Source: Candidatus Paceibacterota bacterium
Lineage (GTDB): Bacteria > Actinomycetota > Actinomycetes > Nanopelagicales > Nanopelagicaceae
Direction of reading: 5' to 3'
Assembly: GCA_035530615.1 (NCBI GenBank)
Contig: DATKUL010000001.1
Coordinates: forward strand, 124,001-188,000
Length of the DNA: 64,000 bases
Of this stretch, positions 1 through 64,000 are shown in pieces. Below the pieces are notes generated by a model. The model was not told the origin of the DNA and searched no databases. It was given only the letters and a program-made list of their open reading frames with translations. The position numbers and the translations under genes were made by a program. The stretch's first letter is position 1, and each line of letters opens with the position of its first letter.

Positions 1-149
1 GTTGATTTACCAGAACCCGAAGGTCCGACAATACAGAAGACTTCGCGAGGAGCAACTTCTAGATCAATGCCCTTGAGTACTTCCAAGCGCCCAAAAGACT
101 TATACACGTTCTCGGCTTTCACCATGGGTTGCAGAGGTTGGACCATCAT
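1..149 (-). CDS. Polar amino acid ABC transporter ATP-binding protein (5' part only)
   Basis: This is the N-terminal 49 codons of an ABC ATPase; the rest lies beyond the left edge of the window. A Walker A motif, GPSGSGKS, falls at residues 42-49 of the longest reading. The start ATG at 149 overlaps the TGA stop of the upstream permease (TGATG), and a second in-frame ATG at 125 begins the family-like [12 protein letters not shown]. By family the protein would power uptake of a polar amino acid through the adjacent permease and binding protein, as GlnQ or HisP do. The substrate cannot be told from this fragment. Coupling to the permease supports one transcription unit: binding protein, permease, ATPase. 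Confidence 0.9.
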
Positions 150-1060
150 CAACCACTTATCCCTAAGAAGCGAGTACGGAATCGTTGCACTGGAGTTGGC
201 GGCAGAGTGCGCAATGAGCCGCGCGCGAAATGACGTTCGACGTAGTACTGCACCGTCATCAAGATGCTAGTCATCGCGAGATACCAGAGACTTGCCATAA
301 TTAACATCGGCATGACTTGGTATGTGCGGGTGTAGATGTTCTGCACTTTAAAGAGCAATTCGTAATATGGAACGTACGCCACTAGTGACGTGGTCTTGAG
401 CATCGAGATCGTCTCGTTGCCTGTCGGGGGAACGATCACTCGCATCGCCTGTGGTAGCACAATACGACGCAGGGTCTGCATCTTTGTCATTCCCAGGGCT
501 GTTGAAGCCTCAGTCTGTCCTTCGTCCACCGAGAGGATCCCAGCGCGCACAATCTCTGACATATATGCAGCTTCATTAAGTCCAAGACCGAGAAGTGCGG
601 CAGCCAGACCGGGGACGAGATCGAAGGTTTTGGCAGAGAAAAGTTCGTGACCAAAGGGAATACCGAGACCAAGAGTTGGAAAGAGCGCACCTAGGTTGGC
701 CCAGAAGAGTAACTGCACCAGCACTGGAGTGCCTCGGAAAACCCAGATGTAGAACCAGGCAGCGCCCGAGACAAGTGGGTTGGTTGAAAGACGCATGACG
801 GCAAGGATGATGCCGAGTACTACGCCGATCAGCATTGATACAAAGGTAAGCATCAAGGTGGTGCGCACCCCAGCGAACACACTTGCATCAAATATGTACT
901 TCGCTTGTTCAGCCCAGCCAAATCGCGGGTTTGTGATGACGGCGTGGATCGCCATGGCTGCAAGGAGGGCAATTACTGCAGCGGCGACCCAACGCCCCGG
1001 ATGGCGGACAGGGACGGCCCGGATTGCTCTGGGACGTCCCTGCATCGAATCTGAACTCAC
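149..1060 (-). CDS. Polar amino acid ABC transporter permease (HisM/GlnP family)
   Basis: This is a 303-residue membrane protein with about five to six hydrophobic segments. It has the FRGTP motif near residues 108-112 and an EAA loop around residues 163-192 ([12 protein letters not shown], then [10 protein letters not shown]), which contacts the ATPase. This combination is typical of the His/Glu/Gln/Arg/opine permease family. The reading opens with GTG at 1060; an in-frame ATG at residue 6 is an alternative start. It lies 37 bases after the binding-protein gene and overlaps the ATPase start. Only one permease gene is visible, so it may act as a homodimer. Substrate specificity is not readable. 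Confidence 0.92.
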
Positions 1061-1097
1061 GGATGCGAATCTAGTCGCTTAAACGTGAGATGACGAC

Positions 1098-1985
1098 TTA
1101 CTTGGCGCCATTTATGACTGACTCAGTCACGCCGCCTTCAGCCGCGCCGTACTTGTCGAGGATTGATGCGTAGGTGCCATCAGCGATTATGGCTGCAATT
1201 GCACCTTGAACGGCCTTGGCAAAATCACCCTTCGCCTTTGGCAACCCAACTCCATACGGAGCCGTGTCGTAAACGGTGCCAATAATCTCAAGTTGACCAT
1301 CCGAGGTCTTCACTGCATAACCAGTAATCGGCGAATCAGCGAGCATCGCGTCATTCTTGCCGGAAATAACAGTGGCGGTTGCATCTTGCTGTGATTGATA
1401 TTGGTTGATCATGATCGCAGACTGTCCTGCATCGGTACACACCTTAGAGCGCGCATCGATGTCATCAACTTGGACAGTTCCTTTCTGCACAGCCACGTTC
1501 TTTCCGCAGACAGTGTCTAAAGTCAAAGTTGAGCCGGTCTTTGCAGCCCATGAAGTTCCAGCGCTGTAGTACGTCACGAAGTCAAGAATTTGTTCACGCT
1601 CTTTGTTATCAGTGAAGGAGGAGATTCCCGCCTCGTACTTGCCTGACTGAATACCGGGAATGATGGAATCAAATGGTGCATTAATGAACTCTGCTTCCAG
1701 ACCAAGTTTCGCAGCGATCGCGCTGCCAAGATCAATATCCATTCCTTCCATCGTCTTGCCATCGGTGCCAACAAACTCGTTTGGCGGATACGTACCATCT
1801 GAACCAAACGTGAGTATGCCGTCAGCGGCAACATCAGTTGGAACCATCTTGACCAGGGCTTCGTCGCCAGATGCTGTGGTGGAGGTAGCAGAATCTGTGG
1901 AGGTCGAACTAGAACAGGCCGAGAGCACGAGAGCGCTTACAGCGATCAGGGCGAAAGCCGAGGCCTTAAAACGTGTGGTTGTCAT
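1098..1985 (-). CDS. Polar amino acid ABC transporter substrate-binding lipoprotein
   Basis: This 295-residue protein carries a lipoprotein signal with lipobox LSAC (lipidated Cys at residue 24), followed by a Ser/Thr-rich linker and a family-3 periplasmic-binding fold. The run FGSDGTYPPNEF and the later GMDIDLGSAIAAKLG are characteristic of amino-acid-binding members such as GlnH and HisJ. It should sit on the outer face of the membrane and deliver a polar amino acid to the permease encoded next. An AAGGA ribosome-binding site lies seven bases before the ATG. It is the first gene of the three-gene importer, and 221 bases without a gene separate it from its upstream neighbour. Confidence 0.93.
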   Translation of the reverse strand: MTTTRFKASAFALIAVSALVLSACSSSTSTDSATSTTASGDEALVKMVPTDVAADGILTFGSDGTYPPNEFVGTDGKTMEGMDIDLGSAIAAKLGLEAEFINAPFDSIIPGIQSGKYEAGISSFTDNKEREQILDFVTYYSAGTSWAAKTGSTLTLDTVCGKNVAVQKGTVQVDDIDARSKVCTDAGQSAIMINQYQSQQDATATVISGKNDAMLADSPITGYAVKTSDGQLEIIGTVYDTAPYGVGLPKAKGDFAKAVQGAIAAIIADGTYASILDKYGAAEGGVTESVINGAK

Positions 1986-2206
1986 TTAGTAATCCTTTGT
2001 TAAATTTAGTGATAGGAAGAGTTAGCACATCCTAGACCTTAGGACTCAACTCTTAAACCTAGTTTCGCTACTCAATCTATGGAAACCGAAGAATGTGCGA
2101 ATTAGTGTGCACTATCGCGAGACAGGCCTCGAACGAAGGCGACTCCCCATGAAAGAGAGTGCCTGATTCCTCGAATGATCGTCGAGCGGAATAAGTACTC
2201 GCCCGC

Positions 2207-2962
2207 CTACGAAGTGATCAAGCTCCACGCCCGCACGCCACCGATGATGCCTGCTTCATTGGGGACGATCACCACATCATCACCCAATTTATGGATAACC
2301 GAATCTTTGATTCGCCGTGAGTTTCCGCCGCCCAAGTACAAACGATCCCAAAGAAATACTGGTCGTAAGTCATCAACCATTGTGCGAACGCGTCGCGACC
2401 AGAAACTATCCCCCAATCTCCGACGTTCGTGCTCCCCTATCCATTCGTCATACATGGTTGAGCGACGGACTGGTGCATGCGAGAGTTCAATGTGCGGTGC
2501 AAGTACACCTCCATCAAAAACTGCGCAACCCAAGCCGGTTCCTAAGGTAAGTACAACTTCGAAACCAGAACCAGCCACGACACCTGCACCATGGACCTCT
2601 GCATCATTCAAAACGAGAGTCGGAATTTTCAACGCATCGATCAAAGCTTGACGCATATCAAAACCATCCCAAATCGCTTTCAATTCAGGAACCATGCGCG
2701 TCAGCGGTCCGGCAACATTAATGTAGTGGGGAGTCGCAACGACAACCCCATGTCGAATCATTCCTGGAATACCTACCGTTGCGCGATCTGCCTTCGGCAA
2801 TGACTTGGCAAGATCTGCGATGGTTTCCACTAACAGTTGTGGCGAAAGCGGATAAGGCGTAGAAATGCGAACAGCAGGGGTTCTCATTGTTCCAGCGCTA
2901 TCAAGCACTGAAGCTTTAATTCCCAGACCGCCGCAATCAACTGAAAGCGTGAGTTGTTCCAT
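2207..2962 (-). CDS. ROK-family sugar kinase resembling polyphosphate glucokinase
   Basis: This 251-residue protein has the phosphate-binding loop DCGGLGIKA at residues 9-17 (usual form DIGGSGIKG), the catalytic Asp in LNDAE (Asp-120), and a second nucleotide motif, LTLGTGLGCAVFDGG, near residues 133-147. The later stretches YDEWIGE and LYLGGGNSRR also follow polyphosphate/ATP glucokinases of the PpgK type, which phosphorylate glucose at C6 using polyphosphate or ATP. No zinc-finger CxCG motif is present, as expected for PpgK. The Cys in the first loop and His in NDAEVHGAG are unusual, so the substrate could differ. It stands alone, with no clear ribosome-binding site before its ATG. Confidence 0.75.
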   Translation of the reverse strand: MEQLTLSVDCGGLGIKASVLDSAGTMRTPAVRISTPYPLSPQLLVETIADLAKSLPKADRATVGIPGMIRHGVVVATPHYINVAGPLTRMVPELKAIWDGFDMRQALIDALKIPTLVLNDAEVHGAGVVAGSGFEVVLTLGTGLGCAVFDGGVLAPHIELSHAPVRRSTMYDEWIGEHERRRLGDSFWSRRVRTMVDDLRPVFLWDRLYLGGGNSRRIKDSVIHKLGDDVVIVPNEAGIIGGVRAWSLITS

Positions 2963-3017
2963 GAGGATTGAAGTTACTCGTTAATCGCTCTGTTCACCAG
3001 ACACACCCAAGTAGCCC

Positions 3018-3572
3018 CTACAGATATATCCGAAACCTGAAGCCATCCGTGCCACCGTGGGATTGCGGCTTAACAAACTTCTCATGAAGTACTCCACCAT
3101 TTTTCTGTATAACTCGTTGCGAAAAGAAATTATCAGCATCAGTAGTAAGTTCAACGAAAGGCATTCCCAACTTAACCGCTTCAGGCAGTATCTGCTTGAG
3201 CGCCTCTGATGCATAACCTTTATTTCGCTTCCACGAAAAGACTTCATACCCAATATGCCCCAAACAGTGAGGGGGCAGTTCAGTCGATCCCTCTTGCCAA
3301 CGAAAGTTGATACTTCCGCATGCTTGCCCATCCCACATCCAGCGGGTAATTCCCGGTAATCGAGGAACGAATGAACCATCAGGAAGTTTCACATCTCCAC
3401 CTAGAGCTTTGGGGTCTTCTTGTTTGGCCAAGAAAGATTCGGAATCTGCTTCTATCTCTAAAAGTTCGTCTTGGGCTTCTGCAAGACTGGCGGCCGTGCC
3501 TGAAGAAATAGCCTGAATTAGCGCCTTCTTATAACTCTCCAGATAGGCCTCTGCAGGACGGACAATTTTCAT
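3018..3572 (-). CDS. GNAT-family N-acetyltransferase
   Basis: This 184-residue protein ends in a GNAT fold. GYEVFSWKRNKGYASEAL matches the acetyl-CoA-binding motif A (R/Q-x-x-G-x-G/A, here RNKGYA), and FVELTTDADNFFSQRVIQ followed by KNGG matches the conserved GNAT end motif. It is close in style to acetyltransferases that modify small molecules or protein N-termini. The longer reading starts with TTG at 3590, but the ATG at 3572 has a GGTGGGA site upstream and was preferred. The gene follows the RelA/SpoT-domain gene by about 120 bases on the same strand, so they could share a transcript. The acceptor is unknown. Confidence 0.8.
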   Translation of the reverse strand: MKIVRPAEAYLESYKKALIQAISSGTAASLAEAQDELLEIEADSESFLAKQEDPKALGGDVKLPDGSFVPRLPGITRWMWDGQACGSINFRWQEGSTELPPHCLGHIGYEVFSWKRNKGYASEALKQILPEAVKLGMPFVELTTDADNFFSQRVIQKNGGVLHEKFVKPQSHGGTDGFRFRIYL

Positions 3573-3691
3573 GTCGCAATCCCACCACAAACGAGATTAC
3601 TCTCGCGAGCAATTTGGTGGCTGCCTCCACCAGGTACACACAAGCCGCATTGATCAGAGGGCTGCCATTTCAAGTAAATTGAGTGCGCGGA

Positions 3692-4702
3692 CTACGTAAC
3701 AAGCCGACGATATTTGGCCACGTCCTCGTCGGTCCAATGCTCGTATTTCAACGCCGCATATTCCGAATTAGAGAATCCCAAAGCCGTTCTTGCGAAACCC
3801 ACTCCAGCGTAACGGGTGTATTCGTCAGTTTCACCATCTTTTGGCGGAGAATCATTTTCATAGGCCTCCACTGCCTCCGTGGCTCTATCTATGTCGATGG
3901 CTAGTTGGCGAATAGTGGAATACCCGACTGCCACTAATTCCTCAACAAATTCAGAGGTTATTTCCAAGGGTGCGCTTTCTCTATCGGGAAATCGAGCTGC
4001 CAAGAAGGCTTCAACCGTATCGCGGTTGATGGGAAGGTCCGCGAAATCAGTTGCCTTCCCAACTTGCTTGAGTGATTCAACCGCCTCCGCGCGAGAACCA
4101 AGCGACTCCAAGAAAAACAATTCAAAATGTTTATCTGCAACATAGAAAAGCCCCGCAAGCGCGTGAAAATCTTTCCTTAAAGGTTCAGGGATACTTGCTT
4201 CTCCCTTGTATGCGAGGCGATGAGACACATTTGCCCAAGCGTCCTGGAGGATAGTGCGACATTGGACCTCAAATTTCATTCCATGTAAGCCTTGATATCG
4301 TGGTCCCACGTTTTCGGCCAGAAGAACGCATACAAAATGCACGGACATATATCCGAATGAGTCAGCAGTACCACCTTCAACTTTGTCGTCTTCATCCACC
4401 ACTGTAAACGTCTCGCGAATGATTGACTTAAGACGAGGCATATCCGAGAGAAAAAGGCACACCACACGGACGCCAACAATATCTTCGATTTCCTCCGTCG
4501 GCGCTGCATAAGCCTTGCGGTCGACCTTCTCCAAGAAGCTAGCCTTGCTCTTGATTCTAGAGATGAGTGATTGCGTTTCAATTCCAACCAAATCCACCGC
4601 GGCCTTGAGTGAATATTCCACTTCTTCCTGTAAGCGACGAAACGCCTCCAGATTATTGTCATATAACTGGCTCGGAGTTATCGGTTCTGGATCGAGTGTC
4701 AT
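3692..4702 (-). CDS. RelA/SpoT-domain protein (small alarmone synthetase-like) with C-terminal extension
   Basis: This 336-residue protein has a (p)ppGpp-synthetase-type nucleotidyl fold in its first ~180 residues. The visible residues are SRIKSKAS at 48-55 (ATP-binding Arg and Lys), EDIVGVR with Asp-74 (Mg), FGYMSVH with Tyr-118 (substrate stacking), and FEVQCRT with Glu-145 (catalytic, VEIQ in housekeeping enzymes). There is no HD hydrolase and no TGS or ACT domain. The last ~150 residues are an acidic, probably helical extension I do not recognise. The FGYMSVH spelling resembles the wider PF04607 group, which includes toxic synthetases, rather than RelP/RelQ. The ATG at 4702, with AAGG seven bases upstream, is preferred over TTG at 4708. 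Product and toxicity are unknown. Confidence 0.8.
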   Translation of the reverse strand: MTLDPEPITPSQLYDNNLEAFRRLQEEVEYSLKAAVDLVGIETQSLISRIKSKASFLEKVDRKAYAAPTEEIEDIVGVRVVCLFLSDMPRLKSIIRETFTVVDEDDKVEGGTADSFGYMSVHFVCVLLAENVGPRYQGLHGMKFEVQCRTILQDAWANVSHRLAYKGEASIPEPLRKDFHALAGLFYVADKHFELFFLESLGSRAEAVESLKQVGKATDFADLPINRDTVEAFLAARFPDRESAPLEITSEFVEELVAVGYSTIRQLAIDIDRATEAVEAYENDSPPKDGETDEYTRYAGVGFARTALGFSNSEYAALKYEHWTDEDVAKYRRLVT

Positions 4703-4742
4703 TTTCAAACCTTAACGAAGGAGTGTAGAAAATCAACCCTCT

Positions 4743-4767
4743 TAGAATGTAATTGCCTAGAATGTAA
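4743..4767. repeat. Direct repeat TAGAATGTAA x2
   Basis: TAGAATGTAA occurs at 4743-4752 and again at 4758-4767, 15 bases start to start, just upstream of the promoter candidate for the MFS gene and upstream of the RelA/SpoT-domain gene on the other strand. The tandem arrangement in a divergent promoter region suggests a regulator site, but no family can be assigned. Confidence 0.5.
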
Positions 4768-4773
4768 GAGCCA

Positions 4774-4801
4774 TTGGCCGATCGTTAACGATTCGTATAA
4801 G
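4774..4801 (+). promoter_or_regulatory. Promoter candidate with operator-like palindrome for the MFS gene
   Basis: A -35 box TTGGCC (4774-4779) and a -10 box TATAAG (4796-4801) are separated by 16 bases. The spacer contains ATCGTTAACGAT (4781-4792), a perfect 12-base palindrome. A repressor bound there would block RNA polymerase, an arrangement common for TetR- or MarR-controlled efflux genes. Use of this promoter would leave a leader of roughly 255 bases before the GTG start. Confidence 0.5.
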
Positions 4802-5062
4802 GGGGTAGCGTCTTTACTTCAATAGTCAATAACAAGGTTTTGTTCTTGCCCGCTAAAGGCTCAAGGCAATGGGAAGTTTCGATAACCGGAGTAGCCCCCA
4901 TATTGTCACTGCTCTGCCTCAACGCTCGTAGAGACATTGACTTCCGTAAGGAAGCCTTTTGCTCACGCGAGGACCATAAAATCCTCCGCAGGATGGGGGT
5001 GTCTTACCGATTAGTGGGGTTGCCCGTTGTGCTGATGCGTATGCGTACGTCAAGATGGGATA

Positions 5063-6313
5063 GTGGCAAAGGCAAGCCCTAAGGGCTGGAATACGATTCG
5101 TGTCATTGCAGTAGCCAGAGCAGTTTCTCTCCTCGGTGACGAACTCGCGATTTTTGCGCTCTTGCTACGTGAGAAGCACAACGGTGGAGGCGCTCTTTCT
5201 ATTGCTGCTATTTTGGCGGCGGGACAGTTGCCTCTGATCTTGCTCTCGCCCTGGGCAGGAACACTCGCTGACCGCGTGCCAGTTCGTCGCCTGGCTCCTA
5301 TCGTGAACGTCATTCAAGCGATGTTGGCAGCATTGCTCGCTTTCAATGCGCCGTTGTTCGTTTCACTCGTACTCATATGTTTAATTGGAGTCGGCCAGGC
5401 GTTTACCGCGCCTGCGTGGTCAGCCACATTGCCAGAACTCGTAGGCAAGGAGGCGATGCCACGTGCCATGTCTTTGATGATGGCGTCGTATGCCCTCGCG
5501 GGAATCGCTGGACCTGGAATGGCTGGAATCATGGTCAGTAAATTTGGCTACGTAACGCCGATGATCACTAATGCCGCGACTTTTGCAGTACTCGCGATCG
5601 TTCCCGCATTCTTAGTGTTGCCGTTTCATGCGCGAGAAAGAGGTCATCGACAACGAGGCGATGTATGGGTGGGATTGCAGATTGTGCGTAATGAACCTGT
5701 CATCAGAGCCCTGACGATTCTGGGATTTAGTCTCAACGTTACGGTAGGGACATTTAGCGTGGCGGAATTATTTTTCGCACTTGATAATCTTCACGCCACA
5801 ATGTTTATTTACGGTCTTGTCGGTTCAACTTTCGCCGCTGGCGTCCTCGTTGCCGCGCTTGTCAATGAGCGGCGCGATGTGAGCCAGGCTCGACTACCAG
5901 CAAATATTATTGCGGGAGGGTTGCTGGCTGCTCTTGGAGTGCTTCTTACTGGCTTCTCTTGGCATTGGGCATTGCTATTCCCCACGGCGGCTCTGGCGGG
6001 TATCGGCGTTAGCACGTTGAACGCGTACTTCTTCGCCCTCATCTTGCAACGTGCGCCGGATGAAAGTCGGGGTCGCGTCTCGTCAGCAGTCCAAGGAGTG
6101 TCTTCGGCTGGACAGATGGCCTCTCTTGCAATCGGAGGAGTAGTTGTTTCGGTGATCGATCCAAGAATCGCCATCCTCCTTAGTGGCACAGCCTGCTTTG
6201 TAGTACTTGGCGTTCTGTCATCGACAGTCCTTGGCGCCTCAGCACGAAATCAAGTCCATGACATCTCACCGACACAACCTGCCGAGGATTTGTCACCTAA
6301 TGAAACGGAGTAA
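5063..6313 (+). CDS. Major facilitator superfamily exporter
   Basis: This 416-residue protein has about twelve hydrophobic segments. The MFS loop 2-3 signature appears as GTLADRVPVRRLAP near residues 62-75, and a conserved loop RAMSLMMASYALAGIAGPGMAG follows in the fourth and fifth segments. The pattern matches MFS_3 / EntS-like drug or siderophore exporters. The start is GTG, with GATGGGA immediately upstream. It is one of only four plus-strand genes in the window, and no partner gene follows it. The palindrome-bearing promoter upstream suggests induction by a ligand. The exported compound is unknown. Confidence 0.85.
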   Translation: MAKASPKGWNTIRVIAVARAVSLLGDELAIFALLLREKHNGGGALSIAAILAAGQLPLILLSPWAGTLADRVPVRRLAPIVNVIQAMLAALLAFNAPLFVSLVLICLIGVGQAFTAPAWSATLPELVGKEAMPRAMSLMMASYALAGIAGPGMAGIMVSKFGYVTPMITNAATFAVLAIVPAFLVLPFHARERGHRQRGDVWVGLQIVRNEPVIRALTILGFSLNVTVGTFSVAELFFALDNLHATMFIYGLVGSTFAAGVLVAALVNERRDVSQARLPANIIAGGLLAALGVLLTGFSWHWALLFPTAALAGIGVSTLNAYFFALILQRAPDESRGRVSSAVQGVSSAGQMASLAIGGVVVSVIDPRIAILLSGTACFVVLGVLSSTVLGASARNQVHDISPTQPAEDLSPNETE

Positions 6314-6449
6314 GGAATCCGGATTTGAATGTGAGAAGTCCGTTCGATGTCAAAATCGCATCCTCCAGAGTTCGATTAGGGTGAGTATTAACAATTGGTG
6401 GGACTACTGAGTTACATTGTCGATTGATGTAGAGAGAAAACGCATTTAT

Positions 6450-7358
6450 TCACTGGTCCGCAGATTTGCCATTTCTATGGGCAGTCTCAATTCGTTGGCC
6501 GAAGAATGTCGCACCAACTATCAGAACGGCACCGACTCCGCCAAGAATCGACAGTATCTCCCCGCCGAGGATTACTCCCACTGCAACAGCCCAGATGGGT
6601 TCTGTGCCAAGAAGCAAACTGGCTCGCGATGCCGAGGTGCGGCGAATGGCCCACATCTGTCCAAGGAACGCAAAAACACTGCACGCCATACTTAAAAATA
6701 GGAGCCCCCACCACTGCGGCGCTTGGAAAGTTGTTATTGCCGTTCGCACCCCATCAAGACTTAGTGAAGTAAACACAACTGCACCGGTTACGTTTTGGAG
6801 AAGCGTCAAATTCACCGAACTGTACGAATGACCGCGGGTCAAGTGACCCATCGCAGTAACGTGGACTGACCTAACAAAGGCAGCGGCCAACATCAGGAGG
6901 TCACCAAGTCCCGGACGACCGAATCCATTTCCGGAGACAAGCAGAAGCACTCCGACGACCCCGACGACAGAGGCAACGAAGTAGGCCCTTGGCAGCCAGT
7001 TTCTTGCCGCTATCGACTCAAGAATCGGAGTCATCACGATCGTCAAACTTATGATGAGTCCGGCGTTTGTCGCGGTGGTCTTGGAGACACCGGCAGTTTC
7101 AAGGTAGAGAATTACTGATTGCGTCGTTCCGAGAAGTAGTCCAAGTTTGATTTCGCCGCGCGAAAAGGATTCTCGCTTCGCCACCCAGATTGCGAGCATC
7201 CCTATGGCTGTGAGGATAAACCTGAGAGCGAGAACTACCACAACGGAGGCATGCGTAGTGAGGACTTTCGCAGCCAAGTAACTGGCTCCCCAGACCATGG
7301 CCACTGCGAGAAGAACTAGATCGACTTCTCGTTCTTTCAATTTTCCTCTCAGATTCAC
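6450..7358 (-). CDS. EamA/DMT-superfamily transporter
   Basis: This ~302-residue protein has ten hydrophobic segments in two repeated halves, the pattern of the drug/metabolite transporter family. The WGASYLAAKVL stretch near the N-terminus and the second-half LLGTEPIWAVAVGVILGGE are typical EamA landmarks. Members move amino acids, metabolites or drugs out of or into the cell, and no substrate can be assigned. The start is uncertain: GTG at 7358, TTG at 7361, or TTG at 7340, which has a GAGAGG site four bases away and yields a shorter N-terminus. It converges with the MFS gene; the 136 bases between them hold no obvious terminator. Confidence 0.85.
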   Translation of the reverse strand: MNLRGKLKEREVDLVLLAVAMVWGASYLAAKVLTTHASVVVVLALRFILTAIGMLAIWVAKRESFSRGEIKLGLLLGTTQSVILYLETAGVSKTTATNAGLIISLTIVMTPILESIAARNWLPRAYFVASVVGVVGVLLLVSGNGFGRPGLGDLLMLAAAFVRSVHVTAMGHLTRGHSYSSVNLTLLQNVTGAVVFTSLSLDGVRTAITTFQAPQWWGLLFLSMACSVFAFLGQMWAIRRTSASRASLLLGTEPIWAVAVGVILGGEILSILGGVGAVLIVGATFFGQRIETAHRNGKSADQ

Positions 7359-7417
7359 CAACAGAGTGTAGTGGTGCGTTTTCGTACGATGCTTGCCAAT
7401 AAAAATATAAGAGAAAT

Positions 7418-7454
7418 AAGAAACGGACCTCGCGTTATGCGAAGCCCGTTTCTT
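7418..7454 (-). terminator. Rho-independent terminator after groEL
   Basis: In the minus-strand direction, AAGAAACGG pairs with CCGTTTCTT and encloses an inner TCGC/GCGA stem. The T-rich tail TTATTTCTC follows. It begins about a dozen bases after the groEL stop codon and should end the groES-groEL transcript. Confidence 0.75.
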
Positions 7455-7466
7455 CTTACTAATTAA

Positions 7467-9101
<1,635 letters not shown>

Positions 9102-9398
9102 TTAGTTCTTCTCAATCACTGCGAGAATGTCGCGAGCAGACAGAACCAAATATTCTTCATTGTTGTACTTCACTTCAGTTCCACCGTACTTGCTATAAAG
9201 AACAACATCGCCAACTTTGACATCCATCGGCACACGTGCGCCATCATCAAAGCGACCTGGACCAACTGCAACAACAGTGCCCTCTTGTGGCTTCTCAGTA
9301 GCGGTATCAGGAATGACCAACCCAGATGCGGTGGTCTTCTCGGCTTCTAGAGCCTTAACTACGATGCGGTCTTCTAGTGGCTTAATGGCAACGGCCAT
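9102..9398 (-). CDS. groES: Co-chaperonin GroES (Hsp10)
   Basis: This 98-residue co-chaperonin forms the heptameric lid of the GroEL cage. It opens with [15 protein letters not shown], the universal family start, and shows the mobile loop ([15 protein letters not shown]) and the roof-region segment [17 protein letters not shown] longer in-frame reading adds 19 residues with no family match. The ATG at 9398 has GGAG eight bases upstream (GGAGTAATAAAGATG) and was chosen. Its stop codon abuts the groEL start. Transcription is probably repressed by HrcA through the CIRCE-like site and relieved on heat stress. Confidence 0.97.
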
Positions 9399-9455
9399 CT
9401 TTATTACTCCTTTAGTTATTGCGAACGTGGTTTCGTATCTCAACACCGGCACCAC

Positions 9456-9471
9456 CCGCCCGCGAGGGCGG
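9456..9471 (-). other. GC-rich hairpin in the groES leader
   Basis: CCGCCC and GGGCGG flank a four-base loop in the 5' untranslated region of groES, between the CIRCE-like site and the start codon. It has no U-tract, so it is more likely a stabilising or translation-modulating leader structure than a terminator. Confidence 0.4.
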
Positions 9472-9498
9472 TTGGCAGACTCGGGGTGAGAGTGCTAA
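9472..9498. promoter_or_regulatory. CIRCE-like operator (HrcA site) upstream of groES
   Basis: The plus strand reads TTGGCAGAC, nine bases, GAGTGCTAA. The CIRCE consensus is TTAGCACTC-N9-GAGTGCTAA, so the right arm is perfect, the spacer is exact, and the left arm matches at six of nine positions. It lies just downstream of the groES promoter candidate, the normal place for HrcA repression of a chaperonin operon. hrcA itself is not in the window. Confidence 0.85.
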
Positions 9499-9503
9499 CG
9501 CCA

Positions 9504-9532
9504 AGCCTAGGAGGGTCGTTCCTCAGGGTCAA
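9504..9532 (-). promoter_or_regulatory. groES-groEL promoter candidate
   Basis: On the minus strand, TTGACC (9532-9527) is followed after 17 bases by TAGGCT (9509-9504), a TANNNT-type -10 box of the primary sigma factor. The CIRCE-like site begins immediately downstream, where the transcript would start. The -35 box is identical to those proposed for rplM and rpsL. Confidence 0.65.
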
Positions 9533-9550
9533 TTTGAAGTCAGGCCGGGC

Positions 9551-10600
9551 TTAAATCAGGCTCACCGTGGTCACGGGAAGGCTGGAGTCGGCCTCAACAT
9601 CAATCCGACTAGCTGGTCGCCCGGCTGAGACCATGAGCGAACCGAGGGCGGCAACCATTGCTCCGTTATCCGTACAAAGGCCTGGAGCAGGAATACGGAG
9701 GCGGATTTTCGCCTCATCACAGCGTTTCTGGGCAACTTCCCGAAGGCGGGAATTTGCCGCGACTCCGCCGGCGATCACGAGTGAATCAATCCCAGTCTTG
9801 CGAGCGGCGGCCACAGCTTTGAGAAGGAGTACATCAACAATCGCCTCTTGAAATGAGGCGGCCACATCGGCTCTGACATATGCAGGCGTGGCTTCCAGAT
9901 AGCGGGCGACCGCGGTTTTAAGTCCAGAGAAAGAGAAATCAAACGGACGGCTCGCCCAGTCACTTGCCCGAGTAAGACCGCGCGGGAAATCAATCGCCTG
10001 CGGATTTCCTTTACGGGCTTCACGATCAATAGCCGGACCACCCGGAAATCCGAGTCCCATGACCCGTGCAATTTTGTCGAAAGCTTCACCGGCGGCATCA
10101 TCCATACTCTCGCCGAGTTTGGTCACAGAGGAAGTGATGTCATCGACTTGAAGTAGCGATGAATGCCCGCCACTCACAAGCAGCGCAATCGTCGGTTCGA
10201 CCGGCATCTCGTGGGTGAGCAGATCGACCGAAACGTGTGCAGCTAAATGGTTCACGCCATAGAGTGGTTTGCCTAAGCCCAATGCCAATCCACTCGCCGA
10301 TGCAACACCCACAAGGAGGGCACCAACAAGTCCTGGTCCGGCAGTAACCGCAACTGCGTCAATATCTTTGAGCGATACTTTCGATTCCTTAAGTGCGGCT
10401 TCAAACACCATCATCATCGATTCGAGATGTGCTCTGCTGGCAATTTCAGGAACGACTCCACCAAAGAGCGCGTGTTCTTCCACGCTAGATGCAATGACGT
10501 TGGCAAGGAGGGTGCGTCCACGGACAATTCCGATTGCTGTCTCATCGCATGAAGTCTCGATCCCAAGTACTAGTGGCCCGCTACTAATTCCAGTTGTCAT
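9551..10600 (-). CDS. tsaD: tRNA N6-threonylcarbamoyladenosine transferase TsaD
   Basis: This 349-residue cytoplasmic enzyme transfers the threonylcarbamoyl group from threonylcarbamoyl-AMP to A37 of ANN-decoding tRNAs (t6A). The ASKHA-fold opening [14 protein letters not shown] and the metal-binding HLAAH (His-118 and His-122) are present, as is [12 protein letters not shown]. Length and order fit the Kae1/YgjD family. The ATG overlaps the rimI stop by four bases (ATGA), so the two are translationally coupled. It is last in the tsaE-tsaB-rimI-tsaD run and provides the catalytic subunit for the TsaB and TsaE encoded upstream. Confidence 0.97.
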
Positions 10601-11052
10601 TGGAGATCCTTTTTCATGACAACGGCGTTGACACCCAAGGAGTAGTAATTACTGCGACGAGATATCTCCTCGAAACCTTCTGATAAATACAAGGGTGCCG
10701 CCTCTTCATTACCTTCACGCACCTCAAGGAAGATGGCAGGCGCTCTGCGCTCTTGCGCCCAGGCAATCAAGTCTTGCAACATTGCCCGGCCAATTCCTTG
10801 CCTTCGAAAGGATTCCGCAACGGTCAAGGTCAATACATCTGCATCAAGACCATAATCGGGTGAAAAAACGCCTGCATATCCAACTATTTCGCTCGTCTGG
10901 CTTACTGCGACGAGATAGAACCTATTTTTTGGAACATTGGCCAACTCTTCCTTGAACTGGTCGACAGACCATGCATCAGTGCGGTAGACCTCACGTTCCA
11001 TGGCTACAACAACTGGTACATCCAAAGAGATCATCGGACGGTAGGTAATCAT
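10597..11052 (-). CDS. rimI: Ribosomal protein S18-alanine N-acetyltransferase RimI
   Basis: This 151-residue GNAT acetyltransferase has the acetyl-CoA loop [10 protein letters not shown] and the family-typical later run [15 protein letters not shown] before [12 protein letters not shown]. RimI acetylates the N-terminal alanine of ribosomal protein S18 in E. coli; in actinobacteria RimI homologues may have broader targets. The position between tsaB and tsaD, with four-base overlaps at both ends, is the classical location and is the main reason for choosing RimI over other GNAT proteins. Confidence 0.93.
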
Positions 11053-11651
11053 TTGTTGCGCTCGCTCGTCGGGACCGCATCTGGATGACGGATGTATAGA
11101 GGTTCATCTATGCGCATGTCAGAGTTTTTGCTCAAATCAACCAGTGCCAGCAGATCCGGGTACTGGTCCTCATCGGAAGCCGCGATCGAATACTTAACCG
11201 CTCCCTCGCCGAACATAGGAATTCCCTTTGTGGCTACAAGTGCGGGGAGGTCAACGCTTGGTCCCTCGACTCGCATCCCACTTTGATAACGAGTCCAATA
11301 AATCTCCTTGCGGCGCGCATCTGTGGCAACGATAAAATCATCTCTCTCACGTACGCATGCCGCTATCGCATCCAATGAACAGATCCCGATAATCGGAATT
11401 GTTCGGGCCAAGGCGAATGTGCGAGCAAATGCAATTCCAACGCGCAAGCCGGTAAATGGTCCGGGTCCCATACCAACAACAACTTGCTCAACCACGGGTT
11501 GTGTCATGAGCCCCTCCAATACAAGTGCAGGGAGAGCATCTCCATGAGACGTCGCTCCATCGCGGTAACCATGCCAAAGGAGTCCACCCTCATCAATGAT
11601 TGCCACAGAAGTCCGAGAGGTTGAAGTATCGATCGCTAAAGAGATACTCAT
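11049..11651 (-). CDS. tsaB: t6A biosynthesis protein TsaB
   Basis: This 200-residue protein is the inactive ASKHA paralogue of TsaD that bridges the TsaBDE complex. It opens with MSISLAIDTSTSRTSVAI and carries VVGMGPGPFTGLRVGIAFA, the family hallmark. A longer reading from 11669 adds six residues, but the ATG at 11651 overlaps the tsaE stop as ATGA, which supports it. The protein is short of the ~230 residues of E. coli TsaB, as often seen in actinobacteria. Confidence 0.95.
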   Translation of the reverse strand: MSISLAIDTSTSRTSVAIIDEGGLLWHGYRDGATSHGDALPALVLEGLMTQPVVEQVVVGMGPGPFTGLRVGIAFARTFALARTIPIIGICSLDAIAACVRERDDFIVATDARRKEIYWTRYQSGMRVEGPSVDLPALVATKGIPMFGEGAVKYSIAASDEDQYPDLLALVDLSKNSDMRIDEPLYIRHPDAVPTSERNK

Positions 11652-12088
11652 ATCGCAAATCCCTCCCACCGCGCGCCATATCCTTTTGCGGTAACGGTAC
11701 GAATATCGCTACTTCTATCAATATTGATTTCTAGCCTCTCTTCAGAGAGGCGGGAAGCAAGTTCGCCACCCCACTCAACCACGGTTACTGCGCCCTCTCT
11801 TTCGGTATCCAAATCGAGATCGTCAAAAGAAAATGTTGGGTTCTCTGAAATCATCAGTCGGTATGCATCAACATGGATAAAAGGAATCTCCCCTTTATGA
11901 ACCCTGGAGATCACAAAGGTAGGCGAGGTAATACCTGTAATCCCTAATGAGGCACCTATCCCCTGCGTGAGGAGAGTCTTCCCAGCACCAAGGGGACCGT
12001 TGAGGATGAGCAAGTCGCCTGGGTGCAACTGGGTGCCGATTCGTCTTCCCAATTCAAACATCTCATCTGGCGTAGCAACATTGACCAT
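11648..12088 (-). CDS. tsaE: t6A biosynthesis ATPase TsaE
   Basis: This 146-residue P-loop ATPase drives the TsaB-TsaD cycle. Walker A is GPLGAGKT at residues 31-38. ITSPTFVI and HVDAYRL, two signature stretches of the YjeE family, follow. It starts the tsaE-tsaB-rimI-tsaD-groES-groEL set. In many actinobacteria tsaE directly follows alr; here a terminator, a hydrolase gene and an ABC importer intervene, so the gene probably needs its own promoter in the roughly 100 bases upstream. Confidence 0.96.
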   Translation of the reverse strand: MVNVATPDEMFELGRRIGTQLHPGDLLILNGPLGAGKTLLTQGIGASLGITGITSPTFVISRVHKGEIPFIHVDAYRLMISENPTFSFDDLDLDTEREGAVTVVEWGGELASRLSEERLEINIDRSSDIRTVTAKGYGARWEGFAI

Positions 12089-12156
12089 AGTTCTTCAAGG
12101 CTAGTAGAAGGTGGCGCAGACGCAAAGAAAAGGGCAAAGGAGAGGGGCATAGAAAA

Positions 12157-12180
12157 GGGAGTCCGGTTTCCCAGACCCCC
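12157..12180. terminator. Hairpin terminator between the hydrolase gene and tsaE
   Basis: GGGAGTCCGG-TTTC-CCAGACCCCC forms a stable stem with one bulge and one G-U pair. On the minus strand it is followed by TTTTCT and on the plus strand by TCTTCTTTTTTT, so it can stop polymerase in both directions. It lies about 25 bases after the hydrolase stop and should end the long transcript that comes from rplM and alr. Confidence 0.75.
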
Positions 12181-12202
12181 TCTTCTTTTTTTGGACGGAT
12201 TT

Positions 12203-13843
12203 TTAGTCGGTATAGAACTTCATCAACGGAGGGCTGAAGAAGGGATCCGTGCTTAAGTTCTTTGCAACTCGGATCATGTGAGCCAGCGTGCCACCGTGGA
12301 TGAAAGAACCCGTGGTGCCAACTGTTGTTAGCTCCTTCGCAACTACCAAGTACTGCGCGGCTGTGAAGTTACAGTGGTTCGTTCCGGGAGCAGCAGCCGT
12401 TGTGGTTATGGGGGCACCAGCTGAAGTAAAGGTGGTGTAAGCCGCAGGTGTTGTGCTCCAAATGGTTAACAACTTCTTCATTGGAGGCACAAACACATGT
12501 GTCTTTCCATAATCGGCAACAACTTTTGCGTATTCCTCTGCATATTGTTCTGCGTAAGCATTCGCGATACGCATCGTGGCACCGGCGGGAGTAACTGGAT
12601 CAGCAGTTCCAACCATCATGATTGTTGGAACATTGATCTTTCCGGTGTTCGAGAGCAAAGAATTCATCTTTGCAATCGCAGTTGCACTGCCTACGGCACG
12701 TGGCGCTCCCGGATTTAGAGGACTCAATGCACCAAGAAGTGCATCAATAACCGTGTTGCCACTTAGTGCAGCATTGAAGATCACTCGCTCGTCAACCACC
12801 CGTGCTGAGTAATCAGTCTTGGTGTTATCAAATACTGCACCACCCGTCTGGTTTTCGAGATCGTGCATAACCAAGATGGCAAGTGCGCCTGCATTTGCGC
12901 CATTCTCAAGAATCGCTAGCGCGGGGCTAATCGCCAATGGGAATGTCACTTTTAGCGTACCTTCGGGACCCGAAATTGAGTCAAAGTTAGCGGATTGCGT
13001 TGGCAACCCCGCCATGAGACCAAGCAACAACAATGCGCTACGGGATGGAACTCCAGCAGTAGCGAGAGCTTTTCCAGTTGTACTTGATGTATCTGGCCAA
13101 ACACCGGTTGATATACCTGCCTTCAATTTGCCCAGGACAGTGAAGAACTTGACCATGTCACCCATGGCCTCGCCGTATCCAGCTGCGCCTGCAGAGTAAT
13201 TACCGCCTTTGATCGTTGGATCAAATAGCGTTTTTACACCCCACAGGAAATCGCCGGCTGCGGTCAGTTCAGCATTGATGCTATCTGCTACACACATAGG
13301 TGCAACTGCATCAACGAGATCAGGATGCGTTTCAGCGAGTGCTTGAGTAATAACACCACCAAGAGATTTGCCCCATGCCACAACATGCGTTGTTGCCGGG
13401 AATTTCTGCTTAAATAACCCGATTAACTCGACGTCTGTTGCAACTCCAGAGTCAACGTTCCAACCTTGGCGGGCGAATCCAGAACCAGCAACCGCATAGC
13501 CGTTGCTAAGTAAATAAGCGATTACTGATGTGTCGCTTGTACCAACGATCGGTCCAGGTTCCGGGGTATTGTCGACTTTATATCCACCATAACCAGGAAT
13601 TCCTGCAGGTACATTAATGTTGGGGCGATATCCATGTGAATAAAGCACCAGCGTTCCGTTGAAGTTCCCTGGTACCTGCATGACGTATGGCGCAGAATCA
13701 CTTGTGACACCTTGACACGAGTTAACCGTGAGTTTTCCGTCACAAGCAGGATCGGCCGCTTGCGCCGCAGTTGGAATTGCAATCACCATCATCGACACAA
13801 GTGCCGCCGTTGAGAGCGTTGAGATAATGCGTGTCTTCTTCAT
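12203..13843 (-). CDS. Secreted alpha/beta-fold hydrolase
   Basis: This 546-residue protein has a clear Sec signal peptide (MKKTRIISTL start, cleavage near AAQA-ADP). A nucleophile elbow, GKSLGG, places the serine near residue 160; GTADPVTP supplies a likely acid near residue 415, and GTNHCNFT a likely histidine near residue 490. A long insert with Ala/Gly-rich segments separates the elbow from the acid. The fold suggests an extracellular esterase, lipase or peptidase of unknown substrate. The ATG at 13843 has GAGGA upstream and gives a clean signal peptide; an earlier ATG at 13858 overlaps the previous stop. It is co-transcribed with the liv importer, so it may release what that importer takes up. 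Confidence 0.85.
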   Translation of the reverse strand: MKKTRIISTLSTAALVSMMVIAIPTAAQAADPACDGKLTVNSCQGVTSDSAPYVMQVPGNFNGTLVLYSHGYRPNINVPAGIPGYGGYKVDNTPEPGPIVGTSDTSVIAYLLSNGYAVAGSGFARQGWNVDSGVATDVELIGLFKQKFPATTHVVAWGKSLGGVITQALAETHPDLVDAVAPMCVADSINAELTAAGDFLWGVKTLFDPTIKGGNYSAGAAGYGEAMGDMVKFFTVLGKLKAGISTGVWPDTSSTTGKALATAGVPSRSALLLLGLMAGLPTQSANFDSISGPEGTLKVTFPLAISPALAILENGANAGALAILVMHDLENQTGGAVFDNTKTDYSARVVDERVIFNAALSGNTVIDALLGALSPLNPGAPRAVGSATAIAKMNSLLSNTGKINVPTIMMVGTADPVTPAGATMRIANAYAEQYAEEYAKVVADYGKTHVFVPPMKKLLTIWSTTPAAYTTFTSAGAPITTTAAAPGTNHCNFTAAQYLVVAKELTTVGTTGSFIHGGTLAHMIRVAKNLSTDPFFSPPLMKFYTD

Positions 13844-13857
13844 ATGTATTGTCCTCA

Positions 13858-15165
13858 TTATTTGATCGGCAATCCGTTAGCTGGCATTGCTGGACGCTTA
13901 TAGGTGGACTTAACCACTGCGCCAGTTCCAGAGTCGGTTGTGTAGACGGTATACGCGCCGCCGCTTGGCTTCATTTCGCCCGTCGGGCTATAAGTACCAA
14001 ACCAGTAGCCGTTGTATCCACCATGGTTTGTCGCTGAATAATTCAATGGAGCAAGGCCAGCACCGAAGAATGTTGCGCCCTTCTTCTCAATCGCAGCAAT
14101 CAATGATTTCCGAGTTGGCTTCGCACCTGCTGCGGCAATTGCTTGAACTGCGACAAATGCACCATTCATTCCAACCAGAACGTTATTATCAAATACCGCG
14201 TTATTGTTGTACTTGGCATTGATCTCTTGGAACAACTTAATGTAATCATCAGTCGTATCAGTAGGTGCCGGTAAGTACGAGGCGCCAATCGCGCCGTAGA
14301 GAACCCCTACAGGAACACCGAGTGCCTTGATCGTCGTGGCATCACCACCGACTGAGCCCAGTATCCACTTGGGTCCGTACTTCATCACCGCAGCGGTACC
14401 TAGGGCGGCAGCAGTCGCGCTGGTGACACCGAAGAGAACTACCACTTCAGCACCAGCGGCAGATAATTTCTGGATCCATGTTGCGGGCACACCTGAAACA
14501 CCTTGTGAACCAGATGCGTAAGGAACTTTCACTGAAAAGGTTAAGCCAGCTTGTTTGAAACCAGCCAGGGCATCAACACCAAAATCATCATCTTGGTAAA
14601 GAAGACCGATTTTCTTATCCGGAAAAGTCTCCTTAATGTACTGGGCCATTACCTTTGCTTCCATTATGTAGGAAGGAAATAGAGAGAAGGTCGTTGGGTA
14701 GGTTTTCTTAATTGCGAATCCGCTGTAACCGGTATTAACAAAAAGAACCGGAATCCCACGGCGAGCAGGATTGACAGAAGCGGCAACTGCTTTGATATTT
14801 GCGGTACCTAGTGGACCCAGTAGTGCAAAAACCTTGTCTCTTAGAATCAATTCGTTGGTCTTCGCAACAGCAAGGGTCGGGACATACTGATCATCTTTAA
14901 CGATTAAAGTAATTTTCCTACCGTTTACTCCGCCATTAGCATTGACATAATCAAAATATGCCTTCATGGCTGAAGGGATCTTGTTGTATCCGGGCGATGC
15001 TGCTCCGGTCATGGGAATTGTGACGCCGAGTTTGATCGACTTTGCCGTTACACCAACTTCAGTGCGAGGCGAGAAGGCTTGCGCGGGAACCGTCGAAATG
15101 ACGAGTCCGCAAGTCGCGAGCACCGCAGAAGCCACAAGGAGCCTCCGACGATTAATTACGATCAT
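13858..15165 (-). CDS. Branched-chain amino acid-type ABC transporter substrate-binding protein (LivK family)
   Basis: This 435-residue type I periplasmic-binding protein starts with an RRR-containing signal peptide ending VPAQA-F. The mature part shows KLGVTIPMTG, YVNANGGVNGRKI, and KIGLLYQDDDFG, all family landmarks. Homologues bind Leu/Ile/Val, amides, urea or aromatic acids. There is no convincing lipobox: the only Cys in the signal sits in LATC, whose Thr is atypical, so tethering to the membrane is unclear in what should be a Gram-positive cell. It follows the livM permease by 34 bases and its TAA overlaps an ATG of the hydrolase reading. Confidence 0.9.
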   Translation of the reverse strand: MIVINRRRLLVASAVLATCGLVISTVPAQAFSPRTEVGVTAKSIKLGVTIPMTGAASPGYNKIPSAMKAYFDYVNANGGVNGRKITLIVKDDQYVPTLAVAKTNELILRDKVFALLGPLGTANIKAVAASVNPARRGIPVLFVNTGYSGFAIKKTYPTTFSLFPSYIMEAKVMAQYIKETFPDKKIGLLYQDDDFGVDALAGFKQAGLTFSVKVPYASGSQGVSGVPATWIQKLSAAGAEVVVLFGVTSATAAALGTAAVMKYGPKWILGSVGGDATTIKALGVPVGVLYGAIGASYLPAPTDTTDDYIKLFQEINAKYNNNAVFDNNVLVGMNGAFVAVQAIAAAGAKPTRKSLIAAIEKKGATFFGAGLAPLNYSATNHGGYNGYWFGTYSPTGEMKPSGGAYTVYTTDSGTGAVVKSTYKRPAMPANGLPIK

Positions 15166-15199
15166 GTATTTCCTTCCATCAAGGGATAGTTAGCCCGTG

Positions 15200-16201
15200 T
15201 TACTTGTGAGTATCCGCCTTCTTTCGATGGCGAACTGTTCGCATCTGCTCTACTGGCCCATTTGGAACGAGAAGGACCACCAGAATCAATAATGCGCTCA
15301 CCAATAACCCGGGAAGGTTTGTGGTCACGTTCTCCGAATTCGCAAAGCGATTGGATATCGCATCGGCGATCTCGGGGGTCACGACCAAGGTCAGTGCGCC
15401 AATCATGACCCCAGCAAGGGTGGTTACGCCAGAGAGAACCGCCCCAGTTAGTAGGGCAAAAGAAAGGGTAAGTGGGAATGCGCTGGGAGAGACGGTGCTA
15501 ATCGTCATCGCCAGAAGGGCACCTGCCAGGCCAGCCAGTCCTGAACTGATAGTAAAAGCTAGAGTTTTGGATTTTCCGGCGTGGATTCCTGCCAATTCTG
15601 CCGCCACCTCATTGCCGCGGACCGCCCGCCAAGTCCTGCCATAGCGCGATCGGAGAATGTTCTGGAGCCACCACAAGGAGATCAAGGCAGCCAGAGAGGC
15701 AATCCAGAAATACCACTTATATTGAGTGAACTCCTCCCCCAGGCTCAGGGGTGGGAAACCGACATCGAAGAGGAGTCCTTGCTCGCCTCCGAGAATCCCA
15801 AACTGATTGGCGATCGAAGGTAATCCCACCGCCAGTGCCAAGGTGGTTCCCGCCAGGTACGGTCCCGACAATCGCGCAGCGGCAGTACCAAGGACCGCGC
15901 CGGCCAGCCCTGCAACGAGGATGGCGATGACGAAACAGATCCATACGGGTGCAGAGAGATGATTGCGGGCAAGGGCTGCCGAATATCCACCGATCGCAAG
16001 TAGCGCGCCATGTCCTAGCGAAACTTGGCCGGAGTAGCCCGTGAGAAGAATCAGCGAGGCAATTGCGACAACGTACATCGCAAGCGTCGCACCTTGATAA
16101 ACACGCAGTTCGTCGACACGGTTGCCAAGGAGAAATAAGAAGATACCAATCCCAATAAAGAATGTGAGTCGCCCAAAATTTGAGTGGAGAAATTTATGCA
16201 C
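15200..16201 (-). CDS. livM: Branched-chain amino acid-type ABC permease LivM
   Basis: This ~333-residue membrane protein has about eight to ten hydrophobic segments, with the LivM family runs GYSGQVSLGHGALLAIGGYSA and WRAVRGNEVAAELAGI near the cytoplasmic loop. The longest reading starts at a TTG (16222) inside the preceding gene. The GTG at 16201, overlapping the livH stop by eight bases, gives VHKFLHSNFG and was preferred. It forms the inner-membrane channel with LivH. The C-terminal tail is basic (MRTVRHRKKADTHK). Confidence 0.9.
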   Translation of the reverse strand: MHKFLHSNFGRLTFFIGIGIFLFLLGNRVDELRVYQGATLAMYVVAIASLILLTGYSGQVSLGHGALLAIGGYSAALARNHLSAPVWICFVIAILVAGLAGAVLGTAAARLSGPYLAGTTLALAVGLPSIANQFGILGGEQGLLFDVGFPPLSLGEEFTQYKWYFWIASLAALISLWWLQNILRSRYGRTWRAVRGNEVAAELAGIHAGKSKTLAFTISSGLAGLAGALLAMTISTVSPSAFPLTLSFALLTGAVLSGVTTLAGVMIGALTLVVTPEIADAISNRFANSENVTTNLPGLLVSALLILVVLLVPNGPVEQMRTVRHRKKADTHK

Positions 16202-17102
16202 GGCGAACTCGTTTCGTCCCAATCAAACCATTTGGTCTCACCAGCAGTACGACGATCAAGACGGCAAATGCCGTGATAAAGACAAGCGATCCACTTATGT
16301 AAGTCAAGACAAATGCCAGAACGAGACCAAGTAAGAGACCACCAACAACAGCACCAATCAGACTCTCCAAGCCTCCAATGACCGCGGCGATGAATCCAAA
16401 AACGAGTAACAAACTAAATTCGAGTGAGTCGGGCGAAAGAGCCCCATTACCGTCGGGAGTTTGCAACATCCCGGCCGCCGCGCCTGCGGCTCCAGCAAGT
16501 GCCCAACCAAGAGTGCGAATTCCATCTACTCGCACACCTGCCAGGCGAGCGATCTCTGGTGCATAGGCAGAGGCACGCAATGCCAGACCTACATTCGTGT
16601 GCTGAAAGATGAGCGAAAGGACCAGCATAAGGAAGAGAACGGAACTGACTATGAGGAGTTTGAGAGGAGAGAATGCCAGAGTGTGCCCCGAGATCGTGTA
16701 GCCGATATTAGAAACAGGAGGACGGATGCTCATGTCCTTGTTCCCAACAGCGAATCCTAACAAACTGCGGATTAATCCAAGTAATCCAAGGGTTGCGATG
16801 ATCGGTGCCACTCCTGCAATGGGACCTTGTGCTGCCCTCTTGAAAAGCGTGCGCATAAATAGCGCGTCAACCAGGGCAGATACTGCGGCTCCTGCAAGCA
16901 TGGCGATCAACAAAGCAAGCCAGAAGGAGTGAAAACTTTGGATGACAGCATAGCCAATATACGTAGAGACAAGAGCCTGACCCGCTTGGGCAAAATTCAC
17001 TACTCGAGTGCTGCGCCAGACCAGTACAAGTGCGATAGCCATCAACGAGTAGATCGCCCCAGATGTAATTCCAATGAGAACGGTATTAATGAATTGATAC
17101 AT
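16194..17102 (-). CDS. livH: Branched-chain amino acid-type ABC permease LivH
   Basis: This 302-residue permease has about eight hydrophobic segments and the family start INTVLIGITSGAIYSLMAIAL, then VVNFAQAG. The cytoplasmic loop GLALRASAYAPEIARLAGV contacts the ATPases. The ATG at 17102 was preferred over a TTG at 17123 because MYQFINTVLIG matches the family start; AGGAGA lies 13 bases upstream, which is loose spacing. The gene overlaps livM and lies directly after livF. The pore partner is LivM. Confidence 0.92.
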   Translation of the reverse strand: MYQFINTVLIGITSGAIYSLMAIALVLVWRSTRVVNFAQAGQALVSTYIGYAVIQSFHSFWLALLIAMLAGAAVSALVDALFMRTLFKRAAQGPIAGVAPIIATLGLLGLIRSLLGFAVGNKDMSIRPPVSNIGYTISGHTLAFSPLKLLIVSSVLFLMLVLSLIFQHTNVGLALRASAYAPEIARLAGVRVDGIRTLGWALAGAAGAAAGMLQTPDGNGALSPDSLEFSLLLVFGFIAAVIGGLESLIGAVVGGLLLGLVLAFVLTYISGSLVFITAFAVLIVVLLVRPNGLIGTKRVRRA

Positions 17103-17119
17103 AGTTATTTGGTATCTCC

Positions 17120-17830
17120 TCAATAACCAAGGTAGGCCGCGCGGACCTGGGGGTTGGCAATGAGATGTTGTGCAGAATCATGAGCTGCGATTCGTCCAAG
17201 ATTAAGAACGATCCCCAGATCTGCAATCTTAAGGGCGCTCATTGCATTCTGCTCTACGAGCACAACGGTCAAACCCATCTGCGACGTAAGAGCCTGGATA
17301 CTCTGGAATATTTGCGCAACAACGAGAGGTGCCAAGCCCAGCGAAGGTTCGTCTAGCAGCAGAAGCGATGGTTTCGACATTAGCGCGCGTCCAATAGCAA
17401 GCATCTGTCGCTCGCCGCCCGAGAGAGTATCTGCTTGCTGATCAAGACGTTCAGAAAGGCGAGGAAACGTTTCAAGAATCATCTCTTGTGTTGCGCTGGC
17501 TTCATCAGAATTCTTTCGCCATAACGCACCCAAATCCAAATTCTCTTTCACAGTTAGTTCGGCAATAACGGATTTACCCTCAGAGGCGTGCGAAACACCA
17601 CGTCGGACTAATTTCTCTGGTTTCGAGTAAAGCAACTCGGACCCATGCCACGTCGCAGAACCTCCCGTTGCTTGCGTGAGCCCCGAGAGAGTCCTAAGTA
17701 ACGTGGTCTTTCCTGCTCCGTTTGCACCGATGACTGCTGCGAGCTGTCCTTCTTCAACTCGGAAGGAAATATTATTGATGGCGCGAATTGCACCATGATC
17801 CACGACCAGATCAGAAACGATAAGTGTCAT
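17120..17830 (-). CDS. livF: Branched-chain amino acid-type ABC ATPase LivF
   Basis: This 236-residue ATPase has Walker A GANGAGKT at residues 35-42, the ABC signature LSGGERQ, and Walker B LLLLDEPSLGLAP. HASEGKSVIAELTVKENL is the usual LivF form of the region before the signature. It pairs with LivG at the membrane. Its ATG overlaps the livG stop by four bases. The order livG-livF-livH-livM-binding protein is the reverse of the E. coli order but common in actinobacteria. Confidence 0.93.
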   Translation of the reverse strand: MTLIVSDLVVDHGAIRAINNISFRVEEGQLAAVIGANGAGKTTLLRTLSGLTQATGGSATWHGSELLYSKPEKLVRRGVSHASEGKSVIAELTVKENLDLGALWRKNSDEASATQEMILETFPRLSERLDQQADTLSGGERQMLAIGRALMSKPSLLLLDEPSLGLAPLVVAQIFQSIQALTSQMGLTVVLVEQNAMSALKIADLGIVLNLGRIAAHDSAQHLIANPQVRAAYLGY

Positions 17831-18591
17831 GTCTCACTCACTCCGAGATAAGCAGCAATCACGGCAGGGTCGCGGCGGACCAATTCGGCTGCGCCACTTG
17901 AAATCGTCTGTCCAAAATTTAGAACATACAAACGATCACATACGGACATGACTACATCCATGTGGTGCTCAACCAGAAGAATTGAACACTGGGATTTAAG
18001 ATTGTGAATAAGCGAATTCATCCAGGCAATATCTTCACCACCAAGACCACCGGCGGGTTCATCGAGCATAAGAATCTTGGGTTCACTGGCAAGCGCCCGC
18101 GCGATGGCTACTCGCTTGGTATCTGGATAAGAAAGAGTGTCTGCGCGTCGATTCGCGAGCCTCGTAGCGTAAACGCGTTCCAAGGCGAGCATCGCGCGGT
18201 TGCGCAACTTGGTCTCATCCCTGCTTCTTCCTAGAGCAGCCGAAATCAATCCCGAGTGAGCGAACTTCTGCGCGCCGATCATGACATTCTCCACGACCGT
18301 CAGATCAGGAAAGAGGCCGACACCTTGCAAAGTTCGGGCTATTCCCAAGTCTGCCAACTCATGGGTCCGAGGCCACTTGTGAGATTTTCCATTGAGAATG
18401 AGTTCTCCATCCGAAGGAGTAACCAGTCCACAGAGCGCGTTAAAGAGCGTCGTCTTGCCTGCACCATTTGGGCCGATGACACCGACCACTTCATTCTCGT
18501 GCAGTTCAAAATAGATATCGTGGAGGGCTTTCAAGCCACCGAATTCGACGGAGAGTTTTTTGGTGGCTAAAAGAGCGGTTTGCGAGTTCAT
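17827..18591 (-). CDS. livG: Branched-chain amino acid-type ABC ATPase LivG
   Basis: This 254-residue ATPase has Walker A GPNGAGKT at residues 40-47 and Walker B ILMLDEPAGGLGGEDIAW. The signature region reads LSYPDTKRVAIARAL, with LSYPD in place of LSYGD/LSGGQ, a mild variation within LivG. Its start overlaps the alr stop by four bases (ATGA), so the importer is translationally tied to alanine racemase. That link makes an imported substrate related to alanine or other amino acids plausible, but this is inference. Confidence 0.92.
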   Translation of the reverse strand: MNSQTALLATKKLSVEFGGLKALHDIYFELHENEVVGVIGPNGAGKTTLFNALCGLVTPSDGELILNGKSHKWPRTHELADLGIARTLQGVGLFPDLTVVENVMIGAQKFAHSGLISAALGRSRDETKLRNRAMLALERVYATRLANRRADTLSYPDTKRVAIARALASEPKILMLDEPAGGLGGEDIAWMNSLIHNLKSQCSILLVEHHMDVVMSVCDRLYVLNFGQTISSGAAELVRRDPAVIAAYLGVSET

Positions 18592-19724
18592 TGATCTTCC
18601 ACCCGGATAATAGGTTTATAAACTCTGGGAACACGTGGTCCAATACGGGTAACAATTTCATAATTGATGCTCTGACTTGCGTGGCCCCAGTCATCGGCGG
18701 TGTACTCGCCGGCATCACCTGAACCAAAGATCGTGACCCACTCTCCCGCCTCAGCAGTCGAATCCGCCCCAAGATCAACGACAAATTGATCCATGGACAC
18801 CCGGCCGATAATAGGCGCCCTTCTTCCATCGTGAAAGACGCCAGCATTCTTGGCAATTCTGGGGATTCCGTCGGCATATCCCATCGCGATAACTCCAAGC
18901 TTTGTATCTTTTTCCGTACGCGCCGTTGCCCCATAACCAACTGGTGTTTCCGATAACACGTCTTTAACAAGATGAATTTTTGCCCTTAATGTCATCGCTG
19001 GTTTCAATCCTAAATCTTTAGAAGTACCAAGATGCTCAAGATCAGGAGTCAAACCGTACATTGCGATCCCGGTTCGTACCATGTCGAAGTGCGATGCGGC
19101 ATCTATCAGGCTGGCTGCCGAGTTAGAGAGATGGTGAATCGCAGGTTCAATTCCTATCTCATTGAGATCGTCTGACATCTCTATAAAACGCTTGAGTTGA
19201 AGCGAATTTTGAAGTTCTCCGGGTTCATCGGCACGGGCAAAATGCGAAAAGAGACCAACCACTTCTACTTCATCTCTTGAAATAGTAAGCAAGTCAAGAA
19301 ATGACTGCCACTCATAGAGAAATCCTCCTCGAGTCATTCCTGTATCGACCTCGATGTGAATCCGTGCGCGTTTGTTGAGATGCCGACTTGCAACGCAAAT
19401 TTCTTGAAAGATCGCGATGGAGGGGACCGCCAAATCAATATCGCCCGCTATTGCGCTTTGGTAATTCGATCCGGGTGGAACTAGCCAAGCAAGAATGGGG
19501 ATTGCAATCTCAGCGCTTCGCAACGCGAGAGCCTCCTCAAGAAGTGCAACACCTAACCATGAGGCACCTGCAGTTACGGCCGCTCTCGAAACCGGAACTA
19601 ATCCGTGGCCGTAAGCATCCGCCTTTACTACCGCCATAACGGCTACACCCGCGTGCTGCTGCAATAAGTGAAGGTTGTGACTAATTGCAGAAAGGTCGAC
19701 CTCGACTTGCGCGCGATTGCCCAT
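18588..19724 (-). CDS. alr: Alanine racemase
   Basis: This 378-residue PLP enzyme interconverts L- and D-alanine for peptidoglycan. VVKADAYGHG holds the PLP lysine (Lys-34), and PVGYGAT holds the catalytic tyrosine of the C-terminal domain. GRVSMDQFVVDLG near residue 310 is the usual substrate-site region. Length is normal. Its ATG overlaps the acpS stop (TAATG), and its own stop overlaps the livG start. In related genomes the next gene is usually tsaE, which here is displaced by more than 6 kb. Confidence 0.96.
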   Translation of the reverse strand: MGNRAQVEVDLSAISHNLHLLQQHAGVAVMAVVKADAYGHGLVPVSRAAVTAGASWLGVALLEEALALRSAEIAIPILAWLVPPGSNYQSAIAGDIDLAVPSIAIFQEICVASRHLNKRARIHIEVDTGMTRGGFLYEWQSFLDLLTISRDEVEVVGLFSHFARADEPGELQNSLQLKRFIEMSDDLNEIGIEPAIHHLSNSAASLIDAASHFDMVRTGIAMYGLTPDLEHLGTSKDLGLKPAMTLRAKIHLVKDVLSETPVGYGATARTEKDTKLGVIAMGYADGIPRIAKNAGVFHDGRRAPIIGRVSMDQFVVDLGADSTAEAGEWVTIFGSGDAGEYTADDWGHASQSINYEIVTRIGPRVPRVYKPIIRVEDQ

Positions 19725-20068
19725 TACAGTCGTTCGACAATCACGATAGCGGAGGCAATGCCAGAGTCGTGGGAGATTGAAAGGTGCACGCTAGCTCCAT
19801 CAATGATCTCGGCGATCTCACCTCGGAAAAGAAAGACGGGCTTACCGGTCTCAAGATTGATTACTTCTGCGTCCAGCCAGAGGAGACCTTTGCCTGCATT
19901 GAGCGCCTTTGCCAGAGCCTCCTTTGCGGCAAAGCGTGCCGCCAACGAGGAGATGGACTTGCTCTGCTCCGCTTGCGTAAACAGGCGATCAATGAGGCCG
20001 GGGGTTCTTTCGAGTGACTGAGCGAACCTCTCAATATTTACTACATCAATACCGATGCCCTCGATCAT
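19724..20068 (-). CDS. acpS: Holo-[acyl-carrier-protein] synthase
   Basis: This 114-residue enzyme transfers 4'-phosphopantetheine from coenzyme A to acyl carrier protein. MIEGIGIDVVNIERF carries the metal-binding Asp-8, and RFAAKEALAKAL carries the second ligand, Glu-50. Size and motifs match the AcpS type. The position between cell-wall genes and alr is typical of actinobacteria. NnrE/NnrD, which often sits next to acpS, is absent here. Confidence 0.95.
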   Translation of the reverse strand: MIEGIGIDVVNIERFAQSLERTPGLIDRLFTQAEQSKSISSLAARFAAKEALAKALNAGKGLLWLDAEVINLETGKPVFLFRGEIAEIIDGASVHLSISHDSGIASAIVIVERL

Positions 20069-20082
20069 GCACCAATACTAAG

Positions 20083-20751
20083 TCAGGAAGGTTGTCTTTC
20101 AGAAGGAAAATATCGATCTATAGCAATTATTAATACCAGCAGAGAGCCACCAATGAAGAGGCCGCCGATCAGGTCCGAGAACCAGTGGGTGGTTCGGATC
20201 AACGAAACGATGCAGACGGTCATGGTGATGACACCGACCATGATTGCCAGCACTTGGCCATGAAACACCTCGCGGTGCGTGTACCGATAAATCAAGTAAG
20301 CGAGCACGCCCCATGAGAGAAGTGCGTTAGAAGCATGCCCGCTGGGATAAGACATGCCGCCCGCATGTATGAGATCAATATTGAGGCGGGGCTTGGTGCG
20401 CCCTATTGCTAGTTTTGAAACGCCTACAACAAAGTTGAGTGATAGTAGTGCAAGTATTGCGAGGTTGAGGGGGCGCCAAGATTTAAATTGGCGCGAGATA
20501 AGAATCGCCGCGATTATGAGAATAGTTCCGGTCAAACCGCGCAGACCCAAATTATCCAGTTTGCGAAGTGCGAAGTCGGCAAAACCGCCAAATCGATATC
20601 TTTGCGCCTCCGCGATTTTTGCATCTACATCAATGAGAGGGCCATTCGACATCACTTGTTGAGTGACAATGAGAAAACCGACAAAAAGCAGCCCCGACCA
20701 ACGAAGTGCTCGACCCATCTGTTGCCGACGAAGACCCACCTGCATGATCAT
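20083..20751 (-). CDS. PAP2-family membrane phosphatase
   Basis: This 222-residue protein has about six hydrophobic segments and the three PAP2 phosphatase motifs. Motif 1 is KLAIGRTKP (residues 113-121, with Lys in place of the usual final Arg), motif 2 is PSGH (136-139) and motif 3 is RTTHWFSD (Arg-186, His-189, Asp-193). Members dephosphorylate lipid phosphates such as undecaprenyl pyrophosphate or phosphatidic acid at the outer face of the membrane. The surrounding peptidoglycan-precursor genes favour a role in undecaprenyl carrier recycling. It starts immediately after the glmS stop. Confidence 0.85.
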   Translation of the reverse strand: MIMQVGLRRQQMGRALRWSGLLFVGFLIVTQQVMSNGPLIDVDAKIAEAQRYRFGGFADFALRKLDNLGLRGLTGTILIIAAILISRQFKSWRPLNLAILALLSLNFVVGVSKLAIGRTKPRLNIDLIHAGGMSYPSGHASNALLSWGVLAYLIYRYTHREVFHGQVLAIMVGVITMTVCIVSLIRTTHWFSDLIGGLFIGGSLLVLIIAIDRYFPSERQPS

Positions 20752-22590
20752 TTATTCGACAGTCACCGATTTTGCAAGATTACGCGGTTGATCCACATCA
20801 TTGCCCCGTGTGACGGCCATTTCGTATGCAAAGACTTGTAGTGGCACCGTTGCCAAAATTGGCTGAAGCAAAGGTAGTGATCCTGGAATGCGAATGATGT
20901 GAGCCGCTCCTGTAACTTCGGCCTTCTCCTCGGCAATGACGATCACCTTCGCGCCGCGAGCCTTGACCTCTTGCACATTACTAAGCATCTTCTCGTCCAA
21001 ACCATGCTCGTGGCCGAAAGGAAGAATGGCGATAACCGGTGTGCCCTCTTCGATCAGAGCAATCGGCCCGTGCTTCAACTCACCTCCGGCAAAGCCTTCG
21101 GCATGCATATATGCAAGTTCCTTAAGCTTGAGTGCCCCTTCAAGGGCAACCGGGAAGCCGACGTTTCGGCCGAGAAAGAGAACTGAAGTTGACTGTGCGA
21201 AAGTGCGAGTGAGCTCACGCAAAGGCTCGACTGTTTCCAAAATTTGCTCGATTTTTGAAGGCAACTCGGTCATTTCATCGAAAATTGATCGGACCTCTTC
21301 TCCCGACATCACCCCGCGCATCTGAGCCAGGTAAAGACCAATGAGATAGACGGCGATAACCTGCGTTAAAAATGCCTTTGTCGATGCAACGGCGATCTCA
21401 GGTCCTGCGTGCGTATACAGAACCGCATCGGATTCGCGCGGAATGGTCGAACTATTTGTATTACAGACTGCAAGAATTCGCGCGCCCCCAGCTTTCGCAT
21501 GGCGTAGAGCCATCAACGTGTCCATAGTCTCCCCAGATTGCGAGATCGCAATTACCAGCGTTTGGGAGTCGATCAAAGGGTCGCGATAACGAAATTCACT
21601 GGCAAGTTCTACTTCTACGATAATGTTTGCCCACTTCTCAATCGCGTACTTCGCGAGCATTCCCGCGTGATAAGCAGTACCGCAGGCAAGAACCACTATC
21701 TTCTTCAGATTCTTAATTTCCTCACTTGTCAAATGAAGTTCGTCTAGAACAATTTCATTATTTTCGTTTAAGCGACCAAGTAAGGTATCCGCAACGGCCT
21801 TAGGTTGCTCGAAAATTTCCTTGAGCATAAAATGGTTAAAACCGCCTTTTTGTGCGGCGCTTGAATCCCAGGTGATCTCGTACTCCCGTGGCTTAAGAAC
21901 CACGCCTTCAAGATCGGTAACAATGATTCCTTCGGGAGTTATCGTTACGACTTCATCCTGACCCAATTCGACCGCACGCTTGGTGTAGTCAATAAATGCA
22001 GCCACATCGGATGCCAGGAAATTCTCGCCATTGCCCAAACCAACCACCAGAGGAGAATTCCTTCTAACGCCGACGATCACATTCGGTGCATCGGCGTGCA
22101 TAGCTAGGAGAGTAAAAGAACCACGTAAATACTGCACTGCTTGACGCATGGCCGCAGATAGATCTCCATTATGTGATTTGCGAAGGTCGCTCAGCAGATG
22201 CGCGACCGACTCTGTGTCAGTTTCGGATTCGAATTTGTGACCCTTGGATTCGAGATCTACACGAAGTTGCGTGTAGTTCTCAATGATTCCGTTGTGAATG
22301 ACAGCAAGCTTGCCCTCGTTGTCCAAATGCGGATGTGCATTGCGGTCAGTTGGTCCACCATGTGTGGCCCACCGAGTATGACCAATTCCGCTATGGACTA
22401 CCGGAAGGGTTCCGTTAAGTGCCGCCTCGAGATTCGATAGTTTGCCAGCTTTTTTTTCTACATATAACTTGCCTGCGGTTCCAAGAGCGATTCCAGCGGA
22501 GTCATACCCGCGATACTCAAGACGACGCAGTCCCTCGATAAGTGGTGTGATGGCAGATTGCGGTCCTGTGTAACCCACAATTCCACACAT
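20752..22590 (-). CDS. glmS: Glutamine-fructose-6-phosphate aminotransferase (isomerizing) GlmS
   Basis: This 612-residue enzyme makes glucosamine-6-phosphate from fructose-6-phosphate and glutamine, the first step to UDP-GlcNAc. MCGIVGYTG supplies the N-terminal catalytic Cys of the glutaminase domain. Two SIS domains follow, with ISQSGETMDTL and GPEIAVASTKAFLTQ, and the C-terminus ends RNLAKSVTVE as usual. It lies three bases after glmM. There is no room for a glmS ribozyme upstream, so regulation must come from the shared transcript. Confidence 0.97.
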   Translation of the reverse strand: MCGIVGYTGPQSAITPLIEGLRRLEYRGYDSAGIALGTAGKLYVEKKAGKLSNLEAALNGTLPVVHSGIGHTRWATHGGPTDRNAHPHLDNEGKLAVIHNGIIENYTQLRVDLESKGHKFESETDTESVAHLLSDLRKSHNGDLSAAMRQAVQYLRGSFTLLAMHADAPNVIVGVRRNSPLVVGLGNGENFLASDVAAFIDYTKRAVELGQDEVVTITPEGIIVTDLEGVVLKPREYEITWDSSAAQKGGFNHFMLKEIFEQPKAVADTLLGRLNENNEIVLDELHLTSEEIKNLKKIVVLACGTAYHAGMLAKYAIEKWANIIVEVELASEFRYRDPLIDSQTLVIAISQSGETMDTLMALRHAKAGGARILAVCNTNSSTIPRESDAVLYTHAGPEIAVASTKAFLTQVIAVYLIGLYLAQMRGVMSGEEVRSIFDEMTELPSKIEQILETVEPLRELTRTFAQSTSVLFLGRNVGFPVALEGALKLKELAYMHAEGFAGGELKHGPIALIEEGTPVIAILPFGHEHGLDEKMLSNVQEVKARGAKVIVIAEEKAEVTGAAHIIRIPGSLPLLQPILATVPLQVFAYEMAVTRGNDVDQPRNLAKSVTVE

Positions 22591-22593
22591 GGT

Positions 22594-23934
22594 TTACCCC
22601 AATTCCTGCTGCACGACCTCGGCAAGCGATGTTGCAATAGTAGAGGCAACGCTATCACTTGAGGCTTCGACCATCACGCGAATTAATGGTTCAGTTCCCG
22701 ATGGGCGCAGCAAAACGCGACCGCTTTCGCCCAATTCGGCTTCAGCCGCACGAATCGCATTTTGAATGGCCGTGGATGCTGACAGTTTTTCCTTTGCAAC
22801 ATCTCTAACATTTATCAGAACCTGTGGAAATTTAGTCATTGCACTTGCCAACTCGTTGGCACTCTTACCGGATCGCTTTAATTCTTGCAGCAAGGTAAGA
22901 GCAGTAAGAACTCCATCGCCGGTGTTGGCGAAGTGTTTCAAAATAACGTGTCCGGATTGCTCACCGCCGAGTGTGCAATCAGAGTCGATGAGTCTTTCCA
23001 ATATATACCGATCCCCCACAGGCGTCGTGATGACATCGATTTGAGCTTCCTTCATCGCCTTCATAAAACCCAAGTTGCTCATAACCGTGCCCACAACACA
23101 ATTGCTCTTGAGTAAGCCGCGCTCTTTCAAACCTATTGCCAGAATCGTCATGATCTGATCGCCATCGATGATATTTCCGTGTGCATCAATCGCTAAGCAA
23201 CGATCGGCATCTCCATCATGTGCAATGCCGATATCAGCTGAAGTTTCAATAACTTTCTCACGCAGTGACTCCATATGGGTAGAACCGCAATTCTCATTGA
23301 TGTTCCAACCGTTTGGGTAATCCGAAATTGCAATCACTTCTGCACCAGCACGGCGCAGAGCCTCAGGAGCTACATAGGAAGATGCGCCATTTGCGCAGTC
23401 AACAACGACTTTCAATCCATCAAGCTGAGTATCAACGGTAGAAAGTAGGTGATTCAAGTACCGCTCTGCCGCTGTGTCATCGTTTATCGCGCGCCCAACA
23501 TCTTTGCCGATGGGACGCTTCCATGGCTCACGAAGGCGACCTTCAATCGCCGCCTCCAGTGAATCATCTAGTTTTCCACCACCCCGGGCAAATATCTTGA
23601 TCCCGTTATCGGGCATCGGATTGTGAGAGGCGCTGATCACCACGCCAAGATCTGCACCACTATCGGCCACCAAAAAAGCGATTGCGGGAGTCGGTAAAAT
23701 ACCAACTCGGTAAACATCAACACCCGCACTGGTCAATCCAGCGACAATTGCTGCCTCAAGAAATTCTCCAGATGCACGTGAATCCTGACCGACTATTGCA
23801 CGCGGACGAGTTTTGGTTGAGCCCAAACTTTCTACAAGAATGTGGGCAGCGGCAACCGCAACGTCAAGCGCCAACTCAGCGGTGATATCTCGATTGGCTA
23901 AGCCACGAATACCATCGGTGCCAAAGAGCGCCAT
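22594..23934 (-). CDS. glmM: Phosphoglucosamine mutase GlmM
   Basis: This 446-residue mutase converts glucosamine-6-phosphate to glucosamine-1-phosphate. MALFGTDGIRG is the family start. VVISASHNPMPDNG holds the phosphoserine near residue 103, HDGDADRC holds the Mg ligands, and RPSGTEPLIRVMVE is the phosphate-binding loop near the C-terminus. It sits 29 bases after rpsI and 3 bases before glmS, so wall-precursor genes ride on the ribosomal protein transcript. Confidence 0.97.
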   Translation of the reverse strand: MALFGTDGIRGLANRDITAELALDVAVAAAHILVESLGSTKTRPRAIVGQDSRASGEFLEAAIVAGLTSAGVDVYRVGILPTPAIAFLVADSGADLGVVISASHNPMPDNGIKIFARGGGKLDDSLEAAIEGRLREPWKRPIGKDVGRAINDDTAAERYLNHLLSTVDTQLDGLKVVVDCANGASSYVAPEALRRAGAEVIAISDYPNGWNINENCGSTHMESLREKVIETSADIGIAHDGDADRCLAIDAHGNIIDGDQIMTILAIGLKERGLLKSNCVVGTVMSNLGFMKAMKEAQIDVITTPVGDRYILERLIDSDCTLGGEQSGHVILKHFANTGDGVLTALTLLQELKRSGKSANELASAMTKFPQVLINVRDVAKEKLSASTAIQNAIRAAEAELGESGRVLLRPSGTEPLIRVMVEASSDSVASTIATSLAEVVQQELG

Positions 23935-23963
23935 ATTCGCGGACTAAATATCGCGGATGTGAA

Positions 23964-24455
23964 TTAACGCTTGCTGTACTGCGAGCGCTTACGAGCCTTC
24001 TTTAGACCATACTTCTTACGCTCAATGACGCGAGCGTCACGAGTAAGAAAGCCGGCCTTCTTGAGTGCTGGGCGATGCGCTTCTTCATCAATTTGGTTGA
24101 GCGCGCGCGCAACACCTAAGCGAAGTGCACCGGCCTGACCAGATACTCCTCCACCATCGATACGTGCAAATACGTCATAACCATTCTCTGCACCAACGGT
24201 ACGGAATGGTTCGGAAATCAATTGTTGGTGGACCTTGTTTGGGAAGTACACATCAAGTGCCTTACCGTTTACTACCCAGCGACCTGTGCCTGGTACCAGA
24301 CGTACGCGAGCAACTGCTTCTTTACGACGGCCTGTTCCACCACCTGGTGACTTGATTGCAGGGCGGTTGGTTGCCGCGGCAGGAGTCGAAGAAGTATATG
24401 AAGTAGGAACTTCAGTCTCGTCTAGATCATCAATTACGTTGTTATCAGACATCAT
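23964..24455 (-). CDS. rpsI: 30S ribosomal protein S9
   Basis: This 163-residue protein has a ~40-residue acidic, Thr/Ala-rich N-terminal extension ([11 protein letters not shown]) before the conserved [13 protein letters not shown] core, as is common in actinobacteria. The C-terminal [12 protein letters not shown] tail reaches the decoding site and P-site tRNA. It follows rplM by 13 bases in the standard L13-S9 pair. Confidence 0.96.
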
Positions 24456-24468
24456 TTATTCGTTTCCT

Positions 24469-24921
24469 CTACTTAATGATCTGTGAAACTTGCTCGAAGA
24501 CATATGGGGTTGGTGCTTGTGCTGCATGTGGATGTTCGGCGCCGGCATAAACCTTGAGCTTGCTACCAACTGCACGTCCAAGCGTGTTCTTGGGCAACAT
24601 GCCCTTAATTGCCTTCTCGACCGCGCGGGTTGGGTGCTTAACCAAGAGGTCGCCATACACGGTCGACGTTAGGCCGCCTGGGAAACCAGAGTGTTGGTGC
24701 GCAAACTTCTGAGTTGTCTTTGAACCGGAGAGTGCAATCTTCTCTGCATTAATAACGATGACAAAGTCACCCATATCCATGTGAGGAGCGAAGGTTGGCT
24801 TGTGCTTGCCACGCAACAGCGCGGCCGCATGAGTAGCTAAGCGACCCAATACAACGCCTTCGGCGTCGATGACGTGCCACTTACGCACTGCATCGCCAGG
24901 CTTTGGACTATATGTACGCAC
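24469..24921 (-). CDS. rplM: 50S ribosomal protein L13
   Basis: This 150-residue protein carries the L13 core [31 protein letters not shown] and a GMLPKN loop. The start codon is GTG at 24921, within the expected [10 protein letters not shown] opening. It heads the rplM-rpsI-glmM-glmS-acpS-alr transcript. A promoter candidate with TTGACC and TACCCT boxes lies about 65-95 bases upstream. Confidence 0.96.
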
Positions 24922-24985
24922 GCTCTTGCCCTCGCTTCTACTTAATGACTTTTTCCATACGGCGCCCTCGTAGCGCAGGAGAGTA

Positions 24986-25015
24986 AGGGTACCTGTGTGG
25001 GTGTAGGTGGGTCAA
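24986..25015 (-). promoter_or_regulatory. rplM promoter candidate
   Basis: On the minus strand, TTGACC (25015-25010) and TACCCT (24991-24986) are separated by 18 bases. The same boxes and spacing appear upstream of rpsL (TTGACC-N18-TACGCT) and, with a 17-base spacer, upstream of groES, which raises confidence in all three. It overlaps the gene-poor end of the neighbouring barrel-protein gene. Confidence 0.6.
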
Positions 25016-25024
25016 AACAGGGAT

Positions 25025-26044
25025 TTATGGGCCCGAGAGACTGGTTTTGAGAGCCTGTTGAGCCGTAGAGAGCATGGAAATCGTCGATTCTGCGCCCTGA
25101 TTCAAGTTAGGACCTCGATCGTGGAGTCCGTCATAGCCTCCTCCGGTCTCAGGATCAAACATCGCAACGCCTCTGTCATTATTTCCTAGGAACCAGCTCC
25201 AAGCCAGTTGGACTTTCTCCGCCCAGCGCGCCTCTCCGGTGACTTGAAATGCCCTAGCGCATGCGTCTGCAATTGCTGCGATTTCAATCGGTTGCTGATC
25301 AAAGCTCATTCCCCCGTCATCTCCACGCCCATCAACTGGAGTCACGGAAAAATGGCCCGAACTCATCTCTATATCAAGCAGGAACTCCAGCATGGAAATT
25401 CCTTGGGCCAACGTTGGTGCGTCACCTAGTACCCATCCAATAAGTATGACCGCCTCGGCAACAGAGCCGTTGCTATAACTCAACCGCTTCTCCGGCCAGA
25501 TCCAATGTGTAGAGCTCGAGCGCGCCAATCGTTTCCGAGCTCCCTTTAAAACGCTTAGTGCATCGGAATTGTCTGGGTAGGCGAGCAGTAATTCGCCAGC
25601 ACCTAAACTCGCAAAAGAGAGCGACTTCAAATCAGGTGACGTAGTTCTAGCAAGCGTGTGAAATCCTTCAACTGCTCGAAGGCGTTGACCTGCTAGAGGC
25701 GCATGGGCAGCGGCAAATCCAAGTCCCCACATCGCCCGCCCCCACCAATCACCCCTGCCAGGTTGGTCCGCCCAATTTCCTTCTGAATCCATCCGGTTGT
25801 GGCAACCACCATCTTCAGAAACCGCTCTCAGTGTGAAATCCAAATAGAGTTCGAGCATCGCAAGTTCTATTGAATCAAGTTCTGGTTCGCGACAGAGCAA
25901 AATTAATCCTCGCGCAACATCATCAACACAGTATCCATGTTCGGGACGAGGCACATCCAGGAGTGCGTGTTCCTGTAGTCCAAATTTCGTAGTGAGACGC
26001 TTGAGGTGCAAGAACGTTGGCCGAGGAAATGTCTGACCAATCAT
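25025..26044 (-). CDS. Predicted (alpha/alpha)-barrel glycosidase-like protein
   Basis: This 339-residue soluble protein has no signal peptide. It shows repeated helical hairpins with Trp/Asp-rich motifs (GYCVDDVARGL, QPGRGDWWGRAMWGLGFA, WIWPEKRLSYSNG, MFDPETGGGYDGL), the look of an (alpha/alpha)6 toroid glycoside hydrolase or epimerase. I cannot assign a family. Its start overlaps the glycosyltransferase stop by four bases, so the two are made together. With the divergent GH130 gene and the phosphomannomutase-like gene it probably acts on a cytoplasmic oligosaccharide. Confidence 0.65.
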   Translation of the reverse strand: MIGQTFPRPTFLHLKRLTTKFGLQEHALLDVPRPEHGYCVDDVARGLILLCREPELDSIELAMLELYLDFTLRAVSEDGGCHNRMDSEGNWADQPGRGDWWGRAMWGLGFAAAHAPLAGQRLRAVEGFHTLARTTSPDLKSLSFASLGAGELLLAYPDNSDALSVLKGARKRLARSSSTHWIWPEKRLSYSNGSVAEAVILIGWVLGDAPTLAQGISMLEFLLDIEMSSGHFSVTPVDGRGDDGGMSFDQQPIEIAAIADACARAFQVTGEARWAEKVQLAWSWFLGNNDRGVAMFDPETGGGYDGLHDRGPNLNQGAESTISMLSTAQQALKTSLSGP

Positions 26045-27177
26045 GCTGCAGCCTCCGCCCGAATCAACGCCCTTGCAAGTTTCACATATCGAGCGGCAAC
26101 AGATGGCCAGAGAAGTTCGGCGCCAATTTCTTTTGCGCGCTGCGAGAACGCGGTAGCAGCAGCAGGATCTTGGATAATAACTCGGAGTGCTTGTGCAATC
26201 GCATCTGGATCATGGTGCGGTACAACTATTCCCACGTCATCTCCAAGAAGTTCAATGGCATGAGGAAAATTCGTTGCAACCACCGGGCGACCGGCTGTAA
26301 CCGCTTCAATAAGGACACCAGAAGTCATTTGCTCAGTTGAGTCATACGGGAGTAAGACCACAGATGCGGATGCGACGAGGACCGCGAGTTCGCCGTCACT
26401 CAAATAATCAGCATTGAGTTCTACTACGTCAGTCAGGTTGAGTTTCCCAATGCGCCGCCGAAGGCTCTCTCGGTACGCCTCCCCTTCGTTTTCAAGAACT
26501 TTAGGGTGCGTACGCCCAGCCACGAGATAGCGAGGAGCAGGCTCCAGGTCGCGAAGTCTGTCCATCGCGTCAATTCCCCATTCGATTCCTTTGCCAGGTC
26601 CGATCAATCCCCACGTAAGAATCAGTGGCCGACTGGCAAGATCTTCGGCCATTACATCCGGAAAAGCAGGAGCGCCATGAGGCAGGACAAAAATCTTGGA
26701 GGGTTCGACGCAATATTTTGAGACCAGCAGATCACGCGCAGTATTGCTCATCGTCACCACAGCTGAGGCGCTTTTAGTTAACTGCGTGAAAACTATCCGT
26801 TGATGCCATGTGGGAGTGATTAGGACCGTATGTACCACAACGATCGAGGGAATCCGCAAGCCTTTAAGGATGTCGAGAACCTCGTCACCGTCCACTCCAC
26901 CGTAAATACCAAATTCGTGTTGAATCACCGCAATGTCCATCGCGTTGAGTGCGGCGACCGCACTGGCGAGTGATTCAGAATTGCCCGCATGAAGAGTCCT
27001 AAGAATTTCAGGACTTACCGAACGTTCAGGCTCATTTGCGCCCTTATCTACTAGGCGCACTACCGAGGTTGTATGTCGTCCAAGATCACGTATTGCACTC
27101 ATGAGTGAGTTGCTAAAAGTGGCAATGCCACAGTGCGTCGGTGGATACGTACTGACGAATCCGAATCGAATACTCAT
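26041..27177 (-). CDS. Family 4-type glycosyltransferase
   Basis: This 378-residue protein has two Rossmann-type halves. The C-terminal half shows WGLIGPGKGIEWGIDAM and the retaining GT4 donor-site pattern EQMTSGVLIEAVTAGRPVVAT (the E-x7-E motif). The N-terminal half has FGFVSTYPPTHCGIATF and IQHEFGIYGG, typical of mannosyl- or glucosyl-transferases that build oligosaccharides. Donor and acceptor are not known. There are no membrane segments. It is transcribed away from the GH130 gene across a 244-base region. Confidence 0.85.
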   Translation of the reverse strand: MSIRFGFVSTYPPTHCGIATFSNSLMSAIRDLGRHTTSVVRLVDKGANEPERSVSPEILRTLHAGNSESLASAVAALNAMDIAVIQHEFGIYGGVDGDEVLDILKGLRIPSIVVVHTVLITPTWHQRIVFTQLTKSASAVVTMSNTARDLLVSKYCVEPSKIFVLPHGAPAFPDVMAEDLASRPLILTWGLIGPGKGIEWGIDAMDRLRDLEPAPRYLVAGRTHPKVLENEGEAYRESLRRRIGKLNLTDVVELNADYLSDGELAVLVASASVVLLPYDSTEQMTSGVLIEAVTAGRPVVATNFPHAIELLGDDVGIVVPHHDPDAIAQALRVIIQDPAAATAFSQRAKEIGAELLWPSVAARYVKLARALIRAEAAA

Positions 27178-27295
27178 GTTGGACGCCTTTCAGAGGATAG
27201 AGTCACCTTCCAGAACGCCGCGGTTTAGATATTCCCCCGCATTCAGTAACTTTTTGATACTAGACCTGCAATCTTCATTCTGGCTATTACGATCA

Positions 27296-27345
27296 AGCGT
27301 GCAACGACAACTCGCAGGAGTTACACAGAATCATGAGCGTGCAAC
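27296..27345. repeat. Direct repeat AGCGTGCAAC x2 in the GT4/GH130 promoter region
   Basis: AGCGTGCAAC occurs at 27296-27305 and 27336-27345, exactly 40 bases apart, close to four helical turns, so both copies would face the same side of the DNA. The copies lie in the divergent region between the glycosyltransferase and GH130 genes. No repressor gene is adjacent. Confidence 0.55.
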
Positions 27346-27421
27346 ATTCTTTTTCACAGCCAATCGCTGAGAACTCGACTCACCTACGCAGTAAGGTGGA
27401 AGTAACGAGAGGCAGATGCTC

Positions 27422-28897
27422 ATGATTGTAGAAACCGAATTACTTCGGCGAGTTGCGCCGGAAATTAAGGGGGACTCACGTCGAGTTATTGCCCGCTTAT
27501 ACCTGCCTGGACAAGAAATTACGGATGACGAAATTTCCCGAGCCGACGCAGTTATTGAGCGTATTATGGGCATGACCGACGAGGAAGTCTCCACCACTCT
27601 GGCCGAGACCATTGGACGCTTCGGCGATCGCCATCATGACCTCCGTGCCACACTCACCGAGAATTTCGGACACGTTGGGCACCGACTTCCGAGAGCGGTG
27701 GATGTCTCCGTGGAAAGACGGGAATTAATCGGCGCGTATTTCACCAAGGAGTACTCAATTGAAGGCGCCGCGCTCTTTAATCCATCCATATGCGTCCATC
27801 CCGATCAGACGGGCCTACAACCAGGCGAACTGCGATTTATTATGAGCGCGCGGGCTGTGGGAGAGGGTCACATTTCATCGATCGAATTTCGCACGGGAAT
27901 ACTCACTGCGAGCGAAGTCCGACTTGACGAGCCAGGAAAGCGACTCCTCACGGGTACTACTGTCCACACGACTATGACGTGTGACTTCCTCCGCGCCTCC
28001 CTGGAAGAATTCCGAGACGTAACTCCGGCAAAGGCGGTCTTTGATCTGCTTCCAGATACTTTTGATGCAAGCCACTTGGACAGTGCTATTGCTGCCGTGG
28101 AGAAGGATGAATTAACTCAAGGAAGTGCCCGAGAGATTATTAAAGATATGAAGTCGATCTTCGCCTGCAGCTATCGAGTGGATTTCCCGTATGACCGTCC
28201 AATTTCAGAACGCATTCTTTTCCCGACCTCCGTAGATGAATCCCAAGGGATGGAGGACGCGCGCTTCACCGCATTCGTCGACGAGACTGGGCTAGTCAAT
28301 TACTACGCGACCTACACCGCATACGATGGCTCTCGCGTAAAACCCCACCTCATTCAAACAGTGGATTTCCAAACTTTTGACATCACTCGTCTCATTGGTC
28401 CCGCCGCGAAAAACAAAGGAATGGCTCTTTTCCCTCGTCAAGTCAATGGGAAGTACCTTGCGCTTTCACGATGGGATCGAGAGAGCATAAGCGTCGCGAC
28501 CTCACCAGACACCAAGACCTGGGGTGATGCCACTGAAATCTGCATACCTGAACAGCCATGGGAGTTCATTCAACTTGGCAACTGTGGATCGCCAATCGAA
28601 ACCCCGGAAGGTTGGCTAGTGGTTACTCACGGCGTGGGGCCAATGCGTGAGTACGGTATCGGTGTAGTTCTACTAGATTTGGTTGATCCAACTATTGTGC
28701 TTGGCGTGCTGAGTCAACCACTTATTACTGCGGATATTGATGAGCGAGATGGATACACGCCAAATGTTGTTTACTCATGCGGTGCTTTGGTCCACGAACA
28801 AACCCTCGTTTTACCGTATGGCTACAGCGACGTAGCAATTCGATTTGCCTTCGTCGACCTTCCGGAATTAATGAATAGGCTCCGCACATCTCTCTGA
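27422..28897 (+). CDS. Glycoside hydrolase family 130-type protein (probable beta-mannoside phosphorylase or hydrolase)
   Basis: This 491-residue protein has a five-bladed beta-propeller pattern. It contains FNPSICVHPD near residue 119, GMEDARFTAF near residue 277 and later CGSPIETPEGWLVVTHG, typical of GH130 (DUF377). Known members phosphorolyse beta-mannosides to mannose-1-phosphate, though some hydrolyse. An N-terminal helical segment of ~100 residues precedes the propeller. Two ATGs, 27416 and 27422, are possible; 27422 has GAGAGG at good spacing. No signal peptide is present, so it acts inside the cell. It converges with the phosphomannomutase-like gene. Confidence 0.8.
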   Translation: MIVETELLRRVAPEIKGDSRRVIARLYLPGQEITDDEISRADAVIERIMGMTDEEVSTTLAETIGRFGDRHHDLRATLTENFGHVGHRLPRAVDVSVERRELIGAYFTKEYSIEGAALFNPSICVHPDQTGLQPGELRFIMSARAVGEGHISSIEFRTGILTASEVRLDEPGKRLLTGTTVHTTMTCDFLRASLEEFRDVTPAKAVFDLLPDTFDASHLDSAIAAVEKDELTQGSAREIIKDMKSIFACSYRVDFPYDRPISERILFPTSVDESQGMEDARFTAFVDETGLVNYYATYTAYDGSRVKPHLIQTVDFQTFDITRLIGPAAKNKGMALFPRQVNGKYLALSRWDRESISVATSPDTKTWGDATEICIPEQPWEFIQLGNCGSPIETPEGWLVVTHGVGPMREYGIGVVLLDLVDPTIVLGVLSQPLITADIDERDGYTPNVVYSCGALVHEQTLVLPYGYSDVAIRFAFVDLPELMNRLRTSL

Positions 28898-28910
28898 CTT
28901 CACTTGGAAT

Positions 28911-29654
28911 TTACGCTTCCCACCCAACTATCGCTTCGATAACCCGCTTTGTTTCATTGTGATCTCTTACTTGGATAGAGATGACACCTGCCTCCTTGAC
29001 TGGATAATCATTGCCACCGGGGAAAACAGCATCTCCGACGAAGAGCATTTCCGCCCTATCTATATGAAGAATCTCTTCAAGTTTTGCAATCCCATATGCC
29101 TTGTCGATACCGGGTCGCGTGACATCAATGGAGGTCGTACCTCCTAGACGGACCGAAAACTCCGGAATTAGTTCCGCCAGAAGAGTCTGCATCTTCGTTC
29201 GCTTTGCAAAGTCCGGATCCCACTCCTTCTTTTCAGCAATCGGTGCTGATTGTCCCAAGGCGGAGAAAGTAATTTGGCTCCCTCGATCCTCAATAATTTC
29301 ACCCCACACTTTCTTAGGTGCAAGTTCAAGGGAAATCATGGCCATATTTAATGCACTTTTTATCTGCTCTTTCTGACCATCAGAAAGAGCGTCCGAATAG
29401 ATTTCCTCCCATGTCAAGGAGAATCTATAAAATTTTGTTCCGCATGTTGGTAATAAGTACAAGTTTGAGAAAGCATTCGTGTCAAACCCTGATGTAAGCA
29501 ACTGCTTCTGGAATTGCGGCCAATCGCCACCCGAAATCACCGCCACTTTTGTCATTGATAGGAGGGAATTAAGTAGAACAATCATCTCAGGGTCCACCGC
29601 TGATTTACTTTCGGCGAGAGTTCCATCGAGATCAAAGACGACGAGTTTCTTCAT
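28911..29654 (-). CDS. HAD-IIB phosphatase/mutase of the phosphomannomutase family
   Basis: This 247-residue protein has HAD motif I FDLDGTLAES (Asp-8 and Asp-10), motif II ISGGD (Ser-41), motif III Lys-185, and motif IV VGDAVFPGGNDYPV (Asp-208, Asn-215, Asp-216). The GD-x4-GGND form and the cap segment EDRGSQITFSALGQ resemble eukaryotic-type phosphomannomutases, which interconvert mannose-1- and mannose-6-phosphate; a plain sugar phosphatase is the alternative. GTG precedes the ATG at 29654, and AGG sits eight bases before the ATG. The gene lies next to GH130, whose product could be mannose-1-phosphate. Confidence 0.8.
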   Translation of the reverse strand: MKKLVVFDLDGTLAESKSAVDPEMIVLLNSLLSMTKVAVISGGDWPQFQKQLLTSGFDTNAFSNLYLLPTCGTKFYRFSLTWEEIYSDALSDGQKEQIKSALNMAMISLELAPKKVWGEIIEDRGSQITFSALGQSAPIAEKKEWDPDFAKRTKMQTLLAELIPEFSVRLGGTTSIDVTRPGIDKAYGIAKLEEILHIDRAEMLFVGDAVFPGGNDYPVKEAGVISIQVRDHNETKRVIEAIVGWEA

Positions 29655-29661
29655 CACAAAA

Positions 29662-29700
29662 CCTAACTAATAATGTTCTGAAGCCAATTTATTGGTTAGG
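29662..29700 (-). terminator. Possible terminator after the ABC-F gene
   Basis: On the minus strand CCTAAC and GTTAGG are 27 bases apart and enclose a CCAATAAATTGG hairpin; TTTTG follows. It starts just after the ABC-F stop and ends before the phosphomannomutase-like gene. The weak A/T pairing makes this a moderate call. Confidence 0.4.
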
Positions 29701-29705
29701 TAAGA

Positions 29706-31307
29706 CTAGTGCTCGAAGACTGGTTCTGGACTCTCGAATACCTTGCCATTTGCCCCAAAAATCAGATAGCGCGTGAAGCCTCGAGTAAACCAGCGATCAT
29801 GAGTCACCGAGACCACCGTCCCGACGTACTGCGCCAAGGCCGTCTCTAAACTTTCAGCACTTGCGAGATCCAAGTTATCTGTCGGCTCATCAAGAAGCAA
29901 AAGTGTCGATCCAGATAACTCGAGAAGAAGAACTTGAAAGCGCGCCTGCTGGCCACCGGAGAGAGAGGAGAATTTCTGCTCGGCCTGGTTATGTATTTCA
30001 TACCGACGCAGAACACTCTTTGCAGGGCCTAATTGAAGAGAATAATTCTCCCAGAGAAGTTCGAGCAGAGTCTTATTGAAGAACTCCGGATGGGTATGAG
30101 TCTGCGCAAAATAACCCGCTTTGACGCGAGCTCCTAATTTGAACTCACCGGAGTACTTCACCGCTTTATCGCCGGAAATCATCCGCAGAAAGTGGGACTT
30201 GCCAGTTCCATTCTTTCCGAGCACCGCAACACGATCGCCAAAGAAGATTTCGAAATTGAAAGGCTCAGTAAGTCCCGTAAGTGAGAGGTTCTCCATGGTC
30301 AGTGCCCGGACACCTGTACGCCCCCCGCGCAATCCCACCTGCACATCTTGTTCAATCGGAGGCGCTTCCGGTGGACCGACCTCTTCAAATTTGCGTAGGC
30401 GTGTCTGCATAGCGCGATATTTTGACGCCATATCCGGGCTACTCGCGGCCTGCCATTGCAAAGTGCGGACAAGCTCTTTGAGGCGATCATGTTCCTGTTC
30501 CCAACGGAGTAAAATTTCTGCAAATCGCTCGTTTCGAGCTTTTCGCGCGTCATGCCACGTTGAGAATTTTCCGCCATGAACCCAGGCAGTATTCCCATTG
30601 GCGCCTTGCTCAAGAGTGACAATTTTGTTGGCGGTGCGATCAAGAAGTTCGCGATCGTGGCTGACGAATAGGACAGTCTTCTTTGTCTCGGTAATCACTT
30701 CTTCAAGCCAGCGTTTGGATGGAACATCCAGATAGTTATCTGGCTCATCAAGGAGCAGGACTTCTTCCGGCCCTTGTAAGAGGGCACGCAGAACCAACTT
30801 CTTCTGTTCTCCTCCTGAAAGTGTGTTCACACTCCGCTGCGCAACTTCGTCAAAGGATTTGCCGAGTGACTCGGTGCAGCAGACATCCCAGATAACTTCG
30901 AAGTCATACCCTCCTGCATCGCCCCAATTCACGAGGGCTTGAGCGTATGCCATCTGGTCACGCTCTTCGTTTCGTGCATTCATTAATTCTTCGCTTGCCT
31001 CTACAGCGGCGGCGGCATCCCTGATTCGTTTGGGTGCCACTGAGATAAGTAAGTCGCGAACATTCGTGTCATCTCGTACAGAGCCGATAAATTGGCGCAT
31101 CACTCCGAGACCGCCAGAGATAGAAATAGCACCTGATTCTGGTTGAATATCCCCAGAAATCATGCGTATGAGCGTGGTTTTGCCCGATCCATTGGCACCG
31201 ATCAGTGCCACCTTTGCACCGTCACCGACTCGGAAATTGACGTCGTTAAGGAGCACTCGGCCATCGGAGAGAGAAAACTCCACGGCATTTACATCAATGT
31301 GACCCAT
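29706..31307 (-). CDS. ABC-F family ATPase
   Basis: This 533-residue soluble protein has two ABC domains. The first has Walker A GANGSGKT and signature LSGGEQKK; the second has GKNGTGKS and LSGGQQAR. A charged linker near residues 225-330 (RWEQEHDRLKELVRT, MQTRLRKFEE) is the P-site tRNA interaction motif of ABC-F proteins. There are no membrane segments. Such proteins act on the ribosome as translation factors (EttA-like) or protect it from antibiotics; the subfamily cannot be decided here. It starts at the TAATG that ends truA, so it is coupled to the rpoA-rplQ-truA transcript. Confidence 0.88.
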   Translation of the reverse strand: MGHIDVNAVEFSLSDGRVLLNDVNFRVGDGAKVALIGANGSGKTTLIRMISGDIQPESGAISISGGLGVMRQFIGSVRDDTNVRDLLISVAPKRIRDAAAAVEASEELMNARNEERDQMAYAQALVNWGDAGGYDFEVIWDVCCTESLGKSFDEVAQRSVNTLSGGEQKKLVLRALLQGPEEVLLLDEPDNYLDVPSKRWLEEVITETKKTVLFVSHDRELLDRTANKIVTLEQGANGNTAWVHGGKFSTWHDARKARNERFAEILLRWEQEHDRLKELVRTLQWQAASSPDMASKYRAMQTRLRKFEEVGPPEAPPIEQDVQVGLRGGRTGVRALTMENLSLTGLTEPFNFEIFFGDRVAVLGKNGTGKSHFLRMISGDKAVKYSGEFKLGARVKAGYFAQTHTHPEFFNKTLLELLWENYSLQLGPAKSVLRRYEIHNQAEQKFSSLSGGQQARFQVLLLELSGSTLLLLDEPTDNLDLASAESLETALAQYVGTVVSVTHDRWFTRGFTRYLIFGANGKVFESPEPVFEH

Positions 31308-32167
31308 TACTCTGCTTCGTCTCTGCGTCTAAGTGTTTCTTCTATCCGAGTCAGAAGCTGGTCTTCCGGTGGATAGTCAACTTGGACAAGCGTTAATCCA
31401 CGCGATGGAAATACCAAACTATCAGAAACTCTCTTCCGGTTGTCGAGTACTTCTTTTATCCATTCGGCGGGGAACCGTCCGTCCGCCACACAAACGACTG
31501 CACCAACAAGATTACGCACCATCGAATAACAGAACGCATCAGCAACTATTTCCGCCAGCAATCCGTCTTCATTTCGTATCCAAGAGAACTTTTCCAATGT
31601 TCGGATTGTCGTTCCGCCTTGCCGGAATTTACAGAAAGCGGCGAAATCATTTTCGCCAACCAGAAGTGTGCTTGCTTGATTCATGACATCTACATCAAGA
31701 GGGCGATACCAGGGTGCGACATCGAAACGACGCATGGGCAGAATGGGACGGTTGTTGTCGACGATTTTGTACTGGTAGTACCGACGCAAGGCTGAGAAGC
31801 GCGCGTGAAAACCTACGGGAGCAATACTCGCTGACAAGATTCGAACATCTTCATCAAGAATCCGGTTGAGCCGATACGGCAACTCATCAATATTCCAGTC
31901 ATCTTTCTTAGAATATGGGCCGATCTCTAAATCTGGAATATCAACGTGAACTACTTGCCCCGAGGCGTGCACTCCCGCATCAGTGCGCCCCGCGACAATT
32001 GTTTCAACATGTACCCGGGTGAGTTTCTGTAGCGCACTTTCGACTTCGCTCTGAACGGTCCGTCGCTCTGGTTGCTTACTCCATCCAGAAAAATTCGTGC
32101 CATCGTATGCAATATCCAGGCGTAAACGAAGAAACCCACTCTCGGCAAAGAGAGTGGGTTCCGTCAT
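31307..32167 (-). CDS. truA: tRNA pseudouridine(38-40) synthase TruA
   Basis: This 286-residue enzyme isomerises uridines at positions 38-40 of tRNA anticodon arms. DIAYDGTNFSGW is the family opening and GRTDAGVHA contains the catalytic Asp-63. YQYKIVDN and FCYSMVRNLVGAV are further family landmarks. It follows rplQ, the usual actinobacterial arrangement, and overlaps the ABC-F start by one base. Confidence 0.96.
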   Translation of the reverse strand: MTEPTLFAESGFLRLRLDIAYDGTNFSGWSKQPERRTVQSEVESALQKLTRVHVETIVAGRTDAGVHASGQVVHVDIPDLEIGPYSKKDDWNIDELPYRLNRILDEDVRILSASIAPVGFHARFSALRRYYQYKIVDNNRPILPMRRFDVAPWYRPLDVDVMNQASTLLVGENDFAAFCKFRQGGTTIRTLEKFSWIRNEDGLLAEIVADAFCYSMVRNLVGAVVCVADGRFPAEWIKEVLDNRKRVSDSLVFPSRGLTLVQVDYPPEDQLLTRIEETLRRRDEAE

Positions 32168-32185
32168 GAGAATTTCGGTGAGTTG

Positions 32186-32686
32186 TTACTCAGCGTCTTT
32201 CTTTACAGCGGCTTTTTCAGCTGTGGCCTTTTTAGTAGCAGTCGCCTTTTTATCAGCAACAGTCTTTGCGGAAGAGGCTTTCTTTGCAGCTTTCTCAGCT
32301 TCGGTAACAACTGCCTTCTTGGCAGGGGTGCCTTCCGTCAAAACCTCGATAACCGCCATAGGAGCGTTGTCGCCCTTACGTGGGTTGATCTTTGTTATAC
32401 GGGTGTAGCCACCATTGCGCTCTCCAAAGCGTGGTCCAATTTCAGTGAAGAGAGTATGAACAACGCTCTTGTTTGAAATTGTGGCCATTACTTGGCGACG
32501 AGCTGCCAGATCGCCCTTCTTTGCGAAGGTGATCAATTTTTCTGCGAGTGGGCGCAGACGCTTGGCCTTCGCGTGCGTCGTTGTGATCTTGCCATGCTCG
32601 AAAAGCTGCTCAGCAAGAGTTCCTAGGAGTAGTCGCTCATGTGCTGGGCCACTGCCCAGACGAGGACCTTTACTTGGTTTTGGCAT
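32186..32686 (-). CDS. rplQ: 50S ribosomal protein L17
   Basis: The first ~120 residues are standard L17 ([20 protein letters not shown], then [20 protein letters not shown]). A ~45-residue Lys/Ala-rich tail follows, common in actinobacterial L17 and probably disordered on the ribosome surface. GGAG lies five bases before the ATG. It is placed 8 bases after rpoA and before truA. Confidence 0.96.
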
Positions 32687-32694
32687 GTTATCTC

Positions 32695-33708
32695 CTAGGC
32701 CTGCTCGTTCTCGACGAATTCATCGTCAAGATTTACGTCGTAATTCTGGTGTTGGGTTGGATCGAATCCAACTGGACTGTCCTTGAGAGACATTCCCATA
32801 GAAACCAACTTGGCCTTGACCTCATCGATGGACTTTGATCCAAAGTTGCGGATATCAAGAAGATCGGCTTCGCTGCGGCCGACAAGTTCGCCAACCGTGT
32901 GAATGCCTTCGCGCTTCAAGCAGTTGTATGAACGAACGGTGAGATCAAGATCTTCGATGGGAAGAGCAAGATCGGCGGCAAGAGCCGCATCGAGAACGGA
33001 AGGTCCCATTTCGATGCCTTCAGCATCTACATTGAGTTCGCGAGCAAGCCCGAAGAGTTCAACCAGAGTCTTACCAGCAGATGCAATTGCATCACGTGGC
33101 TTCATTGATGGCTTGGTCTCTACATCAACAACCAGGCGATCGAAGTCGGTGCGCTGTTCAACGCGAGTGGCTTCTACTTTGTAAGTGACCTTGAGAACTG
33201 GTGAATAGATTGAGTCAACAGGAATGCGACCAATTTCGGCGCCAGCTTGCTTGTTCTGGACTGCAGTTACATATCCACGACCACGTTCGACGGTGAGTTC
33301 GATCTCCAGGCTTGCCTTCCCGTTGAGGGTTGCCAGGTGGAGAGCTGGATTGTGAACTTCAACTCCGCTTGGCACAGCAATATCTGCACCGGTCACGGGG
33401 CCAGCCCCTGATTTACGGATGTAAAGAATGCTTGGTTCGTCATTATCTGAAGAGAGCACCAAGTTCTTAATATTAAGAACAATATCGGTGAGATCTTCAA
33501 GAACGCCTTCGAGAGTAGTGAATTCGTGTAGTGCGCCACCGACACGGATGCTCGTAACTGCTGCTCCTGGAATTGAGGAGAGCAGGGTGCGACGCATTGA
33601 GTTGCCGAGGGTGTAACCGAAACCAGGCTCTAGTGGTTCGATGATGAAGCGTGAACGCGTATCACTTAGTACTTCTTCACTGAGGGTGGGACGTTGTGCA
33701 ATTAGCAC
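32695..33708 (-). CDS. rpoA: DNA-directed RNA polymerase alpha subunit
   Basis: This 337-residue protein has the N-terminal dimerisation domain ([25 protein letters not shown]) that nucleates polymerase assembly and a C-terminal domain with [18 protein letters not shown] and [15 protein letters not shown] that contacts UP elements and activators. The start codon is GTG at 33708 with GGAGGAG upstream. A stem-loop lies in the 96 bases between rpsD and rpoA. Confidence 0.97.
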
Positions 33709-33729
33709 TGTTGCTCCTCCATATGTCTG

Positions 33730-33751
33730 GGAGATCCACTATTTGATCTCC
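33730..33751 (-). other. Stem-loop upstream of rpoA
   Basis: GGAGATC and GATCTCC form a perfect seven-base stem around an eight-base loop, 22 bases before the rpoA start. There is no U-tract, so it is unlikely to terminate. It could stabilise or process the transcript between rpsD and rpoA. Confidence 0.4.
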
Positions 33752-33804
33752 TGCTTGTTCCTCTTTTATTCAGTTTTTCACTTCTTTAAAGCAAATCCAA
33801 AGGG

Positions 33805-34431
33805 TTACTTGGAGTAAAGCTCAACGATTAACTGCTCTTGAACCTGGGTATCGATGACAGCGCGTGCCGGAACGCCGTGGATGATGATGCGCATTTGCGA
33901 ACCAACAACCTCCATCCATGCAGGTACTGACTTCTCGCCAAGCTCGGCGCTAGCAACGATAAATGGTGTGAGATCCAATGACTTTGGAAGAACATCAATG
34001 ATGTCCATCGCAGAGACTCGGAAGGAAGGAATATTTACCTTCTTGCCATTTACAAGGAAGTGTCCATGACGGACCAACTGACGTGCCATGTCGCGGCTCT
34101 TTGCAAAGCCAGCGCGGAACACAACGTTATCCAAACGGGTTTCTAGAATTACGAGAAGGTTTTCACCAGTTTTACCTTGGCGACGGTTTGCCTCTTCGTA
34201 GTAACCGCGGAACTGCTTCTCCAGTACACCGTAAATACGTGCGCACTTCTGCTTCTCACGCATCTGAAGTAAATACTCAGATTCCTTCGAACGACCGCGA
34301 CCGTGTTGCCCTGGTGGGTATGGACGAGATTCGATCGGACATTTTGGTCCATCGCACTTAGAGCCCTTAAGGAAGAGCTTTACTTTTTCGCGACGGCAGC
34401 GCTTGCAATCTGCTCCGGTATAACGAGCCAT
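33805..34431 (-). CDS. rpsD: 30S ribosomal protein S4
   Basis: This 208-residue protein carries an N-terminal zinc site with cysteines at residues 9, 12, 26 and 31 (CKRC, then CDGPKC), the zinc-binding form of S4. The S4 RNA-binding domain follows (NVVFRAGFAKSRDMARQLVRHGHF). S4 initiates 30S assembly and often autoregulates its operon. It follows rpsK by 16 bases. Confidence 0.97.
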   Translation of the reverse strand: MARYTGADCKRCRREKVKLFLKGSKCDGPKCPIESRPYPPGQHGRGRSKESEYLLQMREKQKCARIYGVLEKQFRGYYEEANRRQGKTGENLLVILETRLDNVVFRAGFAKSRDMARQLVRHGHFLVNGKKVNIPSFRVSAMDIIDVLPKSLDLTPFIVASAELGEKSVPAWMEVVGSQMRIIIHGVPARAVIDTQVQEQLIVELYSK

Positions 34432-34447
34432 TTATTCTCTTCCTTCC

Positions 34448-34873
34448 TTAAACTCGACGTGGCTTGGGTGGACGGCAACCGTTGTGGGGGGCTGGTGTGA
34501 CATCAGAGATGGCACCAACTTCCAAACCAGCAGCCTGTAATGAACGAATTGCAGTCTCACGTCCAGAGCCTGGACCCTTGACGAAAACATCGACTTTCTT
34601 CAAACCGTGCTCCTGTGCGCGACGAGCAGCAGCTTCTGCAGCCAACTGCGCGGCGAACGGAGTTGATTTACGTGAACCTTTGTAGCCAACCTGGCCTGAT
34701 GAAGCCCATGAAATAACGGCACCGGTTGTGTCGGTGATGGAAATAATCGTGTTGTTGAAGGTGCTCTTAATGTGAGCATGACCGACAGCAATGTTCTTCT
34801 TCTCCTTCTTGCGAAGTTTTACTTTGCCTTTAGCGCCTTTTGCGGCGCCGGCTTTAGCTTTAGGAGCGGCCAT
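34448..34873 (-). CDS. rpsK: 30S ribosomal protein S11
   Basis: This 141-residue platform protein of the small subunit starts with a Lys/Ala-rich segment ([17 protein letters not shown]) and then the S11 core [18 protein letters not shown], ending in [17 protein letters not shown], the conserved tail. Its ATG overlaps the rpsM stop (TAATG). Confidence 0.97.
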
Positions 34874-35250
34874 TACTTAGTCACCTTCTTCTTGCCAGCA
34901 ATTGCTTTACGAGGACCCTTACGCGTACGTGCGTTGGTGTGTGTACGTTGACCGCGAACAGGAAGTCCCTTGCGGTGACGAATACCTTGATAGCTCTGGA
35001 TTTCAACCTTGCGTCGAATGTCTCCAGCGATTTCGCGACGTAGGTCGCCCTCGATCTTGAAGTTAGCTTCGATGAATTCACGAAGTTTCGCGAGCTCTGG
35101 CTCTTGCAGATCCTTAACGCGAACATCTGGACTAATGCCAGTTGCCGCCAATGTTTTTTGTGAACGAGTAAGACCCATTCCGAAGATATAGGTGAGCGCA
35201 ATCTCAACGCGTTTTTCACGCGGAAGATCGACACCGACAAGACGTGCCAT
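34873..35250 (-). CDS. rpsM: 30S ribosomal protein S13
   Basis: This 125-residue head protein contacts the P-site tRNA through its basic tail ([20 protein letters not shown]). [20 protein letters not shown] is the standard S13 opening, so the ATG at 35250 was chosen over one at 35262 that adds four unrelated residues. No strong ribosome-binding site precedes it, and a structured 150-base leader lies upstream. Confidence 0.96.
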
Positions 35251-35269
35251 GTATTCAACCATTCAGTAA

Positions 35270-35356
35270 TCCGACAGGTCCTCCGCAATGCTCCCCATCA
35301 ATTGATGAGCCTCAGCCTGTCGGACCAAGGGTCTGCTCTCTTAATCTTTCGATTAA
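35270..35356 (-). other. Structured intergenic region between rpmJ and rpsM
   Basis: Reading the minus strand, a TTAATC-GAAA-GATTAA hairpin with a GNRA loop (35356-35341) is followed by an outer stem TCCGACAGG/CCTGTCGGA (35324-35316 with 35278-35270) that encloses the palindrome CATCAATTGATG (35307-35296). The 151-base gap is one of the longest inside the ribosomal genes. Such pairing fits a leader that modulates rpsM expression, but no known riboregulator class matches. Confidence 0.5.
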
Positions 35357-35401
35357 TCAAGCAGTCGCATCACGCGCTTGCTCTACTTCAAAATCAGAGA
35401 A

Positions 35402-35515
35402 TTAACCCTGACGTTGCTTGTGTCGGAGGTTGTCGCAGATAACCATGACGCGACCTTTGCGACGGATAACTTTGCACTTATCGCAAATCTTCTTCACGCT
35501 TGGCTTAACTTTCAT
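35402..35515 (-). CDS. rpmJ: 50S ribosomal protein L36
   Basis: This 37-residue protein is a zinc-ribbon L36: [20 protein letters not shown] followed by Gly-Arg and [15 protein letters not shown]. Cys-11, Cys-14, Cys-27 and His-32 are the zinc ligands. It lies 13 bases after infA and before rpsM, the standard alpha-operon order. It was found by direct translation between the two neighbours. Confidence 0.96.
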
Positions 35516-35528
35516 GACTGCCCTCCTT

Positions 35529-35750
35529 CTACTTGTAGCGGTAAACAATCCGACCTCTTGTGAGGTCATACGGACTCAACTCCACGATGACACGGTCAGC
35601 TGGAAGAATACGAATGTAGTTCTTTCGCATCTTCCCACTGATGTGAGCGAGGATCCTGTGCCCGTTAGTTAACTCAACACGAAACATCGCATTAGGCAGA
35701 GCTTCGGCAACGGTGCCCTCGATTTCGATAGCACCATCTTTCTTGGCCAA
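35529..35750 (-). CDS. infA: Translation initiation factor IF-1
   Basis: This 73-residue OB-fold factor binds the ribosomal A site during initiation. The protein from TTG at 35750 reads [20 protein letters not shown] after the initiator Met, a near-perfect match to actinobacterial IF-1, and ends [17 protein letters not shown] sits six bases before the TTG. An in-frame ATG 105 bases further upstream gives a non-homologous extension, so TTG is the likely start. The gene is separated from map, its usual neighbour, by the amino-sugar cassette. Confidence 0.95.
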
Positions 35751-35879
35751 GCGATACCTTCTTTTCTGTGACTGTTCGTGAGTGCTTCTTGCGAAGCGAA
35801 GGGTAAGTCTAAAGCCAGGCGTGGGTATAAGGGAAATCGGTGCCAAATTGCCCAATTTCGCGCATCCGCCACATGAGAC

Positions 35880-36818
35880 TTACACCACAGTGACCTTCCC
35901 ACCCAAGGACAGAACTCCAAGATCGCCGCGTCCAACCAAGGCTGCCGGTCGAGTCGTCATACTGGCCAGAACTGAATCAAATGGGACTCCAAGGGCCAAA
36001 AGTCGCTGAAATGACTCTTTTAAAGACCCAACTCCCCCTGCCAGGACCCCATCGGAGCGAACAGCCCGGCCATCCCTTACCGTCACCATAAAGGTGCCAA
36101 AGGGGAACGTTCCCTCTCCCAACCCTGCGGGTGAAACCGCGTCATTGGTAACGATAAAACGGTCCGGTGCATTTTCCACTGTGTAGCGGACCAATTCGTC
36201 GGTGAGATGCACGCCATCAACAATGAGTTGGATTGCGATCTCCTCCCGCTCAAGTGCTACTCCTGCAAGCCCAACACCTGGAGTCTGATCCTTGCTCATA
36301 GCATTCCAAATATGAGTCACAGTTGTCGCGCCTGCATCAAACCCGGCATGCGCTTCTTGCGTTGTGGCATTGGAGTGACCCAACGAAACAATCACACCCA
36401 TCTGCGATAAGAATCTAATGGCATCCAAAGCGCCAGGAATTTCAGGTGCGAGAGTAACCATGGTGACCGTCCCAGCACTGAGATATTTTCCTAACAACTC
36501 CTGCGTTGGCTGAGCCAAGAAATTTGTTGGATGCGCTCCAGGTTTCTCTGGCGATAGAAACGGTCCCTCAAGATGGATACCGATCACTTCGGCCTCGTCG
36601 TCTTGAGGCGATCGGCGAACTTCCTCGATCAATTTCATGACTTCGACGGTTCTAATAAGTGGACCTGTGATCAACGTGGGCAAGTATGCGCCGACACCTT
36701 GCGAAAATAGTGAGCGTGAGACTTTGCGAATATCTTCGGCGCTCTGCGCCGTAAGTAGATCAACACCACCGTGCCCATTGACCTGTAGGTCAATAAAGGC
36801 CGGAACCGTTTGTATCAT
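35880..36818 (-). CDS. N-acetylglucosamine-6-phosphate deacetylase-like protein (reduced form)
   Basis: This 312-residue amidohydrolase has the NagA metal and catalytic residues: HLEGPF (Glu-84), SLGHSN (His-148), THIWNAM (His-169), DGVH (His-204) and TNDA (Asp-226). The usual NagA is ~380 residues with a beta-sandwich built from both ends. This one starts directly at PAFIDLQVNGHGG and stops after VLSLGGKVTVV, so both sandwich parts are missing. It should deacetylate an N-acetyl-hexosamine phosphate in the cytoplasm. Its start lies six bases after the SIS-domain gene; it is the last gene of the cassette before infA. Confidence 0.8.
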   Translation of the reverse strand: MIQTVPAFIDLQVNGHGGVDLLTAQSAEDIRKVSRSLFSQGVGAYLPTLITGPLIRTVEVMKLIEEVRRSPQDDEAEVIGIHLEGPFLSPEKPGAHPTNFLAQPTQELLGKYLSAGTVTMVTLAPEIPGALDAIRFLSQMGVIVSLGHSNATTQEAHAGFDAGATTVTHIWNAMSKDQTPGVGLAGVALEREEIAIQLIVDGVHLTDELVRYTVENAPDRFIVTNDAVSPAGLGEGTFPFGTFMVTVRDGRAVRSDGVLAGGVGSLKESFQRLLALGVPFDSVLASMTTRPAALVGRGDLGVLSLGGKVTVV

Positions 36819-36824
36819 TGTCTG

Positions 36825-37862
36825 CTAGACCGTCTTGGTGACTTTTAACAAACCAACGGGAGCATCGGGATTCTTTCCCGCTGAAACTGCCAAGAAGAGG
36901 GCGAATAACTGCAATAGGACGCTATCGGCAATGACGGCATCCATTTCAGATAACTTCGATGCGCCGCCTAAGAAGGTTTCATTGGCAATCCGGGGAAATC
37001 CTGCACCAATCCAGTAGATGTGATTGGTGATCTCTCTGATCCTCTGCACCGTCACTGACATAGCATTCTCGGCGATTCCCATAGGAGCCAAGAAAATTAC
37101 GCGCGAGCCACTATGAAGGGATGAAATTGGACCGTGCAGGTAGTCTGCTGAAGAAAATGATGCGACGGGGATCTTTACTGTCTCTTGAATCTTAAGAGCA
37201 CACTCGTGAGCATTTGCATATGAATAACCTCGGCCCATCGTGGTGACGCCAGAGTCATAATCAAAATGTGAGGCGATATTCTCGATTGTTGGTGCTTGTT
37301 CAAGTGCCTTCTCCGTCTCTTCAATAAGTGCATCAAAATCAACCTTCTCGCCGCTCCAAACAGATACGAAAGTCCGAGCCACCAACAACTCGGCGGAATA
37401 ACTCTTCGTGGCGGCAACTGCCTTCTCTGGGCCGGCATGCAGATACAAATGGCAGTGAGAGATCAATGCCAGTGGACTCTCTTTGTCGTTTGTCATTGCA
37501 AGAAGAGCGGCTCCACCATCACGCGCTGCTTGGCAATAGCGAACTAAGTCCGGAGATTGGCCACTCTGACTCAGTGCGATTACTAATACGTTCTTAAAGC
37601 GGAGTTCGGCACCATAAATGGAAACCACTGATGGAGAGGCCAGACCACACGGAATGCCAATCTTTGTTTCGATCAAGTACTTCAAATACAGGGCCGCGTT
37701 ATCCGAAGTGCCTCGAGCGACGAGGATAACGGAATCAAAAGTAGAAAGAGGCAATTGATTAATCTGTCCAGCCATCTCATCTGCGCTTGCTTTGATTCGC
37801 CGGAAAACTGAAGGAATCTCTTCAATCTCCGAGCGCATTATCATTCCTAATTCATCACCCAT
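36825..37862 (-). CDS. SIS-domain sugar-phosphate isomerase/deaminase (NagB-II / AgaS type)
   Basis: This 345-residue protein has two SIS domains and no glutaminase domain. VIALSQSGQSPDLV and GPEKAVAATKSYSAEL correspond to the GlmS isomerase-half motifs ISQSGET and GPEI-VASTKAF. Proteins of this layout deaminate and isomerise glucosamine- or galactosamine-6-phosphate to a ketose phosphate. AGGATGG lies just before the ATG at 37862. It sits between the permeases and the NagA-like gene, as expected for the step after deacetylation. The cassette also has a NagB-like gene, so the two may share or split substrates. Confidence 0.82.
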   Translation of the reverse strand: MGDELGMIMRSEIEEIPSVFRRIKASADEMAGQINQLPLSTFDSVILVARGTSDNAALYLKYLIETKIGIPCGLASPSVVSIYGAELRFKNVLVIALSQSGQSPDLVRYCQAARDGGAALLAMTNDKESPLALISHCHLYLHAGPEKAVAATKSYSAELLVARTFVSVWSGEKVDFDALIEETEKALEQAPTIENIASHFDYDSGVTTMGRGYSYANAHECALKIQETVKIPVASFSSADYLHGPISSLHSGSRVIFLAPMGIAENAMSVTVQRIREITNHIYWIGAGFPRIANETFLGGASKLSEMDAVIADSVLLQLFALFLAVSAGKNPDAPVGLLKVTKTV

Positions 37863-37890
37863 ACGACCATCCTACAACAACTAAAGGTAC

Positions 37891-38754
37891 TCAACCTTTA
37901 ACAGCACCTGCAGCCAAACCAGCGGTGACTTGGCGTTGGAAAATAAGAGCCACAACGACAGGAGGGATTGCGGCTAAAACACCACCAGCTGCTACCAAAC
38001 CGAAATCTGTTGAATATTTTCCACTAAATTCTGCAACTGCTATCGGGATTGTCTTAGATGCAGAGGTAGAAGTAAAAATGAGGGCATACAAGAATTCGTC
38101 CCAGCAGAGCAATACCGCAAAGAGAACTGCCGAGAACAATCCTGGGCGCATAAGAGGTAGAAGGATTGAACGCAAAGTCATCATTTTACTCGCACCATCA
38201 ATGGTGGCAGCTTCATCAAGTTCCATTGGAATTGAATTAAGGAAACTCGTTAAGGTCCACATAACAAAAGGAGTAATAAAACTCGAGTAGACAATGATTA
38301 GTCCAATTTTTGAATCTAGCAAGTGAAGGCGAGCGAGAATTAAGTAGAGAGGGATAATAATTGCAATTGGTGGCATCATATAACTGGTTAGAAATACAAG
38401 TAATAGTGGTCGCTTGAATTGGAAACGTAAGCGTGACAGCGCATACGCTCCATAGACGCTAACAACTGTGCAAACCAACGCTGTTCCTGCGGCGATAATG
38501 AGAGAGTTCGCCATCGCAATTCGAAACCCTCCTGCTGGAGAATTAAGAGCGCCGGTTGCAATGTCGACCCAGCGTGAGAAATCAAAACGAGATGGCCACC
38601 AACGCAGTGGCCTATCCAGCAGATTCGATGAAGGAGTCAGCGATGCTAGAACCAACCAAATAAACGGTGTTAAAAATAGGAGACTGAAAAAGTAAGCAAC
38701 TGCGTGAATCCACCATGCGGCATATTTCTTTGGCGAAGAATCAACAGATTTCAT
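37891..38754 (-). CDS. Carbohydrate ABC transporter permease, MalG type
   Basis: This 287-residue membrane protein has about six hydrophobic segments and the EAA loop LDEAATIDGASKMMTLRSILLP that contacts the ATPase, the form seen in CUT1 family MalG/UgpE permeases. It pairs with the next gene, a MalF-type permease. Local base composition is AT-rich compared with the ribosomal genes (26 G+C in the 60 bases 38161-38220). No ATPase gene accompanies the permeases. Confidence 0.9.
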   Translation of the reverse strand: MKSVDSSPKKYAAWWIHAVAYFFSLLFLTPFIWLVLASLTPSSNLLDRPLRWWPSRFDFSRWVDIATGALNSPAGGFRIAMANSLIIAAGTALVCTVVSVYGAYALSRLRFQFKRPLLLVFLTSYMMPPIAIIIPLYLILARLHLLDSKIGLIIVYSSFITPFVMWTLTSFLNSIPMELDEAATIDGASKMMTLRSILLPLMRPGLFSAVLFAVLLCWDEFLYALIFTSTSASKTIPIAVAEFSGKYSTDFGLVAAGGVLAAIPPVVVALIFQRQVTAGLAAGAVKG

Positions 38755-38759
38755 CAGAT

Positions 38760-39674
38760 CTACTTGCCTCCCTTATCAAAACCAACATTCACTAAACGCA
38801 TGTAAAAAAGCGCTAATGAGAACGTGACGACAACAATAAGGAGTGCCAAACTTGAGCCATATCCGAAGTTCTGGTTGGAAAATGCCATCTGATATGAATA
38901 CAACGCTAATGAGGTTGTTCCACCGGCCGGTCCACCACGGGTCATAATGTAGACAATGTCAAAGACCTTAAAGGCCTCGATAGTGCGTAGGACCATTGCG
39001 ACTATCAGCACTGGCTTCAATAGCGGCAACATAATTGAAAAGAAAGTACGAAGCGCATTTGCCCCATCAACTTTTGCAGCTTCTAAAACATCGCCAGGAA
39101 TAGTTGTCAGTCCAGCCATAACAAAGAATGCAATAATCGATGAGTTCTTCCATACATCAGCAAAGATCACCATATGCAGGGCAACATTTGGAGTTCCAAG
39201 CCAGGGCTTATAACTCTCAATGACTCCGAGTTGAGTCAAAAGCGCATTCAAGGGGCCATAATCAGCATTAAATATGTATCGCCACATCGTTGCGTTTACC
39301 ACAGTAGGTAACGCCCAAGGTAAAAGAACTGCCGCTCGCAATAACCAGCGCCCACGAATCTTTTGAGACATGAGCAAACCCAAAATTAGACCTAACGACA
39401 TTTCCAATGCAGTCGATAAGACTGTGAAGTAGACAGTTCTACGAAAAGAATCCAGCAAACTTGAATCAGTAAGAGCATTGTGAAAGTTTTTAAATCCAAC
39501 AAAAGGAGTGGCAGTTCCTGGCATCGGAGAGAGCATCTGATGAAATGAGAGCCACACAGTTCGAAGAATCGGCCAAGTGACCAACCCAAATACAACGATC
39601 GCGGCTGGCAACAGCAAAACTGTTGCCAGACCACGGTCGCTGGTGGTGCTCGAACGCTTTTTCAATTGAAGCAA
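38760..39674 (-). CDS. Carbohydrate ABC transporter permease, MalF type
   Basis: This 304-residue permease has six predicted membrane segments and EAA-loop residues PGDVLEAAKVDGANALRTFF. It belongs to the CUT1 UgpA/MalF type. The only plausible start is TTG at 39674, three bases after the binding-protein stop, with no strong ribosome-binding site, so it probably depends on translation of the upstream gene. The region is AT-rich (23 G+C in 39361-39420). Confidence 0.9.
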   Translation of the reverse strand: MLQLKKRSSTTSDRGLATVLLLPAAIVVFGLVTWPILRTVWLSFHQMLSPMPGTATPFVGFKNFHNALTDSSLLDSFRRTVYFTVLSTALEMSLGLILGLLMSQKIRGRWLLRAAVLLPWALPTVVNATMWRYIFNADYGPLNALLTQLGVIESYKPWLGTPNVALHMVIFADVWKNSSIIAFFVMAGLTTIPGDVLEAAKVDGANALRTFFSIMLPLLKPVLIVAMVLRTIEAFKVFDIVYIMTRGGPAGGTTSLALYSYQMAFSNQNFGYGSSLALLIVVVTFSLALFYMRLVNVGFDKGGK

Positions 39675-39677
39675 CTA

Positions 39678-40991
39678 TTAGCCAGCCAAGAGTTTGTTAA
39701 CTTCAGCCTCGGCATCTTTAAGCGCCTTAGCCGGGGTAACAGAACCAGTGAGAGCTTTCTGAATTGCAACTTGCAATTTCTGTGAAACGGCGTTGTACTG
39801 CGTAGCAGCTGGACGGTTTACCATGTTAGCTAATTGCTTTTTGGCAACTGGAACCACATTTGGCGCACTGGCAACTACCGCGGCTGACTCATAGGACGCA
39901 CCCCAAATTGGCAATGAATCTGCAACATATTGTTCCTGAATTGCCTGGCTAGAGACGAATTCAGCAAAAGCCCATGCTGCATCTTGATTCTTTGAATTTG
40001 CAGTAATTGAAAGAGCCGAAGAGCCGTTCACACTCTTATGCCCTCCGCCAGAATCTGGAACTTCCCCAATCGCAATCTTTCCTGCCATTTTGGACTGCTC
40101 AGGGTCATTAGCTGCGGCATACATGTATGTCCAGTTCAAACCGATCGAAGCGTCTCCGGCACTTATAAGCTTACGTACATCATCCTCAAGAGCTTGCATT
40201 GAGGATGGGTTGGTTATGCCATCGACAACAGTTTTGCGCATGAATTCCAGCGCTTGCAATGCGCCACCATCTGCGAAAGCTGGCGCTCCGGCTTCATCAA
40301 ATATCTTTCCACCAAAGTCAGCAGTCATGGCTGTCCAATCACAGATCACTGCTTCGGCCTGAGCCCAAGACCAGATCAATGGATATCGAATACCAGCCTT
40401 GGCTTTAATCGCCTTGGCTGCAGTGGCGACACCATCCCAGCTAGATAAAGATGCTTTATCTACGCCTGCCTTTGCTAAATGGTCTTCGTTCCAAAAAAGG
40501 TACTTAGTGTCCAGGAGCCATGGAACACCATAATACTTTCCGTCGTACACGGCTGAATTCAATGCGCCACCAAGGACATCAGTCGCCCAGGTACTAGGAA
40601 TACGATTGCTGATATCTGCGATCAAGCCTTTACTCGCAAATTCGGCTGGCCAGATTACATCAATGAAAACCAGATCGTAGGTACCTGCTGGAGCAGCCGC
40701 GACGATTTTGTCATGCAGTGCCTCATATGGAACATACTCAGGCTTTATTGTCACGCCAGGGTTCTTCGCCGTGAAAGCGGCGATCATTGCATTAATATGT
40801 TCTTCAGAGTAGCCAGCTTGCTTCATAAAAAGCGCACCAAGTGTTCCAGTTAGTGCAGCACCGGTCGCTGATGTTGCATTTGTGGTCTTTGAAGAATCCG
40901 AATTACTTGAACATGAGGCAAGAACGCCTGCAGCACCTAAACCGACGGCACCAACAAGTAAGCCTCTACGAGAAACACGATAATCAGACAA
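39678..40991 (-). CDS. Carbohydrate ABC transporter substrate-binding lipoprotein (Tat-type signal)
   Basis: This 437-residue protein has a twin-arginine signal SRRGLLVG (residues 7-14) and lipobox LASC (Cys-27), followed by a Ser/Thr linker and a family-1 sugar-binding fold (TYDLVFIDVIWPAEFASKG, then WAFAEFVSSQAIQEQYV). It should bind a di- or oligosaccharide outside the membrane, plausibly an amino sugar given the downstream enzymes. The start is TTG with a strong GGGGAGG site five bases away. It heads the run binding protein, two permeases, SIS protein, NagA-like protein. Confidence 0.9.
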   Translation of the reverse strand: MSDYRVSRRGLLVGAVGLGAAGVLASCSSNSDSSKTTNATSATGAALTGTLGALFMKQAGYSEEHINAMIAAFTAKNPGVTIKPEYVPYEALHDKIVAAAPAGTYDLVFIDVIWPAEFASKGLIADISNRIPSTWATDVLGGALNSAVYDGKYYGVPWLLDTKYLFWNEDHLAKAGVDKASLSSWDGVATAAKAIKAKAGIRYPLIWSWAQAEAVICDWTAMTADFGGKIFDEAGAPAFADGGALQALEFMRKTVVDGITNPSSMQALEDDVRKLISAGDASIGLNWTYMYAAANDPEQSKMAGKIAIGEVPDSGGGHKSVNGSSALSITANSKNQDAAWAFAEFVSSQAIQEQYVADSLPIWGASYESAAVVASAPNVVPVAKKQLANMVNRPAATQYNAVSQKLQVAIQKALTGSVTPAKALKDAEAEVNKLLAG

Positions 40992-41113
40992 TTTTTCCTC
41001 CCCTTGCTTCGACGTTTCTTACCCGATTTACCCTATTCTCACTTACCCACGTAGGCAAGAGACCTGATTTTTAGCCGTTTTATACGAATAAATCTTTAAC
41101 GTGGAATAGGTCC

Positions 41114-41905
41114 TCAGTTGGCTTCATTATCAATTACTAATTGCCTATTTGCGCATTCAAAAAAAACACTCGCTGGCCAATCAGAATCGTATGCTCTCCG
41201 CTTGAGGAGTTCTGAAACTGCCTTCTTCTTATGTTTTCCGTGCATAACCATCACCACCCTTTTAGATAGAGATGCGATAGTGTCAATACCAACCGTGACA
41301 CCGTACTGAGGAACATCTTCAACAGATTTAAATTCAGGAAACGTTCCTAAGTTGTCGATACGCGTTGAAAGTGCCACCTCCACAACGCGCGTTTTTGATT
41401 CTCGCGCACTACCTGGTGGATTAAATGCAATATGTCCATCGCTGGCACCACTTGCCAAAATGAAGAAGTCGATGCCGACCTCTCGTAGCCAATTCTCGTA
41501 TTCTTCAGGGCGCTGCGCATCGGGGATGCGAACAGATTTCAATTCGCGAGCCGATCCAGCCGCCGTGTTAAGAGGGTGACCTATTTCTAATTGGGCGAAT
41601 CTGGCACATGAATAATGGGCAGCCGGGTCAATGTTGGAGAACTTCCCTTGGTTCTCAACAACATACTCATCCATCATCGCAATATTTACATGGCTAAGAG
41701 AAATATTCCGCTTCCCAACTTCTTGGGCAAGGGCTTGAAATATCACTCGAGGCGTCCGGCCTCCTGGGCACCCCAGGACAAACTCCCTGCCTTGGATAGA
41801 AGTTTGCTCTATGTCATCAATGATTTGCCTAGCTACGAAATTGCCTATCTCTAATGGGCTATCAAGAACTATTGGAACCACGCAATATCCGATCTCTTGA
41901 AGCAT
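41114..41905 (-). CDS. Glucosamine-6-phosphate deaminase-like protein (NagB family) with altered site
   Basis: This 263-residue protein follows NagB: a phosphate-loop region LGCPGGRTP (usual LGLPTGSTP), MDEY with Asp-79, and SDGHIAFNPPGS with Asp-156 and His-158. NagB has HIAFNEP, whose Glu (E. coli Glu-148) helps catalysis; here the position is Pro-163. The phosphate loop has Gly-Gly-Arg instead of Thr-Gly-Ser/Gly. The protein therefore belongs to the family but may act on a different phosphorylated sugar or have changed activity. It is transcribed from the shared region upstream of the ROK gene. Confidence 0.78.
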   Translation of the reverse strand: MLQEIGYCVVPIVLDSPLEIGNFVARQIIDDIEQTSIQGREFVLGCPGGRTPRVIFQALAQEVGKRNISLSHVNIAMMDEYVVENQGKFSNIDPAAHYSCARFAQLEIGHPLNTAAGSARELKSVRIPDAQRPEEYENWLREVGIDFFILASGASDGHIAFNPPGSARESKTRVVEVALSTRIDNLGTFPEFKSVEDVPQYGVTVGIDTIASLSKRVVMVMHGKHKKKAVSELLKRRAYDSDWPASVFFECANRQLVIDNEAN

Positions 41906-41940
41906 TAAGGGAACTGACCATGCTCTTCTGTCCTGCGGAG

Positions 41941-41968
41941 ACTATAGTACAAAACCATACCATTGCAA
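41941..41968 (-). promoter_or_regulatory. Promoter candidate for the NagB-like gene
   Basis: On the minus strand, TTGCAA (41968-41963) and TATAGT (41946-41941) are separated by 16 bases, 36 bases before the start codon. The region also contains the strings CCATACCA and GATACC, possible half-sites for the GntR regulator, but no clean inverted repeat. Confidence 0.5.
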
Positions 41969-41976
41969 GACAAATC

Positions 41977-41990
41977 TGATACCTTTTCCT
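41977..41990 (+). promoter_or_regulatory. Extended -10 promoter and probable leaderless start for the ROK gene
   Basis: TG-A-TACCTT (41977-41985) is an extended -10 box of TANNNT type. The ATG begins five bases after it, about where transcription would start, and no ribosome-binding site is visible. Leaderless mRNAs are common in actinobacteria. Confidence 0.45.
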
Positions 41991-42779
41991 ATGGTGAAGC
42001 GGATAGGCGTGGATATTGGTGGTACGAAAATTGCGGTCGCAATCATTGATGTATCAGTAGGAAAAGTTCTCAAATCAGTACAAGTTCCGACCCCGCCGGC
42101 GGGAAGCCGAGAAGAGGTCCTTCAGACGATCCGCTCTGCAGTCAGCGCTCTTGGATTAGTCGAAAAACTGCCGATAGGGATCGGAGTGTGTGAGTATGTC
42201 GATAATGCGGGGAGAATACTCTCTTCCTACGCGGTAGATCTCAAAGATGCGAACCTGCCTGCTGAATTTGCCGACCTGGGCGATGTTGTTGTTGGCTCGG
42301 ATGTTCGCGCTGGAGCCATGGCTGAGTTCAGATTTGGTGCCGCCCGTGGCACTGCTTCCACATTTTACGTTTCAGCCGGAACTGGAATTAGTTCGTGCTT
42401 GCTACTAAATGGGGTGCCATTAATCGGAGCACACAGCGTTGCAATCGTACTCGGTGCACCACCAGTCGAAATTCAATCAAGCGGACGAGCACTAGACAAG
42501 AAGCGACAGGAGAGTGATTTGACCGAACCTCAACTTCATGAACTCGTGACACTAGCTGGTCGACGAACTGGTGAAGTGGTAGCAACCATTGTTAATGCCA
42601 TTGATCCTGAACTGATTGTTATCGGCGGAGGTTTGGGATTAAGCGAAACTTTCTTCAATTCTTTGGCCGAAACGGTACTCCTCCTCGCACATAAGGATAC
42701 TCCAAGTCCCTATCGTGTAGTCCCTGCAGAACTTGGTACTGATGCTGGTGTTATTGGTGCCGCATTATTGACATACTAA
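41991..42779 (+). CDS. ROK-family sugar kinase (short form without zinc motif)
   Basis: This 262-residue protein opens with the ROK phosphate loop VDIGGTKIAVA (residues 7-17). VVGSDVRAGAMAEF carries the probable catalytic Asp-104, and VSAGTGISSCLL is the second nucleotide loop. ROK sugar kinases normally have a GH motif and CxCGxxGC zinc site between here and the SGRAL segment; both are missing, and the protein is about 40 residues shorter than the norm. It probably phosphorylates a hexosamine or related sugar, but the substrate is open. It is divergent from the NagB-like gene. Confidence 0.78.
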   Translation: MVKRIGVDIGGTKIAVAIIDVSVGKVLKSVQVPTPPAGSREEVLQTIRSAVSALGLVEKLPIGIGVCEYVDNAGRILSSYAVDLKDANLPAEFADLGDVVVGSDVRAGAMAEFRFGAARGTASTFYVSAGTGISSCLLLNGVPLIGAHSVAIVLGAPPVEIQSSGRALDKKRQESDLTEPQLHELVTLAGRRTGEVVATIVNAIDPELIVIGGGLGLSETFFNSLAETVLLLAHKDTPSPYRVVPAELGTDAGVIGAALLTY

Positions 42780-42844
42780 GTCACGGCGAGAACAGATCAA
42801 CTTGGTGCACTTCCAAATAGTAAGGAATGAACTCGAGGAATTAA

Positions 42845-43594
42845 ATGCCTAATATCTCTGGTCTTCCACAACCACTTTACGAACAAGCGAGTATTGCTAT
42901 CACAAAGAGTCTTCGTGAAGGCGTGTACCGACCTGGTTCACGGCTTCCTTCTGAGCGGGTCATGAGCCAGGCTCTTGGCGTAAGTCGGCTTACTCTGAGA
43001 CATGCCTTAGCTAATCTTGTTAAGCAAGGCCTAGTAGAACAAACTCAAACTCGCGGTTGGTTTGCCGCGCAGACGGTAAGTGAAGGTCAAAATCAATTAT
43101 TGAGTTTTTCCGCCATGGGGGAACTCCGCGGATTAAAGCCCTCCACTCAAATTATTGAATCACAAGTTCATCCAGCGAGTATTGAGGAATCCATTACTCT
43201 GCGAATTGCGCCAGGCTCGGATGTCTTCGATTTAACGAGATTGCGTATGTTAGACGGCATTCCCATTTCTGTAGATCGTTCCCGCCTTTCACTCCAACGT
43301 TTTTCATGGCTATCTAACATCGATTTTAGAAAGGAATCACTTTACAATCAGCTAGAGAAACACGATTGCAAGCCTACGCACGCCGATTATGTCATCAGTG
43401 TAGAAGATGCAGACCAAAAGACGGCTGAACTTCTTCAGGTAGAAATCGGCAAAGGTCTTTTATTGTCAAATGGAACAACCTTTGATCAAGTCGGTTTCCC
43501 AATTTCACTTGATAGAATCCTCTATCGATCAGACCGTTACCGTTTACAGACAAGATTAAACCGAGATAGTTCGAATATCTTCACAGACAAGTGA
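42845..43594 (+). CDS. GntR-family regulator with UTRA domain
   Basis: This 249-residue protein has a winged-helix domain (residues ~10-75, RPGSRLPSERVMSQALGVSR being the recognition region) and a UTRA effector domain (residues ~95-235). That combination is the HutC/NagR/DasR type, whose members bind amino-sugar phosphates. GAGGA lies five bases upstream of the ATG. It follows the ROK gene by 65 bases and is the obvious regulator of the cassette. Operator sites were not confidently found. Confidence 0.88.
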   Translation: MPNISGLPQPLYEQASIAITKSLREGVYRPGSRLPSERVMSQALGVSRLTLRHALANLVKQGLVEQTQTRGWFAAQTVSEGQNQLLSFSAMGELRGLKPSTQIIESQVHPASIEESITLRIAPGSDVFDLTRLRMLDGIPISVDRSRLSLQRFSWLSNIDFRKESLYNQLEKHDCKPTHADYVISVEDADQKTAELLQVEIGKGLLLSNGTTFDQVGFPISLDRILYRSDRYRLQTRLNRDSSNIFTDK

Positions 43595-43607
43595 AAATCA
43601 AGAATCC

Positions 43608-44420
43608 TTACTGTAGCAACTCAGAAATCTCTATCCCTAGTTCGCCTAAGCGCTCTTTCCCGCCGTCCAGCGCCGTCAGCACGAATGGTTTTCCATCAGG
43701 CAAGAGCGCATAGGTGTGTTCGAAGTGGGCGCCATGTGATTTATCTGCCGAGACCACAGTCCAGTCATCTTTCAGAACCTTGGTTCGATGAGTGCCGCGA
43801 GTGATCATTGGTTCAATTGCAAGGACTAGCCCTGGAGTTAATTCAGGCCCGAAACCTCGTTTGCCGAAATTAAGTACATGTGGTTCTTGGTGCATCTCCG
43901 TGCCAATCCCATGCCCACCATACTCTTTCAAAATTCCAAAATTACCTTGCGAATTGATGTACTGCTCGACCGCATGACCAATGTCCGAAAGGTGCGCACC
44001 GACGCACCCCGCCGCAATTCCTCGCCACATCGATTCTTCGCAAACGTCCAACAATTTTTGATCCTGTGGATCCACTGTCCCAATAATTGTCGAAAATGCT
44101 GCATCCCCATGCCATCCCTCAACGATTGCCCCACAATCGATCGAGACGATATCCCCGTCCTCAATAATACGATTACCCGGAATTCCATGGACAATTTCAT
44201 CATTGAGTGAGACGCAGATAGTGCCAGTGAAGCCGTGGTAGCCGTTGAAATTGGAGGTTCCGCCGCCGCGCTTTATATTCGCGGCAGCAATCGCATCAAG
44301 TGCGTCAGTACGCATTCCGATCTTGATTGATGATTTCACTACCTCAAGTGTCTGCCCAACAAGCAACCCTGCGCGGCGCATGACCTTCATTTGGTCCAAA
44401 GTCTTCAACTGAATTGCCAC
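43608..44420 (-). CDS. map: Methionine aminopeptidase, type I
   Basis: This 270-residue enzyme removes N-terminal Met from nascent proteins. The five metal ligands are all visible: Asp-95 and Asp-106 (IDCGAIVEGWHGDAAFS), His-170 (GGHGIGTEMH), Glu-203 (AIEPMI) and Glu-234 (FEHTYALL). There is no N-terminal zinc-finger extension. The start is GTG. It lies 13 bases after adk and converges with the GntR gene. In most relatives infA follows directly; here the amino-sugar cassette does. Confidence 0.96.
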   Translation of the reverse strand: MAIQLKTLDQMKVMRRAGLLVGQTLEVVKSSIKIGMRTDALDAIAAANIKRGGGTSNFNGYHGFTGTICVSLNDEIVHGIPGNRIIEDGDIVSIDCGAIVEGWHGDAAFSTIIGTVDPQDQKLLDVCEESMWRGIAAGCVGAHLSDIGHAVEQYINSQGNFGILKEYGGHGIGTEMHQEPHVLNFGKRGFGPELTPGLVLAIEPMITRGTHRTKVLKDDWTVVSADKSHGAHFEHTYALLPDGKPFVLTALDGGKERLGELGIEISELLQ

Positions 44421-44433
44421 TATAAATGCCTAA

Positions 44434-45084
44434 CTAGTGGACGCGACTAAGCGCGGAGATAGCTCGCTCAGTGATCTCTGATACCGAGCCAGATGCACTG
44501 ATGGTGATGAGTAAGCCTTCGGTACGATAAAAAGAAATAATTGGGGCTGTTTGCTCTTGGTAAACCTCAAGCCGACGGGTGATTACCTCTTCTTTGTCGT
44601 CTTCACGTTGGTACAACTCACCTTGACAGGTATCGCACTTCTGCGGATCTGTAGGTTTATCAAATTCAAGATGCCAGACCTTGCCACAGTTGCGACAGAC
44701 GCGGCGTCCAGAAAGACGGAGAATGATTTCTGAGATAGCAACAGAGAGTTCCAACGCAGCGCTGAGCGGCGTCCTCTTCTCTGCCAAAATAGCTCGAAGG
44801 ACTTCGGCTTGCGCGACATTTCGCGGAAAACCATCGAGGAGAAATCCGTTGGCGACGTCATCCTTGCCTAAGCGATCACGGACCATCTCATTTGTTACTG
44901 AGTCCGGGACTAAATCGCCACGATCCATAAAAGATTTCGCCTCAATTCCCAGCGGGGTTCCCTCTTTTAAATTGGCGCGAAAAATGTCACCCGTGGAGAT
45001 GTGCGGAATTGCATAGTGCGAAGCCAGGAATTGAGCCTGCGTTCCTTTGCCAGCACCTGGTGGACCAACCAGGACCAAACGCAT
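44434..45084 (-). CDS. adk: Adenylate kinase
   Basis: This 216-residue enzyme interconverts AMP, ADP and ATP. The P-loop is GPPGAGKGT (residues 7-15), and the AMP-site DGFPRN lies at residues 84-89. The LID domain has a zinc site with Cys-130, Cys-133, Cys-150 and Cys-153, the long zinc-binding form. Its start overlaps the secY stop (TAATG), the classical spc-operon arrangement. Confidence 0.97.
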   Translation of the reverse strand: MRLVLVGPPGAGKGTQAQFLASHYAIPHISTGDIFRANLKEGTPLGIEAKSFMDRGDLVPDSVTNEMVRDRLGKDDVANGFLLDGFPRNVAQAEVLRAILAEKRTPLSAALELSVAISEIILRLSGRRVCRNCGKVWHLEFDKPTDPQKCDTCQGELYQREDDKEEVITRRLEVYQEQTAPIISFYRTEGLLITISASGSVSEITERAISALSRVH

Positions 45085-46379
45085 TAGCGCAAGAACCCCT
45101 CGTATGAACGTTGCTGTAACTGACTTTCGATCTGCTTGGCAGTATCAAGTCCAACACCTACAACGATCAAGATCGCGGTTCCACCAAATGGGAAGTTCTG
45201 GGTGGCACCGAAAAGAATAAGCGCAAGGATCGGAATAATCGCAACGAAGGCCAGATAGAGAGAGCCAGGGGCGGTAATTCGAGAAAGTACGTACTGCAAA
45301 TATTCAGAAGTTGGACGACCAGCGCGGATGCCCGGTACGAATCCACCGTATTTCTTCATGTTGTCAGCAACCTCATCCGGGTTGAAGGTAATTGCGACAT
45401 AGAAGTAGGTGAAGAAAATAATCAGTGCTGCGTAAGAAAGGATGTAGACCGGGTGATCACCCTTGACGAAGTTCCGGGAAATCCACACGGCCCAACCGGC
45501 CTGACTATTTGTGAAGTTAACTATCAAGGATGGAATGTAGAGAAGCGAGGAAGCGAAAATCACGGGGATAACACCAGCCTGGTTGACCTTAATTGGAATG
45601 TAGGTGCTTGTTCCGCCATATGACTGGCGGCCAACCATACGCTTGGCATATTGAACTGGGATACGCCTCTGCGCTTGTTCAACGAAGACAACTGCTGCCA
45701 CTACAAGTACACCAACTGCAAGTACGAAGACGAATGCGAAGAGGCCCTTCTGCAATTTGATGCTCCACAAGTTTCCGGGGAAACCAGCCGCGATAGAAGT
45801 AAAAATCAAGATCGACATACCGTTACCGACTCCGCGGTCAGTGATCAATTCACCGAGCCACATGATTACCGAAGTACCTGCCGTCATAACGAAGATCATG
45901 GTGACGATGCGTGGCCATGAAGTATCAGGAATGATGGGGGCATCACATCCAGAAATCAATCGACCAGGAACGCGCGCTACTGCAACCAGGCCAGTTGACT
46001 GCAAGATTGCAAGGCCAATGGTCAAATAACGGGTGTACTGGGTGAGTTTCGCAGTTCCTGATTGGCCCTCTTGCTTCAAAGTTTCAAAGCGAGGAATGAC
46101 AACGGTCAGAAGCTGAATAATGATCGAGCTGGTGATGTAAGGCATGATGCCGAGAGCGAAAACAGAGAGTTGGAGAAGGGCTCCACCGCTGAAGAGGTTG
46201 ATGAGACCAAAGAGGCCGCCGGATTCAACCTGCTTGAGACAACTCTGCACGTTGGCATACGAAACGCCCGGGGTTGGAACAACCGAACCGAAGCGGAAGA
46301 GACCCATGATCGAGAGGGTGAAGAAAATCTTCTTGCGCAGATCTGGAGTCCTAAAGGCCTTACCAAATGCTGATAGCAC
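45084..46379 (-). CDS. secY: Preprotein translocase subunit SecY
   Basis: This 431-residue protein has ten predicted membrane segments and forms the channel through which Sec substrates cross the membrane. FRFGSVVPTPGV near the N-terminus, the TRYLTIGLAILQS segment and the cytoplasmic loop with RRIPVQYAKR are typical of SecY. The start is GTG at 46379. A 96-base gap separates it from rplO, so internal promoter activity is possible. Confidence 0.97.
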   Translation of the reverse strand: MLSAFGKAFRTPDLRKKIFFTLSIMGLFRFGSVVPTPGVSYANVQSCLKQVESGGLFGLINLFSGGALLQLSVFALGIMPYITSSIIIQLLTVVIPRFETLKQEGQSGTAKLTQYTRYLTIGLAILQSTGLVAVARVPGRLISGCDAPIIPDTSWPRIVTMIFVMTAGTSVIMWLGELITDRGVGNGMSILIFTSIAAGFPGNLWSIKLQKGLFAFVFVLAVGVLVVAAVVFVEQAQRRIPVQYAKRMVGRQSYGGTSTYIPIKVNQAGVIPVIFASSLLYIPSLIVNFTNSQAGWAVWISRNFVKGDHPVYILSYAALIIFFTYFYVAITFNPDEVADNMKKYGGFVPGIRAGRPTSEYLQYVLSRITAPGSLYLAFVAIIPILALILFGATQNFPFGGTAILIVVGVGLDTAKQIESQLQQRSYEGFLR

Positions 46380-46475
46380 TGATCTTCCCCATCTCTCTCA
46401 ATACAGGTTCTTTCTTGGTTTCGTACCCACCGCATACTAATGAATTCACCTTGGAATTGGCATTAGAAAAGCGAT

Positions 46476-46916
46476 TTATAGCGTCTTTGTTGATCCTCCC
46501 GCCGCTGCAATCTTCTCAGAGGCTGAGGAAGAGAATGCATGAGCGTGAACACTGACCTTGACTGCGATATCGCCATTTCCGAGAACCTTGATCGGTAAGC
46601 CACTGCGAGCAGCGCCCTTCTTGACCAAGTCCTCAACGGTGACATCGCCGCCCTTTGGATAAAGAGCATTAATGGTTGCGACATTTACAGCCTGGTACTC
46701 AATGTGTGCAGGGTTCTTAAATCCACGTAACTTTGGAAGACGCATAACGAGAGGCAGCTGGCCACCCTCGAATCCGGCGCGAACCTGGTTACGGGCACGA
46801 GTTCCCTTACCGCCACGACCGGCAGTCTTACCCTTTGATGCTTCTCCGCGACCCTTGCGAGTCTTTACGGTCTTAGCACCGGGGGCTGGACGAAGATGAT
46901 GAACTTTGAGTGTCAT
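46476..46916 (-). CDS. rplO: 50S ribosomal protein L15
   Basis: This 146-residue protein has the L15 pattern [40 protein letters not shown] and the C-terminal [18 protein letters not shown] stretch. It is basic at the N-terminus and reaches into 23S rRNA. It follows rpmD by two bases. Confidence 0.96.
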
Positions 46917-46918
46917 CG

Positions 46919-47101
46919 TTATTCAACCTCCTCAACCTGGATCAGATGGCGAACGGCGTGAACCATGCCACGAATTTCTGGACGATCTTCTTTTACGACC
47001 ACGTCATTGATTCGCTTCAACCCAAGGGATCGCAATGTATGTCGAATCTCTGGCTTGCTACCAATCTTTGATTTGATCTGGGTAACTTTCAAACGAGGCA
47101 T
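46919..47101 (-). CDS. rpmD: 50S ribosomal protein L30
   Basis: This 60-residue protein shows [20 protein letters not shown] then [11 protein letters not shown], the complete L30 fold. Its stop lies two bases before rplO, and its start overlaps the rpsE stop by one base. Confidence 0.96.
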
Positions 47102-47727
47102 TAGGCACCTACCGGAATCTGTGAAGCGCGGATAAGTGCTGCAGGTGCAACATCTTCAAGTGGGCGACCGCGACGAGCAGCAATTGCTGCAGGGCTTTCG
47201 AGTTGCTTCAATGCAGCGACCGTGGCGTGAACCATGTTGATTGCATTATTTGAACCCAAAGATTTTGTAAGTACATCGGAAATTCCAGCGCACTCAAGTA
47301 CGGCACGAACGGGACCACCGGCGATAACACCGGTACCAGGACTTGCTGGACGAAGAAGAACTACACCAGCCGCAGCTTCACCCTGTGTTTGATGAGGAAT
47401 GGTGCCTTGGATGCGAGGAACAGTGAAGAAAGACTTCTTCGCTTCCTCGACAGCCTTGGCAATTGCTTGCGGAACTTCTTTCGACTTTCCGTAGCCAATT
47501 CCAACTTGACCATTGCCATCTCCAACTACAACAAGTGCCGTGAAGGAGAAGCGACGTCCGCCTTTTACAACCTTTGATACGCGGTTGATGAAGACAACGC
47601 GCTCGATATACGGGCTCTTCTCTTGCTGACGGTCATCGCGTCGTTCGCGTCGTTCGCGACGGTCACTGCCCTTTGGGGCATCGCCCGCTGGAGCGCCACT
47701 ACGTGCTTGAGTTGGATTACCAGCCAT
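47101..47727 (-). CDS. rpsE: 30S ribosomal protein S5
   Basis: This 208-residue protein has an N-terminal charged extension ([19 protein letters not shown]), then the S5 double-stranded RNA-binding domain ([20 protein letters not shown]) and C-terminal domain ([20 protein letters not shown]). The extension is typical of actinobacteria. S5 lines the mRNA entry channel and affects decoding accuracy. Confidence 0.97.
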
Positions 47728-48104
47728 TAGAAGTCCAATCCGTTCTCTCGTGCACTCTCAGCAAGAGCTGCAATACGACCATGGAACTTGTTGCCGCCGC
47801 GATCGAAAACGACCGTGGTAATTCCTGCTGCTTTGGCACGCTCTGCGATCAAGGCACCGAGTTGGCGAGACTTTGCAGTCTTATCACCGGCTGCCACCCG
47901 AAGATCGGCTTCCATTGTGGATGCGCTAGCCAAGGTACGACCGGCTAGATCATCGACAACCTGGACGACGAGGTGACGAGCAGAGCGCGAAACGACGAGG
48001 CGTGGTCTGGCAGAAGTTCCGGAGACCTTCTTGCGAACACGGAAATGACGACGGGCACGGGCATTAGTTGCCGAGCCTTTTACGACCTTTACACCGATAG
48101 CCAT
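47727..48104 (-). CDS. rplR: 50S ribosomal protein L18
   Basis: This 125-residue protein binds 5S r[23 protein letters not shown] and [10 protein letters not shown] are the L18 core, and [20 protein letters not shown] is the conserved C-terminal half. It is coupled to rpsE and rplF by one-base overlaps on either side. Confidence 0.97.
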
Positions 48105-48643
48105 TACTTCTTACCCGTCTTTCCTTGCTTGCGGCGAACAACTTCGCCTGAGAGACGCAAGCCCTTGCCCTTATAAGGATCGGCCTTACGCAATTTCTTA
48201 ATCTTCGCGGCAACTTCGCCTACGAGTTGCTTATCAATACCCGAGATTGAGAACTTGGTTGGAGATTCAACCTTGAAGGTAATCCCGACAGGTGCAGGGA
48301 AAAGAATTGAGTGGCTGTATCCAAGTGCAAACTCAAGGTCTGCGCCCTTCTCAGCTACACGGTAACCCACACCAACAATTTCGATCGTTTTGCTGTAACC
48401 ATTGGTTACGCCTTCGACCATGTTGGCGACGAGGGTTCGAGAAAGTCCATGAAGTGAACGGCTCAAGCGCTCATCATTTGGGCGAGCAACTGTAAGAACG
48501 CCTTCACTCTGTGAAACTTGAATTGGTTCAGCGACAGAGAGCGACAGGGAGCCCTTAGGTCCCTTCACGGCAACGTCCTGACCAGAAATAGAAACTTCTA
48601 CGCCCGCTGGGACGGTGATTGGCATACGACCGATACGTGACAT
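48104..48643 (-). CDS. rplF: 50S ribosomal protein L6
   Basis: This 179-residue protein has two similar alpha/beta domains and starts [18 protein letters not shown] reading from 48655 adds four residues and overlaps the rpsH stop; the ATG at 48643 gives the family start. The C-terminal [20 protein letters not shown] contacts the sarcin-ricin region. Confidence 0.96.
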
Positions 48644-48648
48644 ATCAA

Positions 48649-49053
48649 TTACCACACATAGGCGAGAACTTCTCCGCCTACGCCCTGTTTGTTGGCTTGC
48701 TTATCAGTTAGCAAGCCGGAAGAAGTTGAAATAATGGCAACGCCTAGACCGCCAAGAACTTTTGGCAGTGCAGTCGACTTTGCGTAAACACGAAGTCCTG
48801 GCTTACTTACCCGACGAAGTCCGGCAATCGAACGCTCGCGATTAGGTCCGAATTTCAAATCTAGAACGAGTGTCTTGCCGACGCCATTTGCATTGGCGTC
48901 AACACGGTACCCGCCGATGAAACCCTCCTGTTGAAGGATAGTTGCGATGCGCGTCTTTACCGATGAAGACGGCATGGAAACCGAATCATGGTAGGCAGAG
49001 TTTGCATTACGCAGACGCGTTAGCATGTCCGCGATCGGATCTGTCATTGTCAT
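48649..49053 (-). CDS. rpsH: 30S ribosomal protein S8
   Basis: This 134-residue protein has [18 protein letters not shown] at the start and [20 protein letters not shown] near the end, both invariant for S8. S8 is a primary 16S rRNA binder and often autoregulates the spc operon. The 73-base gap to rpsN contains a strong hairpin. Confidence 0.97.
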
Positions 49054-49083
49054 ACGTGGCCTGTGGCCTTTCTCGAACTGGTT

Positions 49084-49102
49084 TCCCGACAGGGTGTCGG
49101 GA
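49084..49102. other. Perfect hairpin between rpsN and rpsH
   Basis: TCCCGACA-GGG-TGTCGGGA is an eight-base perfect stem with a three-base loop. On the plus strand it is followed by CCTTTTTC, so it looks like a terminator for antisense transcription; in the direction of the ribosomal genes it has A residues before and no U-tract after. It lies just upstream of rpsH, the known target site for S8 autoregulation in other bacteria. Confidence 0.55.
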
Positions 49103-49126
49103 CCTTTTTCGTAGTTGTTGGGTTAA

Positions 49127-49312
49127 TTACCAGGAAGCTTTAGTGATGCCAGGAAGTTCGCCGCGGTGCGCCATCTCACGGAAGCAGATGCGGCAAATTC
49201 CAAACTTTTGGTAGACAGCATGCGGACGTCCGCAACGCTGGCACCGTGTGTATCCGCGAACCTTGAACTTTGGCTTACGGGCTGCTTTTACTTTGAGCGA
49301 TGTCTTAGCCAT
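49127..49312 (-). CDS. rpsN: 30S ribosomal protein S14, zinc-binding type (S14Z)
   Basis: This 61-residue protein is the short zinc form: [20 protein letters not shown] holds two CxxC pairs, and [17 protein letters not shown] ends it. The short form sits in the spc operon of many Gram-positives. Its start abuts the rplE stop. Confidence 0.97.
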
Positions 49313-49864
49313 TTAGTTCTCCTTGAAAGGAAAGCCGAGCGCCTTGAGGAGTGCGCGACCTTCTTCATCGTTCTTTGCGGTGGTAACGAAGGTGATGTCC
49401 ATACCGCGCGGACGATCAACCTTGTCTTGTTGAATCTCAGGGAACACAACTTGTTCGGTGAGACCAAAGGTGTAATTGCCATTTCCATCAAATTGCTTTG
49501 GTGAAAGTCCACGGAAGTCGCGGATACGTGGCAAGGAGATGGAAAGCAGACGGTCTGTGAACTCCCACATGCGGTCTCCGCGAAGTGTCACGTGTGCACC
49601 AATGGGCATGTTCTCGCGGAGTTTGAACTGCGCGATGGACTTGCGTGACTTGGTGACCTGTGGCTTCTGACCGGTGATCGTGGTGAGGTCGCGAATTGCG
49701 CCTTCGATCAACTTGGCGTCCCGTGCTGCTTCACCAACACCCATGTTGACCACAACTTTGGTCAGGGTTGGAATCTGCATCACGTTCTTGTAGCCAAATT
49801 GAGCCTTGAGAGCAGGTGCGATCTCACTGCGGTAGCGTCCCTTGAGACGTACTAGGGTCGACAT
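49313..49864 (-). CDS. rplE: 50S ribosomal protein L5
   Basis: This 183-residue protein binds 5S rRNA and the P-site tRNA elbow. [31 protein letters not shown] and the C-terminal [17 protein letters not shown] are family landmarks. Its ATG overlaps the rplX stop (TAATG). Confidence 0.97.
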
Positions 49865-50175
49865 TAGATGTCCTTTCCGGTGCGACGGGAAATTCGCACG
49901 TTCTTGCCGTTTTCATCTTTGCGAGCACCAAGGCGAGTGGCCTTGCCGTCCTCATCAATGATCATGACATTTGAAATCGCGATTGAGGCTTCAACATTGA
50001 CTATGCCGCCGACCTTTACTCCGCGATCACCCGTGGTTTCGCGGGTGTGCTTCTTTACGCGATTGACGCCCTCAACCAGGATGCGCTTGGAATCCAAGTC
50101 GAGCACCTTGCCGGTTACGCCCTTATCTTTTCCAGCGATAACAAGAACGGTATCGCCCTTCTTAATCTTGGCCAT
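49864..50175 (-). CDS. rplX: 50S ribosomal protein L24
   Basis: This 103-residue protein has the KOW motif near its start ([20 protein letters not shown]) and the basic [13 protein letters not shown] segment. L24 initiates 50S assembly. It lies two bases after rplN. Confidence 0.97.
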
Positions 50176-50177
50176 TG

Positions 50178-50546
50178 TTAGAGCACCTCCGGCGCTAGCG
50201 AAATGATCTTCATGAACTTCTTGTCACGAAGTTCGCGTGCAACAGGTCCGAAGATACGAGTGCCACGTGGTTCGCCATCCGCCTTAAGGATGACTGCAGC
50301 ATTCTCGTCAAATTTGATATAGGAACCATCTGGACGACGGCGCTCCTTAACAGTTCGAACGATGACAGCCTTGACGACTTCACCCTTCTTTACTTGACCG
50401 CCGGGAATTGCATCCTTGACGGTACAGACAATGATGTCTCCGATACCGGCATAGCGTCGCTTGGAGCCACCGAGAACACGGATGCAGAGGAGTTCTTTCG
50501 CTCCTGTGTTATCCGCGACGCGTAGACGCGACTCTTGTTGAATCAT
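50178..50546 (-). CDS. rplN: 50S ribosomal protein L14
   Basis: This 122-residue protein opens with [19 protein letters not shown], and [20 protein letters not shown] lies near the end. Both are invariant L14 segments that line the subunit interface. It starts the spc gene group after an 18-base gap from rpsQ. Confidence 0.97.
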
Positions 50547-50564
50547 CTTTTACTACCGGCCCCT

Positions 50565-50843
50565 CTACTTAGCTTTCTCGAGGATTTCGACTACACGCCA
50601 ACGCTTGGTTGCCGAGATAGGTCGAGTCTCCATGATGATTACACGATCGCCTACGCCAGCAGCATTCTGCTCGTCGTGGGCTTTAAGTTTACGAGAACGA
50701 CTCATAACCTTGCTGTAGAGACCGTGCTTTACACGATCCATTACTTCAACAGTTACTGTCTTATCCATCTTGTCGCTTACAACAATTCCCTCACGGGTCT
50801 TGCGAAAACCGCGATCCTCGACAGAAGCGCCATTTTGCGTCAT
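50565..50843 (-). CDS. rpsQ: 30S ribosomal protein S17
   Basis: This 92-residue protein has [20 protein letters not shown] and [20 protein letters not shown], the OB-fold core of S17. Its ATG overlaps the rpmC stop (ATGA). Confidence 0.97.
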
Positions 50844-51055
50844 GCAGCACCTCCGATACCTAATTCACGTTCACGAATAATGGTGTAGATCCGAGCGATC
50901 TCTTTACGTACCGCGCTGAGTCGACCGTGGCTCTCCGTCTGCCCAGTGGCAACCTGAAAGCGAATGTTGAAGAGTTCTTCTTTCGATTCGCGAAGTTTTG
51001 CGTTTAACTCATCAGATGGTAACGCGCGCAGTTCATCGTTAGTTGTAGTAGCCAT
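50840..51055 (-). CDS. rpmC: 50S ribosomal protein L29
   Basis: This 71-residue two-helix protein sits at the polypeptide exit. [20 protein letters not shown] and [11 protein letters not shown] are its family segments. It is coupled to rplP and rpsQ by overlaps. Confidence 0.96.
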
Positions 51056-51468
51056 TACGCCTCCTCACGTCGAACAACTCGGCACTTCATTGGAAGTTTG
51101 TGAATTGCTAGACGCATTGCTTCTTGAGCAATTGACTCAGTTACGCCGGAGATTTCGAACATCACACGGCCTGGCTTTACGTTTGCGATCCACCACTCTG
51201 GTGAACCTTTACCGGAACCCATGCGAGTTTCGGCTGGTTTCTTGGTAATGGGGCGGTCTGGATAAATGTTGATCCAAACTTTTCCACCACGCTTGATGTA
51301 ACGCGTCATTGCAATACGCGCTGCTTCAATCTGTCGGTTGGTGACATAGGCGGGCTCAAGAGCTTGAATACCGAAGTCTCCAAAGGAAACGGCGGTGCCG
51401 CCCTTTGATGCACCACTGCGAGATGGGTGGTGCTGCTTACGGTGCTTGACTCGACGAGGAATTAACAT
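51055..51468 (-). CDS. rplP: 50S ribosomal protein L16
   Basis: This 137-residue protein contacts tRNA at the peptidyl-transferase region. [19 protein letters not shown] is the family opening, and [20 protein letters not shown] the central loop. Its gene abuts rpsC. Confidence 0.97.
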
Positions 51469-52308
51469 TTAAGCCTCGCCTCCTTCCACGGGAGTTTCAG
51501 GAGTTTCAGGTGCTGCTGCTGCTGCTGGTGCTGCTGGTGGTTCAACAACCGCAGTTGCGGCACGAGAAGTTGGTGTTGATGAAGTCACTTCACCACGAGT
51601 TGCGCGTGGCGCTGGACGACGTGGACGATCAGCCTTTGGTGCACGTGCAGCAGCAAGTGCTGCGGCCTCACGCTCTGCACGTGAATGAATAACTTCGCCC
51701 TTGTAAATCCAGACCTTTACGCCAAGACGGCCGAAGGTGGTGTGAGCTTCATAGAAGCCGTAGTCAATATCCGCACGCAAGGTGTGGAGAGGGACGCGGC
51801 CTTCGCGATAGAACTCAGAACGTGACATTTCAGCGCCACCCAGACGTCCACCGCACTGGACACGGATGCCCTTAGCGCCGGACTTCAATGCGGTCTGCAT
51901 TGCCTTACGCATTGCGCGACGGAATGAAACACGTGCAGCAAGCTGCTCGGCGATTCCCTGTGCAACGAGTTGGGCATCAATCTCTGGATTCTTGACCTCA
52001 AGAATATTGAGCTGGACCTGCTTGCCAGTGAGCTTCTCGAGCTCTAAGCGAAGCTTGTCTGCTTCCATTCCACGGCGACCAATAACAATTCCTGGACGTG
52101 CCGTGTGAAGGTCAATCCGGACACGATCACGGGTGCGCTCGATTTCAATTCGAGAAACACCAGCACGCTCCATGCCCTTACTCATCATGCGACGAATTGC
52201 GACATCTTCTTTTACATAATCCTTGTACAACTTGTCTGCATACCAACGAGATTTGAACTCCGTGGTGATGCCAAGACGGAAGCCGTGGGGGTTTACCTTT
52301 TGACCCAT
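51469..52308 (-). CDS. rpsC: 30S ribosomal protein S3
   Basis: This 279-residue protein has the KH domain with [16 protein letters not shown] and the C-terminal domain with [12 protein letters not shown] Pro/Ala-rich tail of ~60 residues ([20 protein letters not shown]) extends past the usual end, as in many actinobacteria. S3 takes part in mRNA unwinding at the entry channel. Its ATG overlaps the rplV stop. Confidence 0.97.
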
Positions 52309-52694
52309 TACTTGGTCGCTCCCTTCTTAACGTCAGACACGACAACAGTTATGTGGCTGCTGCGCTTAAGAATTCTGAAACCGCGACCTTGAGCACGTGG
52401 ACGGAAACGCTTCATCGTGGTTCCTTCGTCAACGGTTGCGGTAACAACCCAGAGTTCGGATGCGTCACGAATTGCTGGATTCTTCTGCTTTGCGTTAGCA
52501 ACAGCTGAAGCCACCAAGGTGTAGACATCTGCGCCCGCGGCTTGCGGAGCAAACTTAAGGACGGCAAGTGCTTGATCGGCGCGGGAACCGCGGATCAAAT
52601 CGACAACTCGGCGTGCCTTCTGTGGTGTGTGTCGGATGTCGCGCAGAACTGCACGAGCTACCGTCGCGTCAATTGCCTCTGGTGACTTAGCCAC
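52308..52694 (-). CDS. rplV: 50S ribosomal protein L22
   Basis: This 128-residue protein starts GTG at 52694 (then [20 protein letters not shown]), seven bases after a GGAGG site that lies within the end of rpsS. The longer reading from 52769 adds 25 residues without family match. [15 protein letters not shown] and [20 protein letters not shown] are the conserved L22 regions, the latter forming the loop that lines the exit tunnel. Confidence 0.95.
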
Positions 52695-52968
52695 GTGTAG
52701 CCCTCCGATCATCCTTGACGTGTCCTCGGAAGGTACGTGTTGGTGAAAATTCTCCGAGCTTGTGTCCAACCATTGCGTCAGTCACGAAAACTGGAATGTG
52801 CTTGCGGCCATCGTGTACTGCGATGGCGTGCCCAATCATGGAAGGAGTGATCATCGACCGGCGCGACCAGGTCTTGATAACGTTCTTGGTGTTATTTGCG
52901 TTCTGCGCATCTACCTTCTTGGTGAGATGGCCGTCCACAAATGGACCCTTCTTCAAACTACGTGGCAT
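52687..52968 (-). CDS. rpsS: 30S ribosomal protein S19
   Basis: This 93-residue protein has [19 protein letters not shown] and [16 protein letters not shown], invariant S19 regions of the 30S head. It ends within the ribosome-binding region of rplV and overlaps that gene by eight bases. Confidence 0.97.
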
Positions 52969-52976
52969 GAGAACCC

Positions 52977-53810
52977 CTACCGCTTCTTATTCGATTTACG
53001 ACGACGGACAATGAGTGAATCGCTCGCCTTTTTCTTGCGGGTGCGACCTTCAGGCTTACCCCAAGGTGTAACAGGATGGCGACCTCCAGAGGTCTTTCCT
53101 TCACCACCACCGTGTGGGTGATCCACTGGGTTCATAACAACACCGCGAACAGATGGGCGAATACCCAACCAACGCATACGTCCGGCCTTGCCGTAGTTGA
53201 TGTTGGATTGCTCGGCGTTGCCGACTTCACCAACAGTTGCCCGACACCGGACATCTACGTTACGAATTTCGCCAGATGGCATACGAAGTTGGGCGTATGC
53301 GCCTTCCTTTGCAACCAACTGAACACTCGCGCCTGCAGAACGAGCAATCTTTGCTCCTCCACCCGGGCGAAGTTCGATTGCGTGAATGACAGTTCCTACT
53401 GGAATGTTGCGAAGTGGCAAGTTGTTTCCTGGCTTGATGTCGGCCTTTGGACCGTTTTCGACCATGTCACCTTGCGACAACTTATTTGGGGCGATGATGT
53501 AGCGCTTCTCTCCATCTGCGTAGTGCAGAAGAGCAATGCGAGCTGTGCGGTTTGGGTCGTACTCAATGTGAGCGACCTTTGCGGGTACACCATCTTTATC
53601 GTTGCGAACAAAGTCAATGAGGCGATAGGCACGCTTGTGTCCACCACCTTGGTGTCGCACTGTGATGCGACCAGTTGAGTTACGTCCACCCTTGGAGTGA
53701 ATTGGACGCACCAGCGACTTCTCAGGTGTGGTGCGTGTGAGCTCAGCAAAATCTGGAACGCTCGCGCCGCGCTGACCCGGGGTCGTGGGCTTTAACTTAC
53801 GAAGTGCCAT
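52977..53810 (-). CDS. rplB: 50S ribosomal protein L2
   Basis: This 277-residue protein supports the peptidyl-transferase centre. [36 protein letters not shown] and [19 protein letters not shown] (with the key His) are present. It lies eight bases before rpsS and 39 bases after rplW. Confidence 0.97.
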
Positions 53811-53849
53811 TATCTTTCCCTTGTCCTATTCCTGTAGTCCCGGTCCCCG

Positions 53850-54140
53850 TTAGGAAACTGGGCCTCCAAAGATGTCGATGCGGTCGCCGGCTGCTACTTG
53901 CACGATTGCTCGCTTGGTGTCCTTGCGCTTTCCATCACCAAAACGTGTGCGCTTGTTCTTGCCCATACGGTTCATGGTGTTCACACTCAGAACCTTGACG
54001 CCGAACACTTCTTCGACCGCGATCTTGATCTGGGTCTTATTAGCATCTGGAGCCACCAAGAAGGTGTACTTGTTTTCGTCGAGCAGCCCGTATGCCTTTT
54101 CAGAGACAACTGGTGCTAACAAAATATCGCGGTGGGTCAT
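53850..54140 (-). CDS. rplW: 50S ribosomal protein L23
   Basis: This 96-residue protein at the tunnel exit binds trigger factor and [23 protein letters not shown] and [20 protein letters not shown] are its landmarks. Its ATG overlaps the rplD stop by four bases. Confidence 0.97.
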
Positions 54141-54814
54141 GCGGACACCTCAACTTCGCTTTCGAAAGCAGTGGCTGTTACGCCCTTGCCCTTTGATGGA
54201 CCGGCAAGGAAATCCTTGATAGCGGACTCAGAGAAGACCATGTCATCGCTTTTAAGGATGTCGTAGGCATTCAACTGATCTGGAACCAGCAAGTGAAGAT
54301 CATCAGCATTGCGAAGACTGCGCCAAGCAGCATCCTCGGTGCGTGAAACAACTACCAATAGGTTTTTGCGATCACTGAACTGACGAACGGCCGCGAGCGC
54401 TGCCTTTGTTGAAGGAGCAGAAGTGACCGAGTCAAGAACGTGAATACGATCATTGCGTTGGCGATCAGAGAGAACTCCGCGAAGCGCTGCGGCAATCATT
54501 TTCTTAGGAGTGCGCTGTTCGTAGTTGCGTGGGCGCACTGCGTGCGCAGTACCTCCACCCTTGTGGATTGGAGAACGACTCGAACCCTGACGGGCGCGAC
54601 CAGTTCCTTTCTGCTTGAAAGGCTTCTTACCTCCACCACTTACTTCACCGCGGTTCTTTGCCTTCTGGGTTCCCTGACGGGCCGCAGCAAGCTGAGCGGT
54701 TACGACTTGGTGGATTAAAGGAATGTTTGTCTGAGCGTCAAAGATTTCTGCTGGCAGATCAACACTGCCAACTTTCTTTCCTTCGGCGTTCTTGATTTCG
54801 ACTGTAAGCGCCAT
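54137..54814 (-). CDS. rplD: 50S ribosomal protein L4
   Basis: This 225-residue protein has the tunnel loop [19 protein letters not shown] and HGGG-like [13 protein letters not shown]. In enterobacteria L4 represses its own S10 operon; no matching leader was recognised here. It lies two bases after rplC. Confidence 0.97.
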
Positions 54815-54816
54815 GG

Positions 54817-55533
54817 TTATGCACCAACCTTCGTGGCTTGATAAACAACTTCAAAGACTGCTTTCTTTGCAGCTGAACGGATGAAAACAAGTGCGCCATC
54901 TGGACCAGGAACTGCGCCTTTAATGAGCAGCAGGTTCTTCTCGACATCTACTGCGTGAATAAGTAGGTTTTGGGTTGTAATGCGCTCTCCACCCATACGA
55001 CCAGACATACGCATTCCCTTGAAAACACGACCTGGTGTTGAACATGCGCCGATCGAACCTGGCATACGGTGCTTACGGTCAACACCGTGCGATGAGCTCA
55101 GACCAGAGAAGCCGTGACGCTTCATAACACCGGCGGTTCCTTTACCTGTGCTGGTAGCGGTAGCGTCAACCAGTTCGCCCGCTTCAAATACATCAGCACT
55201 AAGTTCTTGACCCAGCGTGTAAGCAGAAGCATTGGTCGTACGCAGTTCGGCAACGGAGCGACGTGGTGTCACACCAGCCTTTGCATAGTGACCAATTTGT
55301 GGCTGTGAAATCTTCTTAGGGTCGATGGCGCCAAATGCGATTTGAACCGCAGCGTATCCATCTGTCTCTAGTGTGCGGACCTGCGTTACGACGCATGGAC
55401 CGGCTTCAATAACGGTGACTGGCACCATTTTGTTGTTGGCATCGAATACCTGTGTCATACCGAGCTTCTTGCCAAGGATTCCCTTGATGGCAGCGCCCTG
55501 CGATTGGGTTGTGATTGATCCAGTAGTTGTCAT
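54817..55533 (-). CDS. rplC: 50S ribosomal protein L3
   Basis: This 238-residue protein has a ~16-residue extension ([15 protein letters not shown]) before the normal [16 protein letters not shown] start. [20 protein letters not shown] and [14 protein letters not shown] are the central conserved loops near the peptidyl-transferase centre. An ATG within the extension is absent, so the longer start stands. Confidence 0.96.
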
Positions 55534-55547
55534 TGTCGTCTGGTCCC

Positions 55548-55856
55548 TTAAAGCTTGATCTCGATGTCAACGCCGGCAGGAAGATCGAGACGCATCAATG
55601 AATCAACCGTCTTAGGGGTTGGGTCGATGATGTCGATGAGGCGCTTATGTGTGCGCATCTCGAAATGTTCACGGCTGTCCTTGTATTTGTGAGGAGAGCG
55701 AATCACGCAGTACGTGTTCTTCTCAGTAGGTAGCGGCACTGGGCCAGCGACCGTTGCACCAGTGCGCTCGACTGTCTCGACGATTTTCTTCGCCGAAGAG
55801 TCAATCACCTCATGGTCGTAGGCCTTGAGCCGAATGCGGATCTTCTGTCCCGCCAT
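55548..55856 (-). CDS. rpsJ: 30S ribosomal protein S10
   Basis: This 102-residue protein opens with [20 protein letters not shown], and [19 protein letters not shown] is intact. The ATG at 55856 has GAGGAG upstream; a reading from 55895 adds 13 residues outside the family. S10 also acts in NusB-dependent antitermination. It heads the S10 gene group. Confidence 0.97.
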
Positions 55857-55910
55857 TGTCTTCTCCTCTAGTCTCTCTAAACTTCCTAAATCCATTTAAA
55901 TCTTTTTTTA

Positions 55911-55944
55911 TTGAACCCGGCGGTTTCTATACCGCCGGGGTCAA
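55911..55944 (-). other. Long stem-loop between tuf and rpsJ
   Basis: TTGA-CCCCGGCGGT and ACCGCCGGG-TTCAA pair over about 13 bases with one mismatch around a short loop. It lies 29 bases after the tuf stop. An A-rich run, not a U-tract, follows in the direction of transcription, so it may be an attenuator or mRNA 3'-end protector for tuf, or a leader structure for the S10 genes. Confidence 0.6.
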
Positions 55945-55972
55945 CCTCAGCCACTACTTATCTATTGAGTAG

Positions 55973-57166
55973 TTACTTCTTGATCTTTACAACACGTCCA
56001 GCACCAACGGTGCGGCCACCTTCGCGGATAGCAAAGCGGAGACCTTCCTCCATGGCGATTGGTTGAATCAGCGCAACGGCCAATTCGATGTTGTCGCCAG
56101 GCATAACCATTTCGGTGCCGGTTGGAAGTGTTACAACACCGGTCACGTCAGTTGTACGGAAGTAGAACTGTGGTCGGTAGTTGTTGAAGAATGGAGTGTG
56201 ACGTCCGCCTTCATCCTTTGAAAGGATGTAAACAGAAGCATCGAACTCGGTGTGAGGTGTGATGGTGCCTGGCTTGCAGACAACCTGTCCGCGCTCAACG
56301 TCTTCACGCTTTGTTCCACGAAGAAGAAGACCGACGTTCTCGCCAGCTTGTCCTTCATCAAGCAACTTACGGAACATTTCCACACCAGTAACAGTTGTCT
56401 TCATGCTTGTTGGACGGATTCCAACGATTTCAACCTCTTCGTTGACCTTAACAACACCGCGCTCAATACGACCGGTGATAACAGTTCCTCGACCTGTGAT
56501 CGTGAAGACGTCTTCCACTGGCATCAAGAATGGCTTGTCAATTTCACGGACTGGCTGTGGGATAAATGAGTCCACTGCATCCATGAGTTCCATGATCTTC
56601 TCTGCCCACTTAGCATCTCCTTCGAGAGCCTTAAGTGCAGATACACGAACGATTGGTGTGTCATCGCCTGGGAACTCGTACTTGCTGAGAAGTTCGCGAA
56701 CTTCCATTTCTACGAGTTCAAGAATTTCTTCATCGTCAACCATGTCTGACTTGTTGAGAGCAACAACGATTGAAGGTACGCCCACCTGGCGAGCAAGGAG
56801 AACGTGCTCCTTGGTCTGTGGCATTGGACCGTCAGTTGCTGCAACTACGAGGATTGCGCCGTCCATCTGTGCTGCACCAGTAATCATGTTCTTGATGTAG
56901 TCAGCGTGGCCAGGGCAGTCAACGTGCGCGTAGTGACGCTTCTCTGTTTGGTACTCGATGTGCGCGATCGAGATCGTTATACCGCGCGCGCGCTCTTCTG
57001 GCGCCTTATCGATCTGATCGAATGGTGTGAATGGGTTTACATCTGGGAACTTATCGTGCAACACCTTGGAGATCGCAGCGGTAAGAGTGGTCTTACCGTG
57101 GTCGATGTGCCCGATGGTGCCGATGTTTACGTGCGGTTTTGTCCGCTCGAACTTCGCCTTTGCCAC
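55973..57166 (-). CDS. tuf: Elongation factor Tu
   Basis: This 397-residue GTPase brings aminoacyl-tRNA to the ribosome. GTP motifs are GHIDHGKT (19-26), DCPGH and NKSD. Domains 2 and 3 are complete, ending [14 protein letters not shown]. The start is GTG with AAGGA at six bases. It follows fusA by 70 bases, and no second tuf copy is in the window. Confidence 0.98.
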
Positions 57167-57236
57167 TTTTGGTCCTTCTTTCTTCTCTTTGGTTGCTTTA
57201 GTTAGGGTTTTTTAGTTTTTGGTGGGTCGTTTGGGA

Positions 57237-59342
57237 CTATTCGCCGCGAGCCTTGGAAATGATGTCCTTCGCAACGTTTGCTGGAACTTCGGCATACGAA
57301 TCGAATTGCATGCTGTAGCTCGCGCGACCTTGCGTTCTGGAGCGGAGATCTCCGACGTAGCCGAACATCTCTGACAACGGAACGAGCGCCCTAACAATGC
57401 GGGCACCTGACCGCTCGTCCATGGCCTGGATCTGACCACGACGACTATTAATATCGCCGATGACATCACCCATGAAATCTTCAGGGGTGATGACTTCAAC
57501 TGCCATTACTGGTTCGAGAATTGCCGGGTCAGCAAGTTTTGCTGCTTCCTTAAACGCTGCGATACCGGCAATCTTGAAGGCCAATTCCGATGAGTCAACA
57601 TCGTGGTAGGCACCATCAAGAAGAAGGACGCGGACATCAGTGAGTGGATATCCAGCAAGTGGGCCTGCCGTCATGGCCTCTCTGCAACCCGCATCAACTG
57701 AAGGAATATATTCCCTAGGAATGCGACCACCGGTAACTTTGTTGACGAATTCGTATCCACCCTCGACCGATCCTGCTGGAAGTGGCTCAATCGCAATCTG
57801 AATCTTCGCGAACTGGCCAGAACCACCGGTCTGCTTCTTGTGGGTGTAGTCGTGACGCGCGACACCCTTGCGCAGAGTTTCGCGGAAGGCAACCTGTGGC
57901 TTACCGACGTTGGCATCGACGCCAAATTCGCGACGCATGCGTTCAACTGTAATTTCCAGGTGTAACTCGCCCATTCCGGCGATGATGGTCTGACCGGTCT
58001 CTTCATCGGTCTTGACACGGAAAGTTGGGTCTTCTTCGGAAAGACGCTGAATCGCAATGCCGAGTTTTTCCTGGTCGCTCTTAGTCTTTGGTTCAATCGC
58101 AACTGAGATAACTGGATCTGGAAAATCCATTGATTCAAGAATTACCGGCTTGGCAATATCGCAGAGAGTCTCACCAGTTGTGGTGTTCTTAAGGCCCATA
58201 ACCGCAACGATCATTCCGGCGCCAGCGCTCTCACGCTCTTCGCGCTTGTTGGCGTGCATCTGGTAGATCTTTCCGATGCGCTCTTTTCGATCTTTATTGC
58301 TGTTAAGAACAGCAGAACCGGTTTCAAGAACACCAGAGTAAATACGGATGAAGTGAAGTTTTCCAAGGTGTGGGTCTGACATGATCTTGAATGCAAGGGC
58401 CGAGAATGGCTCCTTGTTATCTGGGTGACGGATAACTTCTGCCGTCCCATCCCCGCTCATGCTGTGTCCAACAATTGATTCAACATCAAGCGGACTTGGA
58501 AGGTAGCGAGTTACTGCATCGAGCATTGGCTGTACGCCCTTGTTCTTAAATGCAGAACCGCAAAGAACTGGAACTGCCTTAGCTGCCAAAGTTGCGCGAC
58601 GGATTCCGTCGATGATCTCTTGCTCAGAAAGATCAGCACCGTCTAGGTACTTCTCCATGATCTGGTCATCCGCATCAGCAAGAGCCTCGATGAGATCGTG
58701 ACGAGCTTGCTTGCACTTCTCAGCCAAGTCAGCGGGAATTTCCTCGACGATGTAATCCTCACCCTTCTTAGTCTCGCCGGGCCAGACAAGCGCCTTCATT
58801 GCGATCAAGTCGACAACGCCGAGGAATGAAGCTTCGTTTCCGATTGGAACCTGAAGCACAAGTGGCTTCGCGTTAAGGCGAGAAACGATCATGCCGACGC
58901 ACATATCGAAGTTTGCGCCGGTGCGGTCTAGCTTGTTTACGAAACAGATACGTGGAACGCTGTAACGATCAGCTTGGCGCCATACCGTTTCAGACTGTGG
59001 CTCAACACCTGCAACACCGTCAAACACTGCAACCGCGCCATCAAGTACGCGCAGCGAACGCTCTACCTCAATGGTGAAGTCAACGTGACCGGGTGTATCA
59101 ATGATGTTGATGAGGTAGTCGTGCCACATACAGGTGGTTGCAGCGGAAGTAATGGTGATTCCGCGCTCTTGTTCCTGCTCCATCCAGTCCATGGTGGCTG
59201 CGCCTTCATGGACTTCACCGATTTTGTAGTTAATGCCAGTGTAAAAAAGGATGCGCTCAGTGGTCGTGGTTTTGCCCGCGTCGATATGAGCCATGATCCC
59301 AATGTTGCGGACCTTGGCTAGGTCGATGTTCTCTGCGGCCAC
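57237..59342 (-). CDS. fusA: Elongation factor G
   Basis: This 701-residue translocase GTPase has G1 AHIDAGKT (18-25), DTPGHVDF and NKLDRTGA, and five domains of normal length. [20 protein letters not shown] in domain V is intact. The start is GTG with GGAG seven bases upstream. It follows rpsG by 81 bases. Confidence 0.98.
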
Positions 59343-59423
59343 TTAGTTGCTCCTTCTTTGCTTCTGTTAGAACTTCTTAAAAACGGTTGGTGTGATATTT
59401 AATTCTTAGAGCCGTAAGGCGGG

Positions 59424-59894
59424 TTACCAGCGGTAATGCGCGAAAGCCTTGTTGGCTTCAGCCATCTTGTGTGTGTCTTCGCGACGCTTCACTGCGGCAC
59501 CAAGACCATTGCTCGCGTCAATCAATTCATTGGTGAGGCGTTCTGCCATCGACTTTTCGCGACGTGCGCGTGAGAAGTCGACCAACCAACGAAGTGCAAG
59601 AGTTGTTGAACGGCCAGCCTTTACTTCAACTGGAACCTGGTAAGTAGCGCCACCAACACGACGTGATTTAACTTCAACAGTTGGTTTGATATTGTCGAGT
59701 GCGCGCTTCAAGGTGATGATTGGATCAACCTGAGTTTTTGCACGGCAACCCTCGAGGGCGTTGTAAACAATTGCTTCGGCAGTTGAGCGCTTGCCGTGAA
59801 GCAGAATTTTATTAATAAGAGCAGTAACAACTGGTGAGTTGTAAACAGGATCAGCAATTACTGGTGACTTGACCGCAGGACCTTTACGTGGCAT
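59424..59894 (-). CDS. rpsG: 30S ribosomal protein S7
   Basis: This 156-residue protein nucleates the 30S head. [20 protein letters not shown] is the family start, and [20 protein letters not shown] lies in the middle. Its ATG overlaps the rpsL stop (TAATG). S7 often represses the str operon in other bacteria. Confidence 0.97.
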
Positions 59895-60274
59895 TAGGAA
59901 GCCTTCTTCTCTCTCTTGGTGCCGTAACGGCTACGTGATTGCTTACGGTTTTTAACACCTTGGGTATCAAGTGAACCGCGAATGATCTTGTAACGAACGC
60001 CGGGAAGATCCTTTACACGACCACCACGAACGAGAACGATCGAGTGCTCCTGCAAATTGTGACCTTCACCTGGAATGTATGCCGTAACTTCCATGCCACT
60101 GGTTAAGCGAACACGTGCGACTTTACGAAGTGCAGAGTTCGGCTTCTTAGGTGTCGTCGTGTAAACACGAGTGCACACACCGCGACGCTGAGGACTTCCC
60201 TTGAGCGCAGGCGTGCTCGTCTTCGTGGTCTTTTCAGCGCGACCGCGACGAACCAGCTGTTGAATTGTTGGCAT
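59894..60274 (-). CDS. rpsL: 30S ribosomal protein S12
   Basis: This 126-residue decoding-centre protein has [19 protein letters not shown] with Lys at residues 43 and 44 and [13 protein letters not shown]; both streptomycin-related regions are wild type. GGAG lies four bases before the ATG. A promoter candidate and a hairpin lie in the 265 bases upstream. rpoC, the usual upstream gene, is not adjacent. Confidence 0.98.
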
Positions 60275-60313
60275 CTTTCTCCATTCGTTACTACTTCAAT
60301 TTTTGCGCAATGT

Positions 60314-60330
60314 CCGACCCACGAGGTCGG
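60314..60330 (-). other. Hairpin in the rpsL leader
   Basis: CCGACC-CACGA-GGTCGG forms a six-base stem about 40 bases before rpsL. A second small stem (GCTCT/AGAGC around an A/U loop) lies at 60391-60405. No U-tract follows either, so they are leader structures rather than terminators. Confidence 0.4.
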
Positions 60331-60413
60331 GCGTGTCGCCTGACTTCGCACGAGTGCTGATGCAAATTAATCGCAGGGCAGTCGGACAGAGCTCTAAAAA
60401 AGAGCAGGGCCAG

Positions 60414-60443
60414 AGCGTAACTCACCCAACCCGCGAAGGTCAA
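60414..60443 (-). promoter_or_regulatory. rpsL (str operon) promoter candidate
   Basis: On the minus strand, TTGACC (60443-60438) and TACGCT (60419-60414) are separated by 18 bases. The layout is the same as that found upstream of rplM. It would give a leader of about 135 bases before rpsL. Confidence 0.65.
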
Positions 60444-60539
60444 AACGAGGGTTTTACTCCTACTGTCGCCGAAATGGGCACTAAGACACGCCGAAGCTTC
60501 TCTCGAACCCGACCAAAGAATTGAAGAATTGAAATTGAA

Positions 60540-61508
60540 CTAGTACCACTTGGACTTATCAACGATATTGAGCAATTGCTCGCCCCTCACGAAGCGCTGG
60601 GCATTCTGGCAGAAAAATTGAAATCGTTTCTCCTCAGTATGAGGACCGACTACTGCCACATGTGGAGTAAGCAGAGCATTTGGTTCTGACCAGAGCGCAT
60701 GATTCATCGGTAGCGGTTCTTCTTCGAAGACATCCAGGCCCACCCCACCGAGCTGCCCCGACTGGAGGGCCTTGACAACGGCTTCTAGTCGGACGGTCTG
60801 GCCACGACCAATGTTGATGAGCATGCTCCCCCGCTGGAAGAGAGCTAGCCGCCTGGCGTCGATGAGACCCTCGCTCTCGGGGGTGTGCGGGAGGGTCAGG
60901 ACGACAATGTTCGCCTGCGGGAGGAGGTCATCCAGTGAGTCGGGGCGGTGGAGCGCTTCCATTCCCGGAGGTGACACTTCCAGGCGCGGGTCCACACCCA
61001 GGACTCGACAGCCGAATGCTGATAAAAGTCGCGCAATTTCGGCGCCGATACCGCCAACGCCAATAACAAGCGCAGTGGAATCGGCCAGCGCTACGACAGA
61101 GGAGTCCTCGAGGTGACGCAGCCATAGGGCCGATGATTGCTGGCGGAGGTAGACCGGTAGGTTGCGAGCCAGAGCCAGTATCAAGGCAAGAGCATGATTG
61201 ACGACGTGGTCGTTGTGTATGCCACGGAAGTTGGTGACCTGCACGGGGTGCTCTTCTAGCTTGGGAAAAAAGAAGCCTGCGTCGGGAGCGGTTGCCGGTG
61301 CCTGCAACCAGCGAAGTCTCGGAGCGGCCGCAAGAAGTTCGGGGTCGAGCGTGCCGAAGGCTGCCAATGCTCGCGGAAGGATCTCTAAAGCATTCGCCCG
61401 ATCTTCGGGAACATGAACACGTAACCCTTCGACTGAAGACTCCAGGAGATGTGCCCAGTTGCGAGTGAGTTCAGACTGCGGTGGCAGCATCACAAGATCA
61501 AAGCTCAT
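60540..61508 (-). CDS. D-2-hydroxyacid dehydrogenase family protein (copy A)
   Basis: This 322-residue NAD(P)-dependent enzyme has the Rossmann loop VIGVGGIGAEIARLL and the catalytic set Arg (NIGRGQ), Glu (DVFEEEPL) and His (LTPHVAVV). Homologues reduce 2-keto acids such as glyoxylate, hydroxypyruvate or phenylpyruvate. The ATG at 61508 overlaps the previous stop as ATGA; a longer reading from 61544 lies inside the neighbour. The G+C of a sample (39 of 60 bases at 60901-60960) is higher than in nearby ribosomal genes. Confidence 0.88.
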   Translation of the reverse strand: MSFDLVMLPPQSELTRNWAHLLESSVEGLRVHVPEDRANALEILPRALAAFGTLDPELLAAAPRLRWLQAPATAPDAGFFFPKLEEHPVQVTNFRGIHNDHVVNHALALILALARNLPVYLRQQSSALWLRHLEDSSVVALADSTALVIGVGGIGAEIARLLSAFGCRVLGVDPRLEVSPPGMEALHRPDSLDDLLPQANIVVLTLPHTPESEGLIDARRLALFQRGSMLINIGRGQTVRLEAVVKALQSGQLGGVGLDVFEEEPLPMNHALWSEPNALLTPHVAVVGPHTEEKRFQFFCQNAQRFVRGEQLLNIVDKSKWY

Positions 61509-62443
61509 ACAAACCTTCCATCCTGTCCAAGGCGGTTGCGCCACGTGCCACCGGATGAGAGAGCGGAAAGGTTAGCTCGGAAAATGTCCCCCCAACGACT
61601 CCCGAACCGAGGACTGCTAGCCGCGTTATGTGCAGTCATTACCACGTTGGGAAGAGTCCACAACGGTGAATCGTGAGGCAGCGGCTCTGATTCGAAAACA
61701 TCCAGGCCTGCGCCCCGCAAGCGTCCATCCTGGAGCCTTTCCAAAAGTGCCTTTTCATCGATGACACTGCCCCGAGCAACGTTGACCACCCATCCAGAAC
61801 CCAAGAGGTCCAGTTCTTTTGCGCCAATTAGGTGCTTGGTCTCAGATCCCGCTGGGATACTCAAGACCAGGATCTCCGCCCATGCGCACATCTCCTGTAG
61901 TGCCTCGGGTGATCTGACATCGGAGAGAATCCCGTCATAGCGTTCCGGCGAGCGCTTTATTCCGACGATCTCCATTTCCCAACCCACCGCCCTCCGAGCG
62001 ATGGCCTCGCCGATTTGCCCTAAGCCGACAATGAGCATCCGCCTTCCAGATACCTCTTCGCCAATGATTGGCCTCCACACTCCCCTCGACTGATTCCGAG
62101 CGGATTCACCGATCGCCCGCGTGCACGCCATGAGTAATCCAAATGCGTGCTCAGCCACGCAGCCCGAATGAATACCGTAGGCCGTGGTAAGGGCAACATC
62201 GCCGTCAGCCAACTCGGCTAGCGGGTACTGGTCAAAACCCACACCAGTTCCAGCAATCCACCGCAAGGAAGGCGAGAGAAACTCCCGTTGCCAGGTGTAG
62301 GTGACCAGTACTTCACCTCCAGCGGCGAGGGCAGCAACTACCCCCTGGTCATCGGTCGGACGGACCAATTCGATTCCTGAGATCGCCTCTAGGACAGCCT
62401 CAACTCCCGGATCATGACGTGGATGAAGTACAACTTGAATCAT
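61505..62443 (-). CDS. D-2-hydroxyacid dehydrogenase family protein (copy B)
   Basis: This 312-residue enzyme has the NAD loop IVGLGQIGEAIARRA and catalytic Arg (NVARGSV), Glu (DVFESEPL) and His (MTAHNAA). It differs clearly from copy A in sequence, so the pair is probably not a recent duplication. It lies 14 bases after the DppC-type permease and is coupled to copy A, suggesting both act on a compound brought in by the transporter. Substrate unknown. Confidence 0.87.
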   Translation of the reverse strand: MIQVVLHPRHDPGVEAVLEAISGIELVRPTDDQGVVAALAAGGEVLVTYTWQREFLSPSLRWIAGTGVGFDQYPLAELADGDVALTTAYGIHSGCVAEHAFGLLMACTRAIGESARNQSRGVWRPIIGEEVSGRRMLIVGLGQIGEAIARRAVGWEMEIVGIKRSPERYDGILSDVRSPEALQEMCAWAEILVLSIPAGSETKHLIGAKELDLLGSGWVVNVARGSVIDEKALLERLQDGRLRGAGLDVFESEPLPHDSPLWTLPNVVMTAHNAASSPRFGSRWGDIFRANLSALSSGGTWRNRLGQDGRFV

Positions 62444-62457
62444 GTCAGTCCCTACGC

Positions 62458-63363
62458 CTAGACCAATGTTGCAGATGGGCGAGGTGCAGTGTGATCCCGT
62501 GGGTCGAGCACATCGCGAACCGCATCACCAAGCACATTGAATGCAAGTATCAATAGCACCAGAGGGATAATCGAGCAGATCGTCATCCAGGGTGCAACTG
62601 TTATGAAGTCTCTGGCTTGGGCGAGCATGCCACCCCAGTCTGCTTGCGGAGGACCTACTCCAAGACCGAGGAAACTTAAGGATGCATATGCCAATTGCGC
62701 GTTCGACATGCTCAACGCCGCAAGGACAACTAGTGAAGGCATGACGTTTGGTACAACATGCTTCACCAAAATCGTTGGCGTGCGCACTCCCGATATTCGC
62801 GCAGCATCTAGAAACTCACTGGATTTAAGTGTGAGAACTGTTGAACGAGCCAGTCGGGCAAACCTCGGAATATATACAACGCCGATCGCAAAAGTGGCAT
62901 TCAACAACCCAGGTCCGAGAATCGCAACAATTATGATTGCCAGGAGAAGAGTTGGGAAAGCAAAAATAATATCTTGACTTCGGTTTAGCAAGCTATCGAC
63001 CACGCCACCTGAGTAGCCCCCAATTACACCAATCAATCCACCAATTATGAGTGCGATGAGCACTGAGACAAGTGCGACGGTGACTGCAATACCCGACCCG
63101 TCAATAATTCGGCTGAGGATATCGCGACCAAGTGCGTCGGTACCGAATAGATGTTTTGATGATGGAGATTGCAATGCCTGCATGAAGTCACCAGAGTTCG
63201 GGTCATAAGGTGTGATCCACGGCGAGAAAATTCCAAGTAGCGTGAAACCGACAACGACCGAGAGTGAAACCATGCCTGCTCGGTGTTTACTGAAGCGACG
63301 CCAAAGAGGAGTGCGGGTGGCCCGTCCGATTGGGACGGGGATGATTTCGTCTGAAATTGTCAT
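62458..63363 (-). CDS. Dipeptide/oligopeptide-type ABC permease (DppC family)
   Basis: This 301-residue protein has about six hydrophobic segments, an N-terminal OppC-like stretch (RTPLWRRFSKHRAGMVSL) and the EAA loop FLDAARISGVRTPTILVKHV. SFLGLGVGPPQADWGGML is a DppC/OppC hallmark. Its ATG overlaps the DppB stop by four bases. Such permeases import peptides, nickel, opines or glycosides. The binding protein and ATPases must lie beyond the right edge. Confidence 0.9.
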   Translation of the reverse strand: MTISDEIIPVPIGRATRTPLWRRFSKHRAGMVSLSVVVGFTLLGIFSPWITPYDPNSGDFMQALQSPSSKHLFGTDALGRDILSRIIDGSGIAVTVALVSVLIALIIGGLIGVIGGYSGGVVDSLLNRSQDIIFAFPTLLLAIIIVAILGPGLLNATFAIGVVYIPRFARLARSTVLTLKSSEFLDAARISGVRTPTILVKHVVPNVMPSLVVLAALSMSNAQLAYASLSFLGLGVGPPQADWGGMLAQARDFITVAPWMTICSIIPLVLLILAFNVLGDAVRDVLDPRDHTAPRPSATLV

Positions 63364-64000
63364 CGGGACCTCTGTCGGGGATCAAGGATTGGATAGAGAA
63401 CATCGATTACGGCATTGACTACAACGAATGAAAGAGCAAAGACCAATGTCGTAGCCGTAACCATGGGGTAATCGCGAGTGCTAATAGCATCAAGCATCCC
63501 TCGCCCCAAACCCGGCATGCTGAACATCTGCTCTATGACAATCAATCCACCGAGCATCACGCCCAACTGAAAACCCAAGAACGTAATGATATTCGGAAGT
63601 GCATTTCGTAATGCATGTCGATACTGGATTCGTTGAACCCGTACGCCAATAGCTCGTGCAGTAACAATGTATGGAGCAGAGAAAACTTCGAGCATTGCAC
63701 TTCGCGTCATCTGCATTGTCATGGCCGCCATTGGTAGAGCGATCGTCGCCACCGGCATAACCATTGACTTTATATGGCCTATGAGATCCTGCGAGGGTGA
63801 TACATAGGAAATCTGTAAAAGTCCCGGCATTAAAAGTGGTCCGAGAAGCAACAGCAGTGCACCGATAACGAAGACCGGGATGGAGAAGATAACTAGAAGC
63901 GAGGCGCGCAGGATCGCATCAATTCTCTTATTGGCATGAACAGCGGCCATGATTCCGGCAGGGATACCCAACAAAGTAGACACAAGGAAAACTAGAAGTG
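63360..64000 (-). CDS. Dipeptide/oligopeptide-type ABC permease (DppB family), 5' part outside the window
   Basis: The open frame continues to the window edge (it reads LVFLVSTLLGIPAG there), and the usual length is ~310 residues, so about 100 N-terminal residues are missing. FSAPYIVTARAIGVRVQRIQ is the EAA loop, and PGLGRGMLDAISTRDYPMV the typical DppB C-terminal region. An in-frame GTG at 63983 is internal, not the start. Confidence 0.88.
   Translation of the reverse strand, partial: LLVFLVSTLLGIPAGIMAAVHANKRIDAILRASLLVIFSIPVFVIGALLLLLGPLLMPGLLQISYVSPSQDLIGHIKSMVMPVATIALPMAAMTMQMTRSAMLEVFSAPYIVTARAIGVRVQRIQYRHALRNALPNIITFLGFQLGVMLGGLIVIEQMFSMPGLGRGMLDAISTRDYPMVTATTLVFALSFVVVNAVIDVLYPILDPRQRSR

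Follow-up and report, generated by a model that had tools for sequence, protein, structure and literature searches.

Four adjacent genes in the window, as we call the whole 64,000-nucleotide stretch of DNA analysed here, encode a glycosyltransferase (GT4), a barrel protein (BAR), a glycoside hydrolase family 130 protein (GH130) and a HAD protein. An earlier note on this DNA had proposed that the set makes and breaks a cytoplasmic mannoside, and the question is whether four genes of such different families serve one pathway.

Layout of the four genes

BAR (positions 25025-26044, minus strand), a 339-aa (alpha/alpha)6-barrel protein that is glycosidase-like and lies outside known families, shares 4 nt (26041-26044) with the open reading frame of GT4 (26041-27177, minus strand), a 378-aa GT-B family 4 glycosyltransferase (PF00534/PF13692). 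A divergent intergenic region of 238 nt (27178-27415), which we presume to be the promoter region, separates GT4 from the long GH130 (27416-28897, plus strand), a 493-aa predicted beta-mannoside phosphorylase of the beta-1,2 type (PF04041). GH130 converges with HAD (28911-29654, minus strand), a putative HAD-IIB hexose-phosphate mutase (PF03332) for which ATG 29654 and GTG 29657 are both possible start codons, and the two stop codons lie 13 nt apart. This agrees with the earlier description of a glycosyltransferase coupled to a barrel protein, a divergent GH130 and a converging HAD, and conservation of the four frames across phyla means that they are not chance frames. A consensus scan of 27178-27415 found no promoter-like site, and promoter and terminator scans gave fewer sites than shuffled sequences. 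By eye, the N-termini of all four proteins show no hydrophobic leader, as expected from the claim that none carries a signal peptide.

Phosphorylase features of GH130

GH130 matches PF04041 with 92.7 bits (Pfam cut-off 26). Against the NCBIfam beta-1,2-mannobiose phosphorylases NF050092 and NF052550 it scores 138 and 125 bits, below their curated cut-offs of 550 and 450 bits, and against the BT3780 beta-1,2-mannosidase 18 bits; by these scores it is predicted to be of the same kind as the two phosphorylase families, not a member of exactly either. When its profile was compared with the PDB, Teth514_1788 was found at 1e-44 and BT3780 at 6e-10. The AF2 model (pLDDT 90.6) gave Z scores of 36-37 with beta-1,2 phosphorylases, 32-33 with hydrolases and 22 with the GT108 enzyme MPT-4 of Leishmania, and its nearest solved structure is 5b0q (Z 37.0, 288 residues, rmsd 2.0). 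The model and PF04041 both match the five-bladed propeller of GH130 structures, to which the window protein adds an N-terminal helical segment (42-108) and a helical insert (189-250).

Across 24 of 24 GH130 sequences, N122, E280, D281, R283, K334, R352, H405 and D472 are invariant. D281 is the catalytic Asp, and N122 and D472 are the substrate Asn and Asp; D281 and D472 align with Teth514_1788, and N122 lies outside the aligned part. R352 and H405, and also R283 and K334, align with the phosphorylases, in keeping with basic phosphate-binding residues in place of the Glu pair of hydrolases, whose positions were matched by spacing only. Residue roles (catalytic Asp, preceding Glu, beta-1,2 Lys, nucleophile-side Arg/His) were taken from PMC4599007; the marks of beta-1,2 specificity given there and in the relevant passages of PMC4264767, a Glu before the acid Asp and a Lys (Lys199 in BT3780), are both kept in all 24 sequences as E280 and K334.

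Residues, profile scores and predicted structure thus agree with the phosphorylase type claimed before, and they place GH130 nearest to the beta-1,2-mannoside phosphorylases, as far as sequence and model can tell. A hydrolytic subfamily, which the earlier note had named as speaking against its reading, was rejected on the NCBIfam scores, the PDB profile comparison and the structural Z scores. With GT108 the structural match is distant. In a quick tree of 74 long GH130 sequences and one short outgroup on a very long branch, used only for the actinobacterial grouping, all 18 actinobacterial rows grouped together with support 100; the tree contains no hydrolases and one plasmid row (Ilyobacter), other plasmid loci having fallen under the score or length limits.

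Mutase features of HAD and the glucose alternative

HAD matches the phosphomannomutase (PMM) model PF03332 with 47.1 bits (gathering cut-off 22.4) and the HAD-IIB model TIGR01484 with 80 bits (cut-off 41.8). Its nearest solved relative is the alpha-phosphoglucomutase (alpha-PGM) of L. lactis, 4bnd (E 5e-46, nearly the whole length), and eukaryotic PMM proteins follow at E 1e-20 to 1e-9. The motifs DxDGT and GGND are invariant in 10 of 10 homologues, the GD-x4-GGND motif reported for the window protein being present as GDAVFPGGND. HAD therefore belongs to the phosphomannomutase/alpha-phosphoglucomutase kind, which sustains the proposed resemblance to phosphomannomutase; the alternative of an unrelated phosphatase, raised as a refutation, came out otherwise, with mutase-kind proteins as the nearest relatives. 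We file it under this kind and not as a PMM proper because Gln136, present in all ten homologues as in 4bnd, replaces Arg141 of PMM2, which we take to be the substrate-phosphate Arg at that position.

The same Gln means that HAD may prefer glucose phosphates, and a glucose-based cycle can be drawn, in which HAD would be an alpha-PGM, GT4 would use UDP- or ADP-glucose, and the Man-1-P made by GH130 would be incidental or would come from a Man-Glc heteroglycoside. The closer match of HAD to 4bnd than to any PMM fits such a cycle, and passages of PMC8808168 report PGM activity in PMM enzymes too, for example Plasmodium HAD5. Nevertheless we consider a glucose cycle improbable. The genome of the window has three PGM_PMM genes, one of them a 579-aa frame, which leaves no need for an extra glucose mutase; the companions of the module are mannose-specific genes (PMI, ManC, PMM) and not glucose genes; and in Nitrobacter a GH65::betaPGM fusion adjoining HAD-GH130 already covers glucose. 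Eleven of 12 other same-genus genomes searched also have three PGM_PMM genes, and one has two. For this genome, a housekeeping role of HAD was rejected given its three PF02878 genes and the lack of HAD in 16 of 21 same-genus genomes.

Regarding mannose supply, the genome of the window encodes a cupin mannose-6-phosphate isomerase (PMI) and an Rv3264c-type mannose-1-phosphate guanylyltransferase (395 bits, below the cut-off of 440); searches of this genome for type I PMI, bifunctional PGI and the ManC beta-helix were negative. Glycogen synthesis (glgC/glgA) is encoded as well, so the cell would not depend on having another reserve.

GT4, its barrel partner and the linkage problem

GT4 matches PF00534 (64.6 bits) and PF13692 (63.2 bits), both over the cut-off, and the PDB structures nearest its profile are MshA and the GDP-mannose enzymes PimA/PimB. 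GT4 is probably GDP-mannose dependent, because ManC and PMI genes neighbour the module elsewhere. The motif EX7E, which we take to be that expected of the retaining GT4 family, is altered: the first Glu is Gln in 15 of 15 GT4 sequences and the second is Tyr in 10, giving QX7E in 5/15 and QX7Y in 10/15, and the chemistry of GT4 is therefore not assured.

Pfam and NCBIfam models at E<=1 include none that matches BAR. Its AF2 model (pLDDT 91.3) is an (alpha/alpha) barrel, whose nearest solved chain is 7tem (YPO2471, Z 36.5), followed by GH9-like exo-glucosaminidases (Z 29.5) and AGE epimerases (Z about 27). Over 24 barrels, D41, D42, D99, D290, D305 and E319 are invariant, and H26 is the sole invariant His; the AGE family is, we assume, marked by a catalytic His pair. 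A true AGE neighbour matches PF07221 at 5e-52, and BAR has no such match at E<=1; on two rhizobial plasmids a separate AGE protein stands alongside the module. We accordingly dropped the suggestion that the barrel protein epimerises the mannoside. The fold of GH76 mannanases also resembles BAR (Z about 25), with no match in sequence.

A textbook retaining GT4 enzyme acting on GDP-alpha-mannose yields alpha-mannosides, and GH130 phosphorolyses beta-mannosides; because alpha links would be made and beta links cut, the two enzymes may not share one compound. This problem would be resolved if GH130 were mainly a synthase that runs in reverse: GT4 would supply an alpha-mannosyl primer, and GH130 would extend it with beta-mannose taken from Man-1-P or another mannoside. 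Uhgb_MS ("mannoside synthase") is indeed among the nearest solved structures of the model (Z 36). On the other hand, millimolar Pi in cells usually favours phosphorolysis. The Leishmania GT108 enzymes are described in passages of PMC8950772 as dual transferase/phosphorylases acting on mannogen, yet their match to GH130 is far weaker (Z 22). On balance we regard a mainly synthetic GH130 as doubtful.

Conservation of the gene set

GT4 and BAR form a single fused protein, with BAR as the C-terminal half, in 36 of the 68 related loci. Of the 17 plasmid loci that have a long GH130, 11 show this fusion; 14 of the 17 were drawn from the 30 listed matches, and L158, L160 and L162 were chosen for their HAD or BAR matches. 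The unannotated L171 was judged from translated ORFs only. In the genus, 5 of 21 genomes have HAD, these five are also the ones with the long GH130, and the remaining 16 lack both (Fisher 5e-5, relatedness not corrected). Under phylum-wide sampling, HAD was found in only 2 of 14 GH130 genomes (Fisher 0.02). It is present in 3 of the 68 loci, all same-genus, and most Desulfobacterota loci lack it. PMI, GDP-mannose pyrophosphorylase and classical phosphomannomutase share gene rows with the module on other replicons. On the Sphingomonas plasmid pBAR3, ManC, PMI, GT4::BAR, GH130 and phosphomannomutase are consecutive, although the annotated PMI there has no Pfam or NCBIfam match at the thresholds used. 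In 9 of the 68 loci a PMI cupin is joined in one protein to a further GT4 (5 of the 9 checked with Pfam).

Other clusters show parts of the set. A cupin PMI, HAD and a short GH130 follow one another in an actinomycete cluster (L169), GH130 adjoins HAD with PMI also present in L158, HAD overlaps a short GH130 gene in L159, and L097, L160 and L172 hold the whole set within one island each. On many sphingomonad plasmids HAD lies beside a metal ATPase and not GH130. Genes for Hsp20, USP, GroEL or DnaK are near the module in several cases. The fusions, the shared presence of HAD and GH130 and the mannose genes in the same rows support the view that the four genes belong together as one unit.

Two functions could still lie side by side and share only mannose pools: GH130 and HAD, perhaps with PMI, would be a salvage route to Man-6-P for beta-mannosides that are taken up or arise from turnover, and the alpha-linked glycoside or glycolipid made by GT4 and BAR would have nothing to do with it. 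The stereochemistry (GT4 retaining, GH130 inverting) is compatible with this, as are the Bacteroidota loci, where an SBP and two permeases accompany the long GH130, genome G005, which has GT4 and BAR and lacks GH130 and HAD, and a Thermoanaerobacter cluster that its authors read, in passages of PMC4264767, as salvage for GDP-mannose, with GH130 phosphorylases proposed to supply GDP-mannose to a GT4 mannosyltransferase. However, 12 of the 13 other actinobacterial loci retain GT4, BAR and the long GH130 as a group; rhizobia, sphingomonads and Ilyobacter keep the trio with no sugar importer among the listed neighbours, and none was seen by eye next to the module in four same-genus loci. Two separate functions are thus unlikely.

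A candidate mannose-1-phosphate cycle

The four genes are likely to form one functional module, a cytoplasmic mannose-1-phosphate cycle. In this cycle, the guanylyltransferase would make GDP-mannose from Man-1-P, GT4 with BAR would use it to assemble a mannoside inside the cell or lengthen an existing one, and BAR might edit or limit the product. GH130 with inorganic phosphate would then release terminal beta-mannosyl units as alpha-Man-1-P with no ATP spent, HAD would interconvert Man-1-P and Man-6-P, and the PMI encoded elsewhere in the genome would connect Man-6-P with fructose-6-phosphate and so with glycolysis. The mannoside formed in this way probably serves as a reserve or protects against stress. 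What stands of the earlier make-and-break proposal is the unit, the phosphorylase type of GH130 and the mutase kind of HAD, and the mannose genes in the same rows tie the set directly to mannose; the donor, the direction of flow, the product and the part of BAR are suggested by these in turn.

A bolder version, possible though tentative, is a mannogen-like beta-mannan (or beta-mannosyl-capped) reserve across many phyla, in which the altered active site of GT4::barrel would form an unusual linkage and a new subfamily of long GH130 would mobilise it through Man-1-P, an ATP-saving survival kit carried on plasmids and stress islands in parallel to glycogen.

If the cycle holds, bacteria would have a mannose store, or a stress mannoside, that is broken down by phosphorolysis and can be recognised by a gene signature of GT4::barrel, long GH130, mutase and PMI, which recurs in Actinomycetota, Desulfobacterota, Planctomycetota, Bacteroidota, Kiritimatiellota, Spirochaetota, Fusobacteriota and Alphaproteobacteria. 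The cycle would also explain genes in stress islands of conjugative plasmids that are annotated as "glycoside hydrolase family 130" or "HAD-IIB hydrolase" and have no assigned role. The barrel family of YPO2471 would gain a partner and a pathway, and a bacterial counterpart of Leishmania mannogen could be tested for the first time.

Relation to known systems

Our search of the open-access literature found precedents and no paper on this gene module; the nearest are the Thermoanaerobacter GH130/GT4 cluster and Leishmania mannogen. In Thermoanaerobacter sp. X-514, Teth514_1786-1796 encode an ABC importer, a GH5, two GH130s, a guanylyltransferase and a GT4, according to passages of PMC4264767. 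The two beta-1,2-mannoside phosphorylases, the GDP-mannose guanylyltransferase and GT4 in one cytoplasmic pathway resemble the module, whereas the importer and GH5 set it apart, and the passages describing it mention neither a barrel partner nor a HAD mutase. Its GH130s, at about 300 aa, also lack the N-terminal helical segment, and 281-283 of the 493 residues of the window GH130 were aligned.

Leishmania mannogen, as passages of PMC8950772 present it, is a cytoplasmic beta-mannan handled by five-bladed propeller enzymes via Man-1-P, like the proposed cycle; in Leishmania the propeller enzymes are GDP-mannose dependent, whereas the bacterial module has GT4::barrel, and the structural match is Z 22 for GT108 against 37. 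HAD aligns nearly end to end with L. lactis alpha-PGM (4bnd) and eukaryotic PMM2, sharing the GGND motif and the cap, and differs in its setting beside GH130 and PMI. BAR shares the fold and the invariant DD..AR and GAES motifs with YPO2471 (7tem), but that protein is single-domain and labelled "putative exported protein", with a title naming no function, while BAR appears cytoplasmic by eye and is fused or coupled to GT4. By analogy, the proposed cycle would follow the glycogen cycle (GlgC/GlgA and glucan phosphorylase) in building from a nucleotide sugar, degrading by phosphorolysis and passing through a mutase to hexose-6-P, with mannose as its sugar and enzymes of other families.

Genomic setting of the module

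The window is a 64-kb part of an actinobacterial genome of 2.16 Mb, and in it the module is flanked by rplM/rpsI on one side and an ABC-F/truA/rplQ stretch on the other (gene names by eye). The gene of the (α/α)6-barrel protein BAR (25025-26044, minus strand) starts within the stop codon of the family 4 glycosyltransferase gene GT4 (26041-27177, minus strand), and this ATGA overlap suggests that their translation is coupled. The only GH130 gene of the genome (27416-28897, plus strand) and the gene of the mutase HAD (28911-29657, minus strand, ATG at 29654) follow. The ribosomal-protein gene surroundings (24469-31307 in the window) are common to the window and G017, whereas in three further genomes (G013, G015, G018) the module adjoins Hsp20/USP genes; thus, the module has changed its genomic place.

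Three relatives of the same genus have Hsp20 and USP genes (identified by Pfam for L015 only, by likeness for L016 and L017) between GT4/BAR and HAD; sphingomonad islands carry extra genes for DnaK, GrpE, Hsp20, ClpB, GroEL, Dps, USP, acetate kinase and PPK2. These stress and energy neighbors point to a role in survival under stress or low energy, which a reserve or protective solute as product would fit. Bacteroidota loci instead carry SBP and permeases, which makes it likely that external mannosides are salvaged there.

Predicted activities of GH130 and HAD

Pfam and NCBIfam place the protein in GH130, nearest the β-1,2-mannobiose phosphorylases, whose NCBIfam models score far over the β-1,2-mannosidase model. 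Sequence similarity to solved enzymes extends over residues 266-490 only; in the AF2 model (pLDDT 90.6), by contrast, the propeller is complete and is joined by an N-terminal helical segment (42-108) and a helical insert (189-250). The top structural matches of the model are the Listeria and Thermoanaerobacter β-1,2-mannoside phosphorylases (Z 36-37), compared with Z 32.5-34 for β-1,4 phosphorylases and Z 32-33 for hydrolases. Both comparisons set GH130 nearer the phosphorylases than the hydrolases, in keeping with the phosphorylase of the cytoplasmic mannoside turnover loop that the earlier note proposed. The acid Asp281, Glu280, Lys334, Arg352, His405, Asn122 and Asp472 are invariant among 24 sequences from several phyla. 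Read by the rules for phosphorylase and β-1,2 assignment in PMC4599007, and by further rules in PMC4264767, they form a predicted β-1,2-type phosphorylase pattern, R352 and H405 being matched to the hydrolase Glu227 and Glu268 places by spacing from the acid rather than by alignment.

The closest solved relative of HAD is the L. lactis α-phosphoglucomutase 4bnd (E 5e-46), followed by eukaryotic phosphomannomutases (PMMs; E 1e-20 to 1e-9), and ten homologues share the DLDGT and GGND motifs. At the position of PMM2 Arg141, Gln is found in 10/10 homologues and also in 4bnd. HAD is therefore predicted to be a mutase of the PMM/α-phosphoglucomutase kind, whose sugar preference sequence does not settle; the kinship proposed in the earlier note stands.

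GT4 and BAR

Among PDB entries, MshA and the GDP-mannose-dependent PimA and PimB come closest to a profile of 15 GT4 sequences. The EX7E motif of GT4 enzymes is altered in these 15 sequences, since its first Glu is Gln in 15/15 and its second is kept in 5/15 and Tyr in 10/15. BAR cannot be placed in any known family. By fold it comes closest to YPO2471 (7tem; Z 36.5, profile match E 2e-26), then to GH9-like exo-glucosaminidases (Z 29.5), AGE epimerases (Z about 27) and GH76 (Z about 25). YPO2471 is a Yersinia pestis BAR-family protein of solved structure, labelled exported and with no function named. The invariant residues of BAR are mainly acidic, aromatic and amide, with DD close to the N-terminus and GAES close to the C-terminus, a placing that resembles the catalytic acids of GH9; a glycosidase-like or transglycosylating role is thus more likely than the epimerisation once considered for the barrel. 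On rhizobial plasmids, a true AGE epimerase gene comes right after GT4::BAR-GH130 (L096:8346-9479, L176:9349-10479; Pfam run for L096 only).

Co-occurrence of the four families

Among 68 loci found through GH130, many of which stop at contig ends, a long GH130 ORF (>150 bits) is present in 62, BAR in 53 and GT4 (>100 bits) in 38, and a single ORF joins GT4 and BAR in 36. This GT4::BAR fusion occurs in 11 of the 17 plasmid loci with long GH130; it is fragmented in S. paeninsulae and split in Croceicoccus. Long GH130 was found in 14/396 sampled genomes of the phylum, and in a quick tree the actinobacterial GH130s group together (n=18, support 100), with the four-member group of the window's genus nested inside. 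GT4 and BAR adjoin long GH130 in 12 of the 13 other phylum genomes (the 13th locus lies close to a contig end), and HAD occurs in 2 of the 14 GH130 genomes (7/396 overall; Fisher 0.02). Two same-genus genomes carry a second GT4+BAR pair (G015, L017; G018, L128), which abuts HAD in G015. Beside long GH130, a cassette of SIS, PIG-L deacetylase, GT4 and GH100/GDE_C-like barrel recurs in Desulfobacterota and one Bacteroidota MAG (L086, L091, L049, L063, L089, L029).

The same 41 relatives were searched for GH130, HAD and BAR. In the 21 same-genus genomes, long GH130 is present in five and HAD in exactly those five (Fisher 5e-5, kinship not corrected), with BAR in the five plus G005; G011 shows no more than a remote match to GH130 (35% identity). 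G005 keeps GT4+BAR and lacks GH130 and HAD. A HicA/HicB-like toxin-antitoxin pair (by eye; L157:1020-1664) stands next to its GT4+BAR, where relatives carry GH130 and HAD. In the second HAD+GH130 phylum genome (G387), cupin mannose-6-phosphate isomerase (PMI), HAD and short GH130 lie 11.6 kb from GT4-BAR-long GH130; encapsulin shell and EncFtn-like ferritin genes are directly upstream of the former (L169:17064-19999).

On plasmids, HAD is near long GH130 in 4/17 loci (L097, L158, L160, L172). In Nitrobacter, the genes of HAD and a short GH130 overlap and are flanked by a GH65::β-PGM fusion and phosphoketolase; as Glc-1-P from GH65 has its own mutase there, Man-1-P would be left for HAD. The position of HAD directly after a metal P-type ATPase on many sphingomonad plasmids counts against the GH130 tie. 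The HAD gene there overlaps the heavy-metal ATPase gene end by 4 nt (L161:9503-12750).

A probable mannose-1-phosphate cycle

It seems probable that GT4, BAR, GH130 and HAD serve a mannose-1-phosphate cycle. HAD or PMM would interconvert Man-6-P and Man-1-P, a guanylyltransferase would convert Man-1-P to GDP-mannose, GT4 with BAR would build the mannoside, and GH130 with Pi would return Man-1-P. Of the 17 plasmid loci, nine include PMI, mannose-1-phosphate guanylyltransferase or both within the stretch (L094, L095, L097, L158, L160, L172, L173, L174, L177). The last, the Sphingomonas plasmid pBAR3, reads groES, groEL, guanylyltransferase, PMI, GT4::BAR, GH130 and PMM, with gene ends overlapping or almost touching from PMI through PMM (PMM and guanylyltransferase Pfam-confirmed, PMI from annotation only). 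A second GT4 with a MannoseP_isomer cupin domain occurs in 9/68 loci (L031, L051, L060, L072, L077, L081, L083, L086, L091; 5/9 checked by Pfam). Searches of the window's genome gave a cupin PMI, three PGM_PMM genes and an Rv3264c-type guanylyltransferase that scores just under the cut-off, but no type I PMI, PGI_C or ManC β-helix.

The weak step of the cycle is the linkage, because canonical GT4 retains the α configuration and GH130 cuts β. Either this GT4, with its altered motif, departs from the canonical type, or the β link is made by GH130 or some other enzyme, or GT4 and GH130 work on different compounds. The boldest form of the cycle, a bacterial mannogen-like reserve, is a tentative suggestion. 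A search of the open-access literature turned up no description of GT4::barrel together with long GH130. The precedents found are the Thermoanaerobacter cluster (PMC4264767) and the GT108 mannogen cycle (described in PMC8950772); Leishmania GT108 is a weaker structural match to the GH130 model (Z 22).

Follow-up and report, generated by a model that had tools for sequence, protein, structure and literature searches.

A helping role in ring opening is ascribed to Glu148 of the glucosamine-6-phosphate (GlcN-6-P) deaminase NagB. This residue contacts the catalytic His143 in the R structure of the Escherichia coli enzyme (PMC4008608). The regulator NagR, which like DasR carries a UTRA domain, binds phosphate through Thr90, Arg133, Arg135, Ser165 and Tyr167 (PMC4333415). 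A GlcN-6-P deaminase with the SIS fold is represented by the Shewanella protein NagB-II (structure 8eol). Here we compare these systems with a cassette encoded in a 64,000-nucleotide stretch of a Nanopelagicaceae genome (contig DATKUL010000001.1; hereafter, the window), in which an earlier note had seen three reduced enzymes that might jointly process an unusual aminated sugar.

The cassette lies within a ribosomal-protein run, secY-adk-map-[..]-infA-rpsM-rpsK-rpsD-rpoA (gene names were read from the translations), and all eight of its genes were confirmed. Encoded on the minus strand are a NagA-derived amidohydrolase of 312 amino acids (35880..36818), a SIS-domain protein (36825..37862), two ABC permeases, MalG-like (37891..38754) and UgpA/MalF-like (38760..39674), a sugar-binding protein of the SBP_bac_1 type (39678..40991) and a NagB-like protein (41114..41905); the plus strand encodes a ROK-family kinase (41991..42779) and a GntR/UTRA regulator (42845..43594). 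The divergent intergenic region between the NagB-like and ROK genes (41906..41990) contains a single promoter-like match, which reads along the minus strand, and the number of such matches across the scanned region was not above chance. The importer had been called intact, a description that does not hold: only the binding protein and two permeases were found, and the cassette has no ATPase gene. If this importer (37891-40991) works, it must rely on a shared ATPase encoded elsewhere in the genome.

Comparison with related genomes shows that the region is composed of two units, one consisting of the SIS protein and the NagA-like protein (unit A) and the other an inserted module of the UTRA regulator, the ROK kinase, the NagB-like protein, the binding protein and the permeases (unit B). 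Judged against the map-SIS junction of the relatives, the inserted module spans 37863..43607, flanked by the map stop on one side and by the SIS leader known from those genomes on the other. The GC3 values of its genes are 0.37-0.44, versus 0.43-0.55 for most of the flanking genes.

The NagA-like protein lacks the composite β-sandwich that is contributed by both ends of the chain, as had been noticed earlier and is now borne out by profile, alignment and model. The TIGR00221 match is limited to profile positions 55-356 of 380 and does not reach the curated cut-off (215.5 vs 225.65 bits), the alignment to E. coli NagA is confined to residues 53-356 of 382, and an AlphaFold2 model (pLDDT 86, from an alignment of 7 rows) can be superposed on NagA structures only at about positions 45-363, that is, on the barrel, with a best Z of 36.7 (6fv4). 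Likeness to NagA resides in the barrel fold, in the metal and catalytic residues, and in a deaminase as gene partner; E84, H148, H169, H204 and D226, to which we assign metal-binding and catalytic roles, are kept and are invariant with the standard NagAs. Arg227 of E. coli NagA, which contacts the phosphate from the partner subunit, is not clearly kept. Because just 6 bases separate this gene from the SIS gene, a longer start is impossible without overlap, and a mis-called start or a frameshift was ruled out by this gap and by a dozen congeners that encode the protein in the same trimmed form. Judging from the sequenced genomes, the reduction of NagA is a trait of the family: in searches of 296 family genomes (E thresholds of 1e-60 for NagA and 1e-80 for SIS), the lineage was detected in 43, and the members examined are mostly barrel-only proteins of about 299-312 amino acids. 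In two genera (g2 and g10), approximately 40 N-terminal residues remain and the C-terminal part is already gone, which suggests a possible stepwise loss of the sandwich. Another genome (G027) encodes, near rpsM, an apparently decayed NagA remnant of 283 amino acids (L033, 1453-2304) that has lost the metal-binding His motifs.

The SIS protein looks standard, as had been remarked. Its top NCBIfam match is NagB-II (NF046059), which it meets below the equivalog cut-off (209.8 vs 430 bits); most of the length of NagB-II can be aligned to it, and alignments to 8eol, 3fj1 and 7kqa show that E220, K224, E227, H243 and K340, which we take to be the GlmS-type catalytic residues, are retained. An assignment as a NagS-type GlcNAc-6-P dehydratase (PMC12680351) was provisionally set aside on the NagB-II/GlmS-like length and on the alignment to NagB-II and GlmS proteins. 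With these features, the SIS protein is likely to be a deaminase acting on GlcN-6-P; the earlier note had raised deamination by this protein as one of two options.

Homologues of the SIS protein were found in 80 of the 296 family genomes. The usual order in the relatives is map-SIS-NagA-infA, without unit B, and the encoded SIS and NagA proteins, mostly 61-83% identical to those of the window, occur together in the absence of the NagB-like protein. In one genus (g15) the two genes are separated by a gap of some 950 bases, which in genome G034 holds a gene for a BadF-family kinase of 313 amino acids; in G020, a GH3 enzyme and an importer are encoded between SIS and NagA. The association of the pair with a BadF kinase or a GH3 hexosaminidase in these relatives makes ordinary use of GlcNAc-6-P likely. 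The SIS protein and the trimmed NagA would, most likely, form a route from GlcNAc-6-P to fructose-6-P, in which NagA would use its metal barrel, which is intact, to deacetylate GlcNAc-6-P, and the SIS protein, as an enzyme of the NagB-II type, would convert GlcN-6-P to fructose-6-P and ammonia. Across several genera, the ribosomal-protein operon harbours the pair between its map and infA genes. This spot (34873-46379 in the window; L048-L056, L059 and L060 in the relatives) accepts varied insertions, among them an importer of the peptide type (L051), further genes that separate SIS from NagA (L054), a UTRA-importer-GH3 set (L050) and a TetR-like gene (L050, L052 and L053, with a gene of similar size in L060).

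In unit B, the NagB-like protein shares with NagB (TIGR00502, PF01182) the fold and the equivalents of D72, D141, H143 and K208 of the E. coli enzyme (Asp79, Asp156, His158 and Lys226), and its model (pLDDT 96.7) is nearest to NagB (Z 32.0, to 2bkv). The alignment confirms two previously reported peculiarities, Pro163 in the place of Glu148 and a phosphate loop that reads Gly48-Gly49-Arg50. Both extend well beyond the window. Glu148 is absent from all 67 aligned members of the clade, the window protein included, its position being occupied by Pro in 49, Gln in 6, Gly and Asn in 5 each, and Ala and Ser in one each; Arg50 is found in 66 of the 67, and the equivalent of E. coli Arg172 is not kept in the clade. 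The members were collected with a scan for the DGHxAFN or IAMMD[ED]Y motif, so that conservation of those letters is partly a product of selection; position 148 and Arg50 lay outside the pattern. In the tree, these proteins form one clade apart from ordinary NagB (support 100/99), with the window protein on a long branch.

The clade is widespread. The scan of named genomes yielded a further set of proteins with 34-51% identity, from Actinobacteria, Alphaproteobacteria (Rhizobium, Shinella, Caulobacter and SAR11), Gemmatimonadota, Deltaproteobacteria and Lentisphaerota, and Planktophila lacus has a locus related to that of the window. Within the family, four genomes encode relatives (43-48% identity) beside a ROK gene in other cassettes. 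In one genome (G002; L045, 10737-12284), a fusion of glycerophosphodiester phosphodiesterase and inositol monophosphatase adjoins the ROK and NagB-like genes, and an open reading frame of similar size is located at the corresponding position in G018, G004 and G043 (domains were scanned in G002 only). We know of no enzyme activity reported for any of the clade members found.

The kinase and the regulator show changes of a comparable kind. The ROK protein passes the PF00480 cut-off (113.3 vs 22.9 bits) and shares with glucokinases and polyphosphate glucokinases the family fold motifs and the catalytic Asp (Asp104 in the alignment); in its 262 amino acids, as reported before, both the GH and the CxCGxxGC zinc motif are missing. 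Polyphosphate glucokinases are likewise short ROK proteins without the zinc motif. The window protein differs from these kinases in an SDVR motif and an altered sugar-contact segment, which it has in common with many of the ROK proteins linked to NagB-like genes; just two of the linked ROK proteins have the zinc motif. It clusters with them in a quick tree (SH-aLRT 98, long branch), and no close relative (E 1e-25) was detected in the other family genomes searched. A further ROK-family match, possibly a polyphosphate glucokinase, lies elsewhere in the window (2507-2947, minus strand, in a 257-residue frame). The regulator is nearest to NagR and DasR among solved structures. The linked UTRA proteins retain the phosphate-binding residues of NagR (Thr90 or Ser, Arg133, Arg135, Ser165 and mostly Tyr167), whereas the sugar contacts are changed: Glu145 is replaced by Asp in the window protein and in 17 of 26 linked proteins, and Glu222 by Ser in the window and mostly by Leu in the relatives.

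Partner genes were counted within 9 kb of the 67 NagB-like loci. A ROK or BadF kinase is present in 53, a UTRA regulator in 25 and the two permeases in 41 and 36, respectively, with a binding protein gene in many; no NagA or SIS homologue was found within this distance in any of the 67. One set of loci contains a GH4 enzyme, mostly with BadF, and another combines a Gfo/Idh/MocA dehydrogenase with an IolE-like protein, often a cupin and mostly ROK. The order in Shinella sp. HZN7, for example, is binding protein, isomerase/epimerase, NagB-like protein, ROK, ATPase, permeases, dehydrogenase, TetR and cupin. The window itself has neither GH4 nor the dehydrogenase and IolE-like genes, and its binding protein is unlike the commonest one of the linked loci. 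GH4 was not found in a single search of the whole genome; a search of the same genome with the IolE-like protein of P. lacus, for which there was no positive control, gave no match. A limited literature search yielded no relevant paper on kanosamine catabolism or a GH4/BadF/NagB cluster, and nothing useful on acI and GlcNAc.

Two units, clade-wide residue changes and conserved gene partners can be read directly from the sequences, and the reactions, substrates and regulation proposed for them here are predictions. By the distribution of its genes, the NagB-like/ROK/UTRA/ABC set is a widely distributed, uncharacterised variant system. The retention of Asp79, Asp156, His158 and Lys226, together with the gain of Arg50, argues for a phosphorylated substrate and NagB-like proton transfer, and the loss of Glu148, combined with the altered sugar contacts of kinase and sensor, indicates a different sugar phosphate. 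Unit B thus probably handles a sugar phosphate other than that of NagB; this part of the earlier proposal, that the NagB-like protein and the ROK kinase act on something other than GlcN-6-P, gains from changes that are shared across the clade. The imported sugar would be phosphorylated by the ROK (elsewhere BadF) kinase, and the UTRA repressor would sense the resulting sugar phosphate. On this compound the NagB-like protein would act via Asp79, Asp156 and His158, most likely by C1-C2 proton transfer, as an isomerase or deaminase-isomerase whose chemistry does without the Glu that serves ring opening in NagB. For this account as a whole, with unit A as the resident GlcNAc-6-P route and unit B as an inserted system for another sugar phosphate, we put the probability at roughly 60%. 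Since GH4 or an inositol-type dehydrogenase and IolE-like proteins are the partners, the substrate might be an amino sugar that is modified, C3-oxidised or carbocyclic. The complete statement, a catabolic system that has not been described before and is spread over several phyla, with a substrate other than GlcN-6-P and a NagB-fold enzyme that needs no ring-opening Glu, is advanced tentatively.

The alternative that survives best, unlikely as we consider it, is a single ordinary GlcNAc/GlcN pathway with two deaminases, in which the NagB-like protein deaminates GlcN-6-P, the ROK protein is a GlcNAc/GlcN kinase and the SIS protein is redundant or serves under other conditions. Such a pathway would agree with NagB as the nearest fold, with the retained proton-transfer Asp and His, with a regulator nearest to NagR/DasR and with NagA and SIS genes that adjoin unit B. 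It fits poorly with a separate clade that lacks Glu148 throughout, with a score half the NagB equivalog cut-off (116.1 vs 236.9 bits for TIGR00502), with linked loci devoid of NagA, and with the sugar contacts of NagR that are not kept.

The integrated variant pathway of the earlier note, in which a single unusual aminated sugar is the target of all the reduced enzymes, appears somewhat less probable still. The genes are adjacent, and those for the NagB-like protein, binding protein, permeases, SIS and NagA all run in one direction, an arrangement that speaks against the two-unit reading and by which both units could act on one substrate in this genome. The reduced NagA and SIS, however, occur without unit B in the relatives, as do the relatives of unit B without NagA or SIS, and among all relatives and linked loci compared, the three reduced forms, and units A and B, come together in this genome only. 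By these comparisons, the features noted in the cassette trace to two conserved lineages, independent of each other, which come together in one genome.

On a par with the integrated pathway, and similarly doubtful, is the reading of the NagB-like protein as a sugar-phosphate lactonase. A Gly-Gly-Arg loop and the lack of the Glu are features of 6-phosphogluconolactonases, which belong to the same superfamily; the Shinella sp. HZN7 homologue is publicly annotated under that name, and many linked loci encode a dehydrogenase that could make a lactone. Superposition on 6-phosphogluconolactonase folds reaches a Z of 24.3, clearly behind the value for NagB, the TIGR01198 score is far lower than that for the NagB profile and below its own cut-off (43.1 vs 124.45 bits), and 17 of the 22 GH4-type loci have no Gfo/Idh/MocA dehydrogenase nearby. 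Decay or loss of catalysis in the NagB-like and ROK proteins, for which the missing motifs and the shortened ROK might speak, is very improbable given open frames, other catalytic residues kept and identical changes conserved over several phyla.

Public annotation tends to place these proteins under standard family names. Yet abundant bacteria of fresh water, the sea and soil encode a NagA lineage that does without its β-sandwich and a NagB-like clade whose active site differs. Once settled, the substrate of unit B would name a carbohydrate route for oligotrophs, acI and SAR11 among them, and would bear on the real role of Glu148 in the chemistry of NagB.
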